Virus record (IMG/VR): IMGVR_UViG_3300005828_000112
Span: 1-52,128 of that record
Strand: one strand, 5' to 3'
DNA length: 52,128 bases
Source of the DNA: a virus
Shown: positions 1-52,128 of the stretch, piece by piece
Layout: every line of letters begins with the position of its first letter
Position numbering within the stretch: position 1 is the first letter of the stretch
The notes under the pieces: generated by a model
Told to the model about the DNA's origin: nothing
Databases searched by the model: none
The model's input: only the letters and a program-made list of their open reading frames with translations
Translations under genes and position numbers: made by a program

Positions 1-654
1 ATGACCGTCGCGCGCCAGCCGATGCCGCTACGCCTCGAGGCCGATCTTGACTGGTATTTCGGCGCTGGGCAGACGCTGAACGAACGATCGCCCTTTGGCG
101 CCATCCTGGACCGCCAGGCCCTGTATCACGTGCCCAGGCACATCGACCCCGAGCTGTTCCGCGCGCAGCTGGACCGCAAGCCCCACGAACCGCCCCCAGG
201 GGCGCTGACCGCCCGCCCGCGCGGCGGGTCGGAGCCCGCCAGCGGGAACAGTCCCGAAGAGGGGCTGATCCGCCGCTACGCGCACATTTCCCGGCTGCTG
301 AAGCGGCTGGGCCAGCAAGACGCCGATGCGGTGCTCATCCTGGCGGCGTACTACGGCGACCAGGGGGCCCGCTGGGGCCGCACGCCGCATGGGCGGCTGT
401 TCGCCTTGCTGCCGCTGACGCCCGCCGGGATGCAGCTGCTACGGCGGTCGCGCAAGCGTGCCAGGGCTGTGGATCTGGGCTTGAGCTCGGCCGAACAGCT
501 GGGCGTGGAGGTCGAAGTGCAAGCCGTGCAGCCGCACGCCTGGCGCACCTTGCTGATCGAGCAAGCAAAGCGGCAAGCGTGGACCGCCTACGCGGGCGCC
601 TGTAGGCTATTCGCGGAGGTCGCGCATGGGGGGACGGATCTTGACGACCGCTGA
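1..654 (+). CDS. Hypothetical protein, possible early or regulatory gene
   Basis: A 217-residue protein I do not recognise. The middle (about residues 60-90) is rich in Pro, Gly and Arg and looks like a linker. The second half (about 88-205) is predicted helical and rich in Arg and Leu, with a Tyr-Tyr-Gly-Asp-Gln stretch near residue 117. The first base of the window is its ATG, so the true start may lie upstream. Its 3' end overlaps the next gene by 29 bases, indicating one transcript with the two genes that follow. If the molecule is circular it lies just downstream of the replication-initiator-like gene, the place of a helicase loader or regulator in lambdoid phages, but no motif supports either role. 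Confidence 0.6.
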   Translation: MTVARQPMPLRLEADLDWYFGAGQTLNERSPFGAILDRQALYHVPRHIDPELFRAQLDRKPHEPPPGALTARPRGGSEPASGNSPEEGLIRRYAHISRLLKRLGQQDADAVLILAAYYGDQGARWGRTPHGRLFALLPLTPAGMQLLRRSRKRARAVDLGLSSAEQLGVEVEVQAVQPHAWRTLLIEQAKRQAWTAYAGACRLFAEVAHGGTDLDDR

Positions 655-829
655 GATCGCCACGGTCCTTCAATGGGACACGCAGAAGACCCGCCGCTGG
701 CTGCAGCGTGCAGGCGCGACGACGAAGGTGGGCTCGCGCTACGTCACGACACCGCGCCAGCTGGCCGCGAACTGGCCCGATCTGTGGGCCGAGATCATGT
801 GCGACGTCGGCGACGAGCGGCCGCTGTGA
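626..829 (+). CDS. Small helix-turn-helix DNA-binding protein
   Basis: A 67-residue protein with the pattern TTAEIATVLQWDTQKTRRWL near its N-terminus. This resembles the winged-helix or excisionase type of HTH, in which the first helices read DNA and a short wing follows (here GSRYVTTPRQL). The start codon is preceded by GGAGG at a good distance and lies inside the end of the previous gene. The stop overlaps the GTG of the next gene, so translation is probably coupled. The role is likely transcriptional regulation or DNA architecture; the exact family is inferred from pattern only. Confidence 0.6.
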   Translation: MGGRILTTAEIATVLQWDTQKTRRWLQRAGATTKVGSRYVTTPRQLAANWPDLWAEIMCDVGDERPL

Positions 830-1122
830 CCTATCAGCTGTTCGTGTCGGGGCCGTCCGCAAGCGTGGACACGCTGCTGCAGCTGCTGGGCACTGATGAT
901 GGGGCTTGCGACTTCAAAGCCCTGGATCCATCTGCGGACGATCCGCTTGATCTGCAGTGCCTAGACCTGCATCAGAGCTCGGAAACGATCTCGGGCTTTC
1001 TGCTGTCCTTCACGATGTCCGCCGCGCCGATGGGCGTTTGCGACGCGATCGTCGCCAGGTTCGACGACCTGCAGGCCTGGGTCGGGCCGGAAGATCCTTG
1101 CAACGAAGGCCCGACACCGTGA
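826..1122 (+). CDS. Small Api92-like (ferredoxin-fold) hypothetical protein
   Basis: A 98-residue protein read from a GTG that overlaps the previous stop codon. Its start (YQLFVSGPSASVDTLLQLLG, then ACDFKALDP) follows the same pattern as the opposite-strand gene at 1196-1720 (NDLYVSGAADRVQQLIDLVG, then VFDFHAVIP). Its C-terminal half also resembles the end of that protein. It therefore looks like a shortened relative of the Api92-like or DUF1281 proteins common in phages and plasmids, whose function is unknown. The stop codon lies in the loop of a perfect 16-bp hairpin. Confidence 0.55.
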   Translation: MTYQLFVSGPSASVDTLLQLLGTDDGACDFKALDPSADDPLDLQCLDLHQSSETISGFLLSFTMSAAPMGVCDAIVARFDDLQAWVGPEDPCNEGPTP

Positions 1123-1142
1123 TAGCGTCGGGCCTTCGTTGC
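1100..1142 (+). terminator. Perfect 16-bp hairpin over the end of the 1-1122 operon
   Basis: Bases 1100-1115 and 1127-1142 are exact reverse complements around an 11-base loop that holds the stop codon of the preceding gene. No run of T follows directly, so alone it may pause rather than stop transcription or protect the mRNA end. It sits just before a classical terminator. Confidence 0.55.
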
Positions 1143-1158
1143 GCCGTGCTAGGGCCAT

Positions 1159-1198
1159 GGGCGGGCGGCTTTCTTCCGAGGCCGCCCGCCCGCTTTTA
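1159..1198 (+). terminator. Rho-independent terminator of the leftmost plus-strand operon
   Basis: A perfect 11-bp GC stem (1159-1169 with 1181-1191) and an 11-base loop are followed by GCTTTT. The T-run also supplies the TAA stop of the convergent minus-strand gene ending at 1196. The T-run is on the plus strand only, so it should stop plus-strand transcription before it meets the opposing operon. Confidence 0.75.
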
Positions 1199-1720
1199 TC
1201 CGCCGCGCGTCCCGCAGTAGCCAGTCATCTGCCACTGGATGACTGGCTCTCCAGGCTCGAACGTCACGCCACCGGCGATCTGGTAGCCACGTTCGAAGTA
1301 TTCATGGCTGATCAGCAGGTCGGGGAACGCGATCGCCAGTGCTGCCGTGACCGGCAGCGATGGGCCCCACGCCGTCTGAAACGTCACGCAGAGCCCGCCG
1401 TAGTCGCGCCGCAGGACTTCATAGGCGCCCCATTTCGTGCCCCAGTGCTGGGTGCGCCATTCGAAGCCGCCGCTGTTGAAGCCGTTCTTGTCGTCGCCCC
1501 ATTTCGCGATGAAGGCCTGCTGGGCTGCGTCGTCCTTCAGCTGGTAGTCACGACCGAAGGCCCGAATGTGCTCGGCGTCGCGCACCTGGTAGATCGCGGG
1601 CTCGGGGATCACCGCATGGAAGTCGAAGACGCCGCGATCGATCCCGACGAGATCGATCAGCTGCTGCACGCGGTCTGCCGCGCCGCTGACGTACAGGTCA
1701 TTGTGGCAATGGTTCGGCAT
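1196..1720 (-). CDS. Api92-like ferredoxin-fold protein
   Basis: A 174-residue protein with the typical start MPNHCHNDLYVSG and alternating hydrophobic strands and helices. Tryptophans are frequent in the centre (FEWRTQHWGTKWGAY) and a conserved-looking FQTAWGPSLPV stretch follows. These features match the Api92-like/DUF1281 family of phage and plasmid proteins, which have a ferredoxin-like fold and no established function. It is the last gene of the long minus-strand operon, starting one base after the previous stop. A smaller relative lies just beyond it on the opposite strand. Confidence 0.75.
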   Translation of the reverse strand: MPNHCHNDLYVSGAADRVQQLIDLVGIDRGVFDFHAVIPEPAIYQVRDAEHIRAFGRDYQLKDDAAQQAFIAKWGDDKNGFNSGGFEWRTQHWGTKWGAYEVLRRDYGGLCVTFQTAWGPSLPVTAALAIAFPDLLISHEYFERGYQIAGGVTFEPGEPVIQWQMTGYCGTRGG

Positions 1721-1721
1721 G

Positions 1722-2069
1722 TCATCGCAGCTCCGGCAGAAGGGTCAGCAGCGCTTCGAGCATTTCGGCGGCGCGCGTCGTCGCGCCGTCCAGCGGCTGA
1801 TCGATGATCAGCATCGCGGTTCCGACCGCCATGCCGACGATCCGGTCATCCGCCCAGGCTTCGACGCCCGCCGCCTTGCTGCGCAGCCCCGATTCATCCG
1901 CCTTCCAATCGAAGCGATGCGCGTGCACCCTCACGATGATCGGCGAATCGTTCTGCAAGCGCGTTTGAAGCTTCTGCAGCTCCTTGATCGCGCGGCCCAG
2001 GATGATCCCGCGCCTGGCTTCTTCGGATAGCTCTTCGTGTTCCATGTTCTCGCCTTCTTCCTTGGTCAT
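1722..2069 (-). CDS. Hypothetical protein, acidic N-terminus
   Basis: A 115-residue protein of unknown function. The N-terminus is rich in Glu and predicted helical; the rest alternates helix and strand and ends in a leucine-rich helix. I take the ATG overlapping the upstream TGA (TGATG). An in-frame GTG directly before it and an ATG at 2045, preceded by a purine-rich AAGGAAGAAGGCGAG, are alternatives. It is tightly packed between neighbours, as throughout this operon. Confidence 0.5.
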   Translation of the reverse strand: MTKEEGENMEHEELSEEARRGIILGRAIKELQKLQTRLQNDSPIIVRVHAHRFDWKADESGLRSKAAGVEAWADDRIVGMAVGTAMLIIDQPLDGATTRAAEMLEALLTLLPELR

Positions 2070-2488
2070 CACAGCAGTGCGGTTTGACGCATGCCGACAA
2101 TCAGCCTGCGTTGTGCGGTTCGTAGCTCGCCTTCGGGCCCGCGCGCGAAATGGTACAGGGCGCCCCCAGGCTCGATGACGTGCAGCGGTGCCCGAAGACG
2201 CCGCCAGTCTTCCATGCGCGCCCAGACCATCGTCGGGGTGACGTCGGTCACGGTCGCGCCGTAGCGGTCAGGCCCCACGACGATCGTGGCAGCCATGCCC
2301 GCTTGTGGCTGTAGCTGGGCCATCGCCATCCCGACGGCCCAGCCATGGCTCGCGATTTCGTACAGGGGGATGTCGCGGTCGCGAAGGGCCGCTTCGGCGA
2401 TCCGTGCACACAGATTGATCCTGGCCTGCAGGGTCGACGCCATCGGCGCGCGCCAGCGCGGCCGCGCTTTGGGTGCGACGCTATTCAT
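2069..2488 (-). CDS. Hypothetical protein
   Basis: A 139-residue protein I do not recognise. A basic start (KARPRWRAP) is followed by a helix and then an alternating region with several Met and Gly residues. The chosen start overlaps the end of the upstream gene by eight bases (ATGAATAG), which fits the coupling seen along the whole operon; the frame stays open for nine more codons upstream. No catalytic or binding motif is visible. Confidence 0.5.
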   Translation of the reverse strand: MNSVAPKARPRWRAPMASTLQARINLCARIAEAALRDRDIPLYEIASHGWAVGMAMAQLQPQAGMAATIVVGPDRYGATVTDVTPTMVWARMEDWRRLRAPLHVIEPGGALYHFARGPEGELRTAQRRLIVGMRQTALL

Positions 2489-2783
2489 CGACCGACCCCG
2501 GGTAAGCGGGGGCATCGTCAGGCGTCAGATCGACGATCACGACGACATCGCCGAAGAGCTGCTGATGGGCCATGCGCGACGCAACGAAGTTGTAGGGCAG
2601 CCGCCGCGCGCGCCCGTCTTCGTTCGCGAACATCGTGAGATCGCCGGTCGCTGGGATCTGTTCGATCCAGCCGCCGACGGCATTCTGCAGGGTGGTCAGG
2701 TACTGGTCGGGCAGCGCTTCGCACGCACCCGTCAGGGCCCGGATGACGTACTGGGGCGCGATGTGATCGGCCTGCGCGGTCAT
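2481..2783 (-). CDS. DUF3846-like phage protein
   Basis: A 100-residue protein with the order seen in DUF3846 proteins: an N-terminal helix (LTTLQNAVGGWIEQIPA), then a strand with a phenylalanine-asparagine-glutamate turn (LTMFANEDGRARRLPYN), a helix, and the ending GDVVVIVDLTPDD. DUF3846 proteins are small phage and plasmid proteins with no known function. The start overlaps the upstream stop as ATGA. The family assignment rests on pattern recognition only. Confidence 0.55.
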   Translation of the reverse strand: MTAQADHIAPQYVIRALTGACEALPDQYLTTLQNAVGGWIEQIPATGDLTMFANEDGRARRLPYNFVASRMAHQQLFGDVVVIVDLTPDDAPAYPGSVDE

Positions 2784-3079
2784 GGGTCACCCCGTTTGCT
2801 AGCGCGCGCGTTCTGGGCAAGCGCACCGCACAACGCAGCACCGAAGCCGTTCTGGCTTCGGCGGTCATCGACGCTAGCCGACCTGACGAACGTCAGCGCC
2901 GACAGTTCGCGCCACCCCTGGACCACTGACCAGGTGAAGCGCCCCGTGCGTTCGTATTCCACCAGCGCGCGCGTTCCCTTCAGATCGATGATCTGCCCAT
3001 CGCGCCGCGCGCCGTAGGCGATCAACGAAACGTGGTCGCCGATCTTCGGCATGGCCTTACGCCCGGTCTTAGTCGCCAT
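2780..3079 (-). CDS. Hypothetical protein with small beta-barrel-like start
   Basis: A 99-residue protein. Residues about 10-50 (PKIGDHVSLIAYGARRDGQI, then a strand-rich stretch) look like a KOW or SH3-like small beta barrel; the rest is basic and low in pattern. The frame is open for 47 codons upstream, but that part reads as antisense of the neighbour. The chosen ATG overlaps the upstream gene end by 11 bases. Function unknown. Confidence 0.5.
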   Translation of the reverse strand: MATKTGRKAMPKIGDHVSLIAYGARRDGQIIDLKGTRALVEYERTGRFTWSVVQGWRELSALTFVRSASVDDRRSQNGFGAALCGALAQNARASKRGDP

Positions 3080-3377
3080 CGCTGCCCCCCTGGTCGACGC
3101 CCAGCCCAGGCAGCTCACCCACGTCGGTCGCAGGCGCGTCGACGGGCAGCGTACCGATCCAGATCGACAGACGCGTCCCCGCTTCGAACCCTTCCGCGTA
3201 GGCGCTTGCCAGCGCGTCATCTGTGGGGCTGCCCGTGATCACCCGAAGGTGACCCTTCGCCCGCATCCAGTCCGGGCGTCCGCCCGCGATCGCGGTCGCC
3301 TTGCCCAGCGCGTAGGCCCCTGGGGCCAGCCTGACCGCCTGCGCGATCGCCTTCGAGCTCTTCGATGTCCTAGCCAT
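3069..3377 (-). CDS. Hypothetical protein
   Basis: A 102-residue protein with a basic, Ser/Lys-rich start and an Ala-rich helical middle containing ASAYAEGFEAGTRL. The C-terminus is acidic and Gly-rich. GAAGG lies at a suitable distance before the ATG. The start overlaps the end of the upstream ribbon-helix-helix gene by eight bases. I see no motif that indicates function. Confidence 0.5.
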   Translation of the reverse strand: MARTSKSSKAIAQAVRLAPGAYALGKATAIAGGRPDWMRAKGHLRVITGSPTDDALASAYAEGFEAGTRLSIWIGTLPVDAPATDVGELPGLGVDQGGSDGD

Positions 3378-3564
3378 GTTCTTGCCTTCTTTCGGTTTCG
3401 ATGATCGCAGCGCGGATCGCCTGCGACCTGGTCAGCTTGTGCAGCGCCATCAGGCGCTCGAGTGCTGCCCGCACATCCGGGGTCAGCTTGACGGTGACGG
3501 TCTGCGATCGTTCTTCGGCGCCCAAGCGCGGGCGCCCAGCCTTCTTCCGCTTGCGCGTGATCAT
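3370..3564 (-). CDS. Ribbon-helix-helix (CopG-type) DNA-binding protein
   Basis: A 64-residue basic protein. The strand SQTVTVKLTPDVRAALERLM followed by the helix KLTRSQAIRAAIIETER is the classic ribbon-helix-helix layout, in which a dimer reads DNA through paired beta strands. The first 16 residues are a Lys/Arg-rich tail. Such proteins commonly repress their own operon or act as antitoxins; no toxin-like partner is obvious here. A candidate target is the shared 12-bp motif in the promoters of both minus-strand operons, which is inference. Confidence 0.75.
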   Translation of the reverse strand: MITRKRKKAGRPRLGAEERSQTVTVKLTPDVRAALERLMALHKLTRSQAIRAAIIETERRQEHG

Positions 3565-3767
3565 GGCGCCGCCTTGCGCAGCGGCTGGGCCGTGATGCCG
3601 TTGTCGTCGCCCGCCAGGGTCAGCCCGCGGGACACCAGGACCTGCTGCAGCACCGCCAGCTCGTGGTCCGTGTAGCCGAAATTGAAGTCATCGCCGTGCA
3701 GCTGCAGGGCATCGCCCGCCTTCGCCGCACGCGCCCATTCGATCGCCTGCTTCAGCTTCGCCTTCAC
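3561..3767 (-). CDS. Small hypothetical protein with GTG start
   Basis: A 68-residue protein read from a GTG that overlaps the upstream TGA (GTGA), with a purine stretch GGGGG upstream. The longer frame to 3863 is mostly antisense of the neighbour. The protein is helical with a central DDFNFGYTDHELAVLQQVLV segment. Function unknown. Confidence 0.5.
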   Translation of the reverse strand: MKAKLKQAIEWARAAKAGDALQLHGDDFNFGYTDHELAVLQQVLVSRGLTLAGDDNGITAQPLRKAAP

Positions 3768-4417
3768 GTGCTGCCCCCTTCCTTGACGATCGCGGTCATG
3801 CGATCGAACGCGCTGTTCGGCCTGATGTCGTCGTGCTGCCAGTCCTGGTGCGCCTTGAGCCATTCGGCAGCCGTCCGCACCAGGTAGGCGCGCACGTCAG
3901 CGGGATCCAGGATCGCGAAGTCGTTTTCGCGCGCGACTTCGAGCTCGGCGGCGACGATCTCGTCCAGCGACGCGCCCGGGGGCGCGGCCAGGTCGACATC
4001 GATCCGCCAGTGCCGAAACCAGACCGCTGCAGCGGGCCGGTACCGCACGCGATCCAGCGCTTCGGTGACGCGCTGCAGGGCCCCGTCTTGCTGCTCCGGG
4101 GCTGGGTGTCCCGTGTCGGTCGCCCAGCGCCCGATGTGCCGCTGACCGTCCCATTCGGCGCCCAGATAGCCGTCCAGCGCATCGGCGATCAGGTCTGCGT
4201 TTGCCTCGAGGGCCGTCTGCACATCGGCGCCGATGGCGCTGAGCGGGACGTGCCCCAGCAGCAGCCAGCGCCGATTGGCTGCCATTTCGGGGGCGGACAT
4301 GCGCAGGCACACCTGGTGCGATCCGTCGGTCGATTCCTGCGCCGGGATGCCGTACACGGCCACGCGGGTCGTGGGCAGCGGTCGCGGTAGCTTCATGTCG
4401 ATCGTCAGTCGTCGCAT
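3764..4417 (-). CDS. Hypothetical protein
   Basis: A 217-residue protein of mixed helix and strand, with a tryptophan-rich middle (AVWFRHWRIDVDLAAPP) and a long C-terminal helix. I place the start at the Met that overlaps the upstream stop by 13 bases; another Met lies six codons earlier. No family recognised. With the next gene it is among the larger members of this accessory operon. Confidence 0.5.
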   Translation of the reverse strand: MRRLTIDMKLPRPLPTTRVAVYGIPAQESTDGSHQVCLRMSAPEMAANRRWLLLGHVPLSAIGADVQTALEANADLIADALDGYLGAEWDGQRHIGRWATDTGHPAPEQQDGALQRVTEALDRVRYRPAAAVWFRHWRIDVDLAAPPGASLDEIVAAELEVARENDFAILDPADVRAYLVRTAAEWLKAHQDWQHDDIRPNSAFDRMTAIVKEGGST

Positions 4418-4995
4418 TGTCCATCGTCCTTCCATGCCGCGCGCCGCTGTGCGGCCTGGCGTTCAGCCAATCGATTCGCCCGGGTGCGCAGCACGTCTTC
4501 GAGCTCGGCCATCGCATCGCCCAGCCTTCGCAGTCGCGCCAGGCGCCCATCATCGGGGGACACCTTGCGGATGCTGGCGCGGTCCATGATCGTCGCGAAC
4601 TGCCCCAGGTGCGGATGACACACGGTGCAGCTCCATCCGGTGACCGCGACGACGACGCCAGGGATGCCAGCGGCGCCATAGGCGTGCGTGCGGATGCAGT
4701 CGCCCGGGAGCAGGTCGGCAAAGCCCGCCTGCGTCGGGGGCATCGCGATCGGATCGCCGTGCACGGTCGCGCGCCCCAACGGGAACAGGTCGCGCAGCCT
4801 GGCCGGCGGACAATGCTTCACGTACCGCCAGAAGCGTTCGACGCGCCCAAGCCCCGGTTCGTTCCCAGGACATTCGGGGCGCGTGCAGCAGTAGAAGCCA
4901 GGGCCGTCGGTCAGGCCGCACAGCTCGGTGCGCGTGACGTGGTCGCCATCCAGCGGCAGCCCGCAGGCGTCGCACAGCGGTTCGAAGCCGGTCAT
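4405..4995 (-). CDS. Cysteine-rich, probably zinc-binding hypothetical protein
   Basis: A 196-residue protein. The N-terminus holds paired cysteines (LCDACGLPLDGDH, then CGLTDGPGFYCCTRPECPG), consistent with a zinc-binding treble-clef or ribbon module within about 45 residues. A central strand-rich domain includes VVVAVTGWSCTVCHPHLGQF, with two more Cys and a His. The C-terminal 45 residues form a basic helix. It overlaps its upstream neighbour as ATGA. Metal binding is inferred from spacing; function is unknown. Confidence 0.55.
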   Translation of the reverse strand: MTGFEPLCDACGLPLDGDHVTRTELCGLTDGPGFYCCTRPECPGNEPGLGRVERFWRYVKHCPPARLRDLFPLGRATVHGDPIAMPPTQAGFADLLPGDCIRTHAYGAAGIPGVVVAVTGWSCTVCHPHLGQFATIMDRASIRKVSPDDGRLARLRRLGDAMAELEDVLRTRANRLAERQAAQRRAAWKDDGQCDD

Positions 4996-5264
4996 GGGGC
5001 CTCCACGGGGCGCCCGTCGGCGTCGATGTTGACGGGGCCGCAGAGGGCGCGCGCGACCGCATGGGCGTGCGCATTCGCAGCGCCCATCGCATCCGCGGCG
5101 CTGCTGAAGCCTCCATGGTGCACGAGCGTGTTTTTGAAGCAGCCGCTACCGTAGTTCGGGAAGACCGTGACAAACCACGTGCCGGTGCCGAAGTCTTCGA
5201 CGTGATAGAGCGCCTCGCCGACGCGCATCTGGTATCGCGATACCTTCCAGCCTTCGGGGATCAT
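4992..5264 (-). CDS. Small hypothetical protein
   Basis: A 90-residue protein starting MIPEGWKVSRYQMRVGEALY. It is strand-rich at first (WFVTVFPNYGSG), then a His/Ala-rich helix. The ATG overlaps the upstream TGA exactly (ATGA). The frame extends far upstream, but only the part after this start looks like protein rather than antisense. Function unknown. Confidence 0.5.
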   Translation of the reverse strand: MIPEGWKVSRYQMRVGEALYHVEDFGTGTWFVTVFPNYGSGCFKNTLVHHGGFSSAADAMGAANAHAHAVARALCGPVNIDADGRPVEAP

Positions 5265-5458
5265 GATGCCACCCGCCGAAGCGCCGACGTCAGTCCCCAC
5301 GCTGCCGCGTCTACCAGGACCTGCATCGCCTGGAAGTACGAAACGCGGCGCGTCTTGCTGATCCCGTTCGCCCGATGCACCCGGTAGAAGACCGTCGACG
5401 CCAGCGCGCACAAGTCGCGGATCCTCGGTGACCTGCTGCGGTTCTGCTTTCGTTCCAT
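5261..5458 (-). CDS. Small basic protein, first gene of minus-strand operon 1
   Basis: A 65-residue protein with a strongly basic start (MERKQNRSRSPRIR) and a helical rest. AGGAG precedes the ATG with a 10-base gap, the clearest ribosome binding site in this operon, as expected for its first gene. A sigma70-like promoter lies about 50 bases upstream. It may bind nucleic acid, judging by charge only. Confidence 0.55.
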   Translation of the reverse strand: MERKQNRSRSPRIRDLCALASTVFYRVHRANGISKTRRVSYFQAMQVLVDAAAWGLTSALRRVAS

Positions 5459-5794
5459 GGTGACAACACTCCTTGCATCCCCCCGGGCGCCTTCCCGGTC
5501 GGGATCCCCATTGTAATAAACGTAATACCGAAATACAAGGCGATACCATGTGGGCGGGCACCCGCCGAGGGGCCCCGCGCGACGTGCCCGCCCGACGATG
5601 CTGGGCTGCCCATTTTTGGGGCGCATCCGGGGGGATTTCGTGGACGCCCGGCCTATAAACGCCCGCGGCGGAACGTCAGGGGGCCTCAGGGGCGGCCGCG
5701 CATGCCTGATCCCCTATAAGGGGGCACGCGATGCAGCGCGGACCGGCTAGGCCCCCCTGTTATCCTGGCGGATGACCCGGGCGAAGGGGGCTCG
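5459..5794. other. GC-rich divergent intergenic region, candidate packaging site
   Basis: There is no gene in these 336 bases. Apart from the minus-strand promoter, they hold a 10-bp inverted repeat (5552-5561 with 5583-5592, 21-base loop), the near-palindrome CCCCTATAAGGGG at 5711-5723, and several short GC inverted repeats, directly before the packaging genes. Phage cos or pac sites often lie here. I see no convincing sigma70 promoter for the plus-strand operon, which may use a phage-specific or distant promoter. Confidence 0.35.
5510..5538 (-). promoter_or_regulatory. Promoter of minus-strand operon 1, overlapped by a 12-bp shared motif
   Basis: On the minus strand TTGTAT (5538-5533) and TACAAT (5515-5510) are separated by 17 bases, a good sigma70 match in otherwise GC-rich DNA. 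The 12-mer TAATACCGAAAT (5523-5534, plus-strand reading) covers the spacer and part of the -35. The same 12-mer lies at the start of the other minus-strand operon, so it may be an operator. Confidence 0.65.
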
Positions 5795-7093
5795 ATGGCT
5801 AGGGCGGCAACGAAAAACAGTAGCAACGCGCGCGTCAGTAAGGCGGGCAAGGGGCCCGCAGCTACCGAAAAGCCGAAGGCCGAAGCGGCGGCAGAATGGG
5901 CAGCGCCAGCGAGCCTGATCCCCTGGCCGAAGAACCCGCGCAAGAACGATGACAACGTCGAGCGCGTGGCTGCGTCGATCAAGGCGTGGGGCTTCGGTTC
6001 GGCGCTGCTGGCGCGTCGACGCGACCGCATGATCATCGCGGGTCACACGCGATGGAAAGCAGCGACCGCACTGGGGCTCGAGCGCATCCCGGTGCGCTTC
6101 ATCGATTGCACCGATGCCGAGCTGCGCATGCTGGCGCTGGCCGACAACAAGCTGACCGAGCGGTCCGGCTGGGATGACGACCTGCTGACCCAGCTGCTGC
6201 GCGATGCCGATCCAGGGGACGCGCTGATCGCTGGATGGACGAACGACGAGCTCGACAAGCTGCTGACCGAATCCGACCGCACGACGCCCCTGGACGACGA
6301 CGACGTTCCCGACGTGCCAGCCGACCCGGTGACGAAGCTGGGCGACCGCTGGCGGCTGGGCGATCACCATCTGGTGTGCGGCGACTGCGAAGACGCACCG
6401 AGCCTGCTGGATGTCAGCGGCGCGGCGCTGATGGTGACCGATCCACCCTACGGCGTGAGCTACGGGTCGAAGAACGCCTACCTAAACGCGATGGATGGAG
6501 GCGACCGGATCGAAACGGAGATCGACAGCGACGACCTGACGCCGCAGGAAATGGTCGGCTTCTGGTTTCAGCGATTCAAGGCTGCCCGAAGCTTGCTTCG
6601 CCCAGGTGCAGCCTACTATTGCACCGGACCGCAAGGGCCCGAGCTGCGATCGCTGATGACCGCCCTGGACGATGCGGGTTTCCCGCTTCGCCACATGCTG
6701 ATCTGGGCGAAGCAGCAGTTCGTCTTAGGCCGATCGGACTACCACTATCAGCACGAGCCGATCCTGTACGGATGGCTTGATGGCGCTGCGCATCACGCGG
6801 TCAAGGATCGCGGTGAATCATCGCTATGGGAGATCGACAAGCCCCGATCCAGCGATGCACACCCAACGATGAAGCCCGTCGAGCTCTATGCGCGCGCCAT
6901 TCGAAACAGTTCGTCACGCGGCGAAGACGTGATCGACCCCTTCGCGGGGTCTGGAACGCTGGTGGCAGCGTGCGAACAAGTCGAACGCGTCGCGCACTGC
7001 ATCGAGCTCTCGCCCGCCTATTGCGACGTCATCATCCAGCGCTGGGAAGCGCTGTCTGGCGGCAAGGCGCAGCGGATCCGCCATGGCGGCTAA
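5795..7093 (+). CDS. ParB-like domain fused to DNA methyltransferase
   Basis: A 432-residue protein. Residues about 35-130 form a ParB/Spo0J-type N-terminal domain with the conserved GHTRWKAA box and LADNKLTE. Residues about 190-425 are a DNA amino-methyltransferase: motif IV is DPPYGVSY (near 216), and the SAM-binding motif I, DPFAGSGT, comes afterwards (near 383), which is the beta-class order. It should methylate adenine N6 or cytosine N4, with specificity unknown. Such fusions are common just before terminase genes in phages and may link DNA marking to packaging or protect from restriction. GAAGGGGG precedes the ATG. The gene overlaps the small terminase by 11 bases. Confidence 0.9.
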   Translation: MARAATKNSSNARVSKAGKGPAATEKPKAEAAAEWAAPASLIPWPKNPRKNDDNVERVAASIKAWGFGSALLARRRDRMIIAGHTRWKAATALGLERIPVRFIDCTDAELRMLALADNKLTERSGWDDDLLTQLLRDADPGDALIAGWTNDELDKLLTESDRTTPLDDDDVPDVPADPVTKLGDRWRLGDHHLVCGDCEDAPSLLDVSGAALMVTDPPYGVSYGSKNAYLNAMDGGDRIETEIDSDDLTPQEMVGFWFQRFKAARSLLRPGAAYYCTGPQGPELRSLMTALDDAGFPLRHMLIWAKQQFVLGRSDYHYQHEPILYGWLDGAAHHAVKDRGESSLWEIDKPRSSDAHPTMKPVELYARAIRNSSSRGEDVIDPFAGSGTLVAACEQVERVAHCIELSPAYCDVIIQRWEALSGGKAQRIRHGG

Positions 7094-7514
7094 GCGCGGG
7101 AAGAAGACACGACTGACGCCCGCTGTGCAGGAGGAGCTACGTCAGTTCGTTCTCAGTGGCGCACCGCTGCCGCTGGCTGCGGAAGCCGCAGGGCTGCCCT
7201 GGAAGACGGTTGCATCGTGGATGCACGAAGGGGGCAAGGAGGGCGCTCGCGAACCTTACGCGAGCTTCCGTCTGGAAATGAAACGCGCGAAGGCCCGATG
7301 GGCATCGTCGCAAGTCTTGTTGATCTCGAAGTCGACCCGCAAGGACTGGAAGGCTGGGGCCTACCTGCTCGAGCGGCGGCTGCCCGACATGTTCCGGCTG
7401 CCGAACCGCACCGAGATCAGCGGTCCAGAACAGGGGCCGATCGAAACCAGCAGCAACGTTCGTTACGTCATCCACACGCCGCAGGAAGAAGACGAACGCG
7501 ACGCCGACGGCTGA
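7083..7514 (+). CDS. terS: Terminase small subunit
   Basis: A 143-residue protein placed between the methyltransferase and the large terminase. The start is basic and followed by an HTH-like region (AAEAAGLPWKTVASWMHEG) of the kind used by small terminases to bind the packaging site. The middle is a helical oligomerisation segment, and the acidic tail may contact the large subunit. Position, size and HTH support the call; sequence identity to a specific family is not claimed. Confidence 0.75.
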   Translation: MAAKRGKKTRLTPAVQEELRQFVLSGAPLPLAAEAAGLPWKTVASWMHEGGKEGAREPYASFRLEMKRAKARWASSQVLLISKSTRKDWKAGAYLLERRLPDMFRLPNRTEISGPEQGPIETSSNVRYVIHTPQEEDERDADG

Positions 7515-7517
7515 CGC

Positions 7518-8933
7518 ATGGCCGACGATGCAGAGATCCACGTCGGCCCGAATCCAGGCCCCCAGACGCAGGCGGTCGCATCCTGCGCCGACATCACGTT
7601 TTTCGGCGGCCGCGCTGGCCCTGGTAAGAGCTGGTCGACGCTGTTTCGGTTCGGCCTGCACGCGGCGCTTTACCCTGGCTACTTCGGGGTCATCTTTCGC
7701 CGCGAAATGCCCATGGTGACCGTGGGCGGAGGGCTGTGGGAAGAAAGCTTCAAGCTGTATCCGATCTGGGGCGCGCGCCCTAACAGCTCGTCGCATCACT
7801 GGCGCTTCCCAAACGGGTCACTGATCCAGTTCAGGTCGCTGCAGTACGAAAAGGACATGATCAACTACCAGGGGTCGCAGCTGGCTGAATACGCCTTCGA
7901 AGAGCTGACGCATTTCCTGGATTCGCAATGGTGGTACCTGTACTCGCGTTTGCGCACGACCGCGCGTCACTTCCGGACGCACAAGCCGTTCAAGGCGCGC
8001 GCATTCGGCACGATGAACCCCGACCCCGACCACTGGGTGCGCGCATTCATCGACTGGTGGATCGACAAGGAAACCGGGCTCGCGATCCCAGAACGCGCGG
8101 GCAAGCTTCGTTGGTTTCTTCGCGAGCCCAGCGGCGATCAGATCATCTGGGGCGATTCGGCCGAAGAAGTCGCAGAAGCCGCGCCGCACGTCACGGACGA
8201 TCCCTCGTCGGTCCGGTTCATCCCGGCGCTGCTGGCCGACAACCCCAAGGGCGACCCTGACTACCAGCGCAAGCTGATGGCATTGCCCTACGTCGAGCGC
8301 GAACGGCTGCTGGGCGGAAACTGGAACGCGCGCCCGACGACCGGAACCTACTTCAAGCGGCGCACGATCCCGATCGTCGACAAGGTACCCATGATCCTGG
8401 GGCGCATCGCGCGCGGCTGGGACCTTGCGGCGACCGAGCCCACGGTCGATAACCCGAACCCAGACTGGACCGTCGGCGTCAAAGCCGCGTTGCTCGAAGA
8501 CCTGCGGATCCTGATCCTGCACGTCGAAATGGTCCGGCTGGGCCCTGGCGGCGTCGACGAAGTCCTGCGAATCACTGCGGCCCAGGATGGCATCGCGTGC
8601 ACGCAGTGTTTCTGGCAAGACCCTGGCCAGGCGGGCAAGGCGCAGATCAACTACCTGGCGACCGTGCTGCGCAGCTTCCCGATCGCATCCTTGCCCGAAC
8701 GAGAGAACAAGCTTGTTTACGCGGGGCCGCCATCCAGCGCCGCGGAGAACGGTCGCATCCTGCTGCTTCGCGGCGACTGGAATGAACCGTTTCTGAACGC
8801 GCTCGAGGCCTTCCCGAAGGGGAAGAAGGATCATGTGGATGCGCTGTCGCGCGTCTACATGGAGCTCTGTGGATCGATCGGGGACGAAATGGATCAGCGT
8901 TACGATAGCTACCTACCCGGCGTGAGAATGTGA
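7518..8933 (+). CDS. terL: Terminase large subunit
   Basis: A 471-residue packaging motor. The Walker A-type P-loop GGRAGPGKS lies near residue 30 and the acidic Walker B-like segment YAFEELTHF near 125. The C-terminal RNase H-like nuclease has RGWDLAATE near 298 and DHVDALSR near 438 as candidate metal-binding aspartates. It pumps DNA into the prohead and cuts the concatemer, working with the small subunit and the portal encoded on either side. Length is typical for the family. Confidence 0.93.
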   Translation: MADDAEIHVGPNPGPQTQAVASCADITFFGGRAGPGKSWSTLFRFGLHAALYPGYFGVIFRREMPMVTVGGGLWEESFKLYPIWGARPNSSSHHWRFPNGSLIQFRSLQYEKDMINYQGSQLAEYAFEELTHFLDSQWWYLYSRLRTTARHFRTHKPFKARAFGTMNPDPDHWVRAFIDWWIDKETGLAIPERAGKLRWFLREPSGDQIIWGDSAEEVAEAAPHVTDDPSSVRFIPALLADNPKGDPDYQRKLMALPYVERERLLGGNWNARPTTGTYFKRRTIPIVDKVPMILGRIARGWDLAATEPTVDNPNPDWTVGVKAALLEDLRILILHVEMVRLGPGGVDEVLRITAAQDGIACTQCFWQDPGQAGKAQINYLATVLRSFPIASLPERENKLVYAGPPSSAAENGRILLLRGDWNEPFLNALEAFPKGKKDHVDALSRVYMELCGSIGDEMDQRYDSYLPGVRM

Positions 8934-10567
8934 CCCCGATGGACGAACGATCGAACAAGCGCCGACGTCGGCGCGGCGCACGTCAGCAGCACCGCGACCA
9001 GATGGCCGACCGCCCCAGCGTCGGGGCCTCGGTGCGTCAGCTGACCGTGGATGATCCTACGACCTGGACATCATCAAGCGCGCTGGCGGCCATCCGTGAG
9101 CACGAGCTCGGCATGTTCCAGTCTAGCGGTGCGCTGATCGACGCGATGGGCCGCGACGACCGGATCCGCGGCTGCGTGCAGACCCGCGTCAATGCGCTTG
9201 TGGCGAAGTCCGGGCTCGACTTCGCGATCGTGCCCCCGAAGGGCGGTTCCCAGCAGCTGGCCGACCGCGTTTCTTCCTGGTGGTCACACGTGCTCGAAGA
9301 TGACGTTCTGCGCGACATGACGCGCGATGTCGTGATGGCTGGCGTCTACATCGGGCGCGTGTCCTGGTCGCGGCTGGCGCGCGAGTGGGTCCCGACGGCG
9401 ATCGAACGCTGGCACACCCAGAACATCCGCTGGGACGAAGACGGGCGGCAATGGATCGTTGATTCGACCGAGGGCCAGATCCCGATCGACCGCGAAGATC
9501 CGAACTGGCTGATCATCGAAGCCAGCAAGGGGCGCGCGTGGATGTCGGGCGCAGTCCGAGCCCTGGGGCTGGCCTACATCATGCGGTCGTTCAACTGGCG
9601 CGACTGGGCGCGGTTCAACGAACGCCACGGGCTGCCCGTCATCACGATCACCGAGCCCTACGGCTTCGACCAGGTCACAAAGGATCGCTTCTACCGGTCG
9701 ATCCGTTCGATGGGCTCCACGGGCGTCGTCAGGCTGCCGAAGAACAACGCTGGGCAAGGCTTCGAGATCGGCTTCCAGGAAGCCAAGGATCGCGCCTTCG
9801 ACACCTTCGGGCAGTTCAGGCGCGACCTGGACATCGCGATCGCCGTTTGCTTGCTGGGGCAGAACCTGACCAGCGAAGCGACCGGCGGATCGCTGGCGCT
9901 GGGACGGGTGCACGACCGCATCCGCCAGGACTACCTCGAGGGCGACAGCGAACTTCTATCCGACGCGCTGCGCCGAGAGCTGATCGTGCGCTGGGCGTCG
10001 TTCAACATCCCAGGCTTCCGCCCTGACGATGCGCCGATCCCGACCTGGAAGACCGAAGTCCCCGAAGATCGAAAGCTGGAAGCGGAAACGCTCAGCAGCG
10101 TCGCTGATGCGATTCGGACGCTGCAGGACACTGGGCAGCCCGTCGACTTCGCGGAGATCTTTCGGCGCACGGGGATCCCGTTGCTGCCCGGGGCGCAGCC
10201 GGTCGCGAATGCGCCAGCGAATGGCCCAGCGGCGGCTGCACAGCGGGCCAGCCTGGCCCACCAGCCAGCGCGGCCGCGCCTGGCATCGGGCGATGATCCG
10301 ACCGCCGCCAGCGGCTTCGTGGAGGGGCAGACCTACGTGGACGACGTCGTCGACGCCGCGCGCGATCGCGTCGGATCGGCCCATGCGCCGTTCGTTCAGA
10401 AGCTGCTGTCGATCGTCGATGCGGCGAGCAGCTATGAAGACGTCCGCCAGATGGTCATCGACGCATACGGCAGCTCCGAACCGCCCGAGCAGGTTCGCGA
10501 CCTGATCCATAAGGCTCTCGTGCTGGCCGACCTGGCTGGGCGCACAGCAGTCGATCAGGACGCATGA
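8930..10567 (+). CDS. Portal protein, Mu gp29-like (DUF935)
   Basis: A 545-residue protein with a basic N-terminus. It then has the pattern of Mu gp29-type portals: HELGMFQSSGALIDAMGRDD, a helical wing and the segment WARFNERHGLPVITITEPYG. It forms the dodecameric ring through which DNA enters and leaves the head and to which the neck attaches. The frame opens with a GTG overlapping the terminase stop (GTGA), and an ATG follows three codons later. The C-terminal 120 residues are Ala/Pro-rich and variable. Confidence 0.88.
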   Translation: MTPMDERSNKRRRRRGARQQHRDQMADRPSVGASVRQLTVDDPTTWTSSSALAAIREHELGMFQSSGALIDAMGRDDRIRGCVQTRVNALVAKSGLDFAIVPPKGGSQQLADRVSSWWSHVLEDDVLRDMTRDVVMAGVYIGRVSWSRLAREWVPTAIERWHTQNIRWDEDGRQWIVDSTEGQIPIDREDPNWLIIEASKGRAWMSGAVRALGLAYIMRSFNWRDWARFNERHGLPVITITEPYGFDQVTKDRFYRSIRSMGSTGVVRLPKNNAGQGFEIGFQEAKDRAFDTFGQFRRDLDIAIAVCLLGQNLTSEATGGSLALGRVHDRIRQDYLEGDSELLSDALRRELIVRWASFNIPGFRPDDAPIPTWKTEVPEDRKLEAETLSSVADAIRTLQDTGQPVDFAEIFRRTGIPLLPGAQPVANAPANGPAAAAQRASLAHQPARPRLASGDDPTAASGFVEGQTYVDDVVDAARDRVGSAHAPFVQKLLSIVDAASSYEDVRQMVIDAYGSSEPPEQVRDLIHKALVLADLAGRTAVDQDA

Positions 10568-12216
10568 CCTGGGGCGCTACCGCCGACCCCGCGCGCTTCG
10601 ACGAAGCGGCAGACTGGTTTGCTGCCCGCAATGTCGCGACGCGCGCCCAGGTCGACCTGATGACCGCCCAGCAGCGATCGCGCGCGTTCTGGGTTTCCGC
10701 GGGGCTCGATCTCAAGTCCGTTCAGATCGTGTTCGACGAACTGCAGCGGGCCATCGACGAAGGCAAACCGCTTCAAGACTTCCAGCGGCGGGTGCGCGAG
10801 AAGCTAGGCGCAGTGTCGCCGTCTGGCGCGCACCTTGAAACGGTCATGCGCACGAACGTGCAGACCGCCTACAACACCGGGCGCTGGCAGCAGATGAACG
10901 ATCCCAGCGTGATCCAGCTGCGCCCGTTCTGGATGTTCGACGCGGTCCTAGACAGCCGCACGACGCCCATCTGCACCGAGCTCGATGCCACGGTGCGCGC
11001 AGCCGACGACCCGGTCTGGCTGCAATACTGGCCGCCCCTTCATCACCGCTGCCGCAGCTCGGTTCGGTCGCTGACGCGCGGCCAGGCCGAACGGCGCGGC
11101 ATCACCGAAGGAGCCCCGGGCCTGCAGCCCCCAGGCGATTTCGGCCAGGCGCCCCCGGTCAGGGGCGAAACCCCGCCCGACCGATCGAAGTTTGCGCCCG
11201 AAGTCTGGGACGTCTACCAGAAGCGGGTGACGCAAGCCGCGAACGCTGCGGCGGAGATCAACGCAGCCGAAGCGGCCGCGCGAACCCTGGGCGACCCCGC
11301 CCACTGGCTGCAGCAGGCCCAGAACGACTACGGCGCCGACGCTGCGCCAGCTGTCGCATGGGGCCGCGCGATGGAGCACCGCGGCCGCGCGATCACGTAC
11401 GGCGAAGCCGAAAAGCGCTGGGCCGCGCTGACGAAGGGCATGCGCAACGGGGCCGATCCGACCCTGTTCCGAGAGAACCTGTTCGGGCTGTTCGACGACG
11501 CGCTGGGCGACGTCGACAAGCCTGCGACGCTGGGCGGTCTGATCGACAAGCTGGCCGAGCTGGTGCCCCACGACGAAGACAAGGCACATCAGCGCATCGC
11601 GCTGGGCCGGTATGGCCGCGCCTGCGCCAGCGTGCTGGGGCACGTCGACAGCATTCAGCAGGCGGGCAGCATCGCGCTTCAAAGCGTGACCCGCGTAGCC
11701 AACGGGGCCGCGACGCTGGCCGACGCCCGCAAGGGCCAGGCGGTCGCGCGCCGCTTCTTCGAGCGGCTCTCCGATGCGTCGATCGTCCAGCCCACGTCGA
11801 TGCAATGGCGGGTGACGAAGAACCGGCGGGCGGGTTTCCACGTCTTCTGGATCGAAATGGGCAAGGGCAGCGCCGAATCCCAGATCCACGAATGGGGCCA
11901 TGCGCTCGAGCACCTAAACCCGCGGCTTCATCGCCAGGCGGTCGGATTTCTGCGCACGCGCACGGCTGGCGAAACACCGCAGCAGCTGAGCGCACTGCTG
12001 AACGCGTCCTACGGGCCGTCCGAAGTCGCGACGCCCGATCGGCTCTTCGACGCCTACATGGGCAAGCGATACCAGGGGGACGTGTTCACCGAGATCACCA
12101 GCATGGGCGCGCAGTTCATGTATGCAAGCCCCGCAACGGTCCTGCAGATGGGCGATGACGATTCCCTAGCGTTTCTGCTGGGTCAGCTGGCGGGCGATGC
12201 GCTGGACAAGCCGTGA
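10564..12216 (+). CDS. MuF-type head morphogenesis protein with C-terminal HExxH domain
   Basis: A 550-residue protein. Residues about 45-175 match the Mu gpF/SPP1 gp7 minor head domain, including METVMRTNVQTAYNTGR-like and WPPLHHRCRSSVR segments. These proteins bind the portal and may be injected with DNA. A linker and helical region follow. The C-terminal third has HEWGH at 442-446 and a glutamate at 510 in TEITSMGAQFM, the layout of a zinc metallopeptidase of the gluzincin type. MuF proteins with C-terminal enzyme domains are known, often as toxins or effectors; the peptidase role here is inferred. The ATG overlaps the portal stop. Confidence 0.82.
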   Translation: MTWGATADPARFDEAADWFAARNVATRAQVDLMTAQQRSRAFWVSAGLDLKSVQIVFDELQRAIDEGKPLQDFQRRVREKLGAVSPSGAHLETVMRTNVQTAYNTGRWQQMNDPSVIQLRPFWMFDAVLDSRTTPICTELDATVRAADDPVWLQYWPPLHHRCRSSVRSLTRGQAERRGITEGAPGLQPPGDFGQAPPVRGETPPDRSKFAPEVWDVYQKRVTQAANAAAEINAAEAAARTLGDPAHWLQQAQNDYGADAAPAVAWGRAMEHRGRAITYGEAEKRWAALTKGMRNGADPTLFRENLFGLFDDALGDVDKPATLGGLIDKLAELVPHDEDKAHQRIALGRYGRACASVLGHVDSIQQAGSIALQSVTRVANGAATLADARKGQAVARRFFERLSDASIVQPTSMQWRVTKNRRAGFHVFWIEMGKGSAESQIHEWGHALEHLNPRLHRQAVGFLRTRTAGETPQQLSALLNASYGPSEVATPDRLFDAYMGKRYQGDVFTEITSMGAQFMYASPATVLQMGDDDSLAFLLGQLAGDALDKP

Positions 12217-12231
12217 AGGTAGGCTGAAGCC

Positions 12232-12531
12232 ATGAACTGGGTATTCGGTGACGGGACGGTCCTTCAGCAGGCTGGTGCAGCCGCGCAGGTCATCGGTGCG
12301 ACCGTGCTGGCGGGTCGCCTGCGCCACGATCTTGAGCTGCTGGGCACGGACATGCGCCCCTACGTATGGCTGCACCCGCGGCCATCTACGGGCCTACCGC
12401 TGGACCCGTCAAACCCGCAGCACATCGACACCTGGTGTCGCGACCATGCGGCAAGCCTGCAGGTCGTCGTCGTCAACGCGCCCGAGATCGACTATCCGCA
12501 GGCCGATTCGGAGCCTGGCGCGGTCTACTGA
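12232..12531 (+). CDS. Small hypothetical head-region protein
   Basis: A 99-residue protein with no recognised family. The N-terminal half is helical and Ala/Gly/Val-rich; the C-terminal half is strand-rich and acidic (VVVVNAPEIDYPQADSE). AAGGTAGG lies upstream of the ATG. It lies between the MuF and protease genes, where small accessory head genes are common. The 241 bases after it contain no clear gene; a frame from 12366 to 12740 overlaps it but lacks a convincing start. Confidence 0.5.
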   Translation: MNWVFGDGTVLQQAGAAAQVIGATVLAGRLRHDLELLGTDMRPYVWLHPRPSTGLPLDPSNPQHIDTWCRDHAASLQVVVVNAPEIDYPQADSEPGAVY

Positions 12532-12772
12532 TTTCAAGGAACGGGGCGCAGGCCGAGCTCGCGCGCACGCGCCTGGGTTTACCCCTTCTGTCCGGCCTCG
12601 GGCAGGATCCCAGGAAGCAGCGTAGCTGGCGCCTGAAGGCCGACCCGTTCAAGTGCCGGATCCCGACGTCCGGTGCGGGCGCGTCGCGCATGATCGGTTC
12701 CGGGATTCCCCTCGGCCGATCACGCGCGGCGAACTTCTAACTACGCGGCCGCGCGCCGTGAGAAACGGATCG

Positions 12773-13528
12773 ATGATGGATGTCGCCGAACTACTGATCT
12801 ACGAAGACATCGGCGGATGGTGGGGCATCACAGCCGCCGAGCTCGAGCGCGAACTGCGGCGCGTCGAAGTCCAGGAGATCACCGTCAGGATCAACAGCTA
12901 CGGTGGCGAAGCGTTCGAAGGGATCGCGATCCACAATCTGCTGACGCGCCACGATGCGCGCGTCGTCGTCCATGTCGACGGGATCGCCGCCAGCGCGGCC
13001 AGCATCATCTCGATGGCGGGCGACGAGATCCACATGGCGGCGAACGCCATGATGATGATCCACGAAGCCTGGGGCATGACGCAGGGACCAGCGGAAGACC
13101 ACGAGAAGCACGCCGCCATGCTGCGCAAGCTGAACCGCGCCAGCGGGGAAACCTACGCCGGCCGCACGCAGCGCGAGATCGAAGACGTTCTGAAGCTGAT
13201 GGCCGACGAAACCTGGATGACCGCCCAGGATGCGCTCGCGATGGGCTTCGCGACGCATGTGACGCCCGCGAAATCCGGGGACGATTCGGAATCGGCACTC
13301 GAGGCCATGGTCGCGGCTGCATCGATGTCGCACGTCGCAAACGGCTTCCGCCATGCCCCAGCACCGCTTCAGCGCATGCTCACGCGCGCACATCACCCGA
13401 AGCAAACGCGCGCGGGTGCATCGCTGATCCACAAAGCAAGTCAGCCGCCGAAGACCGCGCGCGAACTACAGCGCACGGCCCTGGGTGGATTGGCTTGCGG
13501 GTTTGCCGCACGGATCGGCGACCCGTAG
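12773..13528 (+). CDS. ClpP-like prohead protease
   Basis: A serine protease of the ClpP/SppA fold that trims scaffold and capsid proteins during head maturation. The strand INSYGGEAFEGIAIHNLL is followed by GIAASAAS, with Ser74 as probable nucleophile. His97 in MMMIHEAWG is the probable general base. The order and spacing match ClpP. A C-terminal tail of about 70 basic, flexible residues follows. I chose the first Met of a Met-Met pair; the frame is open for 40 codons upstream and a GTG at 12758 is possible. The scaffold gene follows directly. Confidence 0.87.
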   Translation: MMDVAELLIYEDIGGWWGITAAELERELRRVEVQEITVRINSYGGEAFEGIAIHNLLTRHDARVVVHVDGIAASAASIISMAGDEIHMAANAMMMIHEAWGMTQGPAEDHEKHAAMLRKLNRASGETYAGRTQREIEDVLKLMADETWMTAQDALAMGFATHVTPAKSGDDSESALEAMVAAASMSHVANGFRHAPAPLQRMLTRAHHPKQTRAGASLIHKASQPPKTARELQRTALGGLACGFAARIGDP

Positions 13529-13561
13529 ATCCGTAAATCGACAAACCAAGGGGACCACGAA

Positions 13562-14230
13562 ATGAAACTCGAGGAATTGCTGGCCATGATGGGCGTGTCA
13601 TCTGCCGCTGACGCAGCAGCAGCGATCACGCGCATGAATCTGTTTCTGGAAGAGCTGAAGACGAAATCGGGCACAGCCAGCGTCGGCGAAGCACTCGATG
13701 TGATGCGCGACCGGATGCGCGCGCTGGATGCCATCGAAGCGGCCGCAGGCGCCCAGGGAACCGCAGCGCTGGCCCGGGTCGAAGCATGGCGCCAGTCTGC
13801 CGACCGCGTGACGGAGCTCGAAGCCCGCGCGACCGCGACCGAACAGCAGCTCAAGGATCGCGACGCGCAGACGCTGCTCGATGCAGCGGGCGAAGAGGGC
13901 CGCCTTCTTCCGGCGCATCGCGAACGCGCGCAGCAGTTCTACCAGAGCCACGGGATCGACGCGCTGCGCGAATACCTGGCCGCCTTGCCCGTGATGGCGC
14001 ACGCACCTGGGACCCGCGACGTCCGCCAGCCGCAGTCGCCGAACCCCGAACAGCGCACGGCGACATCGTTGTCTGCCGAAGAGCGCAAGATCGCGAAGCT
14101 GATGGGCATCAGCGAGGCCGAAATGGCCGCGGGGCTTTCGACATGGGAGCAACACAAGGGCGTGATCGACGAACAGCACACAAACGCGCTGAACAAAACG
14201 ATCACCAAGGTGGGCACGCAGGCCGCCTGA
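13562..14230 (+). CDS. Putative scaffolding protein (Mu gpI/Z-like C-terminus)
   Basis: A 222-residue, mostly helical protein with a coiled coil around residues 65-110. It ends with LSAEERKIAKLMGISEAEMA, a segment typical of the scaffold part of Mu-like gpI proteins. A scaffold guides capsid assembly and is then cleaved by the prohead protease encoded just upstream. GGGGA precedes the ATG. In Mu, protease and scaffold share one reading frame; here they are separate genes. Confidence 0.72.
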   Translation: MKLEELLAMMGVSSAADAAAAITRMNLFLEELKTKSGTASVGEALDVMRDRMRALDAIEAAAGAQGTAALARVEAWRQSADRVTELEARATATEQQLKDRDAQTLLDAAGEEGRLLPAHRERAQQFYQSHGIDALREYLAALPVMAHAPGTRDVRQPQSPNPEQRTATSLSAEERKIAKLMGISEAEMAAGLSTWEQHKGVIDEQHTNALNKTITKVGTQAA

Positions 14231-14320
14231 TCGGCCATTGCCAGCAAAGCAAATCACGCAGCAGCGGGACCCTAGCCCCCGCGACGCCCCCACAAAACGT
14301 TTACCCGAATAGGTGAGATC

Positions 14321-14743
14321 ATGGCTGCATTGACGACTGAGCGCGACACGAAGAAGCGCGACGATTCCCCGTTCTACGATCTGCCCGTCGCTGCATCGAC
14401 GGTCATCTGGCAAGGTTCGCTCGTGTGCATGAATGCATCGGGCTACCTGGTGCCAGGTGCGATCGCCACGACCCTGAAGGCGGTCGGGCGCGCAGAGCAG
14501 ACCGTCGACAACAGCGCCGGTGCAAACGGCGATGTGACCTGCAAGGTTCAGCACGGCATCTTCAAATGGGAGAATGCCGGCGGCGATGCGGTCGTTCAGG
14601 CCGACATCTACGCGGCTTGCTACGTCACGGACGATCAGACCGTGAGCAAGACCGATGGCACGGGCACGAAGAGCTCGGCTGGTCGCGTCGTGCAGGTCGA
14701 TTCCGACGGCGTCTGTGTCCAGACGGATCCGCGACTGGTCTGA
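14321..14743 (+). CDS. Capsid decoration-like protein (DUF2190-like)
   Basis: A 140-residue, strand-rich protein with small residues and regular Gly/Asp turns. The segment WQGSLVCMNASGYLVPGA followed by KAVGRAEQTVDNSAGANG is the pattern of head decoration (cement) proteins of Mu-like phages, which bind the capsid surface. Its place directly before the major capsid gene fits. GGTGAG precedes the start. Confidence 0.65.
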   Translation: MAALTTERDTKKRDDSPFYDLPVAASTVIWQGSLVCMNASGYLVPGAIATTLKAVGRAEQTVDNSAGANGDVTCKVQHGIFKWENAGGDAVVQADIYAACYVTDDQTVSKTDGTGTKSSAGRVVQVDSDGVCVQTDPRLV

Positions 14744-14808
14744 TCGGGCAAACCTGATCAGCGACTGATCACAACCCCACAAGCGGATTCAACAGGAGCA
14801 CATCGACA

Positions 14809-15708
14809 ATGGACATCACACCTTCGGCGATCCGGGCGCTGCGCGCCACGTTCGACGCATCGTTTCGCAGCGCCTACGACATGGCGCCGATCTTCTATCC
14901 GAACCTCACGACGACGGTTCCTTCCAGCGGGCCGCAGAACAACTACGGCTGGATGGCCCAGCTTCCCAAGATGCGCGAATGGCTCGGGCCGCGCGTGTTC
15001 AACAACCTGATCACGCACAACTACGTGCTCGAAAACAAGGAATGGGAGCTCTCCTTCGAAGTGCCGCGGAAGGACATCGAAGATGACAACCTGGGGATCT
15101 ACCGGGAGCTGTCGGCTGCGCATGGCGAAGCGGCGCGAAAGCATCCCGACGACCTGCTGACGCTGCTTCTGCAGAACGGCAACAGCGAGCTGTGTTTCGA
15201 TGGCCAGTTCTTCTTCGACACCGATCACCCAGTGGCGCCGAAGGACGCATCGCAGGGCACCTACAGCAACTACCGGACGGGCAAGGCGCTGAGCGATTCG
15301 AACTACGAAGAGCTGCGCGCCGCGATGCTCGGCTTCAAGGGTGACGGCGGGCACGTGCTGGGCGTGTTGCCGAACCTGCTGGTGGTCCCGCCAGCTCTCG
15401 AGAGCACCGCGAAGAAGATCGTGATGCTGTCGAAGAACGCCGCGGGCGCCGACAACCCAAACTACGGGACCGCCACGGTCATGATGATCCCCGAGCTCGC
15501 GGGTCAAGACACGACCTGGTACCTGCTGAGCACGCAGCGCCGGATCAAGCCCTTCGTCTGGCAGACCCGCCGCGCGCTGAACTTCGTCATGAAGAACGCG
15601 CTGACTGACGAGTCCGTGGTCTACGATCGCGTGTTCCATTTCATGGCGGATGCCCGCTACAACATGGGCTACACGCTGCCCTTCCTGGCCCTGAAAGCGG
15701 TCGCCTGA
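14809..15708 (+). CDS. Major capsid protein, Mu gpT-like
   Basis: A 299-residue protein matching the Mu gpT family of HK97-fold capsid proteins. It shares the N-terminal ITPSAIRALRATFDASFRSAY, the core GWMAQLPKMREWLGPRVFNN and the segment FDGQFFFDTDHPV. It builds the icosahedral shell. Length is typical for the family. CAGGAG lies before the ATG, consistent with high expression. It follows the decoration-protein gene as in related phages. Confidence 0.92.
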   Translation: MDITPSAIRALRATFDASFRSAYDMAPIFYPNLTTTVPSSGPQNNYGWMAQLPKMREWLGPRVFNNLITHNYVLENKEWELSFEVPRKDIEDDNLGIYRELSAAHGEAARKHPDDLLTLLLQNGNSELCFDGQFFFDTDHPVAPKDASQGTYSNYRTGKALSDSNYEELRAAMLGFKGDGGHVLGVLPNLLVVPPALESTAKKIVMLSKNAAGADNPNYGTATVMMIPELAGQDTTWYLLSTQRRIKPFVWQTRRALNFVMKNALTDESVVYDRVFHFMADARYNMGYTLPFLALKAVA

Positions 15709-15719
15709 AGGTGGCACCG

Positions 15720-16076
15720 ATGCAGACGAAGGAGGCAAAGCAGTGGGTCCGCGTTCGCGCGCGGGCGAAGCGCGGCTTCTGGCGCGCGGGGATGTTCTGG
15801 CCCTGTTCGTACGTGTATCGGGAGCTGTCCGCTGCCGATGCGGCGATCGTGCTGGCGGAAACGCAGCTCGATGCGCACACGTGCGATGGGCCGCCGGTCG
15901 GCGACCCTTCAGCGCCAGAACCGGCCCCGCAGGCCACGACGTACCAGACCCTGGGCGATCCGCCGAAGGGCGATGCCGACGACGAAGAACCGGACGGCGT
16001 ACCGCTTCCGATGATCGATTCCCCCAGCGGGGAAACGCCGGAAGGGGCGAAGGCTCGGCGGCCCAAGGGCCGGTGA
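15720..16076 (+). CDS. Small head-region protein (Mu gp35-like position)
   Basis: A 118-residue protein. The first 55 residues (VRVRARAKRGFWRAGMFWPC and a helix) look like a small folded domain; the remainder is Pro/Asp/Glu-rich and ends in basic residues, probably disordered. I chose the ATG with AAGGTGG at ideal distance; a GTG lies three codons earlier. It sits between capsid and DUF1320 genes, as does gp35 in Mu. Function unknown. Confidence 0.55.
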   Translation: MQTKEAKQWVRVRARAKRGFWRAGMFWPCSYVYRELSAADAAIVLAETQLDAHTCDGPPVGDPSAPEPAPQATTYQTLGDPPKGDADDEEPDGVPLPMIDSPSGETPEGAKARRPKGR

Positions 16077-16113
16077 GGGGGTCGGCGGTCTGCATCGCCG
16101 CTGGCTTCAGGAT

Positions 16114-16171
16114 CGCGGCCGCCCGTCGATGTCGCGCCTTCTTCATCGTAGGGTGGCCGCGGTTCGTTTTT
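16114..16171 (+). terminator. Possible structured terminator after the capsid genes
   Basis: The stem CGCGGCC/GGCCGCG (16114-16120 with 16155-16161) encloses an inner CGATG/CATCG stem and is followed five bases later by TTTTT (16167-16171). It could attenuate transcription between the capsid and the less abundant connector genes. The large, interrupted loop makes this tentative. Confidence 0.35.
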
Positions 16172-16193
16172 CCAACGCAGCAGGAGTCAGCGC

Positions 16194-16595
16194 ATGGCCT
16201 ACATCACGATCGCCGAACTGGATCGGCTGGGCATCACACCCGACGCGCTGTGCGACGTCAGCAACACCGCGAAGCTGGAAGCGATCGAAGCGGCCAGCAG
16301 CGAAGCGGACTCCTACATTTCTTCGCGGTATGTGACACCCCTGGCGACCGTCCCGCTTGTCGTGAAGTTTCACGTCGCGCGTCTGGCTAGCGCGATGCTG
16401 ATCGACGGTCGCGGGCGCCAGGTCGATGGCGACGATCGCACGATCGACATGATGCGCGCAGCGGCGATCAAGTTTTTCGAGCGCGTATCGTCTGGCGTAG
16501 CGACGCTGGGACCCACCGAAGTCGCGCCAGCGGTGATCGAATCACCGGACGTCGACAGCGACGACGATCGCGGCTGGTCGCGGGGATCGGTGTGA
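16194..16595 (+). CDS. Head-tail connector protein, Mu gp36-like (DUF1320)
   Basis: A 133-residue helical protein with the DUF1320 start MAYITIAELDRLGI and the segment AASSEADSYISSRYVTPLAT. Its relatives in Mu-like phages lie between capsid and tail genes and act as connector or adaptor proteins. CAGGAG precedes the ATG. The last residues are acidic, and the stop region overlaps the GTG of the next gene. Confidence 0.85.
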   Translation: MAYITIAELDRLGITPDALCDVSNTAKLEAIEAASSEADSYISSRYVTPLATVPLVVKFHVARLASAMLIDGRGRQVDGDDRTIDMMRAAAIKFFERVSSGVATLGPTEVAPAVIESPDVDSDDDRGWSRGSV

Positions 16596-17086
16596 GTGCT
16601 GGCGGGCGCAAGGTTCGGGCCTGGGCCAAAGCGTTCGGCGACCTGGACGGCGCGCTAAGCGCTATCAGCGGGTCGCTGGCCGAAGAAACCGTGAACCTGA
16701 TCAAGGATGGATTCCGCCACGAAACCGACCCCTATGGCGACCGCTGGACGCCGAAGCAGGCTGCCGATGGCCGCAAGACGCTGTCGGGCCCCACATCGCG
16801 CTTGAAGACCGGCTGGCACGTGCGCGTGCAAGGTGCGTCCGGCTTCATCGTGTCGCCGTCCGTGGAATACGCCGCGCCGCACCAGAACCCGAAGCCTGGA
16901 CCTGGCGGCAAGCTCAAGCGCCCGCGCCGCATGATGGTGCCGACCGCCGAAAAGGGCATCCCGCCGACCTGGTCGCGGGCCTATGCCGAGATCGTGAATG
17001 AACATCTGGGCGCCCTGGGTGTGCCCGAATCAGCGCGCGCGATCGCCGTGCGACGGATCAAGCTGACGGTAGGTGGGGGATCATGA
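16592..17086 (+). CDS. Virion morphogenesis protein, Mu gpG/P2 gpS-like
   Basis: A 164-residue protein. The segment GFRHETDPYGDRWTPKQAAD followed by LKTGWHVRVQGASGFIVSPS is the hallmark of the phage virion morphogenesis family (P2 gpS, Mu gpG), involved in tail completion or head-tail joining. The C-terminus is basic. It starts at a GTG overlapping the end of the DUF1320 gene. Confidence 0.83.
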   Translation: MSAGGRKVRAWAKAFGDLDGALSAISGSLAEETVNLIKDGFRHETDPYGDRWTPKQAADGRKTLSGPTSRLKTGWHVRVQGASGFIVSPSVEYAAPHQNPKPGPGGKLKRPRRMMVPTAEKGIPPTWSRAYAEIVNEHLGALGVPESARAIAVRRIKLTVGGGS

Positions 17087-17628
17087 CGCAGAAGGCCCCA
17101 CTGGGCGCGCTCGAGACAATCTGCGACGCGATCACGACAGCCATGGACGTCGAAGGGCTGCTGACCGCATTCGGCGAACGTGAACGAAGCGTGCACGGGC
17201 GACCGCCGCGGATCGTCTGGGTGCCGACCGGAGGCACACTTGCCAAGCCCGACCGAACGGGTCCTATCAGCTACGCGGGCGGGATCCTCGAGCCCCTGTA
17301 TTCGGGGCTGGTCACGATGGAAGCGCATGTTTGGGCTGCATCGTTCGCGGAGCTCGAAGCGCTTTGGGTGCTGCTGCTGGACACCGCGCGCGATTGTCTG
17401 GGCACTGCATCGGATCCAGGTGCCTTCAGGTTCGACACGCAGATCGAACGCGCGGGCCGGTCGCATGGCGACTGGGAAAAGCTCACGCAGCTGTTCACCT
17501 GGGATCTGAACCTGACGCAGATCAATGAGAACACCGTTCCCGACGGCACGATCACGAACAAGCGCGCGCTGACGATCGCGACCTTCACGCACACGTGTTC
17601 GCTGGATCTGAACCTTCCGATCCCATGA
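17083..17628 (+). CDS. Putative tail terminator or tail completion protein
   Basis: A 181-residue protein. After an N-terminal helix, a strand-rich domain ends in a segment that reads as the outer strand of a ring protein (LTIATFTHTCSLDLNLPIP). Tail terminators of myoviruses are of this size and lie directly after gpG-like genes. The ATG overlaps the preceding stop as ATGA. The assignment rests on position and general composition, not on a family motif. Confidence 0.5.
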   Translation: MTQKAPLGALETICDAITTAMDVEGLLTAFGERERSVHGRPPRIVWVPTGGTLAKPDRTGPISYAGGILEPLYSGLVTMEAHVWAASFAELEALWVLLLDTARDCLGTASDPGAFRFDTQIERAGRSHGDWEKLTQLFTWDLNLTQINENTVPDGTITNKRALTIATFTHTCSLDLNLPIP

Positions 17629-17637
17629 TGCAATCGA

Positions 17638-18048
17638 ATGCGCCTGATCAACCCACCAGTAAGGCCGCTTGTTCGGTCTGCCGATTGTCCCCCATCGCTT
17701 GTTGTCGGCGAAGCTGTCTCGATCTCGGCGGCGAAGGTGGGCCGGCGTCTGGTCGTCGAGCGGTTCGACCCGTTTCATTCTGACGTGACGACCTTCCGGC
17801 CCGCGATCGGGGTCTGCACCGCGAAGCTCACCAGCACGACATGCCGCGTGCAGCTCTGGGGCATCCTGCGCGGCATCTACACCGGGCTGATCCCTGGCCG
17901 GCGGTACGTTCTGGACGCTTCGGCGCTGCCCGCGATCTACGTCCCCGCGCCCGTCGGCGGGATCGCGTGGTCGATGCCGATCGGGATCGCGACCAGCACG
18001 GATGAGATCATGATTTCCCCGCAGGCGCCCAGCGCACGGCGGGTCTGA
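17638..18048 (+). CDS. Small beta-rich structural protein
   Basis: A 136-residue protein. Its second half (VQLWGILRGIYTGLIPGRRY, then ALPAIYVPAPVGGIAWSMPI) is a strand-and-turn pattern seen at the C-terminal ends of phage fibre and capsid-fibre proteins, where a GLxPGxxYxLD segment forms a small beta barrel. The same kind of ending occurs in the gene at 18620. It opens a block of about fourteen small genes between the connector and sheath genes. Confidence 0.5.
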   Translation: MRLINPPVRPLVRSADCPPSLVVGEAVSISAAKVGRRLVVERFDPFHSDVTTFRPAIGVCTAKLTSTTCRVQLWGILRGIYTGLIPGRRYVLDASALPAIYVPAPVGGIAWSMPIGIATSTDEIMISPQAPSARRV

Positions 18049-18065
18049 TGGACGCGGAGCGATGC

Positions 18066-18569
18066 ATGGTCACGAAGGCGAAGAAGGCGACAAGAACGCC
18101 CGCGAAGCGGGCACCGAAGAAGACTTCGACCGGGGGCAAGCGCAAGCCAGCACCAAACGGTGTGGATCCATCTGGGATCCTGCAGCTTGTCGAAGCGGGC
18201 AATGACTACGACATCGCGGGGCCCGACGTGCGCGACGGGATGGTCTACCTCAGCAGCCAGGACCTGGCCGCGCTTGAACTGGCGCGCATGCGTCGCCAGA
18301 CGGAGCACGACCGCGCGGAGCTGATCGAACTTCGGGAAGCCCAGGCGAAGGCCAGCTACGAAGCCGCGCAGCGGGCCTATGCAGCGACGCGCGGCGCGCT
18401 CGAGAATGACCGCAAGCGAAGCCGCCTGGATCTGGCTGCGCAGGTGCGCGCCTATGACGAACTGAAGGAGGCCATGGCGAAGCGCTACGCGATCGACTTC
18501 GACCAGGTCACCTATGACGACAAGACCGGCAAGCTGTTCCTCGGTGATGCGCCCATCGCCGCGGGCTGA
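18066..18569 (+). CDS. Lysine-rich coiled-coil protein
   Basis: A 167-residue protein. The first 35 residues are rich in Lys, Ala and Thr, like a disordered DNA- or surface-binding tail; residues about 75-145 form a long charged helix, probably a coiled coil. GGAG precedes this ATG well, while another ATG at 18048 overlaps the previous stop. Likely a virion or assembly protein by location; function unknown. Confidence 0.5.
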   Translation: MVTKAKKATRTPAKRAPKKTSTGGKRKPAPNGVDPSGILQLVEAGNDYDIAGPDVRDGMVYLSSQDLAALELARMRRQTEHDRAELIELREAQAKASYEAAQRAYAATRGALENDRKRSRLDLAAQVRAYDELKEAMAKRYAIDFDQVTYDDKTGKLFLGDAPIAAG

Positions 18570-18619
18570 ACGTAACCAAGTGCCCGCCAGACGGGCCCAG
18601 ATCAGGGGGATGAGTCCAG

Positions 18620-19828
18620 ATGGCACTACGTAGACCATTGTTCCAGCACGCGACCGGCTACTTCGAAGAGCTCGGGTCCGACGGCATCGACATGAACAGC
18701 CAGGCGATCTCGAATCTCCTGGATCCTGTTCTGGCGCAGGATGCCGCGACCAAGGCCTACGTCGATGCAGTCGCGACTGGGCTCGATCTGAAGGCTTCAG
18801 TGCGCGTGCTGCTGGGCGACACCAGCGGCTACACGGCAGCAGGCTCTGGCGTGGGCGCCACGCTGACCAGCGCCGACGACAACACCGCGAACAACACACA
18901 TGACGGCGTGCTGCTGGTCGTGGGAAACCGCGTGCTCGTCGCCCAGACCGGCGGCAACCTGACGACGCCAGACGCCGACAATGGCATCTACGTCGTGACC
19001 ACGCTGGCGGACGGCGCGGGTCAGGAGCTGGTTCTCACCCGCGCCAGCGACTTCGACGTCAACGCGGAAGTGACCGCGGGGGCCTTCACGTTCGTCACCG
19101 AGGGCACGACGTACGCCGATACCGGCTGGGTGCTGGTCACGAACGATCCGATCACCGTCGACACGACCGCGCTTCAGTTCAGTCAGTTCTCGTCGGCGAC
19201 CGCGAAGAGTTACGGCGCTGGTCTGTCCGACACCGCGAACGTGATCGATGTCGAGCTCGACACCGCAGCGGATGCCCAAAGCGCCGGTTCCGGAGGCGGC
19301 AGCTCCGGTCTGGAGTTTGATGCAGCTGGCGCGGCTGGTCAGCTGCGCGCAGCGGTCAACGCGACCGCGGGCCTCCAGCGCACGGGTACCGGCCTCGGGG
19401 TCAAGCTGAACGGGACCACGCTGGCAAGCGCTGCGGGCGGCCTATCGGTCGATCATTCGCCGCGCGTGCAGGATGGCTACGTGTCAGCCGAAGCGCTGAC
19501 GCAGTATCACCCGGTCGCGATGTCCACGACCGTGGATCGCGTGCAGCAGGCGCGCGGGAATGATGATGCTCGAGCCAAGTGCATCGGACTCGGCATCACG
19601 ACTGCAGGCGCCGCAGCCGTTGCTGTCGAAGTCGTAAAGGATGGCGTGGTCGCTGGCGCCATCGCTGGCGCGACCGCTGGCGATATCTTCTACATCGCAG
19701 CAGCGGGCGGACTGAGCGCCGCGAACACGCCACCAGCTGGCGGAAACCGCGTGATCCAGGTCGGCATCGCGAAGAACGCGACCGACCTGATCGTGCAGAT
19801 CATCGACTATGGCAAAAAGGCCGCCTAG
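18620..19828 (+). CDS. Fibre-like structural protein
   Basis: A 402-residue protein. Residues about 25-55 (NSQAISNLLDPVLAQDAATK) are the usual start of fibre modules that join to a virion through a short trimeric stalk. Residues about 60-200 form a strand-rich domain with NGIYVVTTL and RASDFDVNAEVTAGAF; a related domain occurs in the tail fibre at 37154. A Gly/Ala-rich middle with repeats follows. The last 90 residues (GDIFYIAAAGGLSAANTPPA, then IQVGIAKNATDLIVQII) resemble a capsid-fibre end domain. Its place before the sheath gene suggests a head or collar fibre rather than a tail fibre. Confidence 0.65.
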   Translation: MALRRPLFQHATGYFEELGSDGIDMNSQAISNLLDPVLAQDAATKAYVDAVATGLDLKASVRVLLGDTSGYTAAGSGVGATLTSADDNTANNTHDGVLLVVGNRVLVAQTGGNLTTPDADNGIYVVTTLADGAGQELVLTRASDFDVNAEVTAGAFTFVTEGTTYADTGWVLVTNDPITVDTTALQFSQFSSATAKSYGAGLSDTANVIDVELDTAADAQSAGSGGGSSGLEFDAAGAAGQLRAAVNATAGLQRTGTGLGVKLNGTTLASAAGGLSVDHSPRVQDGYVSAEALTQYHPVAMSTTVDRVQQARGNDDARAKCIGLGITTAGAAAVAVEVVKDGVVAGAIAGATAGDIFYIAAAGGLSAANTPPAGGNRVIQVGIAKNATDLIVQIIDYGKKAA

Positions 19829-19881
19829 TTAGTCGGCCCGGCTTGCACAGTCACCTTTGGTGACACGCAAAAAGGGCGCGA

Positions 19882-19957
19882 TGCAGGGTAGGCAAGCGGT
19901 CAAGCCTCCGCGCTAAACACGCGGTGATCGCCGGTTCGATTCCGGCCCCTGCAGCCA
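19882..19957 (+). tRNA. tRNA with AAA anticodon, CCA encoded
   Basis: These 76 bases fold as a full cloverleaf. The acceptor TGCAGGG pairs with CCCTGCA, the D stem is GGC/GCC with GG in the loop, and the anticodon stem is CCGCG/CGCGG. The T stem is GCCGG/CCGGC with loop TTCGATT, the discriminator is G, and CCA is encoded. All standard tertiary positions are present (T8, A14, G15-C48, GG, TTC, A58). The anticodon loop CTAAACA gives anticodon AAA (codon UUU, Phe), but A34 and a pyrimidine at 37 are very unusual. The U1-A72 pair and G73 resemble tRNA-Gln. Amino-acid identity is therefore uncertain. It lies inside the late operon between two structural genes. Confidence 0.8.
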
Positions 19958-19973
19958 TTGAACGGAGCAGCCC

Positions 19974-20267
19974 ATGTCCATCGGTCCAGATCGCGTTCGC
20001 CCGCTGAAGCTCGAAGACACGGGGACGGGCACGCAGACCGATCTTTTCCCGACGTCGCTGAACAAGAACGAAGACGCGATCGAATGTCGCGGCGTCGTGA
20101 TGCAGGACGCCTCGAGCAATGACGCGCTGGTGTACGTGGCGCGCGAAGGCAACGATCTGATCTTCCGCGATATCACGACTGGGATCTCCTACACGCTGAC
20201 CGACCTAGTCGGCGGCGCAGCCATCGATCCGGGCTTCCGAAGGCATTTTCTCCTGATGGGCGCATGA
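19974..20267 (+). CDS. Small structural-region protein
   Basis: A 97-residue protein, strand-rich, with the segment VVMQDASSNDALVYVAREGN followed by LIFRDITTG. The style is that of small phage fibre-attachment or decoration proteins. GGAG lies before the ATG, 17 bases after the tRNA. No family recognised. The stop overlaps the next start. Confidence 0.5.
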   Translation: MSIGPDRVRPLKLEDTGTGTQTDLFPTSLNKNEDAIECRGVVMQDASSNDALVYVAREGNDLIFRDITTGISYTLTDLVGGAAIDPGFRRHFLLMGA

Positions 20268-20485
20268 ACATGACCGCTGACGAAAAGCAGGCCGCACTGG
20301 CGACGAAGGCGCAGACGATGCTGGCATCGCTGCGCGAGACGATCGGCGAAGTCGCGGGCGACCTGAAGGGCGCGCCGCAGGTGCGCGTGGTCGTGCCGAA
20401 GTCACTCTGGCCCTGGGATGACGTGGACGAAATGGAATTTGCCGACGGCAGCGGCGGCGCGTTCAAGTACGTCAGGAGCCGCTGA
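20264..20485 (+). CDS. Small hypothetical protein
   Basis: A 73-residue protein: an N-terminal helix of about 35 residues, then two strands (QVRVVVPKSLWPWDDVDE) and a Gly-rich turn. It overlaps both neighbours by a few bases (ATGA before; shared A after), so it is co-translated with them. Probably a minor virion or assembly protein by location. Confidence 0.45.
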   Translation: MNMTADEKQAALATKAQTMLASLRETIGEVAGDLKGAPQVRVVVPKSLWPWDDVDEMEFADGSGGAFKYVRSR

Positions 20486-20814
20486 TGGCCGAAGCCCTGA
20501 AGGTGCTCGGTCAGCTGGACATCCCAGCGACCACGCTGAGCACGCTTTACACCGTGCCCGCTGCGACCAGCGCGACGGTGTCATCGCTGGTCATCGCGAA
20601 CCGAACGAGCTCAAGTAAGACCTTCCGCGCGTCCGTGGCTGTCGCGGGCGCTGCCGACGATCCGAAGCAATACCTGTTTTACGATGTGCAGCTCGGCAAG
20701 AACGAAAGCTTCAGCGCGACGCTGGGCCTCACGCTGGGCGCGGCTGACGTCGTGCGCGTCTATGCCAGCGGCGCTGGCCTCAGCGCAAACCTGTTCGGCG
20801 TCCAGGTGACCTGA
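20485..20814 (+). CDS. Small beta-sandwich structural protein
   Basis: A 109-residue strand-rich protein with the pattern LYTVPAATSATVSSLVIANR, then SKTFRASVAVAG and a C-terminal VVRVYASGAGLSANLFGVQV. Similar YxVPAxxxxTxxxxxxxN modules occur at the end of the gene at 20814 and in the gene at 22049, so these look like members of one local family of virion surface modules. Function is inferred from context. Confidence 0.55.
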   Translation: MAEALKVLGQLDIPATTLSTLYTVPAATSATVSSLVIANRTSSSKTFRASVAVAGAADDPKQYLFYDVQLGKNESFSATLGLTLGAADVVRVYASGAGLSANLFGVQVT

Positions 20815-22043
20815 TGGCTGCTGGATCGACGACGACCCCGGTGCGGGTCAAGGATGACAACGGCGACACCCAGGGGTCGGCGGCGAACCCGCTTCGCACT
20901 GATCCGACCGGGTCGACGACGCAGCCCATCAGCGCTGCTTCGCTGCCCCTTCCGGCTGGGGCGGCGACCGAAGCGACGCTGGCTGCCATCAGCACGAACA
21001 CGCCCGCCGTCGGTCAAACGACCATGGCGGCGAGCTCACCCGTCACCATCGCCAGCGACCAAACGGCGGTCGCGTCGAAGAATGCCGCGGCCAGCCAGGT
21101 CGACGGGCACAGCTCGAGCATCGGCGCGACCACGGACGCCGACACCGCGAACACCGTCATCGGACGGCTGAAGCAGGTGATCACCCGTCTGGCCGGCGGC
21201 TTGCCCGCTGCCCTGGTGGGGGGGCGCCTAGATTCGAACATCGGCGCATGGCTCGGAAGCACAGCGCCCACGGTCGCGCAGAAGGCGATGGCTGCATCCG
21301 TGCCAGTCGTGGTCGCCAGCGACCAGACTGCGGTCGCGTCGAAGAACGCCGCGGCCAGCCAGGTCGACGGGCACAGCTCGAGCATCGGTGCGACCACGGA
21401 CGCCGACACAGCGAACACCGTCATCGGGCGGCTGAAGCAGCAGGTGACGAAGCTGGCGGGCGGCCTTCCCGCCGCGCTGGTCGGCGGACGGCTCGATATC
21501 AACCTGGGATCGTGGCTGGGCGCGACAACGCCGACCGTCGGTCAAAAGGCAATGGCGGCGTCGATCCCCGTGGCGATGGCGTCGAACCAAACGGCGACAC
21601 CCACGAAAATCGAAGACGGTCAGGGCTCGGGCCGCCTTGCTGCTGTCGATTCGTCCTATCGTCTGCTGGTCAGCGCGAACGCGACCGTGATCCCGCCCGC
21701 TTCGGTCGCTGTCGAAGTCGAAGCGATCAGCAGTCTCACCGGAACAGCGGACAGCGTTTACGTCGTGCCTTCGGCGAAGCAGCTCACGATCACGCGCTTC
21801 GCTGGTGGATCCGAAGGTAACTCGGGCAAGGTGTCGAAGGTTTCGCTGTTCTATGACCCTGCAGGCACCGGCACCGGGATGACGTTGATCCGTGCGATGT
21901 ATCTCGGGACGACGAACTGGGAATTTGGGCTCGACTACAAAGTGCTAGGCGACGGGACGAAGGCGATCCGCATGCGGCGCGAACGCCTGGACGGCGCAGC
22001 TGATGAAGTCGCGGGCTTCTGGTCTGGCTTCCGGGATGTGTGA
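20814..22043 (+). CDS. Repeat-containing fibre protein
   Basis: A 409-residue protein rich in Ala, Thr and Ser. Residues about 65-240 contain two tandem copies of an 88-residue unit (for example DQTAVASKNAAASQVDGHSS occurs twice, and GGLPAALVGGRLD twice) plus a partial third copy; the DNA period is 264 bases. The last 120 residues form a different, strand-rich domain beginning SVAVEVEAISSLTGTADSVY, like the modules of neighbouring genes. This layout (short head, repeated shaft, end domain) suggests a thin fibre on the virion. It starts by overlapping the previous gene. Confidence 0.65.
   Translation: MAAGSTTTPVRVKDDNGDTQGSAANPLRTDPTGSTTQPISAASLPLPAGAATEATLAAISTNTPAVGQTTMAASSPVTIASDQTAVASKNAAASQVDGHSSSIGATTDADTANTVIGRLKQVITRLAGGLPAALVGGRLDSNIGAWLGSTAPTVAQKAMAASVPVVVASDQTAVASKNAAASQVDGHSSSIGATTDADTANTVIGRLKQQVTKLAGGLPAALVGGRLDINLGSWLGATTPTVGQKAMAASIPVAMASNQTATPTKIEDGQGSGRLAAVDSSYRLLVSANATVIPPASVAVEVEAISSLTGTADSVYVVPSAKQLTITRFAGGSEGNSGKVSKVSLFYDPAGTGTGMTLIRAMYLGTTNWEFGLDYKVLGDGTKAIRMRRERLDGAADEVAGFWSGFRDV
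21051..21578 (+). repeat. Two tandem 264-bp coding repeats
   Basis: Copy 1 begins at the GCCAGCGACC near 21051 and copy 2 at 21315, an offset of exactly 264 bases (88 codons). The copies are nearly identical over their first 110 bases or so and drift toward the 3' end. A degenerate third copy starts near 21579. In-frame length keeps the protein intact, so copy number could vary. Confidence 0.85.
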
Positions 22044-22048
22044 CGACC

Positions 22049-22396
22049 ATGGCTAGGGAATCGATCAAGGTGATGGCCGCGGGCGACGTCGCGAAGAAGA
22101 CGGGCAGCAGTGCCACGAAGGTCGAAACGACCTACGAAGTGCCAGCCGGTCGCACGCTGCGCCTATCGCGCATCACCGTCGGCTATGAGCACTCGGTCAA
22201 CGAAGTGCGCGTCGAAGTGCTCTCGCGCGATGGTGCGACCGACACGATGATCGCCGTAGGCTACGCGTCGGGCACCGTTTCGCAGTTCGCGGTCGAAGGG
22301 GACATCCCCGAAGGAGAGCTCGTCGTCATTCGCCGGGTGAACGGTGATCCAACGGATCTGCACATGACCTGCACCGTCGAAGGGATTCTTCTATGA
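22049..22396 (+). CDS. Small beta-rich structural protein
   Basis: A 115-residue strand-rich protein starting MARESIKVMAAGDVAKKTGS, with the segment TTYEVPAGRTLRLSRITVGY that matches the YxVPAxxxxTxxxxxxxN-type module of two preceding genes. An upstream in-frame GTG at 22040 overlaps the previous stop and is an alternative start. Probable virion surface protein by context. Confidence 0.5.
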   Translation: MARESIKVMAAGDVAKKTGSSATKVETTYEVPAGRTLRLSRITVGYEHSVNEVRVEVLSRDGATDTMIAVGYASGTVSQFAVEGDIPEGELVVIRRVNGDPTDLHMTCTVEGILL

Positions 22397-23109
22397 GTCG
22401 CGCGCCGCACACAGAAGACGGGCGCGTGATGGTGCAGCCCGTCACGCTGGATCGCCAGCTATGGCACTGGTACCACTCGGCGGGTGACGTGCTGGGCGGC
22501 GCGCGCGGCGGCGATACGTCGTTTGAGCTGCAGGTCACAGCGGGCAGCCCCGACGCGTCCCTGCAGTGGGCTTACAATGACTGGGTCGAAATGGCCGGCG
22601 GCGTCGCGTTCTACCGTGGCGCAGACCTGGGCGATCACGTGTCCTTCAAGCTGCTTTTCCCCGCATCGGTCGGCTCGAGCACGCCCGGAACGGGTAACGC
22701 GAACAAGGTAGCGATCGGGGGCGGAGCCAACATGTTCGTCCCCGCTGCTGGCGATGGCGACTGGACGCTGACGCTGGATGATCGCGACAGCGTCGTCCCG
22801 GTGCCCGCGACAAACGAAACCGGGTACTGGGAATGGGACTGGCCCGACGAAGGCGTCGGGACGGTCAGCGCTGGGGCGGCTGGGGCCAGCTTCTATAACC
22901 TGTTCGACTTCGCGATCGATCCCGCGACGCGATTCATACCGCGCGTGAACCTGCTGGGCGCAGGCGAAGCGCGCTTCCTTCCCGAGAACGTGCATCCGAC
23001 CGACGTTCTTCCGCACTGGCGGCTGCGATGCGATCTGCACCATGCGGGCGGGGGCCAGACGCTGGATCTGGTCTGGCATGTGGTCGCCGCGCGCAAGGCT
23101 GCCACGTGA
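22393..23109 (+). CDS. Hypothetical virion protein
   Basis: A 238-residue protein, strand-rich and rich in Trp, Gly and Asp (WAYNDWVEMAGGVAFYRGAD; later ETGYWEWDWPDE). This composition is typical of globular beta-sandwich domains of phage baseplate or head-fibre proteins, some of which bind carbohydrate. No family recognised. The start overlaps the upstream stop as ATGA. Confidence 0.5.
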   Translation: MSRAPHTEDGRVMVQPVTLDRQLWHWYHSAGDVLGGARGGDTSFELQVTAGSPDASLQWAYNDWVEMAGGVAFYRGADLGDHVSFKLLFPASVGSSTPGTGNANKVAIGGGANMFVPAAGDGDWTLTLDDRDSVVPVPATNETGYWEWDWPDEGVGTVSAGAAGASFYNLFDFAIDPATRFIPRVNLLGAGEARFLPENVHPTDVLPHWRLRCDLHHAGGGQTLDLVWHVVAARKAAT

Positions 23110-23474
23110 ACACCCGCGGCATGACGAAGGCGACCCTCGCGACGGTCGTGGCTGGATTGATCGCGTATGACGTTTGGGCCTACCTCGAGCCCCAGGAAGG
23201 CGACACGATCAGCGAAGTCGCACTGGCTGCAGCCCGACGCTGGCCCGTGCTTCCCTGGGCCTTCGGCGCGTTCGCGGCGCATCTGTTCTGGCCCAGCGCG
23301 GCCCCGCGCAGCACCGGGGCGAAGTTTGCTGGGCTCGGGGGGCTGCTGGCCATCGCTGGCGCCGCATCCTGGGCCGATCTGGGCGGCGTTCATCCAGGGC
23401 TGGCCATCGTGGTCGGCCTGGCGTCTGGGCGCCTGCTGTGGCCCCAGACGAAGGCGCAGGAGCCGAAGTCATGA
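23106..23474 (+). CDS. Small membrane protein, possible holin
   Basis: A 122-residue protein read from a GTG overlapping the previous stop. It has three likely membrane segments: about 8-24 (TLATVVAGLIAYDVWAY), about 48-65 and about 73-108. The segment GDTISEVALAAARRWPVLPW followed by an AHLFWP box is one I associate with small membrane proteins in many phages, some annotated as holins. It lies far from the endolysin and spanin genes, so a holin role is uncertain; it could also be a late membrane protein linked to assembly. Confidence 0.55.
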   Translation: MNTRGMTKATLATVVAGLIAYDVWAYLEPQEGDTISEVALAAARRWPVLPWAFGAFAAHLFWPSAAPRSTGAKFAGLGGLLAIAGAASWADLGGVHPGLAIVVGLASGRLLWPQTKAQEPKS

Positions 23475-24046
23475 GCGCACGCGCATCGATCGGCGAACTA
23501 TCCGAGCTCGCCTTCACGCTTCTGGATGATGACGGCGTGACCCCGATCGTGGGGGCTGTCGGCGGCGACTTCACCGCGGTCGCGCTGGTGGGCAGCGTGC
23601 TATCCGCGCAGCCCGTGACGGTCAGCGAAAGCGCGCAGGCGGGCGTCTACGTCGCGGAGCTGACGCCCGACGTTCCGGGGCGCTGGCTGGCGCGCGTCAT
23701 CCACGACGAAACGGGCCAGGTGCACGAATGCCAGATCGACGTGGGCGGCGATGCGATCGCCCATTCGATGGCTGTCATCGAAGGGTCGACGGTCTACATC
23801 GAGTCCTGGCTGCAGCGCGACGGTGAGGGGGTCATCGCGACGACGTCCTGCACGGTGGTCATCTACGATCGCGATGGTGCAGTCGTGGCAAGTACGTCGA
23901 GCATGTCACCGGACGCGCGCGGTCACTTCACGATGTCCAGCGCGATCGCATTGACGGCAAACCGCCCTTACAACGTGATCACGACGATCGCCGACGCACG
24001 CGGCAGCGTGCGCAGCTACGAAGGGCTCGCAACGGTTCAGGGATGA
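23471..24046 (+). CDS. Hypothetical structural protein with Ig-like strands
   Basis: A 191-residue protein with two strand-rich halves. The second (STVYIESWLQRDGEGVIATT, then VVIYDRDGAVV and PYNVITTIADARGSVRSYEG) reads as an Ig-like beta sandwich, common in phage virion proteins. The start overlaps the membrane-protein stop as ATGA, and the end overlaps the next small gene. No enzymatic motif visible. Confidence 0.5.
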   Translation: MSARASIGELSELAFTLLDDDGVTPIVGAVGGDFTAVALVGSVLSAQPVTVSESAQAGVYVAELTPDVPGRWLARVIHDETGQVHECQIDVGGDAIAHSMAVIEGSTVYIESWLQRDGEGVIATTSCTVVIYDRDGAVVASTSSMSPDARGHFTMSSAIALTANRPYNVITTIADARGSVRSYEGLATVQG

Positions 24047-24279
24047 TCGGGATCTGCAAAACGGGCGTGCTGTTCTACCAGCCGCTGCTCGAGCCCGCGG
24101 TCGTGACCGCTGTCGACTTCGCGATCGAAGTCGTGGAGCAGCCGGTCGTCGACGTCGTCGCGGTCGCTGATGATGTCGTCGTCGACGTGCTGGCCGCTGC
24201 GCCCATCGAGCTCGAAGTGAACGACCCCGAAGCCATCGTGATCGCCGATGGCGATATCGACCTGGAAGGTGAGTGCTGA
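24043..24279 (+). CDS. Small Val/Asp-rich acidic protein
   Basis: A 78-residue protein dominated by Val, Asp, Glu and Ala (for example VVDVVAVADDVVVDVLAAAP). There is a hydrophobic start but no clear membrane segment. It overlaps its upstream neighbour as ATGA and ends directly before the next ATG. The composition is odd beside its neighbours, and no function can be proposed. The coding call rests on tight packing. Confidence 0.4.
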   Translation: MIGICKTGVLFYQPLLEPAVVTAVDFAIEVVEQPVVDVVAVADDVVVDVLAAAPIELEVNDPEAIVIADGDIDLEGEC

Positions 24280-24621
24280 ATGTCCGCGACGTTCCAGATC
24301 AAGCGTCACGATCTCGAGCCATCGATCCGGGTGACGGTCAAAAGCAAGTCGACCGGGCTGGCGATCGACCTGACCGGGTACACCAGCGCGAACTTCATCA
24401 TGCGCCAGGCGGACGCTGTCGCGCCGAAGGTCGATGCGGCCGCTGTGATCGAAGACGCAGCGGGCGGGATCCTTCGCTACGACTGGGCATCGGGCGATAC
24501 GGATACCGCCGGCATCTACGATGCGGAGTTTTCGATCCTGACACCAGGGGCGAAGCAGCGAACATTCCCGGGATCGGGATTCATCCGGATCGCGATCGAT
24601 CCCGATCTGGACGACGCATGA
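24280..24621 (+). CDS. BppU-type N-terminal domain protein
   Basis: A 113-residue strand-rich protein. It matches the N-terminal Ig-like domain of BppU-type baseplate upper proteins: FQIKRHDLEPSIRVTV, then IDLTGYTSANFIMRQ, LRYDWASGDTDTAGIYDAEF and an ending FPGSGFIRIAID. In siphophages this domain anchors receptor-binding proteins. Here it stands alone in a cluster of fibre-like genes before the sheath, so it may link small fibres to the virion. Confidence 0.7.
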   Translation: MSATFQIKRHDLEPSIRVTVKSKSTGLAIDLTGYTSANFIMRQADAVAPKVDAAAVIEDAAGGILRYDWASGDTDTAGIYDAEFSILTPGAKQRTFPGSGFIRIAIDPDLDDA

Positions 24622-24633
24622 AGGGGACAAGCA

Positions 24634-24951
24634 ATGGCTGATGATGAAGAAGCGACTTTCGAACCCGCCGATCCGCCCCCGCGCATGGAAAGCGACGGGT
24701 CAGCGCGAACCGTCGACCAGTGGCGCGATGAGCTGTTCCCCGCGCAGGGCAAACGCCAGCACCGCGCCTTGTGGCAGCACAATGCGGCATCGTCGCTGCA
24801 TGGCTGGTCAGATCACGCCTTCCATGCAAACGCGCCGATGCAGCTTTCGCGCGCGGACTACGATGCAGCGCTGAAGGCCGCATCGACGCCAGACGCAGCG
24901 GGGCGCTACAGCGCCCACCTACCGGCGCTGAGCCGATTCAAGGGGAAGTGA
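24634..24951 (+). CDS. Small hypothetical protein upstream of the sheath
   Basis: A 105-residue protein with an acidic, Pro-rich first 30 residues and a helical remainder containing WRDELFPAQGKRQHRALWQH. Function unknown. AAGGGGA precedes the ATG. It lies directly before the tail sheath gene, where some myoviruses encode small assembly helpers. Confidence 0.5.
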   Translation: MADDEEATFEPADPPPRMESDGSARTVDQWRDELFPAQGKRQHRALWQHNAASSLHGWSDHAFHANAPMQLSRADYDAALKAASTPDAAGRYSAHLPALSRFKGK

Positions 24952-24954
24952 ACG

Positions 24955-26391
24955 ATGAGCATCCCGAAGCAAACACTGACGATCCAGGATCCGGGGCTCG
25001 GACTGGTCGAAGCAGCGACCACGATCCCGCTGTTCATGGGCCCCAGTGAAAAGGGCACGGTCAACGCGATCGCGACCGTCAGCAACAAGCGCCAGGTCGT
25101 GGACACCTGGGGCCAGGGGCCATTGTCCGAGCACATGTGCCGCGCGCTGGACGAAGCGGGCGGCCCGATCCTGGGCATGCGGATCACGGGCGACGTCGCA
25201 GGCGCAGCTGGCGCGGTGACGAAGGTCGCGGCGGGCTCGAGCACGGGCACCGTCACGGTCGCGCAGGCGCCCTATGACGCTTACGAAGTCATCGCGACGA
25301 TCGTGACCACTGGCGGCCTGGGGGCCGCGACGTTCACGTATTCACTGGACGATGGCCGCACGGTTTCCCCCGTGCTGACGGTGCCCGCTGGCGGCGTCTA
25401 TTCCATCCCAGGCACGAACCTTCAGATCACGTTCGTTCCCGGCGCTGGCCCTACGCTGTTCGAAGCGGGCGACACCCACTCCTTCGACTGCACGGCCCCG
25501 TATTTCAGCACGACCGAGCTCGGGAACGCCTTCGACGTCGTCGACGTCTACACATCGCAGATCGACTTCTTCGTGCTCTGCGGGCGTCCGGCGGATTCGA
25601 CCGCGGGCGCGACGATGCTGGCATCGCTGCAGACCCGGCTGGCCGGCCTCGAGTCCGCGCAGCGCTACATGGGCGCGATCATGGACGTCGGGATCGACAC
25701 TACGGCGAACGTCATCACGAATGTCGTTCCGACCACGGGCGTTCGGGTGTGCCCGACCTACGGGACCGCGGACATGGCGAGCTCGAAGCCGATCACTGGC
25801 TGGGGGACGCCGAAGCTTCCAGCCACGGTGCTGATCGCCGCGCGCGCGCACAGCGAGCTGATCAGCACCGATCTGGCACGCACTGCATCGGGCGCGCTGG
25901 ATGGCGTCGTCGAGATCAGCCACGACGAGTTTCTGACGGAGGAGCTGGATCAGCACAAGATCAGCACGCTGCGCACCTGGCCGAACGTCGCGGGCTTCTA
26001 CATCACGAACGCCCGGATGAAGTCGTCGCTGGGATCGGATTTCCTGTACTGGCAGCATCGCCGGGTGATGGACGTGGCCTGCAGGCGGACGGTCCAGTCG
26101 CAGTTCGTGTTCAGCTCGTCCGGGCTGCGCACGAACGCAGACGGGACCATCGACACGCGCGACGCCGTCCGTATCGAAAACACGGTGAAGGATGGCTTGC
26201 GCGCGGAGCTGGTCGATCCCCAGAACGCAGAAGGCACGCAGGGCCATGTGTCGGCTCTGAACTTCACGGTGACCCGGACGAACAACGTGCAGGTCACAAA
26301 CGAAGTGCTGACCGCGGTCGCTGTTCGACCGCTGGGCTACGCGAAGACTCTGACGACCGAGATCGGTTTCACGACCGACGTGGGGGGCTGA
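24955..26391 (+). CDS. Tail sheath protein
   Basis: A 478-residue protein that forms the contractile outer tube. The N-terminus has the sheath-style start (PGLGLVEAATTIPLFMGPSE). The middle is a variable strand-rich insert. The C-terminal half has the conserved core: TWPNVAGFYITNARMKSSLG, the WQHRRVMDVACRRT helix and a final strand region. The next gene encodes the tube, as in all contractile phages. AAGGGGA precedes the start. Family resemblance is closest to DUF2586-type or Mu-like sheaths by pattern. Confidence 0.85.
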   Translation: MSIPKQTLTIQDPGLGLVEAATTIPLFMGPSEKGTVNAIATVSNKRQVVDTWGQGPLSEHMCRALDEAGGPILGMRITGDVAGAAGAVTKVAAGSSTGTVTVAQAPYDAYEVIATIVTTGGLGAATFTYSLDDGRTVSPVLTVPAGGVYSIPGTNLQITFVPGAGPTLFEAGDTHSFDCTAPYFSTTELGNAFDVVDVYTSQIDFFVLCGRPADSTAGATMLASLQTRLAGLESAQRYMGAIMDVGIDTTANVITNVVPTTGVRVCPTYGTADMASSKPITGWGTPKLPATVLIAARAHSELISTDLARTASGALDGVVEISHDEFLTEELDQHKISTLRTWPNVAGFYITNARMKSSLGSDFLYWQHRRVMDVACRRTVQSQFVFSSSGLRTNADGTIDTRDAVRIENTVKDGLRAELVDPQNAEGTQGHVSALNFTVTRTNNVQVTNEVLTAVAVRPLGYAKTLTTEIGFTTDVGG

Positions 26392-26394
26392 TCA

Positions 26395-26874
26395 ATGCCG
26401 AATCCGATCGCACAACTAATCAACGGGAACAGGTTCGATTTCAGCTCCATCGAGATCGTGATCAATGGGATCACCTACGCGGCGGTTCAGGAGATCACCT
26501 ACAGCCATTCGCTCGAGCCTGGCCAGCTGCGCGGCACCCGCGCCGACAAGCTGGGCCGCACGCGTGGCCAGTACGATTCCGAGGGATCGATCACGATGTA
26601 CAAAGGCGACTACCAGCAGATGATCTCCGCGCTGGCGCTCGTGCCGCCGCTGCTGGGCGGCTACATGGAAAAGTCATTCCTGGTGAACGTCACCTATTCC
26701 GAGATCCAAAGCGGAGAGCTCGTGGTCGACGTGCTGCAGGGCTGCCGCATCGTGTCGGACGAAGACAGCCACACGCAGGGCAGCGACGCGCTTCAGGTGA
26801 CAGCGAACCTGGACATCATGAAGCTTCTGCGCAACGGGATCCCGCCGGTCGCGCCGACGGCGCTGATCCCCTGA
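26395..26874 (+). CDS. Tail tube protein
   Basis: A 159-residue protein that should polymerise into the inner tail tube beneath the sheath. It begins INGNRFDFSSIEIVINGITY and continues with EITYSHSLEPGQLRGTRADK and the strand segment GQYDSEGSITMYKGDYQQMI, the beta-sandwich pattern of myovirus tubes. Its place directly after the sheath and before the chaperone genes is diagnostic. Confidence 0.85.
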   Translation: MPNPIAQLINGNRFDFSSIEIVINGITYAAVQEITYSHSLEPGQLRGTRADKLGRTRGQYDSEGSITMYKGDYQQMISALALVPPLLGGYMEKSFLVNVTYSEIQSGELVVDVLQGCRIVSDEDSHTQGSDALQVTANLDIMKLLRNGIPPVAPTALIP

Positions 26875-26914
26875 TCGATGACGCGCCCGCCATCGGGCGA
26901 TGAAAGGAACGAAG

Positions 26915-27289
26915 ATGCAGATCGTTGAACGGACAAAAGAAGGCGGTTTGACCCCGGACAAGATCCTCGAGCTGAAGGGAAAGCACGGCGCCGATCTGGT
27001 GCGCCTGGTGCACGCTGGCCATGTGCTGGTGTTCCGAAAGGCCTCGATGCCTGAATGGTCCAGGTTCGTGCAGCAGATCGGAACCGACGACAAGCGCCAC
27101 AATCGGCTCTCGGTGATGAAGCGGCTTTGCCAGGACTGCTTCGTGTATCCCGAAGGCGCCGATGGGCGGCCCGACATCGCGACGCTGAACAGCTTCTTCG
27201 ATCAGTACCCTGGGGCGATCTCGATCGCGATGGGCGAAATATCGGAGATCTCCGGCGGGGGCGAAACGATCGAAACGGGAAAACTCTAG
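26915..27289 (+). CDS. Tail assembly chaperone (short form)
   Basis: A 124-residue protein between tube and tape measure genes, the invariable place of tail assembly chaperones. AAGGA lies at proper distance before this ATG. Its 3' end carries the heptamer GGGAAAA (27277-27283), read G GGA AAA in frame, one sense codon before the TAG. This is a canonical -1 slippery site, so a fraction of ribosomes should continue in the other frame to 27444, as in lambda G and GT. Chaperones of this kind coat the tape measure during tail assembly. Confidence 0.8.
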   Translation: MQIVERTKEGGLTPDKILELKGKHGADLVRLVHAGHVLVFRKASMPEWSRFVQQIGTDDKRHNRLSVMKRLCQDCFVYPEGADGRPDIATLNSFFDQYPGAISIAMGEISEISGGGETIETGKL

Positions 27290-27444
27290 AGCGGCTGCTT
27301 CGTAACCCGTTGTTGGGGGCAGCCGCGATCATGAGCCTGGCTGATCGCGATGCAGATGAAGAATCCCGCCTGCATGGCGCGATGCTCGTCTGGTCGCTGA
27401 TCGTCGATGTTCATGTGCTTCGCACCGTCTACGTCCAAGGGTGA
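26915..27444 (+). CDS. Tail assembly chaperone, -1 frameshift product
   Basis: This is the longer product expected if ribosomes slip back by one base at GGGAAAA (27277-27283). The new frame adds 53 residues (from TLERLLRNPLLGAAAIMSLA onward) and ends two bases before the tape-measure GTG. The added part has no convincing start of its own, is helical and lies exactly where the T domain lies in lambda GT. Total length is about 176 residues. Coordinates cover both frames; the reading frame changes after base 27283, which is read twice. Confidence 0.75.
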
Positions 27445-27445
27445 T

Positions 27446-29365
27446 GTGCCGAAGAACAGCAACAAAGCGGATTTCATCGTTCGACTGCTCGATCGCTTGT
27501 CGCGACCGGGGAAGGCGATTTCGCGCGCGCTGGGCAAGATCGCCATGGTCGAAGACCGCGTTCAGACCGAATCGCGCGCGACCGAACGAGCCCTGAACAA
27601 GGTCGGTCTGCGCGCTGCAGCGATGGGCGCGAACGCGACGCGCGGCGCGGCTGGCCTGAACAAGGTGAGCGCCGCCATGCTGGCGGCAAGACGCGCCGCG
27701 GTCGTCAGCGATGCTGGTGGTCGCCAGCGCGTGCGCGGCCGCTTCGTGACGCCTCGAGGCGTCGAACGTCGCAACATTCGCAACGCGCGCGTTGCTGGTG
27801 CGCCGGTCGCCGCGGCCGCCCCTGGTATCGCTGGCCAGGTCGGCGGCTTTCGCGCAGCCATCCAGGCTGTGCGGCGCTGGAACGATGCCACGGGCGAAGC
27901 GCGCCGAAAGCAGCTTGCGCTCAAGCGCGCGTTCGAAGACACACATTTCGGCCGCCTGATCGGCGGCTTCAAAACGGGCGGCAAAGCTGTCGCGCGGCTG
28001 TCGCTGTCGCTGGCGAAGATGGCTGCGCAGGCTGTCGCGACCGCTGGCGCGCTGTTCGGGGTCGGCGCGGCCGCGCTGGCCTTCAAAACGGTTCAGGCGG
28101 GCGCGTTCGGCGAACGGTCGCGCAAGGCACTGGCGCTGCTGACCGGGTCAGCAGATGAAGGTAACCGCGCCTTCGAGCTCGCCCGCAATACGGCGAAGGA
28201 CCTGGGCCTCGATGTTCAGGACGTCGTGAAGCAGTTCATCAAACTACGCGCGGCGCAATTCACGATCGGCGAAACCGAAAACCTGGTGAAGCTCGGCGCC
28301 GACCTGCAGGCCATCGGCGCCAGCGCCGAACAAGTCGACCGGGCTATCCTGGCGATCACGCAGGTGAAGGCGAAGGGCCGGCTTCAAAGCGAAGAGCTGC
28401 TTCAGCTCAGCGAAGCGGGCGTTTCCATGGCGCTGGTCTTCCGCGAGCTGGAAAAGCAGACGGGCAAGAGCACATCAGGCGTCCGCAAGCTGCTGCAGGC
28501 GGGCAAGGTGTCGGGCGATCAAGGCGTGCTCGCGATTCAGAACGCGATCCTTCACAAGGTCGGGATCGAACGCGCTGGCGATGCTGGGCGGCAGTTCGCC
28601 GATGAAACGCTCACCGGCATGGTGAATCGATTGAAGACACTTCCCGGGCGCCTTCTGCTGGACCTGGGGGAGCTGATCGACACGAAGCAGGTGCGCAAGA
28701 TCGTGAATCAGCTCGAGGGCGCCCTGCGCAACATCGACACCAAGACGCTGACCCGCGGGATCAACGCGGTGATCAAGGCGTTCGGTCGCGCCATCGACTT
28801 CGGGATCTCGTTTGCCGAGGGCTTCGGATCCAAGATCCCGGACATCGTGACCGCGATGGAAGACTTCGGGCGCGCGGTCGATCCCACGCAGACGCGCGAC
28901 TGGGGCCGCGTGCTGGGCGAAGAGCTCGGCATCGCGCTTGAAAAGGGCTTGCGGCTGACCGAAAAGATCCTCGAGCTGGTCGACGCGTTGCGCGATGCGG
29001 CGAAGGAAGCGGGGCGTCTGCATCGTTTGCTGTTCGGGGATGCATCCAGCAGGCCCCCCCCGCTGCCGACCGAAATGGCGGCGATCCAGCAAGGTCTGCC
29101 AGCGGCTGGTGCGATGGGCGGCGACATCGCGGGCGCTTCGATGCTGTTCACTGACCCCGAGCGGTTCTTCTCAACGATCTTTTCGACCCCGACCCCAACC
29201 CCGCGCCCGCAGCAGCCGCAGGCCAGAACCGTCACGGTCGCGCCGTCCATACAGGTCAACGTCACGGGCGGTCAGGATGCGCAGCGCACGGCGGAAGCGG
29301 TGCGCGAAGGCGCACGCAAGGCACTGGAAGACTTCGCAGATGGACCCATGCGGGAGGCATTCTGA
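27446..29365 (+). CDS. Tape measure protein
   Basis: A 639-residue protein that sets tail length and is carried inside the tube. It starts at a GTG with AAGGG before it, just after the chaperone stop. Features are a basic, helical N-terminal 160 residues, hydrophobic segments around 185-225 (KMAAQAVATAGALFGVGAAA), and a tape-measure core containing GSADEGNRAFELARNTAKDL and LLQLSEAGVSMALVFRELEK. A C-terminal Pro-rich tail follows. At about 640 residues the tail should be fairly short. Confidence 0.9.
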   Translation: MPKNSNKADFIVRLLDRLSRPGKAISRALGKIAMVEDRVQTESRATERALNKVGLRAAAMGANATRGAAGLNKVSAAMLAARRAAVVSDAGGRQRVRGRFVTPRGVERRNIRNARVAGAPVAAAAPGIAGQVGGFRAAIQAVRRWNDATGEARRKQLALKRAFEDTHFGRLIGGFKTGGKAVARLSLSLAKMAAQAVATAGALFGVGAAALAFKTVQAGAFGERSRKALALLTGSADEGNRAFELARNTAKDLGLDVQDVVKQFIKLRAAQFTIGETENLVKLGADLQAIGASAEQVDRAILAITQVKAKGRLQSEELLQLSEAGVSMALVFRELEKQTGKSTSGVRKLLQAGKVSGDQGVLAIQNAILHKVGIERAGDAGRQFADETLTGMVNRLKTLPGRLLLDLGELIDTKQVRKIVNQLEGALRNIDTKTLTRGINAVIKAFGRAIDFGISFAEGFGSKIPDIVTAMEDFGRAVDPTQTRDWGRVLGEELGIALEKGLRLTEKILELVDALRDAAKEAGRLHRLLFGDASSRPPPLPTEMAAIQQGLPAAGAMGGDIAGASMLFTDPERFFSTIFSTPTPTPRPQQPQARTVTVAPSIQVNVTGGQDAQRTAEAVREGARKALEDFADGPMREAF

Positions 29366-29892
29366 TGGGACTTGTCGGCATCGGCGTCGCGTACTGGGAA
29401 ACGGATCCGGACGAATGGGATCGACTGGGGCTCGGCACGTCATCGCTACCGGGCGTCTGGAAGGTGACCGGATCGGTTTCGCGCGACGTCGAAGTGAAGA
29501 AGTCCAAGGGCAAGGATGGCGCGCGCACGACCGATCACGGCTACGTGCCCGCGAAGGTGACGATGGTCGGGCGCTTCGTCTCGCTTGAAGCCTGGGCGCT
29601 GATGCAGTTGCTGATCGCCGAACTGCACCCGCCGCGCATGGGCCTCCCACGTCAGCCGCTGCAGATCAGGCACCCAGCCACCCAGTTTCTGGGCATCGAT
29701 ACCGTCTACATCGAATCGATCGCGCTGCCCGAGCTCGACGATGGGATCCTGCAGCTGACGATCGAAGCGGTCGAATGGCGACCGCTGCCGAAGCCGAAGG
29801 TCGAAACGCCCGCGGTCCCGCTGCAGAAGATCGTGGGCGAGCCTTCAGGCAACCCACCGAACGCGCTTTCAAACTTCGCTGGGCTGGTATGA
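29365..29892 (+). CDS. Tail/baseplate protein of unknown type
   Basis: A 175-residue protein following the tape measure. It begins GLVGIGVAYWETDPDEWDRL and has a strand-rich centre with IDTVYIESIALPELDDGILQ, ending in a Pro/Lys-rich tail. By position it may correspond to the distal tail or hub-adaptor proteins of other myoviruses. Its start shares one base with the tape-measure stop. Confidence 0.55.
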   Translation: MGLVGIGVAYWETDPDEWDRLGLGTSSLPGVWKVTGSVSRDVEVKKSKGKDGARTTDHGYVPAKVTMVGRFVSLEAWALMQLLIAELHPPRMGLPRQPLQIRHPATQFLGIDTVYIESIALPELDDGILQLTIEAVEWRPLPKPKVETPAVPLQKIVGEPSGNPPNALSNFAGLV

Positions 29893-31088
29893 CCGCCATC
29901 GCCGCGAATGGTTTTCCGATCATCAGCGGGACCATCCACGAACCGCAGCGCGGGCCCTGGACGGCCCGCATTGAAGTCGATGACGACCTGGGCGCGGTCT
30001 TCGCGTCGGGATCGGTCGCGATCACGGTCGGCGCATCGACCTGGATCGGCGTCGTCACATCGGGCGCTGTCGACAATGGCAAGTACGTCGCCCGCGTGAT
30101 CGGCGGCGCTGGCGGCCTGCGCAAGTCGCTGGATCCCCGATACTACTATCAGGCGCCCCTGGGCCTGGTCTTCACCGACATCTGCGCCGATGCGCTCGAG
30201 GCCCCTGATCCGGTGACCGTCGCCCTGCTGGCTGGGCGCCTGCAGGCCCGCTATTCGCGGCCGCAAGGCGAAGCGCGCCTGGGGATAAAGCAGCTGGCCG
30301 ACCAGGTCGGCGGCTTCTGGCGCGTATCGCGCGAAGGGCTGATCCAGATCCTGACGTCGGAGGTCTTCGTCCCGATCGTGACCGACGCTGACGAAGTCAG
30401 CAGGGACGAATCGACGGGGACCATCACGATCGCGACCGAAGAGCCCCTGGTGCGTCCAGGGATGACCTACGCAAGCCTCGAAGGCGCGGTGAACGTCGTC
30501 GACGTCGTCACGAACTTCTCGGCCCGCGGCATCGAACAGATCCTGACGTCGGAGCACCCCGAAGGCGATCCGCGTGGACCTGCGGCGATCTTCGCTGCGC
30601 AGGCGAAGGCGGCGTCGGCCCGCGCGATGGACCTGACCACGGTGTTCTCAGCGCGCGCCGTTCTGCAGCACGCAGACGGGACGATCGACCTGATCCCCGA
30701 CGACGCGCGAATCCGCGGATCGGGAATGACGCACGTACCGCTGCAGACGGGCGCCCCAGGCCTGAAGGTGACGGTGACGCCAGGCGATCGGCTCTGCGTG
30801 TGGTTTCAGAACGGCGACGCTTCTAAGCCCGTCGCTGGGCTGTGGGATCAGCCCCTGATCGCGCTCGAACCGTTGCTGCGCGGCCAGACCTTCACCAGCG
30901 CGCTATCGATCTGGCTGGGCGCGCTGGCGACCTGGCAGACCGAGTTAGACTTCTACGTGAAGATCCCGACGCCGACCGGGCCCGAGACAGCGGCTTACAC
31001 TGCAGCCAGCCTGGCCTTCACGACCGCGACGACCGCCTTCACTACGGCGATCGCTGCATCCCTGAGCACCCTTCACAAGATCGTGTGA
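29889..31088 (+). CDS. Baseplate hub/spike-like protein
   Basis: A 399-residue protein. The first part is strand-rich with a central helical section (GEARLGIKQLADQVGGFWRV), reminiscent of hub (gpD-like) folds. Residues about 290-325 (GLKVTVTPGDRLCVWFQNGD, then KPVAGLW) look like the OB-fold of gpV/gp45-type spikes. The last 60 residues are Thr/Ala-rich. It probably forms the central hub that joins tube and baseplate. The ATG overlaps the preceding stop. The exact split between hub and spike functions is inference. Confidence 0.6.
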   Translation: MTAIAANGFPIISGTIHEPQRGPWTARIEVDDDLGAVFASGSVAITVGASTWIGVVTSGAVDNGKYVARVIGGAGGLRKSLDPRYYYQAPLGLVFTDICADALEAPDPVTVALLAGRLQARYSRPQGEARLGIKQLADQVGGFWRVSREGLIQILTSEVFVPIVTDADEVSRDESTGTITIATEEPLVRPGMTYASLEGAVNVVDVVTNFSARGIEQILTSEHPEGDPRGPAAIFAAQAKAASARAMDLTTVFSARAVLQHADGTIDLIPDDARIRGSGMTHVPLQTGAPGLKVTVTPGDRLCVWFQNGDASKPVAGLWDQPLIALEPLLRGQTFTSALSIWLGALATWQTELDFYVKIPTPTGPETAAYTAASLAFTTATTAFTTAIAASLSTLHKIV

Positions 31089-31091
31089 ACC

Positions 31092-31475
31092 ATGGCCGAC
31101 CCGCTGCATGGCACTGACTTCTGGTGCGAGTTTGACATCGATCCGAACCTGACCGTGGTCAGCGGGCGCAAGGGGCTGGCGCAAGCGGTCGCCCGTCGCG
31201 TTCTCGCCCAGCCAGGCACCCTGATCTATGACGACGACTACGGCGCGGGCGCGGGCGCGTACCTGAACGGCCCGGTACCTTCGGCGGAAGAAGTCGCGCG
31301 CATCTGCGTCAAGGAAGCGCTGAAGGACGAGCGGATCATCGACGCCGCGGCGGACGTCACGCTGTCGGGCGAAGACCTGGTGATCAAGCTGCTGTTGCAG
31401 GATCAGTATGGGCCCTTCGCTTTGACGCTGACCGCGGATGCACTGACGACAGAAATCCTGACGGAGAACACGTAG
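31092..31475 (+). CDS. Baseplate wedge protein, gp25/gpW-like
   Basis: A 127-residue protein with the T4 gp25/P2 gpW/Mu gp46 pattern. This comprises the N-terminal GLAQAVARRVLAQPGTLIYD, the turn DYGAGAGAYLNGPVPSAEEV and a helix-strand ending. These proteins nucleate sheath assembly on the baseplate. It is followed directly by the gpJ-like gene, the usual partner. Confidence 0.83.
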   Translation: MADPLHGTDFWCEFDIDPNLTVVSGRKGLAQAVARRVLAQPGTLIYDDDYGAGAGAYLNGPVPSAEEVARICVKEALKDERIIDAAADVTLSGEDLVIKLLLQDQYGPFALTLTADALTTEILTENT

Positions 31476-31478
31476 GCC

Positions 31479-32642
31479 ATGGCATCGCTGACCGTCCGAC
31501 AACTACGAACGCCCGTCACGAAGGACGAAGCGCTTCAGATCCTGATCGACCAGCTGGCCGCGCTGGGCTTCTCGTCGACCAGCTGGCAAGCGGGCAGCGT
31601 CCAACGGTCCATGCTGGAAACGTTCGCCCAGGTCTTCGCCGACGAAACCGAAGGGGTCGCGGACATCACCGAAGCTGGCTTCAATGAGACATCGTCGGGC
31701 GGCTACCTGACGCTGCTGTCCGCAAGCCACTACGACAACGATCGCGAAGAAGCCGGCTACACCGAAGGGCTGATCGAGCTCGTGGCAGCCCCGGGCTCCG
31801 GGCCCTATTCGGTCATCGCCAGCCAGCTGGTGGCTGTCGATTCGGTCAACGGATTCACGTACCGAAACACGGGCGCTTTCACGATTCCCGCCGGCGGTAC
31901 CGTCAGCGCGACCTTCAAGGCGGAGACTGCGGGCGCCGATCGTGACGTCGCGCCGAACACGATCCTCGAGCTGCAGACGCCACTGGCGGGCGTGACGATC
32001 AATAACCCGATCCCGTCGGGCGCGACGTCATGGATCACGGTCAACGGGTCGGACGAAGAAACCGACGACGAGCTGCGCGAACGAAACCGGGCCAAATGGG
32101 CCCTGCTGTCGCCTGCGCGCCCGTCGCTGGCCTATGCGTCGCTGGCCCGCGAAGCGGCTGCATCGGTCACCCGCGCCTTCGTGGACGACCAGAACCCGCG
32201 CGGGCCTGGGACCGTCGACGTGTACATCGCGGGCGCGTCTGGCGAGCTATCCAGCGCGGTCGTTTCGACCGTTCAGGACTATCTCGACGGGGTCCCCGAT
32301 GGCGTGGGCCGGGTCGCCGTTGGCGCCGATGTGCAGGTGTTCAGCGCGCTGCGGCGCGACGTCACGATCCAGGCGAAGGCCTACATCCTGGCGGCGAACA
32401 ACGATGCGACCACGCAAGCGCTGATCGTCGCGGCGCTGAACGACTACTTCCGAGCTCTGGACGTCGGCGGATACAAGCGCGACGTCGACGCGAAGGGTGT
32501 GATCGTCTTCGGTGAGCTGTATCGGGCGTTTCTGCAGGTCGGGGTCCGTAACGTCGCGTTCACGACGCCCCTGGCTGACATCACGATGGAACGCAACGAA
32601 GTCGCGATCCCGGTGTTTTCGCTGTCGTGGGAGTCGGTCTGA
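31479..32642 (+). CDS. Baseplate wedge protein, gpJ-like
   Basis: A 387-residue protein of the P2 gpJ/Mu gp47 family. Markers are the N-terminal helix with LIDQLAALGFSSTSWQAGSV, the strand IASQLVAVDSVNGFTYRNTG, the GSDEETDDELRERNRAKWAL helix and PRGPGTVDVYIAG. It forms the wedges of the baseplate together with the gpW- and gpI-like proteins. Length and gene order are typical. Confidence 0.9.
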   Translation: MASLTVRQLRTPVTKDEALQILIDQLAALGFSSTSWQAGSVQRSMLETFAQVFADETEGVADITEAGFNETSSGGYLTLLSASHYDNDREEAGYTEGLIELVAAPGSGPYSVIASQLVAVDSVNGFTYRNTGAFTIPAGGTVSATFKAETAGADRDVAPNTILELQTPLAGVTINNPIPSGATSWITVNGSDEETDDELRERNRAKWALLSPARPSLAYASLAREAAASVTRAFVDDQNPRGPGTVDVYIAGASGELSSAVVSTVQDYLDGVPDGVGRVAVGADVQVFSALRRDVTIQAKAYILAANNDATTQALIVAALNDYFRALDVGGYKRDVDAKGVIVFGELYRAFLQVGVRNVAFTTPLADITMERNEVAIPVFSLSWESV

Positions 32643-34225
32643 TGTCGAGCCTGAACCACGTGATCCTGGCGAACGTTCAGCCCGACACGGCGACGTCCGT
32701 GCGGAAGCAGCTCTGGTCATTGTCACGGGCCATGAAGGCGGCTGGATGGTCCGTTGTTGCCAGCAGCGACGCAACGACGAAGACCATCAGCACGGACCCG
32801 GAAGAAGATCGCTGGGCATCGAGCTACGGCGTGATCGGGCCGATCACGAATGCCGGCGGGTCTGGCGCGGTCTTCGCTGCGGCCGCTGCAGGGCAAAGCA
32901 TCGTGACCGGGCTCTCGGGGCTCGTGTCGGACGCTTACGCGACCGACAAAGGACGCTTCATCGTGGCGAATGGAAACGCCTACCAGATCGAAAGCGTGAT
33001 CAGCGCGACCAGCTGCGCAGTGAATGCGCGCGAAGTCGCCGTTCCCGGCGGGACCGTTTCGTGGGAGATCCGCGACGCGTCGCAGGACACCTATGGATCG
33101 CTGGCAACAAATGCGTGGATCCTGCTGGAAGCGCGCGCTTCGATCGTGCTGGTGGGCACGGTGCCCGATGGCTTGCTGGGCGGCGAAGCCATCACGCAGG
33201 CTGCGACGGGCGCATCAGGCCAGATCCATTCGGTCGGGGGCGGTCGCGTCGTGCTGCATCCGCGCAAGCGTGGATCGGGCGCTGGCCCCCATGGCTTCGA
33301 TGCGTCCGAGATCATCGGATCCGCTAGCGGGGTCGCGTTCACGCCGTCCAGCTATCGCGGCTACACACATCAGATGCTGCTTCGGATCGCGTCGGACGTC
33401 GGCGGAGGGATCTCCTGGTACTACGCCGAAGACACCATCGATGCGGCGACAAGCTTCAAGGCGAAGGCCTCGAGCGCTGGCTGCACTGCGACGACCGCGC
33501 CTGGCGGGGGCGGAACGGGAAACGCTACGCCGACTAGCCACTATGCGACGCTGGCCGGCGCACCATCTGGCAGCCAGAGCTTCTTCAACCTTGCGCCCGA
33601 TCAAATGAAGACCGCGCAGATCGGCGTCTGCGATGCCATCGGCGAAGACGGGCAGAGCTCGGACTGTTCATGGTTCTTCATGATGAAATGGCACACGACA
33701 CGGAAGTGGAAATACGTAGGCCTGCAAGCGCTAGACAATGGCCCCCCTGGGGATGAGTGCCCGTGGGTCGGCGCTTCGTCGTCATTCGTAGCCGGATCAG
33801 CAGACAGCACGATCGAGACTTCGCCGCATTATCACAACTACGTGACGTTTCTGGACATCAACCAAGCGAGCGAGAAGTTTGGGCGGATCCCTAATCAGCT
33901 GTTGGCTCAGCAGCTTCCGCTGGGGCAGCAGACGAACCGATCGCAGAGCGTTCTGGTCAACGGTGCTGTGGTCGGCACCGCGCTGGGCAAGCGGTCGATC
34001 TTCGTGAACGAAGAGGGCCAGAGCACGGTATCGACACCCTACTTCCATAAGGGCGCGTCCCGCTGGTCTTACGGGCTGGGGCCGGGATCAGGAAGCCCGA
34101 TCGTCGAAGTCCAGACGGGCCCCGAGCCCATGAAGATCACCGAATCAAACCAGCTGCTTTACAACTGGGATCGGTATGGGCTGGAAGCCGTCGGCCCCTG
34201 GGATGGTACCGAGGTCACGCCATGA
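32642..34225 (+). CDS. Large tail/baseplate protein of unknown family
   Basis: A 527-residue protein. The first 110 residues have helix and strand (SSLNHVILANVQPDTATSVR); the rest is strand-rich with many Gly, Ser, Tyr and Trp, including WFFMMKWHTTRKWKYVGLQA and histidine-rich SPHYHNYVTF. This composition suggests a beta-structured baseplate or receptor-facing protein. It lies between gpJ- and gpI-like genes, an unusual place for such a large insertion. The ATG overlaps the upstream stop (TGATG). Confidence 0.6.
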   Translation: MSSLNHVILANVQPDTATSVRKQLWSLSRAMKAAGWSVVASSDATTKTISTDPEEDRWASSYGVIGPITNAGGSGAVFAAAAAGQSIVTGLSGLVSDAYATDKGRFIVANGNAYQIESVISATSCAVNAREVAVPGGTVSWEIRDASQDTYGSLATNAWILLEARASIVLVGTVPDGLLGGEAITQAATGASGQIHSVGGGRVVLHPRKRGSGAGPHGFDASEIIGSASGVAFTPSSYRGYTHQMLLRIASDVGGGISWYYAEDTIDAATSFKAKASSAGCTATTAPGGGGTGNATPTSHYATLAGAPSGSQSFFNLAPDQMKTAQIGVCDAIGEDGQSSDCSWFFMMKWHTTRKWKYVGLQALDNGPPGDECPWVGASSSFVAGSADSTIETSPHYHNYVTFLDINQASEKFGRIPNQLLAQQLPLGQQTNRSQSVLVNGAVVGTALGKRSIFVNEEGQSTVSTPYFHKGASRWSYGLGPGSGSPIVEVQTGPEPMKITESNQLLYNWDRYGLEAVGPWDGTEVTP

Positions 34226-35286
34226 CCACGCGGTTCTACTATTCGCCGCAGCTCGGGATGGCCGCATCGGCGGATACGATCCTGAACGTTGAAACGTCGG
34301 AATGGGATGGCACAGGGCGATCGCAGGTTCCGCAGCGCGTCGGATCGTTGCTGAAGGCGCCCGCTGTTTTTCTGTGGAGCGGTTTCGATGGCTTCGGCGC
34401 GACCTTCACATCCGCAGGGCGCTACCGCTACTGCTCGTTTTTCAGCCGCCCCTTGCGCGTCGACGTCGAGATCAGCGGGACCGTCAAGGGCCAGCTGATC
34501 TGCGGCGAAACGAACAGCACCGATAACGCCTTCGCGCAGATCGCGATCTACGTGATCAAGCCGGACGGTTCGATACGGGGCAAGCTATTGGGCCCCCAGA
34601 CGTCTGGCGGAACCGAGTTTGTGCAGGCAAGCGGAACGCCACCAGCCACGCAGCGCAACACGCGATTTCCGCCCGCAGGCTTCGGGACGCTGTCGAACGT
34701 CAGTGCGATCGCTGGAGATCGGCTGCTGGTCGAGATCGGCGTTCGGTCGACTGCTGCGCCAGCCCAGGGCCCAGGCCCTTACATCACGTTCACACGCGGC
34801 GGAGCCGATGCCGACCTTCCAGAGAACGAATCGACGACCTACGCTAGCGGTGCGCTGAACACCGCGCCGCGCGGCTGGCTGGAGTTTTCGCAGGACCTGG
34901 ACATGGGGCCCGAGCCCGCGACGCATGTTTACACGGGCGGTCTGTCGGAGCCCATTGCTGGTGGCGCTGGTGAAGACGTCACGCCCCCGACTGTCACGAA
35001 CTTCTCACCATCGCCAGGCTCGAGCATCGCCCCAGGCGATTCGATCAGCTTCGACGTCGAAGACGAAACGGCCCTGGTCGCGTATTTCGTTTACGTGGCC
35101 TACGCCTCGGGCGATACCGAAGTCGTTTGGGACGGGTCGGCCTTCACGCCCCGTTTCGCCGCCGGGAGCTCGCGCGTGGATTCGATGAACCTGCAGCAGT
35201 TCAGCATCGCGCGCACCGGCGGCTGGACGGCATCACCCGAGGTCAAGGTCGTCGCGATCGATAGTGCAGGGAACGCCGCATCATGA
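34222..35286 (+). CDS. Baseplate-associated protein with Ig-like C-terminus
   Basis: A 354-residue, strand-rich protein. The N-terminal 230 residues look like a jelly-roll or beta-sandwich domain. The C-terminal 100 residues begin VTPPTVTNFSPSPGSSIAPG and end VKVVAIDSAGNAAS, a classic bacterial Ig-like domain. Such domains on virions often bind surface carbohydrate. It overlaps the genes on both sides by ATGA. Function inferred from context. Confidence 0.6.
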   Translation: MTTRFYYSPQLGMAASADTILNVETSEWDGTGRSQVPQRVGSLLKAPAVFLWSGFDGFGATFTSAGRYRYCSFFSRPLRVDVEISGTVKGQLICGETNSTDNAFAQIAIYVIKPDGSIRGKLLGPQTSGGTEFVQASGTPPATQRNTRFPPAGFGTLSNVSAIAGDRLLVEIGVRSTAAPAQGPGPYITFTRGGADADLPENESTTYASGALNTAPRGWLEFSQDLDMGPEPATHVYTGGLSEPIAGGAGEDVTPPTVTNFSPSPGSSIAPGDSISFDVEDETALVAYFVYVAYASGDTEVVWDGSAFTPRFAAGSSRVDSMNLQQFSIARTGGWTASPEVKVVAIDSAGNAAS

Positions 35287-36026
35287 CCGCTTCAGCCAGC
35301 TACAGCCTGACGACGCCGCCATCCACTGCGCCCGTGCCTGCGCAGGCTGGAACGCCCCCAGTGACGCGTCAGGCGCGCGACTGGCGGGAATGGATGTACC
35401 GCCAGAGCCCAGGCTTCCTACGAAACACGTGGGGGCAGCGCTTCATGGGCGTATTGGGGCTGATGCTCGATGCCCTATCGGAAGGCACGCAGCAGGCGGT
35501 CACGGCGCGCTTCTTCAAGTCCAAGACGTTCCCCGATGACGCTTACCCGTTGCTGGGCGCTGAGCGGTCGATGCCGCGCTTTCCAGCCGAATCGCTGGCC
35601 GCCTATCGCGCGCGCGTGCTCGACGCCTGGAACGCCTGGCAGCAGGCGGGCACCGCGATCGGGATCATCGACCAGCTGGGCAAGCTCGGCTTCACCGCGA
35701 CGATCTACCAGAACCATGAATGGGACTGGGATTCAGACCCGGCGAACTGGTCGCGGATCTGGGTCGTGATCACAGCGCACCCGTGGACGAATGATGGCGA
35801 CTGGGGCGACCCTGGGATCTGGGGCGACGGGGGCACCTGGGGCAGCAATGCCAGCCGCGAAGAAGTCCGATCGGTGCAGAACCTGGTCAGGCAATGGAAG
35901 CCCGCCCATGTGGTCGTCGAACACGTGATCGTCGTGCTCGATGGCGGTTCGTGGTCGCCGACGCCGACCGGGGACTGGGACCGCTGGGAAAACAGAAGCG
36001 CCGCGGCCATCTACTGGCCAGGCTGA
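35283..36026 (+). CDS. Baseplate protein, P2 gpI/Mu gp48-like
   Basis: A 247-residue protein. The helical first half (REWMYRQSPGFLRNTWGQRF, and a segment with FPAESLAAYRARVLDAWNAW) and the strand-rich end match the gpI-type tail proteins that complete the baseplate wedge and anchor fibres. The Trp/Gly/Asp-rich repeat-like region GDWGDPGIWGDGGTWGSNAS is notable. It is followed by the fibre genes, as expected. Confidence 0.7.
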   Translation: MTASASYSLTTPPSTAPVPAQAGTPPVTRQARDWREWMYRQSPGFLRNTWGQRFMGVLGLMLDALSEGTQQAVTARFFKSKTFPDDAYPLLGAERSMPRFPAESLAAYRARVLDAWNAWQQAGTAIGIIDQLGKLGFTATIYQNHEWDWDSDPANWSRIWVVITAHPWTNDGDWGDPGIWGDGGTWGSNASREEVRSVQNLVRQWKPAHVVVEHVIVVLDGGSWSPTPTGDWDRWENRSAAAIYWPG

Positions 36027-36039
36027 AGGATGCAAGAAC

Positions 36040-37140
36040 ATGCCAAGCGCCTACGCTGGGACAGCGAAGACCAGCGAAGAACTTTCGCTTCCAAACGATG
36101 GCGAGCTGCGCGCTGTCGCGTCCGTGAACCCCGTCTTCCAGGCTCTGCGGGATGAGATCGTCTACGCCCGCAGAATGCCGGCTGCGGGCATGGAACCGAT
36201 TTCGACGCCCGTCACCGAAGACCTGAACGGGATCGCTGCTGGCTACATCGACGAAGGCGGATCTCTGTTCGCCCCTGCGTTCGTGGCTGTCGGCGACGAC
36301 GATGGCGGCGACGCAGCGCTTCTGGTTTCGCGCGATGGGGCCGCATGGGTCGAAGTCGCAAACCCGAAGGCCTTCCCGCTTCGCGGCGTCGCGTATGACC
36401 CGGTGCTCGAGCTGTGGGCCGCTGTCGGCGATTCCGACGGCGCCGACGCGTACATCATCACCGCGGCTGACCCGCGCAGCACCTGGACCGAACGGGCGAA
36501 CGCGCAGGCACAGGATCTCGAGGCCATCGCCAGCGATGGCGCGGGCGTCTTCGTCGCCGTAGGCAAGGCGGTCGCGGGCGATTCGTACATCCTTCGATCG
36601 ACTGACGGGATCACATGGGCCGAGCAGGTGTCGCCGATCAACTACGACATGCTCGATGTGATCTTCGCGAATGGGCTCTTCGTCGCTGTCGGCGGCGACG
36701 GGTCCAGCGCGCGTGTGATCACCAGCGCCGACGGCATCACCTGGACCGAGCGGTCGACGGTCGGCACGAAGCAGCTTCGATCGGTCGCCTGGAACGGAAA
36801 CGTGTTCGTAGCGGTCAGCGCGGCCGCGCCTGCAGAAGTCACCTATTCCCCGTCGGGGACGTCGTGGTCGCTGCGCGCATCGGCGGGCGTCGACGGTGCG
36901 AGCTCGGCGGCGCGCAGCCGCATCGCTGCCGACCTTGCGGGGCCCATCGTCGTGCAGTCATCCGTGGAGCAGGGCTACATGGCGTCCTTCGACGACGGGC
37001 AGACCTTCGAAGCGGTCGCGTCAGTCGGGCGGCTGGACGCGCCCGGATCGCTGGCGCATGGCCACATGATCCGCTGGGGGCACGGTCGGTTCATCGCAGC
37101 CGCTGAAGCTGGGCACATCATCCGCGGCCCGCGCCGCTGA
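36040..37140 (+). CDS. Beta-propeller-like fibre or receptor-binding protein
   Basis: A 366-residue protein. After an N-terminal attachment segment of about 65 residues, it contains about six blades with the pattern FVAVGxxxGxxxxxxSxDGxxWxE (for example STDGITWAEQ and SADGITWTER). The S-x-D-G-x-x-W boxes are Asp-box-like, as in sialidase-type propellers. No catalytic Arg/Tyr set of a sialidase is apparent, so binding is more likely than hydrolysis. It probably contributes to host recognition. AAGGA precedes the chosen ATG. Confidence 0.65.
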   Translation: MPSAYAGTAKTSEELSLPNDGELRAVASVNPVFQALRDEIVYARRMPAAGMEPISTPVTEDLNGIAAGYIDEGGSLFAPAFVAVGDDDGGDAALLVSRDGAAWVEVANPKAFPLRGVAYDPVLELWAAVGDSDGADAYIITAADPRSTWTERANAQAQDLEAIASDGAGVFVAVGKAVAGDSYILRSTDGITWAEQVSPINYDMLDVIFANGLFVAVGGDGSSARVITSADGITWTERSTVGTKQLRSVAWNGNVFVAVSAAAPAEVTYSPSGTSWSLRASAGVDGASSAARSRIAADLAGPIVVQSSVEQGYMASFDDGQTFEAVASVGRLDAPGSLAHGHMIRWGHGRFIAAAEAGHIIRGPRR

Positions 37141-37153
37141 ACGGGGGCAAGAC

Positions 37154-39175
37154 GTGTCAGGCGAAGTCTGGATCAAGGATCTTCTGGGTTACAAGGATCT
37201 GTCGGAGAACGGCGGATCGACCTATCCGCGGCGCAACGCGATCGACTTCACCGGTGATGTCGTCATCACGGATGACCCGGTGAACGATAAGACGATCATC
37301 GACATCACCGCGACGCCGATCGGATCAAGCGTTGTCGAATACAAGTCGACGTGCCGGGTCGCGACGATCGCAAACATCGCGCTCTCGGGGCTGCTGACCA
37401 TCGATGGCGTGTCGCTGGCCGACGGCGACCGCGTTCTGGTGAAGGCGCAAGGCACCGCATCGGAAAATGGCATCTACGTCGCCGCGACCATCGGCTGGAC
37501 CCGCGCCGCGGACTTCGACGCCGATGCGGAGATCAAAGCCGGATGCCTGATCCCCGTCGCCGAAGGCTCGGTGAATGCCGATTCGCTGTTTCAGCTGACG
37601 ACTGACAATCCCATCACGCTGGGCGTCAGCGCGCTTGCGTTCGCGGAGATCGGCAGCACCGATGCCGCATCGCTGCGCGGCAAGAACCTGGACGCTGCGA
37701 CGATCGGGACGCCCGGAACAGACGCGGTCATCGCCTACGATGGCGCCAGCTACATCGCGCAGAAGATCCTGAACGCCAACATCGACGCCGCGGCCGCGAT
37801 CGGGGTGTCGAAGCTCGCTGTCGGGACGAACGGTCAGTTCTTGCGCACGACAGCGGGCATTGCCACGTGGGCCACGCTGACGCCTGGGGACCTGGGCGAC
37901 AACGTGATCACGCCGTCGGCGATCACCGCATCGACGCACAACTACGCGCCCGCCGGCTGGAGTGACGCGACGATCGTGCGGCTGTCGTCCACGACGACGC
38001 TGGGGATCAGCGGCTTTGACGCAACGGCGCTTCTCAAGCGCAAGCTGCTGATCAACGTCGGCACGTTCCCGATCTTCATCCAGCACGACAACGTCGGCAG
38101 CTCGGCCAGCAATCGCACGTTCACCCCGAACGGTCTGGGCCAGTGGATCGCGCCAGGCGGTTCGGTCGCGATCTCCTACGATGCCACGAGCGCCCGCTGG
38201 CGGCTGCTCGAGCAGATCAACGTCGACCAGGCATCGTTCGGCACCGCTGTTGCTGCGACCGAGAACAACTTTGCGCCGACCGGCTGGGGATACGCCGACG
38301 TGTTCCGGCTGGTGCCATCTGGCAACGCGGTGATCACTGGCTTTGACGGGACGCAGACCTATCAAAACTCTCGGATCATCCGGCACCTGATCAACGAAAG
38401 CGCGTTCACGATCACGCTGAAGCACAACGATGCGGGCAGCTCGGCCGGCAACAAGCTGTTCTGCCCGGGCAGCGCCGACATGGTTCTGCAGCCAGCCGAA
38501 GCGGTCGCGATCGCGTACACGAACGGGATCTGGAAGGTTCTGGCGTCTAACTCGAAGCAGGTACCTTCGACGTGGCAAGGCGTGCAGACCTTCGCCACCA
38601 GCCCGCTGCTGTCGGGGTCGGCGGAGATCGACTATTCGCCAGCGCGGCAGCGCTTCACCATGATCGCGATGGAGCGGGCCCGACCGCTTTACCTGGGCTT
38701 GCCCGATACCGCTGTCTGGACCTTCACCGTGGCGTCCGACAGCTGGTCTACGCTGCAGAGCAACGCATCCAAGGAGCTGCGGCCGCGCTTGCTGTGGGCG
38801 GTCGATCTGCCGAAGGGCGCATTCCTGCAGGCTGTGCAGTGCGTCGTGAACAACACCGCAGCCCCCGCCAACAGCTCGGTCCCGACGGTGCGCGTGGTCG
38901 AAGTCACGCCCGACGTGACGCCCGCCTATTCCACGTCGACGCTGGCTGTTGTCGGCGAACAGAGCGGCACGTCGACCAGCGGCGCGCAGCTGATCCAGCT
39001 GAACGACAGCTCGAGCCCCAACGCGCTGGGCACCAGCGAGGCCGAAATGGATCCCGCGAACAAGCGATACCGGATCGAGATCATCGCGAACGAGCTCACC
39101 AGCACCGAAGCCTTCGAAGTCTGGTGGGTGCAGATCCGATGGTCGGACGTCGGGCTGCGCAGTAACAGGCAATGA
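37154..39175 (+). CDS. Tail fibre protein
   Basis: A 673-residue protein and the largest fibre. It starts at a GTG with GGGGGC before it. Residues about 55-180 form a domain with LADGDRVLVKAQGTASENGI, then RAADFDADAEIKAGCLIPVA, related to part of the gene at 18620. Two related modules follow, around 255-355 and 360-465 (NYAPAGWSDATIVRLSS and NFAPTGWGYADVFRLVP; both with ITLKHND- or IFIQHDN-type strands). The C-terminal 200 residues are a strand-rich tip. The layout of attachment, repeated shaft and tip supports the call. Confidence 0.75.
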   Translation: MSGEVWIKDLLGYKDLSENGGSTYPRRNAIDFTGDVVITDDPVNDKTIIDITATPIGSSVVEYKSTCRVATIANIALSGLLTIDGVSLADGDRVLVKAQGTASENGIYVAATIGWTRAADFDADAEIKAGCLIPVAEGSVNADSLFQLTTDNPITLGVSALAFAEIGSTDAASLRGKNLDAATIGTPGTDAVIAYDGASYIAQKILNANIDAAAAIGVSKLAVGTNGQFLRTTAGIATWATLTPGDLGDNVITPSAITASTHNYAPAGWSDATIVRLSSTTTLGISGFDATALLKRKLLINVGTFPIFIQHDNVGSSASNRTFTPNGLGQWIAPGGSVAISYDATSARWRLLEQINVDQASFGTAVAATENNFAPTGWGYADVFRLVPSGNAVITGFDGTQTYQNSRIIRHLINESAFTITLKHNDAGSSAGNKLFCPGSADMVLQPAEAVAIAYTNGIWKVLASNSKQVPSTWQGVQTFATSPLLSGSAEIDYSPARQRFTMIAMERARPLYLGLPDTAVWTFTVASDSWSTLQSNASKELRPRLLWAVDLPKGAFLQAVQCVVNNTAAPANSSVPTVRVVEVTPDVTPAYSTSTLAVVGEQSGTSTSGAQLIQLNDSSSPNALGTSEAEMDPANKRYRIEIIANELTSTEAFEVWWVQIRWSDVGLRSNRQ

Positions 39176-39753
39176 GGCTTGATTGGCTGGTTTCGCTGTT
39201 CTACCGCCGCGGCCACTGGCTTATGCGCTGGTGGTACCGGTTCACGATCTGGATCGGCGGTCTGCTTCCGGGCGATCAGCTGATGCCAGCGCTGAACCAA
39301 CATGCGATCTCGGCTGCGATGGCCTGGGGCGCGCAGTGGCGATCTGATCCGCTGCGCGGTCTGTTCGACTACCCGACGCACCCGCGCCGCGTGCAGCGCC
39401 GGATCAAGCGCGGGCTGATGGTCGGCGACTGCGACGACCATGCGGCCTACAGGGCAGCCGTCACGCGCCTTGCGCCGGGTCACTGGGTCGACATCTGGCT
39501 TCTGTTCATCTGGTACCGCCGCGACGATGGCAAAGCAGGCGGGCACGCGGTCTGCGTGTTTCGCGACCTGCGCGACGGTCAACGCTGGTGGGCGGACTAC
39601 GTCGCGCCGCAGGTCTTCACCAGCCCCGCGAGCTGCGCGCAGTCGCGCGGGCGGCTGATCTGCTGGGCCGCGCTGCAGGTCGTCGACCTGGACAAGCGCC
39701 AGGGGCTCGTCTTCGGTCATTCGGTCGGCGGAGGGCCGCGAAGCACGTTCTGA
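39172..39753 (+). CDS. Transglutaminase-like cysteine protein
   Basis: A 193-residue protein. The N-terminus is hydrophobic and aromatic (residues 5-33), probably membrane-associated. A Cys-His-Asp triad can be read from GDCDDHA (Cys87), GGHAV (His125) and WWADY (Asp142), the order seen in transglutaminase-like peptidases. It starts inside the end of the tail fibre gene and lies before the lysis genes. It could process a virion or envelope protein or cross-link; the substrate is unknown. Confidence 0.65.
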   Translation: MRLDWLVSLFYRRGHWLMRWWYRFTIWIGGLLPGDQLMPALNQHAISAAMAWGAQWRSDPLRGLFDYPTHPRRVQRRIKRGLMVGDCDDHAAYRAAVTRLAPGHWVDIWLLFIWYRRDDGKAGGHAVCVFRDLRDGQRWWADYVAPQVFTSPASCAQSRGRLICWAALQVVDLDKRQGLVFGHSVGGGPRSTF

Positions 39754-39778
39754 ACCCAAACAACGCGAAGGAGTCACG

Positions 39779-40033
39779 ATGGATCCGACCTGCATAGACG
39801 TAACGGGTGAAGGCGGCCTTCTGGCCCTGGGCGTGGTCCTGGGTGTGCGGGTCCTGATCGGAACGTTCGACGCGCTGCGCGACCGATTCAAATGGGCGCG
39901 CACCGCAGGGGATGCGATGGGCTATGCGCTGGGCGGCAAGCCCGAGCGGTTCGCCCCGAAGCCGCAGCCCGCACCGCTCAGCAGCATCCCGCCGACCAGG
40001 TCGCAGACCGATTCGCAGGACGGTTCGCGATGA
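39779..40033 (+). CDS. Small membrane protein in the lysis region
   Basis: An 84-residue protein with one clear membrane segment (about 12-28, GLLALGVVLGVRVLIGTF) and a Pro/Ser/Thr-rich soluble tail. AAGGAG precedes the ATG. Its size, single membrane segment and place before the endolysin make it a candidate holin or antiholin. No family motif supports a firm call. Confidence 0.5.
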   Translation: MDPTCIDVTGEGGLLALGVVLGVRVLIGTFDALRDRFKWARTAGDAMGYALGGKPERFAPKPQPAPLSSIPPTRSQTDSQDGSR

Positions 40034-40767
40034 TGGCCGCATGGGCATGGATCAAGCGCTGGGGCGGCTGGACGCTGGCCGGGATCCTGATGGTGGTCAC
40101 CTTCGGGCTGGTGCGCCTGGGCCGCTGGCGACCGGCGGCGCTGACGCCTTCGGACCCGCCCCCGCCTGCAGCTGGCGCGATTCGGGCCGGTCTGGGCAAG
40201 CTGGCGGCCGCTGAGGCGACCGAAACGCGCAGGCTGACCGAAGCTGCGGATGACGCGCGCGTGGCCGCAGAAGGCGCCCAGGCGGGCGTGATGGACGAAA
40301 CCGACGAAGAGCTGCTCGACACGTCCCGCGACTGGGCCGAACGCAAGCGGCGCGAACGCGGATCGCTGCTGATCGTGCTGGGGCTGCTGCTGACCGCCAG
40401 CAGCGTCAGGGCCGAAGACGTCGAGCCCGCAGCTGGATCGGATGGACGCAGGGGTTACTGGGTCGAAGCCCAGCTCTGGCGCGAAACGCTGGCCGACGCG
40501 AAGGGGCTCGAGCCGATGCGCAAGGCGGATGACGCGCGCGCGGCCGCGCTGGCCGCGGCGCTGCGGACGTCCGAAGTGCTGCGGCTGCAGGTCATCGCCG
40601 ACCAGGATGAGATCGCCGCGCAGCGGGCCAAACTGAAGGCGCAAGGCGAAGCCCTGGCAGAAACACGAGCCAAACTAGGCCACTGGTCGCGGTCCTACAC
40701 CTTCACAGCCGCTGCTTCCCTGCTGTCTGCACTGGGTGCGACGATGCTGATCATCTACGGGACTTAG
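40030..40767 (+). CDS. Membrane protein with internal signal-peptide-like segment, possible spanin
   Basis: A 245-residue protein that looks like two joined units. Unit 1 has an N-terminal membrane helix (about 13-30) and a charged coiled coil (to about 105), like an inner-membrane spanin. Then RGSLLIVLGLLLTASSVRA (about 110-128) reads as a basic, hydrophobic signal sequence with an SVRA cleavage-like end. Unit 2 has another coiled coil and a C-terminal membrane helix (about 226-244). ATG at 40291 (Met88) could allow internal initiation. It overlaps the preceding gene as ATGA and is followed by the endolysin. A role in lysis is inferred. Confidence 0.55.
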   Translation: MMAAWAWIKRWGGWTLAGILMVVTFGLVRLGRWRPAALTPSDPPPPAAGAIRAGLGKLAAAEATETRRLTEAADDARVAAEGAQAGVMDETDEELLDTSRDWAERKRRERGSLLIVLGLLLTASSVRAEDVEPAAGSDGRRGYWVEAQLWRETLADAKGLEPMRKADDARAAALAAALRTSEVLRLQVIADQDEIAAQRAKLKAQGEALAETRAKLGHWSRSYTFTAAASLLSALGATMLIIYGT

Positions 40768-40778
40768 GAGGCCAGCTG

Positions 40779-41618
40779 ATGATCGTGATCGAAGGCGAGC
40801 GGTACCCGGTCGATGGGATCGACAGCGCGGACTTCATCGAGCTGCCAGGCGTCGCGCTTTCGTCGCGCCGCGACTGGCGGCCGCGCAGCGATGGCGCATG
40901 GGTCCGCAGCGTTTGCCTTCACACGCGCATGGGTCTGCCCGTGCGGCTGCGCGATGGCATCGGCCCGAACCTGGGCTGGGACAAGGTGCTCGGGGGGCGG
41001 TTCACGTCAGATCAGCGCCAGGCGGGCGCGCACATCGCGATCGATTCAGATGGATCGTTCTGCTGTCTGGCGGATCTGCAGCGCGTCGTCGCGTACCACG
41101 CAGGGCACGTCAACGAAGTCAGCGTCGGGATCGAAATGTATCAGGCCGCCGATGGCGGCGTCTGGGAGTCGACGCTGCGCACAGCGGTGCTGATCTGCGA
41201 CGTCATCACGCGCGTGATGGGCATTCAGCGCCAGTATGTCCGCGAACGGACGATCACCCGGCGCATGGCTTCGCCTTCGCTCGGCGTCGGCACATACGGG
41301 CATCTGGCGCACATGCCTGGCGGCGCGCGCGGCCGCGACTTCGTCGGGGTGTTCGGCCATCGGAACGTCACGCGAAACCGCGGGCCAGGTGATCCCGGTG
41401 ATGAAGTCTTCGAGCTGCTTCGGGATGCCGGTTACGAAGGCTTCATGATCGACGCTGGCGACGATCTGGATGTGTGGGCGCGTCGTCAGCATTCGCTCGG
41501 GATGCATCACGAAGACTGCGACGGGATCCCCGGGCCAAACACGGTCGCACTGCTGGCCGCATCCGGTCGCCCGCACGGCATGTGGGCCGATCGACCAGGC
41601 GACGATCCGGCATGCTGA
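40779..41618 (+). CDS. Endolysin: N-acetylmuramoyl-L-alanine amidase with binding domain
   Basis: A 279-residue peptidoglycan hydrolase of the amidase_2 (PGRP-like) type. Candidate zinc and catalytic residues are His48 in CLHTRMG, the helix-adjacent AYHAGHVNEVSVGIEM region, and His in FGHRNVTRNRGPGDPGDE. The C-terminal 55 residues (DVWARRQHSLGMHHEDCDGI followed by PNTVALL) match a peptidoglycan-binding domain. It cuts the amide bond between muramic acid and the stem peptide. AGGAGG lies before the ATG. There is no signal peptide, so it needs a holin. Confidence 0.87.
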   Translation: MIVIEGERYPVDGIDSADFIELPGVALSSRRDWRPRSDGAWVRSVCLHTRMGLPVRLRDGIGPNLGWDKVLGGRFTSDQRQAGAHIAIDSDGSFCCLADLQRVVAYHAGHVNEVSVGIEMYQAADGGVWESTLRTAVLICDVITRVMGIQRQYVRERTITRRMASPSLGVGTYGHLAHMPGGARGRDFVGVFGHRNVTRNRGPGDPGDEVFELLRDAGYEGFMIDAGDDLDVWARRQHSLGMHHEDCDGIPGPNTVALLAASGRPHGMWADRPGDDPAC

Positions 41619-41650
41619 TGATCGTCGCCGCAGCTGGAAGGGGTCGCGAC

Positions 41651-42103
41651 ATGGACATCGGGGGCGGATTCACGCAGTTCGCCGCCTGGGTGGGCAGCGC
41701 GATCATGGCGCTGTTCGGTCTGTTCCGGATGCGCGAACGGCGACAAGCAAAGCAGCTCGAGCTGACCGAACAGTGGCAAGCGACGGTCCTGGCGCGCGTG
41801 CGTGAGCTCGAAACCACGGGCAAGGCGCGGGATGAAGAAATCGACGCCATCGAAAAGCAGCTGCAGCTGGCGCAGAACGAAAACCTTCGGCTCCGCTGGC
41901 GCTATGACGACCTGCAGGAGCAGTTCATGGTGCAGGCGCGACAGCTGGACCGCGCATCACGGCAGATCGCCGATCTGGAAAGCGACCGCAAACGGCTGGA
42001 AGCAAGCAACCTGGTGCTGAAGGCCGAGCTCGATCGCTTCTACCGGGAGATCCAGGCTGGCTATCATTCGATCAAGCCCCCGGGCATGCCGCAAGGCAAG
42101 TAG
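41651..42103 (+). CDS. Coiled-coil membrane protein, probable inner-membrane spanin
   Basis: A 150-residue protein with one N-terminal membrane segment (about 8-25, FAAWVGSAIMALFGLF) and a long coiled coil (about 28-135) rich in Glu, Gln, Arg and Leu. This is the layout of Rz-type spanins that help disrupt the outer membrane after endolysin action. GGAAGGGG precedes this ATG at good distance; a Met ten codons upstream overlaps the endolysin end. Last gene of the late operon. A matching outer-membrane partner was not found as a separate gene. Confidence 0.6.
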   Translation: MDIGGGFTQFAAWVGSAIMALFGLFRMRERRQAKQLELTEQWQATVLARVRELETTGKARDEEIDAIEKQLQLAQNENLRLRWRYDDLQEQFMVQARQLDRASRQIADLESDRKRLEASNLVLKAELDRFYREIQAGYHSIKPPGMPQGK

Positions 42104-42150
42104 CGCGCGCACGTAGGCGCAAAACCAGTGACGGGCTTCGGCCCCCGAAC

Positions 42151-42192
42151 CGACGAACCCCCCAGGCTTGACCGGCCTGGGGGGTTTCGTCG
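42151..42192. terminator. Strong terminator at the end of the late operon
   Basis: Bases 42151-42167 pair with 42175-42192 (17 pairs with one bulged T), giving a C-rich/G-rich stem with a seven-base loop. T residues follow within the 3' arm on the plus strand. It lies between the convergent late operon and minus-strand operon 2 and may work in both directions. Confidence 0.75.
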
Positions 42193-42193
42193 T

Positions 42194-42367
42194 TCATCCG
42201 CCCTTCGGCGTTTGCGCCTTCAGGCGCGCGGCGCGCGCAGCAGCCCGCGCCGCGCGGCGCAGCTGGCGCTTGCGCAGCGCTTGCTCAGCGCGGCGCATTT
42301 TTCGCCCCGTGGGGGGCGGCGCTTCGCTGCGATGGACGACACCGGATGTGATCGTGTTTGCCTTCAT
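42194..42367 (-). CDS. Small, highly basic protein
   Basis: A 57-residue protein whose second half is almost all Arg, Ala and Lys (RRAEQALRKRQLRRAARAAA). GGGAGG lies directly before the ATG at ideal spacing, and the start overlaps the upstream stop as ATGA, so translation is likely. It probably binds nucleic acid or protein by charge. Last gene of the recombination operon. Confidence 0.55.
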   Translation of the reverse strand: MKANTITSGVVHRSEAPPPTGRKMRRAEQALRKRQLRRAARAAARAARLKAQTPKGG

Positions 42368-42621
42368 AGATCCTCCCATTTATTTGGGTCGCGCTCGCGC
42401 ACGTTGCATGCTGACAAGTCGCTGCCGCGATTGGATGGCTCGACGTGCAGCGGATCAACAGCTTCGACTGCATGGGCGCGCATCCCCCACGTGCGTTCAC
42501 CGTAGATGACCTTCACGCCCGCTACAGCAGCGAATCGATCGGGGGCCGCGATCCGGTGATGATGGACCGCATCGCAGCGCGGATCGAAGACGTAGACCAC
42601 GAAGACCTTACGCGTCGACAT
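42364..42621 (-). CDS. Small hypothetical protein
   Basis: An 85-residue protein beginning MSTRKVFVVYVFDPRCDAVH, with an N-terminal strand, a His-rich turn and a helix. The pattern resembles small phage proteins with a ferredoxin-like or strand-helix-strand fold. It overlaps the upstream gene by 14 bases. Function unknown. Confidence 0.5.
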   Translation of the reverse strand: MSTRKVFVVYVFDPRCDAVHHHRIAAPDRFAAVAGVKVIYGERTWGMRAHAVEAVDPLHVEPSNRGSDLSACNVRERDPNKWEDL

Positions 42622-42802
42622 AGCGCCCTTTCAGATCGCGACGCAGGTGCACGTCCATCGGCTCGGCGGCCATCATGAGCTCGACGGCCAGGCTGCGGGA
42701 TCCATCCGCGGTCATGCGGACCGCCGCGCGTCGCGGCCCGCTACTGATCGTCAGCGTGACGATCCCGTCAGCGCTGCGCGTCACCATGATCTTCGTTTCC
42801 AT
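42608..42802 (-). CDS. Small hypothetical protein
   Basis: A 64-residue protein made of two strands (METKIMVTRSADGIVTLTIS), a basic turn and a helix, ending in basic residues. It overlaps both neighbours (35 bases upstream, 14 downstream). The upstream overlap is longer than usual here, so a start a few codons later is possible. Function unknown. Confidence 0.45.
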   Translation of the reverse strand: METKIMVTRSADGIVTLTISSGPRRAAVRMTADGSRSLAVELMMAAEPMDVHLRRDLKGRYVDA

Positions 42803-42980
42803 CCTTCGATCCTATCTGCTCGGTGGACTGCAGGAAGGTCGCCACATGCACGATGATGCGGCGCCCGACGCGATACGCCCCGGGCAATGCGCCCGCCTTG
42901 CATTCGGCGTAAAGCGTGGACGGGTGAACGCCCATCGCTTCGGCCAGCTGCTGGATCGAAGCGAAGTCACCTAGCGCCAT
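42768..42980 (-). CDS. Helix-turn-helix DNA-binding protein (excisionase/MerR-like)
   Basis: A 70-residue protein with SIQQLAEAMGVHPSTLYAEC followed by KAGALPGAYRVGRRIIVHVA. This is the pattern of the helix-turn-helix_17/excisionase family: two helices, then a short wing with a basic Arg-Arg. Such proteins act as excisionases or small regulators. No integrase is visible, so regulation of this recombination operon is the more likely role. Confidence 0.7.
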   Translation of the reverse strand: MALGDFASIQQLAEAMGVHPSTLYAECKAGALPGAYRVGRRIIVHVATFLQSTEQIGSKDGNEDHGDAQR

Positions 42981-43162
42981 CGGCTATCCAGCAGCACGCA
43001 CTGGCCGCGCGCGCCTGGGCCATCGTGCAGGCATGCGCATGGCATCGGGCAGCGCCGATAACACGTGCGCGTCGTGCACCATGCGCAGCGTTCGCTGGTC
43101 GTCGCATGCGTTTGGGCGGTCAGCGACAGCAGCAGGGCCGCGGCCAGCATCGCGCGCTTCAT
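42971..43162 (-). CDS. Small secreted cysteine-rich protein
   Basis: A 63-residue protein with a clear signal peptide (MKRAMLAAALLLSLTAQTHA, Ala-X-Ala-like end) and a mature part of about 43 residues containing seven cysteines (CAWCTTRTCYRRCPMPCAC, then one more). The ATG overlaps the RecT stop as ATGA. In the periplasm it would form disulfides. It is a strange partner for recombination genes. It could act on the envelope, for example against superinfection, but no homology is claimed. Confidence 0.55.
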   Translation of the reverse strand: MKRAMLAAALLLSLTAQTHATTSERCAWCTTRTCYRRCPMPCACLHDGPGARGQCVLLDSRWR

Positions 43163-43995
43163 GATGTCACCTGGTCTTCGTCTGCATCCTGCAGCCCCAT
43201 CGCGAGCAGCCGTTCCTGGATGCCTTCGTCGATGGCGCTGATCTGGCTGCGCCCGCTTTCGACAGCTGCTTCCAGCGTTTCCGCGCGCGCCATTTCGGAC
43301 GACTTCGGCAAGAACTTCCAGAGCGCCCGAAGCGCCGTCTTCGTGGCCATCGCTTCGTAGTCGGTCACCCAGGGGCCGCTGCCGCTGGCGGCGCTGCGCG
43401 ACCTTCGCGCTTCGATCTGCGCCAGCGACAGCACGACGAACGGCTGTCCCCCGCCCTTGATCTCGCCACATGCCCAAGCGTGCGTGATCGGTCTGTCTTC
43501 GCGGTCGGGGTCGGGCGACATGCGATGGCGCAGCTTCGGCGTCAGCCCGTATTCGTGCTCGAAGTAGTCGCCTTCCTTGACGACCATCGCGCTGATCCCC
43601 GCGACGCGTCCCGACCGCAGCGACAGCTCGAGCTGCCCCTGGTAGCCAATGATCAGGGTGCATTCGTAGCGGTTATTCGCGTGTTTGTTCCGCCGCGGGA
43701 TCAGGAACGCATGCTGTAGGGGCGTGTTCACTTCCAGCCCGAGCTGCGATGCCTGCAGGACGCAGCCCAGAAACGATGGCGGCGAACATTCGGCCAGGTG
43801 TTCGACGGTGCGCAGCGACGTCGTCAGGATCCGAAGCATGCGGTCGGCGGTCAGGTGATTCGGAAGCGCGCGTTCGATCTCGCCCTTCAGCTCGGGGCTT
43901 CGCAGCAGGCGCAGGAGGCTTTGCTGCTGTGGCGCTTCGCCTTGTCCATCTGGCTTCTGAATGCGCCCGCTTCTGTCCGTGGTCGGTCCGCTCAT
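43159..43995 (-). CDS. recT: RecT-type single-strand annealing protein
   Basis: A 278-residue protein of the RecT/Redbeta superfamily. Markers are LTADRMLRILTTSLRTVEHL, CVLQASQLGLEVNTPLQHAF, CTLIIGYQGQLELSLRSGRV and the late segment KTALRALWKFLPKSSEMARA. It coats the single strands made by the exonuclease encoded next to it and anneals them to complementary DNA. Length is typical. Overlapping stop and start codons with both neighbours show translational coupling. Confidence 0.92.
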   Translation of the reverse strand: MSGPTTDRSGRIQKPDGQGEAPQQQSLLRLLRSPELKGEIERALPNHLTADRMLRILTTSLRTVEHLAECSPPSFLGCVLQASQLGLEVNTPLQHAFLIPRRNKHANNRYECTLIIGYQGQLELSLRSGRVAGISAMVVKEGDYFEHEYGLTPKLRHRMSPDPDREDRPITHAWACGEIKGGGQPFVVLSLAQIEARRSRSAASGSGPWVTDYEAMATKTALRALWKFLPKSSEMARAETLEAAVESGRSQISAIDEGIQERLLAMGLQDADEDQVTS

Positions 43996-45089
43996 GACTG
44001 CTGCCCCTTCTTCGCCTTCGTCCGACGCAGCACGCGCGACTCCGACGCCGCGACCACGAAGGACTTCTTCTGCTGCACCTTGTATGACCAGCCCGACCCA
44101 TCGGGCAGAACCCCGAGCTCGTTCTTGCCGATCTGCTGACGGATCAGGTTTTCAAGCTCATCTGCGCGACCCTTGGCTTCGCGGATCGTGTTTTTCAGCT
44201 CGTCCAGTTCGTCCGCCCAGCGCATCGCTTCCATGGGCAAGCGGATGATCGTGTTCGGATCCTGACGCGGAAACCATTTCTCCAGCAGCTTGCGCGCATC
44301 GGCGCTACCGTCCGCTGGCGGCTGGACCTTGTCGGCGACGTTGACGTACCAGAACAGCCGTGTGCGATTGATCAGTCGCTGACCGGTCGCGGTCGCTGGC
44401 CCGATGTCGGTCAGGTCGTCCCAGACCAGCTGTTGACCGCCGATCAGCGCTGCGCCCGTCCCGCGCCCGCAGCCCATCACCAGCGCTTCATGTTCGACCT
44501 GCGATAGGTAGTGCTCGGGGATCCCGTCTTCCCATGCAGGCGCCATGCGGAGCCCCACGTTCTTCGTCTGCAGCGGCCACCAGCCGTCAAGCGCGGCCCA
44601 TAGGTCGGCGGTCCGTAGCTGGCGCTCTTCGGGATCGGTTTCGTGGTCGCACGCGCGACAAGCGTCGATCGCATGCGCCAGCCAATCGGCGTCTGCTTCG
44701 TCGTCATCGGTGGCCATCGCGTCAGGGGTCGCGCTGAGCCATGGCCAGCGCGTCGAACGCAGAAGCAGCCCGAAGCCCACGACCTGGCGACCCGTTCGGG
44801 CGCCATAGCCAGCGATGATCGATGCTTCGAGCTGCCGCCCCCAGAACACCGCTTCCTTGTCGCTGAGATCAAGCGGCGGTTCGATGCCGACCTTGCGCGC
44901 CCAAAGCGACAGCGTCGATCCAAACGGATCGAGCCCCAGCACCGTCGGGCTTTCGCTGGCGCCGATCGTCGCGTTGCGCGCTTCGAGCCAGCGTGGGTCG
45001 TCAGGGTCGGACCCGTCGCACACGACGGTGAACGGGGGCCCGTCGGCAGTGCCCGACAAGGTGACTTGCTGCTGTTGTTGTTCTTCCAT
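43992..45089 (-). CDS. YqaJ/lambda-exonuclease-type 5'-3' exonuclease
   Basis: A 365-residue nuclease of the PD-(D/E)XK fold. The N-terminal IGASESPTVLGLDPFGSTLS with LWARK is the YqaJ-family signature. WLSATPDAM supplies the metal-binding Asp, and WWPLQTKNVG carries the Q-x-K (usual E-x-K) lysine strand. The later YLSQVEHEALVMG helix is also characteristic. It should degrade 5' strands from double-strand ends and hand over to RecT. Purine-rich GAAGGAAGG precedes the ATG. Confidence 0.9.
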   Translation of the reverse strand: MEEQQQQQVTLSGTADGPPFTVVCDGSDPDDPRWLEARNATIGASESPTVLGLDPFGSTLSLWARKVGIEPPLDLSDKEAVFWGRQLEASIIAGYGARTGRQVVGFGLLLRSTRWPWLSATPDAMATDDDEADADWLAHAIDACRACDHETDPEERQLRTADLWAALDGWWPLQTKNVGLRMAPAWEDGIPEHYLSQVEHEALVMGCGRGTGAALIGGQQLVWDDLTDIGPATATGQRLINRTRLFWYVNVADKVQPPADGSADARKLLEKWFPRQDPNTIIRLPMEAMRWADELDELKNTIREAKGRADELENLIRQQIGKNELGVLPDGSGWSYKVQQKKSFVVAASESRVLRRTKAKKGQQS

Positions 45090-45128
45090 GCGCCTTCCTT
45101 CTTCCGGGCCTGCATGCCCGTGGTCATT

Positions 45129-45512
45129 TCACCCAGCCATCAGCCCCAGGCACCAGCCGCAGCCGAAGCCGCCGCACCCGCATTCGGCCAGGTCTTCCGG
45201 TTCGATGGCGCCATCAGCATCGAACCATTCGGGCCGACGCACCAGTGCGCCCCAGACCCATGCGCGCGTGCCAGCGCGGTCGACTTCGATCACGCAGCCC
45301 CCGCCCTGCACCTGGTGTGCGTTCGTGATGGTCGCCGGCAGCCACGCACGGCGCCCATTGCGGCTGACGCGTTCGGAGACGAGCACCGGTTCACCCGCGC
45401 GCGCCGCGGGCCCTACGGCGCCGCCGCAGCGGGCGCAGGCGGGCGCCAGGTCATGCACTGCGCCCCAGGCTGCGCAGCGGTCGCACCAAACGATTTCACT
45501 AGGTCGTCCCAT
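45129..45512 (-). CDS. Zinc-ribbon-like protein, first gene of minus-strand operon 2
   Basis: A 127-residue protein. The N-terminal VWCDRCAAWG and PACARCGG form two Cys-x-x-Cys pairs typical of a zinc ribbon; the C-terminus has a second Cys cluster (CGCGGFGCGWC). The middle is strand-rich with Trp and Arg. The ATG lies only about eleven bases after the -10 element of the promoter, so the mRNA may be almost leaderless, with no ribosome binding site. Function unknown, possibly nucleic-acid binding. Confidence 0.55.
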   Translation of the reverse strand: MGRPSEIVWCDRCAAWGAVHDLAPACARCGGAVGPAARAGEPVLVSERVSRNGRRAWLPATITNAHQVQGGGCVIEVDRAGTRAWVWGALVRRPEWFDADGAIEPEDLAECGCGGFGCGWCLGLMAG

Positions 45513-45552
45513 AATACCGAAATCCTGTAGGGAACCTTGCTCGCGCTGTCAA
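45510..45552 (-). promoter_or_regulatory. Promoter of minus-strand operon 2 with the shared 12-bp motif
   Basis: On the minus strand a perfect TTGACA (45552-45547) is followed 17 bases later by TACAGG (45529-45524). The 12-mer TAATACCGAAAT (45512-45523, plus-strand reading), identical to one in the promoter of the other minus-strand operon, lies directly downstream of the -10 and reaches the start codon. A repressor bound there would block the promoter. Confidence 0.6.
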
Positions 45553-45617
45553 GACAAAGCCAGACCGCACGACGAGTGCACATCGTGAAATCTAGCAGCT
45601 TGCGTGTGCATCCGCAT

Positions 45618-45630
45618 CGGTCTAAGACCG
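45618..45630. promoter_or_regulatory. Palindromic operator-like site before the HTH gene
   Basis: CGGTCTAAGACCG is a perfect inverted repeat with six-base arms and one central base. It ends six bases before the ATG of the small HTH regulator. Such sites are typical operators for dimeric Cro/CI-type proteins, so self-control is likely. No clear sigma70 elements for the plus-strand early promoter could be fixed nearby. Confidence 0.5.
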
Positions 45631-45636
45631 CCGGTC

Positions 45637-45894
45637 ATGGGGGCACTAGCTGACTTGCTTCGGGACAAGCGCGGGGCTCGAGCGCGCGTCGCGCGTCAGG
45701 CCGAATGCAGCTTCAGGTCGATCCGCCTGGCCGAACGTGGCGAGCTGCGGTCGCTGCAGGCCGCCGAACGCATCGCAGCGGTGACCGGCTGCCCGATAGC
45801 CGAAATGATGCCGTTCGCCGATGCAGGCGCGGCCAGAGAGGGCGACAACGATGGCGACGAAGAAGACGAAGGCGAAGACGCGCGACATCCGTGA
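45637..45894 (+). CDS. Small Cro/CI-like HTH regulator
   Basis: An 85-residue protein. Residues about 5-52 (LADLLRDKRGARARVARQAE, then FRSIRLAERGELRSLQAAER and IAAVTGCPIAEMM) resemble the five-helix HTH_3 layout. The last 25 residues are strongly acidic. It is the first gene of the rightward early operon, divergent from the recombination operon, the classic place for a switch regulator. The start has no good ribosome binding site. A palindrome lies just upstream. The frame is open for eleven codons before this ATG. Confidence 0.6.
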   Translation: MGALADLLRDKRGARARVARQAECSFRSIRLAERGELRSLQAAERIAAVTGCPIAEMMPFADAGAAREGDNDGDEEDEGEDARHP

Positions 45895-46489
45895 TGAGCT
45901 CGTGCCGCGCCTGTTTTCTATCCGCGCGGGGATGCCGATCGAACGCTTCACGCCGCCCGCCTACGTCGGGCCTGACGTGCTCGTGGTCGATGCGCCCTGG
46001 AAGCCCAGCGACAAGCTACCGGGCCCAGGTCGCGGTGCGTCGAAGCACTACCAGACGCTGACCGTCGAAGACATCGCGCGCTTCCCGCTGCCGCCGACCG
46101 TGCACGATTCGGTGCTCTTCTTCTGGCGACTGGCTTCGATGGTCGACGAAGCGCTGCATGTGGTGCGCTGCTGGGGATATCAGCCGAAGTCAGAGCTCAT
46201 CTGGGAAAAGCTCACCAAACACGGCAAGCGGCACATGGGCATGGGTCGATACGTCCGCAACGAACACGAAGTGTGCATCATCGCGGTGCGCGGCAAAGCC
46301 AAGCCGCTGGTGCACGACCAGCGTTCGATCTTCGCTGCGCCCATCGGGCAGCATTCGGAAAAGCCCGATGCGTTCTATGAGATCGTCGAGCGGATGTATC
46401 CGCAGTCGCGGCGCTTCGAGCTGTTCAGCCGCCGCCATCGTGCCGGCTGGATCCAATACGGCAACGAACTAGGAAAGCTGAATCAATGA
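45851..46489 (+). CDS. MT-A70 family adenine methyltransferase (DAPW variant)
   Basis: A 212-residue protein of the MT-A70 family, which methylates the N6 of adenine in DNA or RNA. The catalytic motif IV reads DAPW (47-50) in VLVVDAPWKP instead of the usual DPPW. Later signatures are SVLFFWRL, YQPKSELIWEKLTKHGKRHM, MGMGRYVRNEHEVCIIAVRG and the ending PDAFYEIVERMYP, all characteristic. A basic N-terminus of about ten residues comes first. GAGAGGG precedes the ATG. The stop overlaps queC, placing it in one transcript with the deazaguanine genes. Confidence 0.88.
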   Translation: MATKKTKAKTRDIRDELVPRLFSIRAGMPIERFTPPAYVGPDVLVVDAPWKPSDKLPGPGRGASKHYQTLTVEDIARFPLPPTVHDSVLFFWRLASMVDEALHVVRCWGYQPKSELIWEKLTKHGKRHMGMGRYVRNEHEVCIIAVRGKAKPLVHDQRSIFAAPIGQHSEKPDAFYEIVERMYPQSRRFELFSRRHRAGWIQYGNELGKLNQ

Positions 46490-47157
46490 GCAAGGCGATA
46501 GTCCTTTTCTCAGGAGGCATGGATTCGACGATCGCGCTTTTTTGGGCGCGTGCGCGTCACGACGATGTCGTCGCACTGACGATCGAATATGGCCAGAAGC
46601 ACTGGATCGAGATCAGTCAGGCATCGAAGATCGCGCGACGAGCCAAAGTGCGACACGAGATCGACCACATGGGCGCGAAGGGGATCGGTCCACGTTGCGC
46701 ACTGCGATCGATCGGAACGCGCATCGACAGCGAAGAAGCTGCGATCGTGCCGGGTCGGAACCTGATGTTCCTTGCGATTGCTTCTGGCTGGGCGGAATCG
46801 ACCGGATCCGACGCGATCGTCGCGGGGTTTTCGTTGGAAGATGCCAAAGCATTTCCAGACTGCAGACCCGCGTTTGTTCGCGCCGCGCAGGATGCTGTAT
46901 CGACGTCCATGGATCGCAGGATTCGGATCGACGTTCCGCTGATTACGCTATCGAAATCCGATGCGCTCCATCTGGGGGCATCGTTGCCAGGGTGCTGGGA
47001 ATCGATCCTATTGTCCTGGACCTGTTACGAACCGCGACCCGTCGGGCTAACTTCGGGATCGTTTACGCAATGCGGGCTTTGTCCATCCTGCACAAGACGC
47101 GCTGCTGCGTTCGCGGCTGCTGGTCTCACTGATGCGGCTTTGGAGGCTAGGGGTTGA
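46486..47157 (+). CDS. queC: QueC, 7-cyano-7-deazaguanine synthase
   Basis: A 223-residue enzyme that turns 7-carboxy-7-deazaguanine into preQ0 using ammonia and ATP. The PP-loop SGGMDST lies at residues 9-15. VALTIEYGQKHWIE follows, and VPGRNLMFLAIASGWAESTG is the conserved central segment. A zinc site is formed by Cys in WTCYEP and the CGLCPSC cluster near the C-terminus. Length is normal and all key elements are present. The base composition is less GC-rich than in the flanking genes, suggesting separate origin. It overlaps both neighbours as ATGA. Confidence 0.93.
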   Translation: MSKAIVLFSGGMDSTIALFWARARHDDVVALTIEYGQKHWIEISQASKIARRAKVRHEIDHMGAKGIGPRCALRSIGTRIDSEEAAIVPGRNLMFLAIASGWAESTGSDAIVAGFSLEDAKAFPDCRPAFVRAAQDAVSTSMDRRIRIDVPLITLSKSDALHLGASLPGCWESILLSWTCYEPRPVGLTSGSFTQCGLCPSCTRRAAAFAAAGLTDAALEARG

Positions 47158-47507
47158 TGACGATTACGATCAGTCGCGTTTACAGTTTCCAGTCGGCGCA
47201 CTGGCTGCCGATGGTCGACAGAAGCCACAAGTGTGCAGCCATGCATGGCCACAGTTATGAGCTTACTGTCGAAGTCAGCGGAGATGTCGACCCGTCTGGG
47301 TGGATCCGAGACTTCGCTGATGTTGATCGATTCGTGGATCCACTGGTCGCTCGACTGGATCATCATTGTTTGAACGACATCATCGGGAACCCAACATGTG
47401 AAAACGTCGCGGTCTGGTTCGCCACGAATCTCCTGGGTGATCTTCCTGATCTTGCGTCTGTCCGGGTGGCTGAAACAGGGAGATCAAGCGCGAAATGGTT
47501 ACGTTGA
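47154..47507 (+). CDS. queD: QueD, 6-carboxytetrahydropterin synthase
   Basis: A 117-residue enzyme of the PTPS fold that makes 6-carboxy-tetrahydropterin from dihydroneopterin triphosphate, an early step of deazaguanine synthesis. Zinc ligands are His16 in FQSAHW and His31 and His33 in MHGHSY; Cys27 in HKCAAM is the catalytic cysteine. Later come LDHHCLND, PTCENVAVWF and VRVAETG. Length is normal. GC content is low for this genome (one 60-base stretch from 47341 counts 50%). It overlaps queC and dpdA. Confidence 0.92.
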   Translation: MMTITISRVYSFQSAHWLPMVDRSHKCAAMHGHSYELTVEVSGDVDPSGWIRDFADVDRFVDPLVARLDHHCLNDIIGNPTCENVAVWFATNLLGDLPDLASVRVAETGRSSAKWLR

Positions 47508-48121
47508 TCCTGTATGCGTCCAGGACCGGAACAAAGCGGAACCTCGCTGAGATGAGGCGTTTCGGCTGGCGTGTACTGATCAGCGCTGCGGGTGTCTGGA
47601 GATCGGAAGGTTTTCCCTATGCGATCGACAACGGCGCATGGACGTCGCATCAGCGCATGGAACCGTTCGACCATGGTCGATACCAGACACTGCTATCGAT
47701 GATGGGCGTAGGCGCTGACTGGATTGTCATTCCCGATGTCGTCGGGGATGCCCATGCGACAGCTATCATGACCGATCGGTGGGTCCCGAAGGTCGCTTCA
47801 CTGCGGGCGCTTGCGGTGATTCAAGACGGTGCGGATGCGCGGGACCTAGATCGCCTGTTGGGTCATGTTCATGGCTTCTTCCTGGGCGGATCCACTGAAT
47901 ACAAGCTTGCGAATCTCGACTCCTGGGCGCGGTACGCGCTCGAGCGAAATCTATATTTCCATGTCGGTCGCGTGAATAGCGCCCGCCGCATTCAGAAGTG
48001 CAAGGCTGCGGGTGCTCATTCAATCGATGGGACGTCGGCCAGCCGGTTTTCAGCAAACACAGCGGGCTTGACCAGGGCAGCCATTGCCCCAGCTCAGCTG
48101 TCGATAAGGTGGGCGAAATGA
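47495..48121 (+). CDS. dpdA: DpdA-like deazaguanine DNA transglycosylase
   Basis: A 208-residue protein resembling the short phage DpdA proteins, relatives of tRNA-guanine transglycosylase that swap guanine in DNA for a 7-deazaguanine. Visible blocks are YAIDNGAW (42-49), WIVIPDVVGDAHAT (76-89), FFLGGSTEYKL (128-138), HVGRVNSARRI (156-166) and SIDGT (176-180). Asp45, Asp81 and Asp85 are candidate catalytic acids. It follows queC and queD directly, which strongly supports the call. With preQ0 as the local product, the expected base is 7-cyano-7-deazaguanine. GC content is low, as in queC-queD. Confidence 0.85.
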   Translation: MVTLILYASRTGTKRNLAEMRRFGWRVLISAAGVWRSEGFPYAIDNGAWTSHQRMEPFDHGRYQTLLSMMGVGADWIVIPDVVGDAHATAIMTDRWVPKVASLRALAVIQDGADARDLDRLLGHVHGFFLGGSTEYKLANLDSWARYALERNLYFHVGRVNSARRIQKCKAAGAHSIDGTSASRFSANTAGLTRAAIAPAQLSIRWAK

Positions 48122-48189
48122 CCGCGATTCAGGTGATCCTTGGAGTCGGTCTGATGACCGCACTGTGGCTGGCTTGGCTTGAACGATGA
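48118..48189 (+). CDS. 23-residue membrane peptide
   Basis: A very short reading frame (MTAIQVILGVGLMTALWLAW and three more residues) that is almost wholly one membrane helix with a charged C-terminus (ER). Its ATG overlaps the dpdA stop and its stop overlaps the next start, both as ATGA, so it would be translated by coupling. Such coupling on both sides is unlikely by chance and argues for a real gene. Function unknown; it may assist the transglycosylase that follows. Confidence 0.45.
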   Translation: MTAIQVILGVGLMTALWLAWLER

Positions 48190-48755
48190 CCGCGCTTGCG
48201 CTTGCGATATCGACCCTGCTGACGATCTGGGTCACGCCCGCTGGGGAAGCCATCTACGTCGCACACGCGCGTCGAGCTGGCGGCGTCGACCGCGTCAACG
48301 AGCTGGCGGCCGCGATCGATGCAGGGGCGCGGCTGACCGGTCAGGATCCCTGGCTGCTGGCGGCGCTGGCCTACCACGAATCCGGGCTGAACCCTGAAGC
48401 GGTGCAGCCACGCACGCGCGCCTGGGGGCTGCTGCAGCTTCATCCCAAGGGGCGCGCGTCGCGCCGCGCGATGCGCTACTGCCGCCGGCGGTCTGATGCC
48501 GACTGCATTGCCGCCCAGGTGCTTTTCGGCGCACTGCTGTTCCGCCGTGGCCTCGAGGCATGCGCGCGCGGACTGGTGGGTGCGCTGTCGTTTCACCGGT
48601 TCGGGCGCTGCGACCGCGACCGCGACCGGGAGCGCGCTGTGCTGGCGCTGCGTGACCAGATGATCGCCCGTGGCGCTGGTGCCATCGGCATCGCCGCCAG
48701 CCGATCGGCTGCGGGTCGGCTGGCGGTTTCCTACAACGTGCGGGTGAGACAATGA
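48186..48755 (+). CDS. Lytic transglycosylase-like protein with signal segment
   Basis: A 189-residue protein. It has an N-terminal hydrophobic segment (about 3-18) and then a goose-lysozyme/SLT-like core: WLLAALAYHESGLNPEAVQP with Glu65 as probable catalytic acid, followed by RAWGLLQLHP. This is the standard ESxxNPxAxS-xxxGLxQ pattern of soluble lytic transglycosylases. It should cut glycan strands in the periplasm. It lies in the early operon far from the lysis genes, so a role during infection start or superinfection control is possible; that is inference. Confidence 0.75.
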   Translation: MTALALAISTLLTIWVTPAGEAIYVAHARRAGGVDRVNELAAAIDAGARLTGQDPWLLAALAYHESGLNPEAVQPRTRAWGLLQLHPKGRASRRAMRYCRRRSDADCIAAQVLFGALLFRRGLEACARGLVGALSFHRFGRCDRDRDRERAVLALRDQMIARGAGAIGIAASRSAAGRLAVSYNVRVRQ

Positions 48756-49144
48756 CGACGAACAAGGATCACGGGCGAAGCTTCTCGGTCTTCCTGGCGA
48801 AGCTGGCGGAAGGCGACGCAAACGCGGAGCTGACCGACAAGCTGCAGCGGCTGACGAAGCTCTGCCACATGGAAGCGCGGGCGCGTAACGCGAAGGTCGG
48901 CGGCGAAATCACGCTGAAGCTCAAGCTGTCGTGCGACCCGCGCGGGATCGCCGCCTTCGACTGGGATGCAGCCCTGAAGGAGCCGAAGCCCAAGCGCAAC
49001 GGCGCGGTGATGTTCACGACGAAGGAGGGCCATCTGTTGGAGGAGAACCCACGCCAGATCGTGATGAACCTGCAGGACGTCGCGACGATGCAAAGCCGGG
49101 TCGACATCGATGCGGCCGCGAAAATGGAAGGCAACGATCAATGA
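48752..49144 (+). CDS. Conserved-looking phage protein upstream of DUF2303
   Basis: A 130-residue protein. The start HGRSFSVFLAKLAEGDANAE and the segment GEITLKLKLSCDPRGIAAFD are patterns I associate with small phage proteins lying before DUF2303 genes. Helical first half, strands in the second, acidic tail. It overlaps both neighbours as ATGA. No function known; co-occurrence suggests a shared role with DUF2303 in early DNA metabolism. Confidence 0.6.
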   Translation: MTTNKDHGRSFSVFLAKLAEGDANAELTDKLQRLTKLCHMEARARNAKVGGEITLKLKLSCDPRGIAAFDWDAALKEPKPKRNGAVMFTTKEGHLLEENPRQIVMNLQDVATMQSRVDIDAAAKMEGNDQ

Positions 49145-50085
49145 GAGAACACAGCGAAAACAAGGATCTGATCGACTTCGCGAAGGAGCAGCTTCGCGCC
49201 GAGATCGTGCGCCCCTATGAAGGGGGGCCGCCGATCGTCATGGCACCAAACGGGGTCTCGCTGCGATCGGTGAAGAAGCTGATCGATGAATACGCGCAGC
49301 GCCCAGAACGCAAGATCGGCGAAACGACGCTGACGACCGTTCTGAGCTTCGTCGACTTCGTCCTGCGCCACAAGACGCCTGACTCGGTGGTCTTCGTCGA
49401 CGATCGACACCAGGAACGCCCGTGCATGACCGCCGTGATCGACGCCGACAATGCTGGCGTGCAGACGCCCGAAGGTCGGACCGATGGCGCGAACTGGGAA
49501 TCGTACCGCGGCGTGTATCGCTTCCCGGTCAGCCCCGAATGGGAGGCATGGTCGAAGGTATCGAAGACCGAGCTCGATCAGGCCGCATTCGCTGAATACC
49601 TGGAAGAACACATCGCCGACGTCATCCCGCCCGACACGAAGAGCGAAATGCTGTCGGCCTTCGTGGCGCGGGTCGGGGTGAAGATGGCATCGGGCGCCGA
49701 GCTGATGACGCTGTCGCGCGGGCTATCGGTGCGCGTCGATCAGCGCGTGTCGACGGTGGTCAACCTATCGACCGGCGAAGGCGCGGTGAACTTCGAAGAA
49801 GCGCACAAGGATGACGCAGGCGGTTCGCTCAAGGTGCCTGGCGGCTTCGGCATCGGGATCCCCGTGTTCAAGCTGGGCGTGATGTACGTGATCCCGGTGC
49901 GGCTGCGGTACCGCGCCAGCAGCGGGCGCGTGCTGTGGCGCATTCAGCCTTACCGCATGTCCGAAGTCTTCGAGCATGCGATCAAGGGTGTCGCGGAGCA
50001 GGTTCGCGAAATGGCGGATGTGCCCGTGTTCCGCGGCGCGCCTTGCATACCGCTGTTCGAACGACACAGCCGCGACGACGACTGA
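49141..50085 (+). CDS. DUF2303 (YfdQ-like) protein
   Basis: A 314-residue protein matching DUF2303. Markers are the N-terminal EGGPPIVMAPNGVSLRSVKK with PERKIGETTLTTVLSFVDFV, then SPEWEAWSKVSKTELDQAAF, EYLEEHIADVIPP and a strand-rich C-terminal half. DUF2303 proteins are widespread in phage early regions and have no established function. Length is typical. The start overlaps the upstream stop. Confidence 0.85.
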   Translation: MREHSENKDLIDFAKEQLRAEIVRPYEGGPPIVMAPNGVSLRSVKKLIDEYAQRPERKIGETTLTTVLSFVDFVLRHKTPDSVVFVDDRHQERPCMTAVIDADNAGVQTPEGRTDGANWESYRGVYRFPVSPEWEAWSKVSKTELDQAAFAEYLEEHIADVIPPDTKSEMLSAFVARVGVKMASGAELMTLSRGLSVRVDQRVSTVVNLSTGEGAVNFEEAHKDDAGGSLKVPGGFGIGIPVFKLGVMYVIPVRLRYRASSGRVLWRIQPYRMSEVFEHAIKGVAEQVREMADVPVFRGAPCIPLFERHSRDDD

Positions 50086-50891
50086 TGGCGCAGATCGATC
50101 TCGCTGCGCCCTGGTCATCGCTGCCGATCGTCGTGTTCGACTGCGAAACTACGGGCCTACCGCCAGGCGCCGAAATCTGCGAACTGGCCGCGGTCCGCTT
50201 CGAAGCGGGCGAGGTCATGTGCTCCTTCCGGTCGCTGGTGAACCCCGGGATCCCGATCCCCGCTGAAGCGACCGCGGTGCACGGGATCACGGACGCGCAG
50301 GTCGCCGACGCGCCCCCGCTGGCTGCGGTCGTCGCGCGGCTGCTGGACGTCGCGGTGGATGCGGTGCCATGCGCGTTCAATGCCGATTTCGATCGGCGGC
50401 TGCTGCATGCGCGCGTGACGGGCATCGATGCGCCCCTGATCGATCCTGACTTCCCCGGATGGCTCGATCCGCTGGTCATCGCGCGACGCATCGACGGGAC
50501 GCGCTACGGGCGCGGCAAGTACACGCTGGGCGCGCTGTGCGCGCGCTGGGGCGTGATCTTCGACGCGCAGGCGGCACACACCGCGCTGGGCGATTGCATC
50601 GCCACGGGGCGCCTGCTGTGGGCCATGCGGAACAAGATCAAGCCCGTGCCGCTGGGCCGCATGCTCGAGCACACCGAACAGCTGCGCGCCGAAGACCAGC
50701 GCCGCTATGAAGAATGGGCCCTGCGCACCTTCCGCGGCCCCAACGTGCTGCGCGGGCTGGTGCTGGCTGCCGCCTTCGCACTGGGCAAAGCCAGCGCGTC
50801 CGCAGACGATCAGCCCGACGAAGGCACACTCCCAAGTGTGCCCGACCAGTCCGACGCACTAGGGCTGGTGTCGTCCACGAATGCCACCTAA
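50085..50891 (+). CDS. DnaQ-like 3'-5' exonuclease (DEDDh)
   Basis: A 268-residue protein. Exo I is VFDCETTG (Asp19, Glu21), Exo II is AFNADFDRRLL near residue 100, and Exo III is the AAHTALGDC segment near 165, with the His and Asp of the DEDDh type. HGITDAQV is also conserved. It is like the proofreading epsilon subunit but stands alone, and may trim ends in replication or recombination. The last 70 residues are a helical and then acidic tail without a known domain. It shares one base with the DUF2303 stop. Confidence 0.9.
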   Translation: MAQIDLAAPWSSLPIVVFDCETTGLPPGAEICELAAVRFEAGEVMCSFRSLVNPGIPIPAEATAVHGITDAQVADAPPLAAVVARLLDVAVDAVPCAFNADFDRRLLHARVTGIDAPLIDPDFPGWLDPLVIARRIDGTRYGRGKYTLGALCARWGVIFDAQAAHTALGDCIATGRLLWAMRNKIKPVPLGRMLEHTEQLRAEDQRRYEEWALRTFRGPNVLRGLVLAAAFALGKASASADDQPDEGTLPSVPDQSDALGLVSSTNAT

Positions 50892-50896
50892 GTGCC

Positions 50897-50925
50897 TTGA
50901 TCCTCCGATGCGTCGTCGCTACACG
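50897..50925 (+). promoter_or_regulatory. Possible promoter before the last operon
   Basis: TTGATC (50897-50902) and TACACG (50920-50925) are 17 bases apart, a partial sigma70 match lying between the exonuclease stop and the ribbon-helix-helix gene. It could drive the replication genes separately. The -10 is weak, so this is tentative. Confidence 0.3.
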
Positions 50926-50968
50926 CTGACGCATGGAAAAGAAGAATGCTGGTAGGAGGCAAACGACG

Positions 50969-51136
50969 ATGCCCGTGCGCGTCGATCGTGGTCTGATGCG
51001 CCGGGTGCGCATCGTCGCGGCGCACCTGGGCACATCGATCTCGGGCGTGATCGAAGAAGCGATCACCGCGGATCTGGTCACCAAGGAACGCAAGATCCGG
51101 GGGGCGTATGTCGCAGAGTCCCAGCAGGGCAAGTAA
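50969..51136 (+). CDS. Ribbon-helix-helix (Arc/CopG-like) protein
   Basis: A 55-residue protein: the strand MPVRVDRGLMRRVRIVAAHL then GTSISGVIEEAITADLVTKE is the ribbon-helix-helix layout, with a basic tail. I chose this ATG because AGGAGG lies at good distance before it (50954-50959); an ATG twelve codons upstream lacks one. It probably binds DNA as a dimer and may control the replication gene further downstream or the possible promoter before it. Confidence 0.7.
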   Translation: MPVRVDRGLMRRVRIVAAHLGTSISGVIEEAITADLVTKERKIRGAYVAESQQGK

Positions 51137-51386
51137 GCGCGGCGCTGTCGCCGAAGCGATCTGGGATGCGCTGGAAGTCGTCGACGCACTGCACGACCTG
51201 ATCGAGGGGATCGGGCCGGACGATGGGACCGTCGAGCTCGTGCATTCGTTGGGGCGCCACTACGTGGCGTTAGGGGAGCTGGGGAAGGACGACCTATGCC
51301 GGATTCGGCGCGTGCGCGCGCTGCTGCTGGCCCTGGGATCGGAACGGCTGGCGGAGCTGGGGGGGCTTGCGCTGGAAGGGGAATGA
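51108..51386 (+). CDS. Small helical hypothetical protein
   Basis: A 92-residue protein, nearly all helical (IWDALEVVDALHDLIEGIGP, later RIRRVRALLLALGSERLAEL). It overlaps the previous gene by 29 bases and ends four bases before the replication-like gene. Function unknown; location suggests a helper of replication or its control. Confidence 0.5.
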   Translation: MSQSPSRASKRGAVAEAIWDALEVVDALHDLIEGIGPDDGTVELVHSLGRHYVALGELGKDDLCRIRRVRALLLALGSERLAELGGLALEGE

Positions 51387-51389
51387 CCG

Positions 51390-52128
51390 ATGAAGCTAGG
51401 CTACGCGTTCGCGCCTGCGCCGTTGAATCTGGCCATGCGCTGGTACCAGGTATCGTTCTACGATCGCGCCGTCGGGGGCGAACTGTACCGCGTCACGGCG
51501 GGCGAAAGCGTCGCGGTAGGCGATGACTGGGTCGAGACGATCTGCTGTCGCATGGGCGTGTCTGGGCCCCAGCGGCCGAACCTGATCCGGTCGCTGCGAC
51601 GCCTCGAGTCCAAGGGGCTGATCCGCATCCGCGAAGGAATGCTGACGGTGCTTTTCTACGCTGAAGGCGTATCCGTTGACGATGCGGAAAAGACAGCCCC
51701 AGCGGACGAAAAGCGACGTCCAGGTCGATCCCAGGTCGCACCCAGGTCGCACCCAGGTCGATCCCAGGTCGATCCCAGGTCGCACCCAGGTCGCACCCAG
51801 GTCGATCCCACGTTTGACCTAAGTGTCGGGGATCCTTCACTTCACAAAACACAGATCAGATCAGATCAGATCAGAAGAGAGAGAGATCAGAGCGCGCGCG
51901 CGGAATCCGGGCCCGAAATCCAGCCCGAAGAAGCGCCCGAAACCGGGCCCGAAGAAACCCCGATCCAGCCCCCCAGCGCACCGCCGCCGCAGGGCCCCCC
52001 AGAAGCCCCGTCACGGCCCGACGTGCCGCAGGCGAACGACCGACCGGACGAAGCGAGAACGGCCCGCGCTGCCCACTGCCTACTGCTCACTGGAAAGTTC
52101 CCCATGCACCGGCCCGATGCGGAAACCC
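51390..52128 (+). CDS. Replication-initiator-like protein with internal repeats, cut by window end
   Basis: At least 246 residues, incomplete at the 3' end. Residues about 1-90 look like a winged-helix initiator or DnaD/lambda-O-type domain: AMRWYQVSFYDRAVGGELYR, a helix around VGDDWVETICCRMGV, then RPNLIRSLRRLESKGLIRIR and a wing strand. Residues about 111-140 are encoded by eight 11-bp DNA repeats and read as repeats of about 11 residues (PGRSQVAPRSH). The remainder is Pro/Glu-rich and probably disordered. The repeats within the gene recall the origin inside lambda O. If the molecule is circular the frame ends at base 50 of this window. Confidence 0.7.
   Translation, partial: MKLGYAFAPAPLNLAMRWYQVSFYDRAVGGELYRVTAGESVAVGDDWVETICCRMGVSGPQRPNLIRSLRRLESKGLIRIREGMLTVLFYAEGVSVDDAEKTAPADEKRRPGRSQVAPRSHPGRSQVDPRSHPGRTQVDPTFDLSVGDPSLHKTQIRSDQIRRERDQSARAESGPEIQPEEAPETGPEETPIQPPSAPPPQGPPEAPSRPDVPQANDRPDEARTARAAHCLLLTGKFPMHRPDAET
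51720..51807 (+). repeat. Eight tandem 11-bp repeats, iteron-like
   Basis: Eight exact-length units of CCAGGTCGATC (A) or CCAGGTCGCAC (B) run head to tail in the order ABBAABBA, so the 44-bp block ABBA is present twice. A degenerate ninth unit (CCACGTTTGAC) follows. The 11-bp spacing is close to one helical turn, placing all units on about one face of the DNA. They lie inside the initiator-like gene, as do iterons in lambda O. Confidence 0.9.
51808..51890 (+). other. AT-richer segment with AGATC repeats, candidate unwinding region
   Basis: Directly after the iterons the sequence becomes clearly less GC-rich (CACGTTTGACCTAAG, CTTCACTTCACAAAACAC) and holds four tandem AGATC units (51853-51872) and a GA-rich run. 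In lambda an AT-rich stretch beside the iterons is the place where strands open. This is inference from layout. Confidence 0.45.

Follow-up and report, generated by a model that had tools for sequence, protein, structure and literature searches.

A partial queC-queD operon with a short DpdA-like protein in a contractile-tail phage, a probable variant of deazaguanine DNA-modification systems

Introduction

Deazaguanine modification of DNA is a known anti-restriction strategy of phages, and many of them carry only fragments of the pathway. The stretch of DNA analyzed here, referred to as the window, comprises 52,128 nt of the IMG/VR record IMGVR_UViG_3300005828_000112, a fragment of an uncultivated contractile-tail phage with terminase, portal, tail sheath and baseplate genes. 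A cassette for this kind of modification was originally predicted in it, consisting of an MT-A70 adenine methylase, two enzymes of the preQ0 pathway and a DpdA-like transglycosylase. The locus raises the question of whether a phage with part of the pathway and a transglycosylase candidate of only 208 aa could exchange guanine for a deazaguanine in its own DNA.

Organization of the operon

The four overlapping plus-strand genes of the original prediction are all present as ORFs between 45821 and 48121, with the following features:

45821..46489 (alternative start 45851), plus strand: MT-A70 family adenine methyltransferase (PF05063, phrog_359, DAPW motif)
46486..47157, plus strand: queC, 7-cyano-7-deazaguanine (preQ0) synthase (TIGR00364, motifs, match to 3bl5)
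47157..47507 (alternative start TTG at 47154), plus strand: queD, 6-carboxytetrahydropterin synthase (PF01242, match to 4ntm)
47495..48121, plus strand: predicted short DpdA-like guanine transglycosylase, 208 aa (phrog_15826, TIM-barrel model)
46486..48121, plus strand: low-GC, probably transferred unit queC-queD-dpdA (GC, GC3, same genes in contig L008)

The start first proposed for the methylase gene, 45851, is an in-frame ATG, and the ORF extends upstream of it to 45821. The MT-A70 and queC genes share the 4 nt ATGA, queC and queD overlap by 1 nt in TGATG when the ATG at 47157 is taken as the start of queD, and queD and dpdA overlap by 13 nt. A RecE/RecT pair is divergent from the operon, and a gene for an SLT-type lytic transglycosylase comes after it.

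QueC and QueD

Both preQ0-pathway enzymes were identified by profile and structure matches. QueC matches PF06508 (E 2e-52), passes the TIGR00364 equivalog with 161.5 bits against a cut-off of 150.3, and matches the solved QueC 3bl5 (3e-27). Compared with the published motif set SGGxDS, YxQxHxxE, VPxRN, YPDC and Cys4 (PMC13329287), the protein keeps SGGMDS, YGQKHWIE, VPGRN, FPDC and the four cysteines, with F in place of Y in YPDC and a longer spacing at the first cysteine. The corresponding Y131F variant of Escherichia coli QueC retains partial activity (PMC13329287). An assignment to the defence proteins QatC or Cap9 was considered and rejected, since the protein has the canonical QueC motifs and scores above the TIGR00364 cut-off; the QatC model gives 22.8 against a cut-off of 280. 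QueD matches PF01242 (E 6e-25, 88 bits, cut-off 22.4) and the solved 6-carboxy-5,6,7,8-tetrahydropterin synthase chains 4ntm (6e-25) and 2oba (4e-28), and its score with TIGR03367 is narrowly under the cut-off (82.9 bits, cut-off 89.25). The active site residues Cys, HGH, DHH and ET are conserved between it and solved QueD proteins.

Methylases of the window

The first protein of the operon matches PF05063 (E 3e-24, 86.2 bits, cut-off 23.9) and the DNA methyltransferase family phrog_359 (2e-53), and its DAPW aligns to the DPPW of solved MT-A70 proteins. The score above cut-off and the DPPW-type motif place it in the MT-A70 family, a membership that by sequence is compatible with either DNA or RNA as substrate. 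By its composition, described below, the methylase gene is native to the phage, a modification gene in its own right that shares the operon with the que unit. A second predicted DNA methyltransferase was found at 5795-7093, adjoining the terminase, where a ParB-like domain is fused to a CcrM-like DNA methylase. Adenine methylation may be added to the phage DNA by these two putative enzymes.

Composition and transfer of the unit

The genes from queC to dpdA had been described as less GC-rich than both flanks, and this is borne out over the whole window. Their GC content of 57.6% is the minimum of the window, compared with a mean of 65.6% (sd 1.5%) in equal-sized windows outside the unit (z = -5.4), the lowest of which has 61.2%. 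The GC3 values are 0.63 for queC, 0.57 for queD and 0.64 for dpdA. The two genes that come next have 0.79 and 0.87, the MT-A70 gene has 0.80, and terminase and portal have 0.81-0.83. The dip therefore excludes the MT-A70 gene, whose GC3 is phage-like. By composition, the proposal of transfer as a unit applies to queC-queD-dpdA, which looks foreign, and does not extend to the methylase gene with its native GC3. The three genes were probably acquired together by transfer, and the MT-A70 gene, judged by composition, is probably a gene of the phage backbone outside the transferred unit. The unit recurs with its gene order unchanged in L008 (IMG/VR 3300049926_000150), a contig of 16.6 kb that has no other gene in common with the window. 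Its queD and dpdA likewise overlap by 13 nt, and the identities to the window proteins are 57% for DpdA, 54-56% for QueD and 41-42% for QueC.

The 208-aa protein and its relatives

The protein encoded at 47495-48121 is not a canonical DpdA. The canonical phage DpdA profile, which recovers the canonical DpdAs of phages Sonali and R29Z, has no match in the window. No match to Pfam or NCBIfam was obtained with the 208-aa protein, and sequence searches of PDB gave nothing useful. A search of phage records at the nucleotide level found no relatives. The protein belongs instead to phrog_15826, a family listed with "unknown function" (8e-41, residues 5-193, most of its length). Its relatives are mostly 200-225 aa long, compared with about 300 aa for canonical DpdA, which has a C-terminal region after the barrel; this C-terminal third is absent from the 208-aa protein. 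Proteins of two Erythrobacter phages are 41-43% identical to it, and mycobacteriophage proteins annotated as "DpdA-like tRNA-guanine transglycosylase" about 30%. A total of 415 relatives were detected among IMG/VR contigs by profile search, and 80 of them were retrieved. One member, gp101 of Erythrobacter phage ZS04 (contig L003, 6001-6642), is annotated as a "DarB-like antirestriction protein", and this annotation looks doubtful.

Homology of the short family to known transglycosylases is weak at the sequence level. In whole-genome searches its profile weakly matches both canonical DpdAs of phage Megan (1.5e-4), alignment of the family to canonical DpdA with hhalign gives E 0.001, and the TGT family PF01702 matches four of 66 members with a best value of 0.03. 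A match to DUF3151 in 12 of the 66 members (best E 0.0016) is weak and was set aside as probably due to chance. Since the canonical profile misses the protein and the homology is weak, we treat it as a distinct lineage. The short family may coincide with a DpdA subfamily already described in 2023.

The predicted structure points in the same direction as these weak matches. AlphaFold2 predicts a TIM barrel with a pLDDT of 93. Among viral models searched with Foldseek, the best named match is the canonical phage DpdA of Mufasa8 (E 6e-8, TM 0.68), followed at lower ranks by further DpdAs and by DpdA2 of Vibrio phage nt-1. TGT structures rank prominently in the Foldseek search of PDB (E from 4e-5, TM 0.60-0.67), with ribulose-phosphate epimerase and other TIM barrels scoring equally well; the fold alone is thus insufficient for an assignment to TGT or DpdA. 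Sequence motifs were found to agree with it. In an alignment of 126 rows, D45 in DNG is conserved in 123 of 124 homologues with a residue at that position and D178 in DG(T/S) in all 121, and the motifs DNG, PD, QDG, GG, HxxRVN, DG(T/S) come in the same linear order as their counterparts DSG, DVIGD, HxG, IGG, HGxGIT, DSSSW of canonical DpdA. As placed by motif and not by superposition, D45 and D178 are aspartates of the catalytic type. The original assignment as a DpdA-like transglycosylase is supported by the predicted TGT fold, the aspartates and the linkage to que genes, with the correction that the protein is of a short lineage that, from sequence and model, probably works like DpdA and is distinct from canonical DpdA.

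The closeness of TGT enzymes in the PDB search, where they rank as near as any other structure, also fits a role of the operon in the infected host's metabolism of tRNA queuosine or deazaguanine, with more preQ0 made for tRNA and none placed in phage DNA. QueC and QueD are ordinary enzymes of tRNA queuosine synthesis, and phages with que genes and no DpdA were proposed to boost host queuosine (PMC6884629). However, hosts bearing the pathway already own a TGT. The short family is carried by phages, many prophages have it on its own, and the closest viral models are phage DpdAs proposed to insert preQ0 into DNA. We regard the tRNA role as very improbable and return to modification of phage DNA.

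Genomic linkage of the short family to deazaguanine genes

A que gene is directly adjacent to the short gene in 28 of the 80 retrieved IMG/VR relatives (queC in 23, queE in six and queD in five), a count that includes near-duplicates such as L023/L024 and L077/L081, so that the number of independent cases is slightly lower. Among the immediate neighbors, QueC forms the largest family. For comparison, the QueC of the window was matched anywhere in 335 of 50,697 phage records. In contig L051, a single ORF (673-1947) encodes DpdA-QueD in the reverse of the window's order, either as a natural fusion or through a lost stop codon. A membrane protein of the Vut_1 family, similar to the preQ0 transporter of E. 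coli phage CAjan, lies directly upstream of the short gene in StevieRay (Fishburnevirus) and in Rhodococcus phage ReqiPine5, and the pairing recurs on a Micromonospora contig. On these gene neighborhoods, the deazaguanine link of the short family is supported independently by que adjacency, fusion and transporter-like neighbors.

About two thirds of the relatives have no que gene nearby, which speaks against the proposed role. None was found near the 38 relatives from bacterial genome contigs, many of them of Pseudomonas, Paraburkholderia and Sphingobium; these 38 loci would fit hosts that may make their own preQ0. In six loci without que genes (L014, L018, L019, L028, L040 and L042) an ORF for a cupin-like protein of about 143 aa adjoins the short gene and could encode a tailoring enzyme.

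In three isolate phages the short protein accompanies a canonical DpdA. Sonali and R29Z, two phages with full pathways, have both, the short protein lying next to the canonical one in a complete que operon. In Escherichia phage phiG7 (contig L160, 8941-9533) the short protein is split over the two ORFs gp20 and gp21 beside canonical DpdA and DNA polymerase, as the result of gene disruption, a frameshift or a sequencing error. These arrangements, and the missing C-terminal third, would suit an accessory of the deazaguanine pathway, either a partner subunit, a specificity factor or a second inserter with another target or base, instead of the sole inserter of preQ0. Against this, neither the window nor any of its 29 que-linked relatives, many of which are fragments, is matched by the canonical DpdA profile, and conservation of the catalytic-type aspartates would be needless in a partner without catalytic function. 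An accessory role is thus considered unlikely, compared with insertion of preQ0 by the short protein itself.

Missing steps and host supply

The preQ0-pathway part of the predicted cassette was confirmed for queC and queD, and the pathway is incomplete: the window, itself a fragment, has no match to GTP_cyclohydroI (FolE) or Radical_SAM (QueE). The record L135 (IMGVR_UViG_3300005825_000019), 99.7% identical over 18.9 kb, reaches 5.6 kb beyond the window start, and the window is thus a fragment of a larger genome. FolE and QueE profiles had no match on this extra 5.6 kb, nor radical SAM on L135. The absence of the cassette from L135 is uninformative, since that record ends near 38.9 kb of the window, before the cassette. 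More distant terminase relatives, most of them fragments, gave no match to the short family. With QueE and FolE missing from the window and L135, the phage alone cannot make preQ0.

Across the window and the 29 que-linked relatives, L084 alone has FolE and seven records have a radical SAM protein, and partial sets prevail (queC only, queC with queD, or queE only). Because partial pathways are usual in the short family, supply of dihydroneopterin triphosphate and CDG by the host is the simplest reading, with genes beyond the ends of the window, and of the many other records that are fragments, as a further possible source.

In L008 dpdA is directly followed by queE, whereas no queE and no remnant of one was found behind dpdA in the window. 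The cassette could accordingly be imagined as degraded, with queE lost after transfer and the DNA no longer modified, or as idle in a host without the missing steps. There is a precedent in phage Orion, which encodes DpdA and has unmodified DNA when its host lacks preQ0 (PMC8306585). Yet the three ORFs are intact, their catalytic motifs are kept, and the partial que sets of the relatives fit host supply; a non-functional cassette appears improbable, and a working, host-supplied one is preferred.

Proposed pathway and product

We consider it likely, from sequence and structure prediction, that queC-queD-dpdA is a transferable deazaguanine DNA-modification module, through which preQ0 would be made from host intermediates and inserted into phage DNA. 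In the proposed route, host FolE would provide dihydroneopterin triphosphate (H2NTP), phage QueD would convert it to carboxytetrahydropterin (CPH4), host QueE would turn CPH4 into CDG, and phage QueC would convert CDG to preQ0 (PMC13329287). Once the phage DNA has been replicated, the short DpdA-like enzyme would swap guanine in it for preQ0, and the modified DNA would be shielded from restriction enzymes. The analysis establishes the genes, their order, the foreign composition, the predicted fold, the conserved catalytic-type aspartates and the recurring que linkage; the route follows known enzymology, and we infer which steps the host takes, DNA as the substrate, the base that is made and the anti-restriction role. 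Because no amidotransferase domain is fused to QueC or was recognized among the scanned proteins, the expected base would be dPreQ0, or dADG if the nitrile is hydrolyzed; the latter is the base in phage 7-11 (PMC6884629, PMC8306585).

A broader proposal, which we hold with evenly divided confidence, is that the proteins of about 205 aa are a minimal subfamily of their own among DNA guanine transglycosylases, which could exchange bases even though the C-terminal part of DpdA is missing. They would travel with phages as a plug-in module, accompanied by genes that suit the host in question. Where the host probably makes its own preQ0, a prophage would need nothing extra, phages of actinobacteria would carry a preQ0 transporter, and others would carry queC, queD or queE. 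This offers a testable explanation for partial pathways, in which the minimal transglycosylase comes with the precursor step that is lacking or limiting in the host. It would also flag several hundred metagenomic phage contigs, filed under "unknown function", as probable DNA modifiers, and a DNA transglycosylase of about 200 aa, if confirmed, would be a convenient tool for exchanging bases in DNA.

Comparison with known systems

Phage CAjan, the Rosebush-group mycobacteriophages and Arthrobacter phage Sonali, for which dPreQ0 is predicted, have queC and queD beside a TGT-fold transglycosylase as in the window. They differ from it in encoding FolE, QueE and a DpdA of about 300 aa, whereas the window has neither enzyme and carries the 208-aa lineage. 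Members of the window's short family, with about 30% identity and the same motifs, occur in Fishburnevirus mycobacteriophages, in ReqiPine5 and as gp81 of Sonali; there the genes adjoin either a complete que operon or a homologue of a preQ0 transporter, in contrast to the partial queC-queD operon of the window. Vibrio phage nt-1, with its DpdA2, and Campylobacter phage CP220 are deazaguanine-pathway phages, as predicted for the window phage, and the short-family profile has no match anywhere in their genomes. By sequence and model, the window probably holds a partial cassette that depends on the host, with a DpdA-like enzyme that is short and non-canonical, and as such a variant of the known deazaguanine systems.

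Repeats in the window

Two repeats were observed elsewhere in the window. An imperfect direct repeat of 250 bases, 81.6% identical, occupies 21049-21298 and 21313-21562 inside a putative structural gene. Near the window end, at 51720-51810, an array contains 8.3 copies of an 11-base unit (CCAGGTCGAAC).
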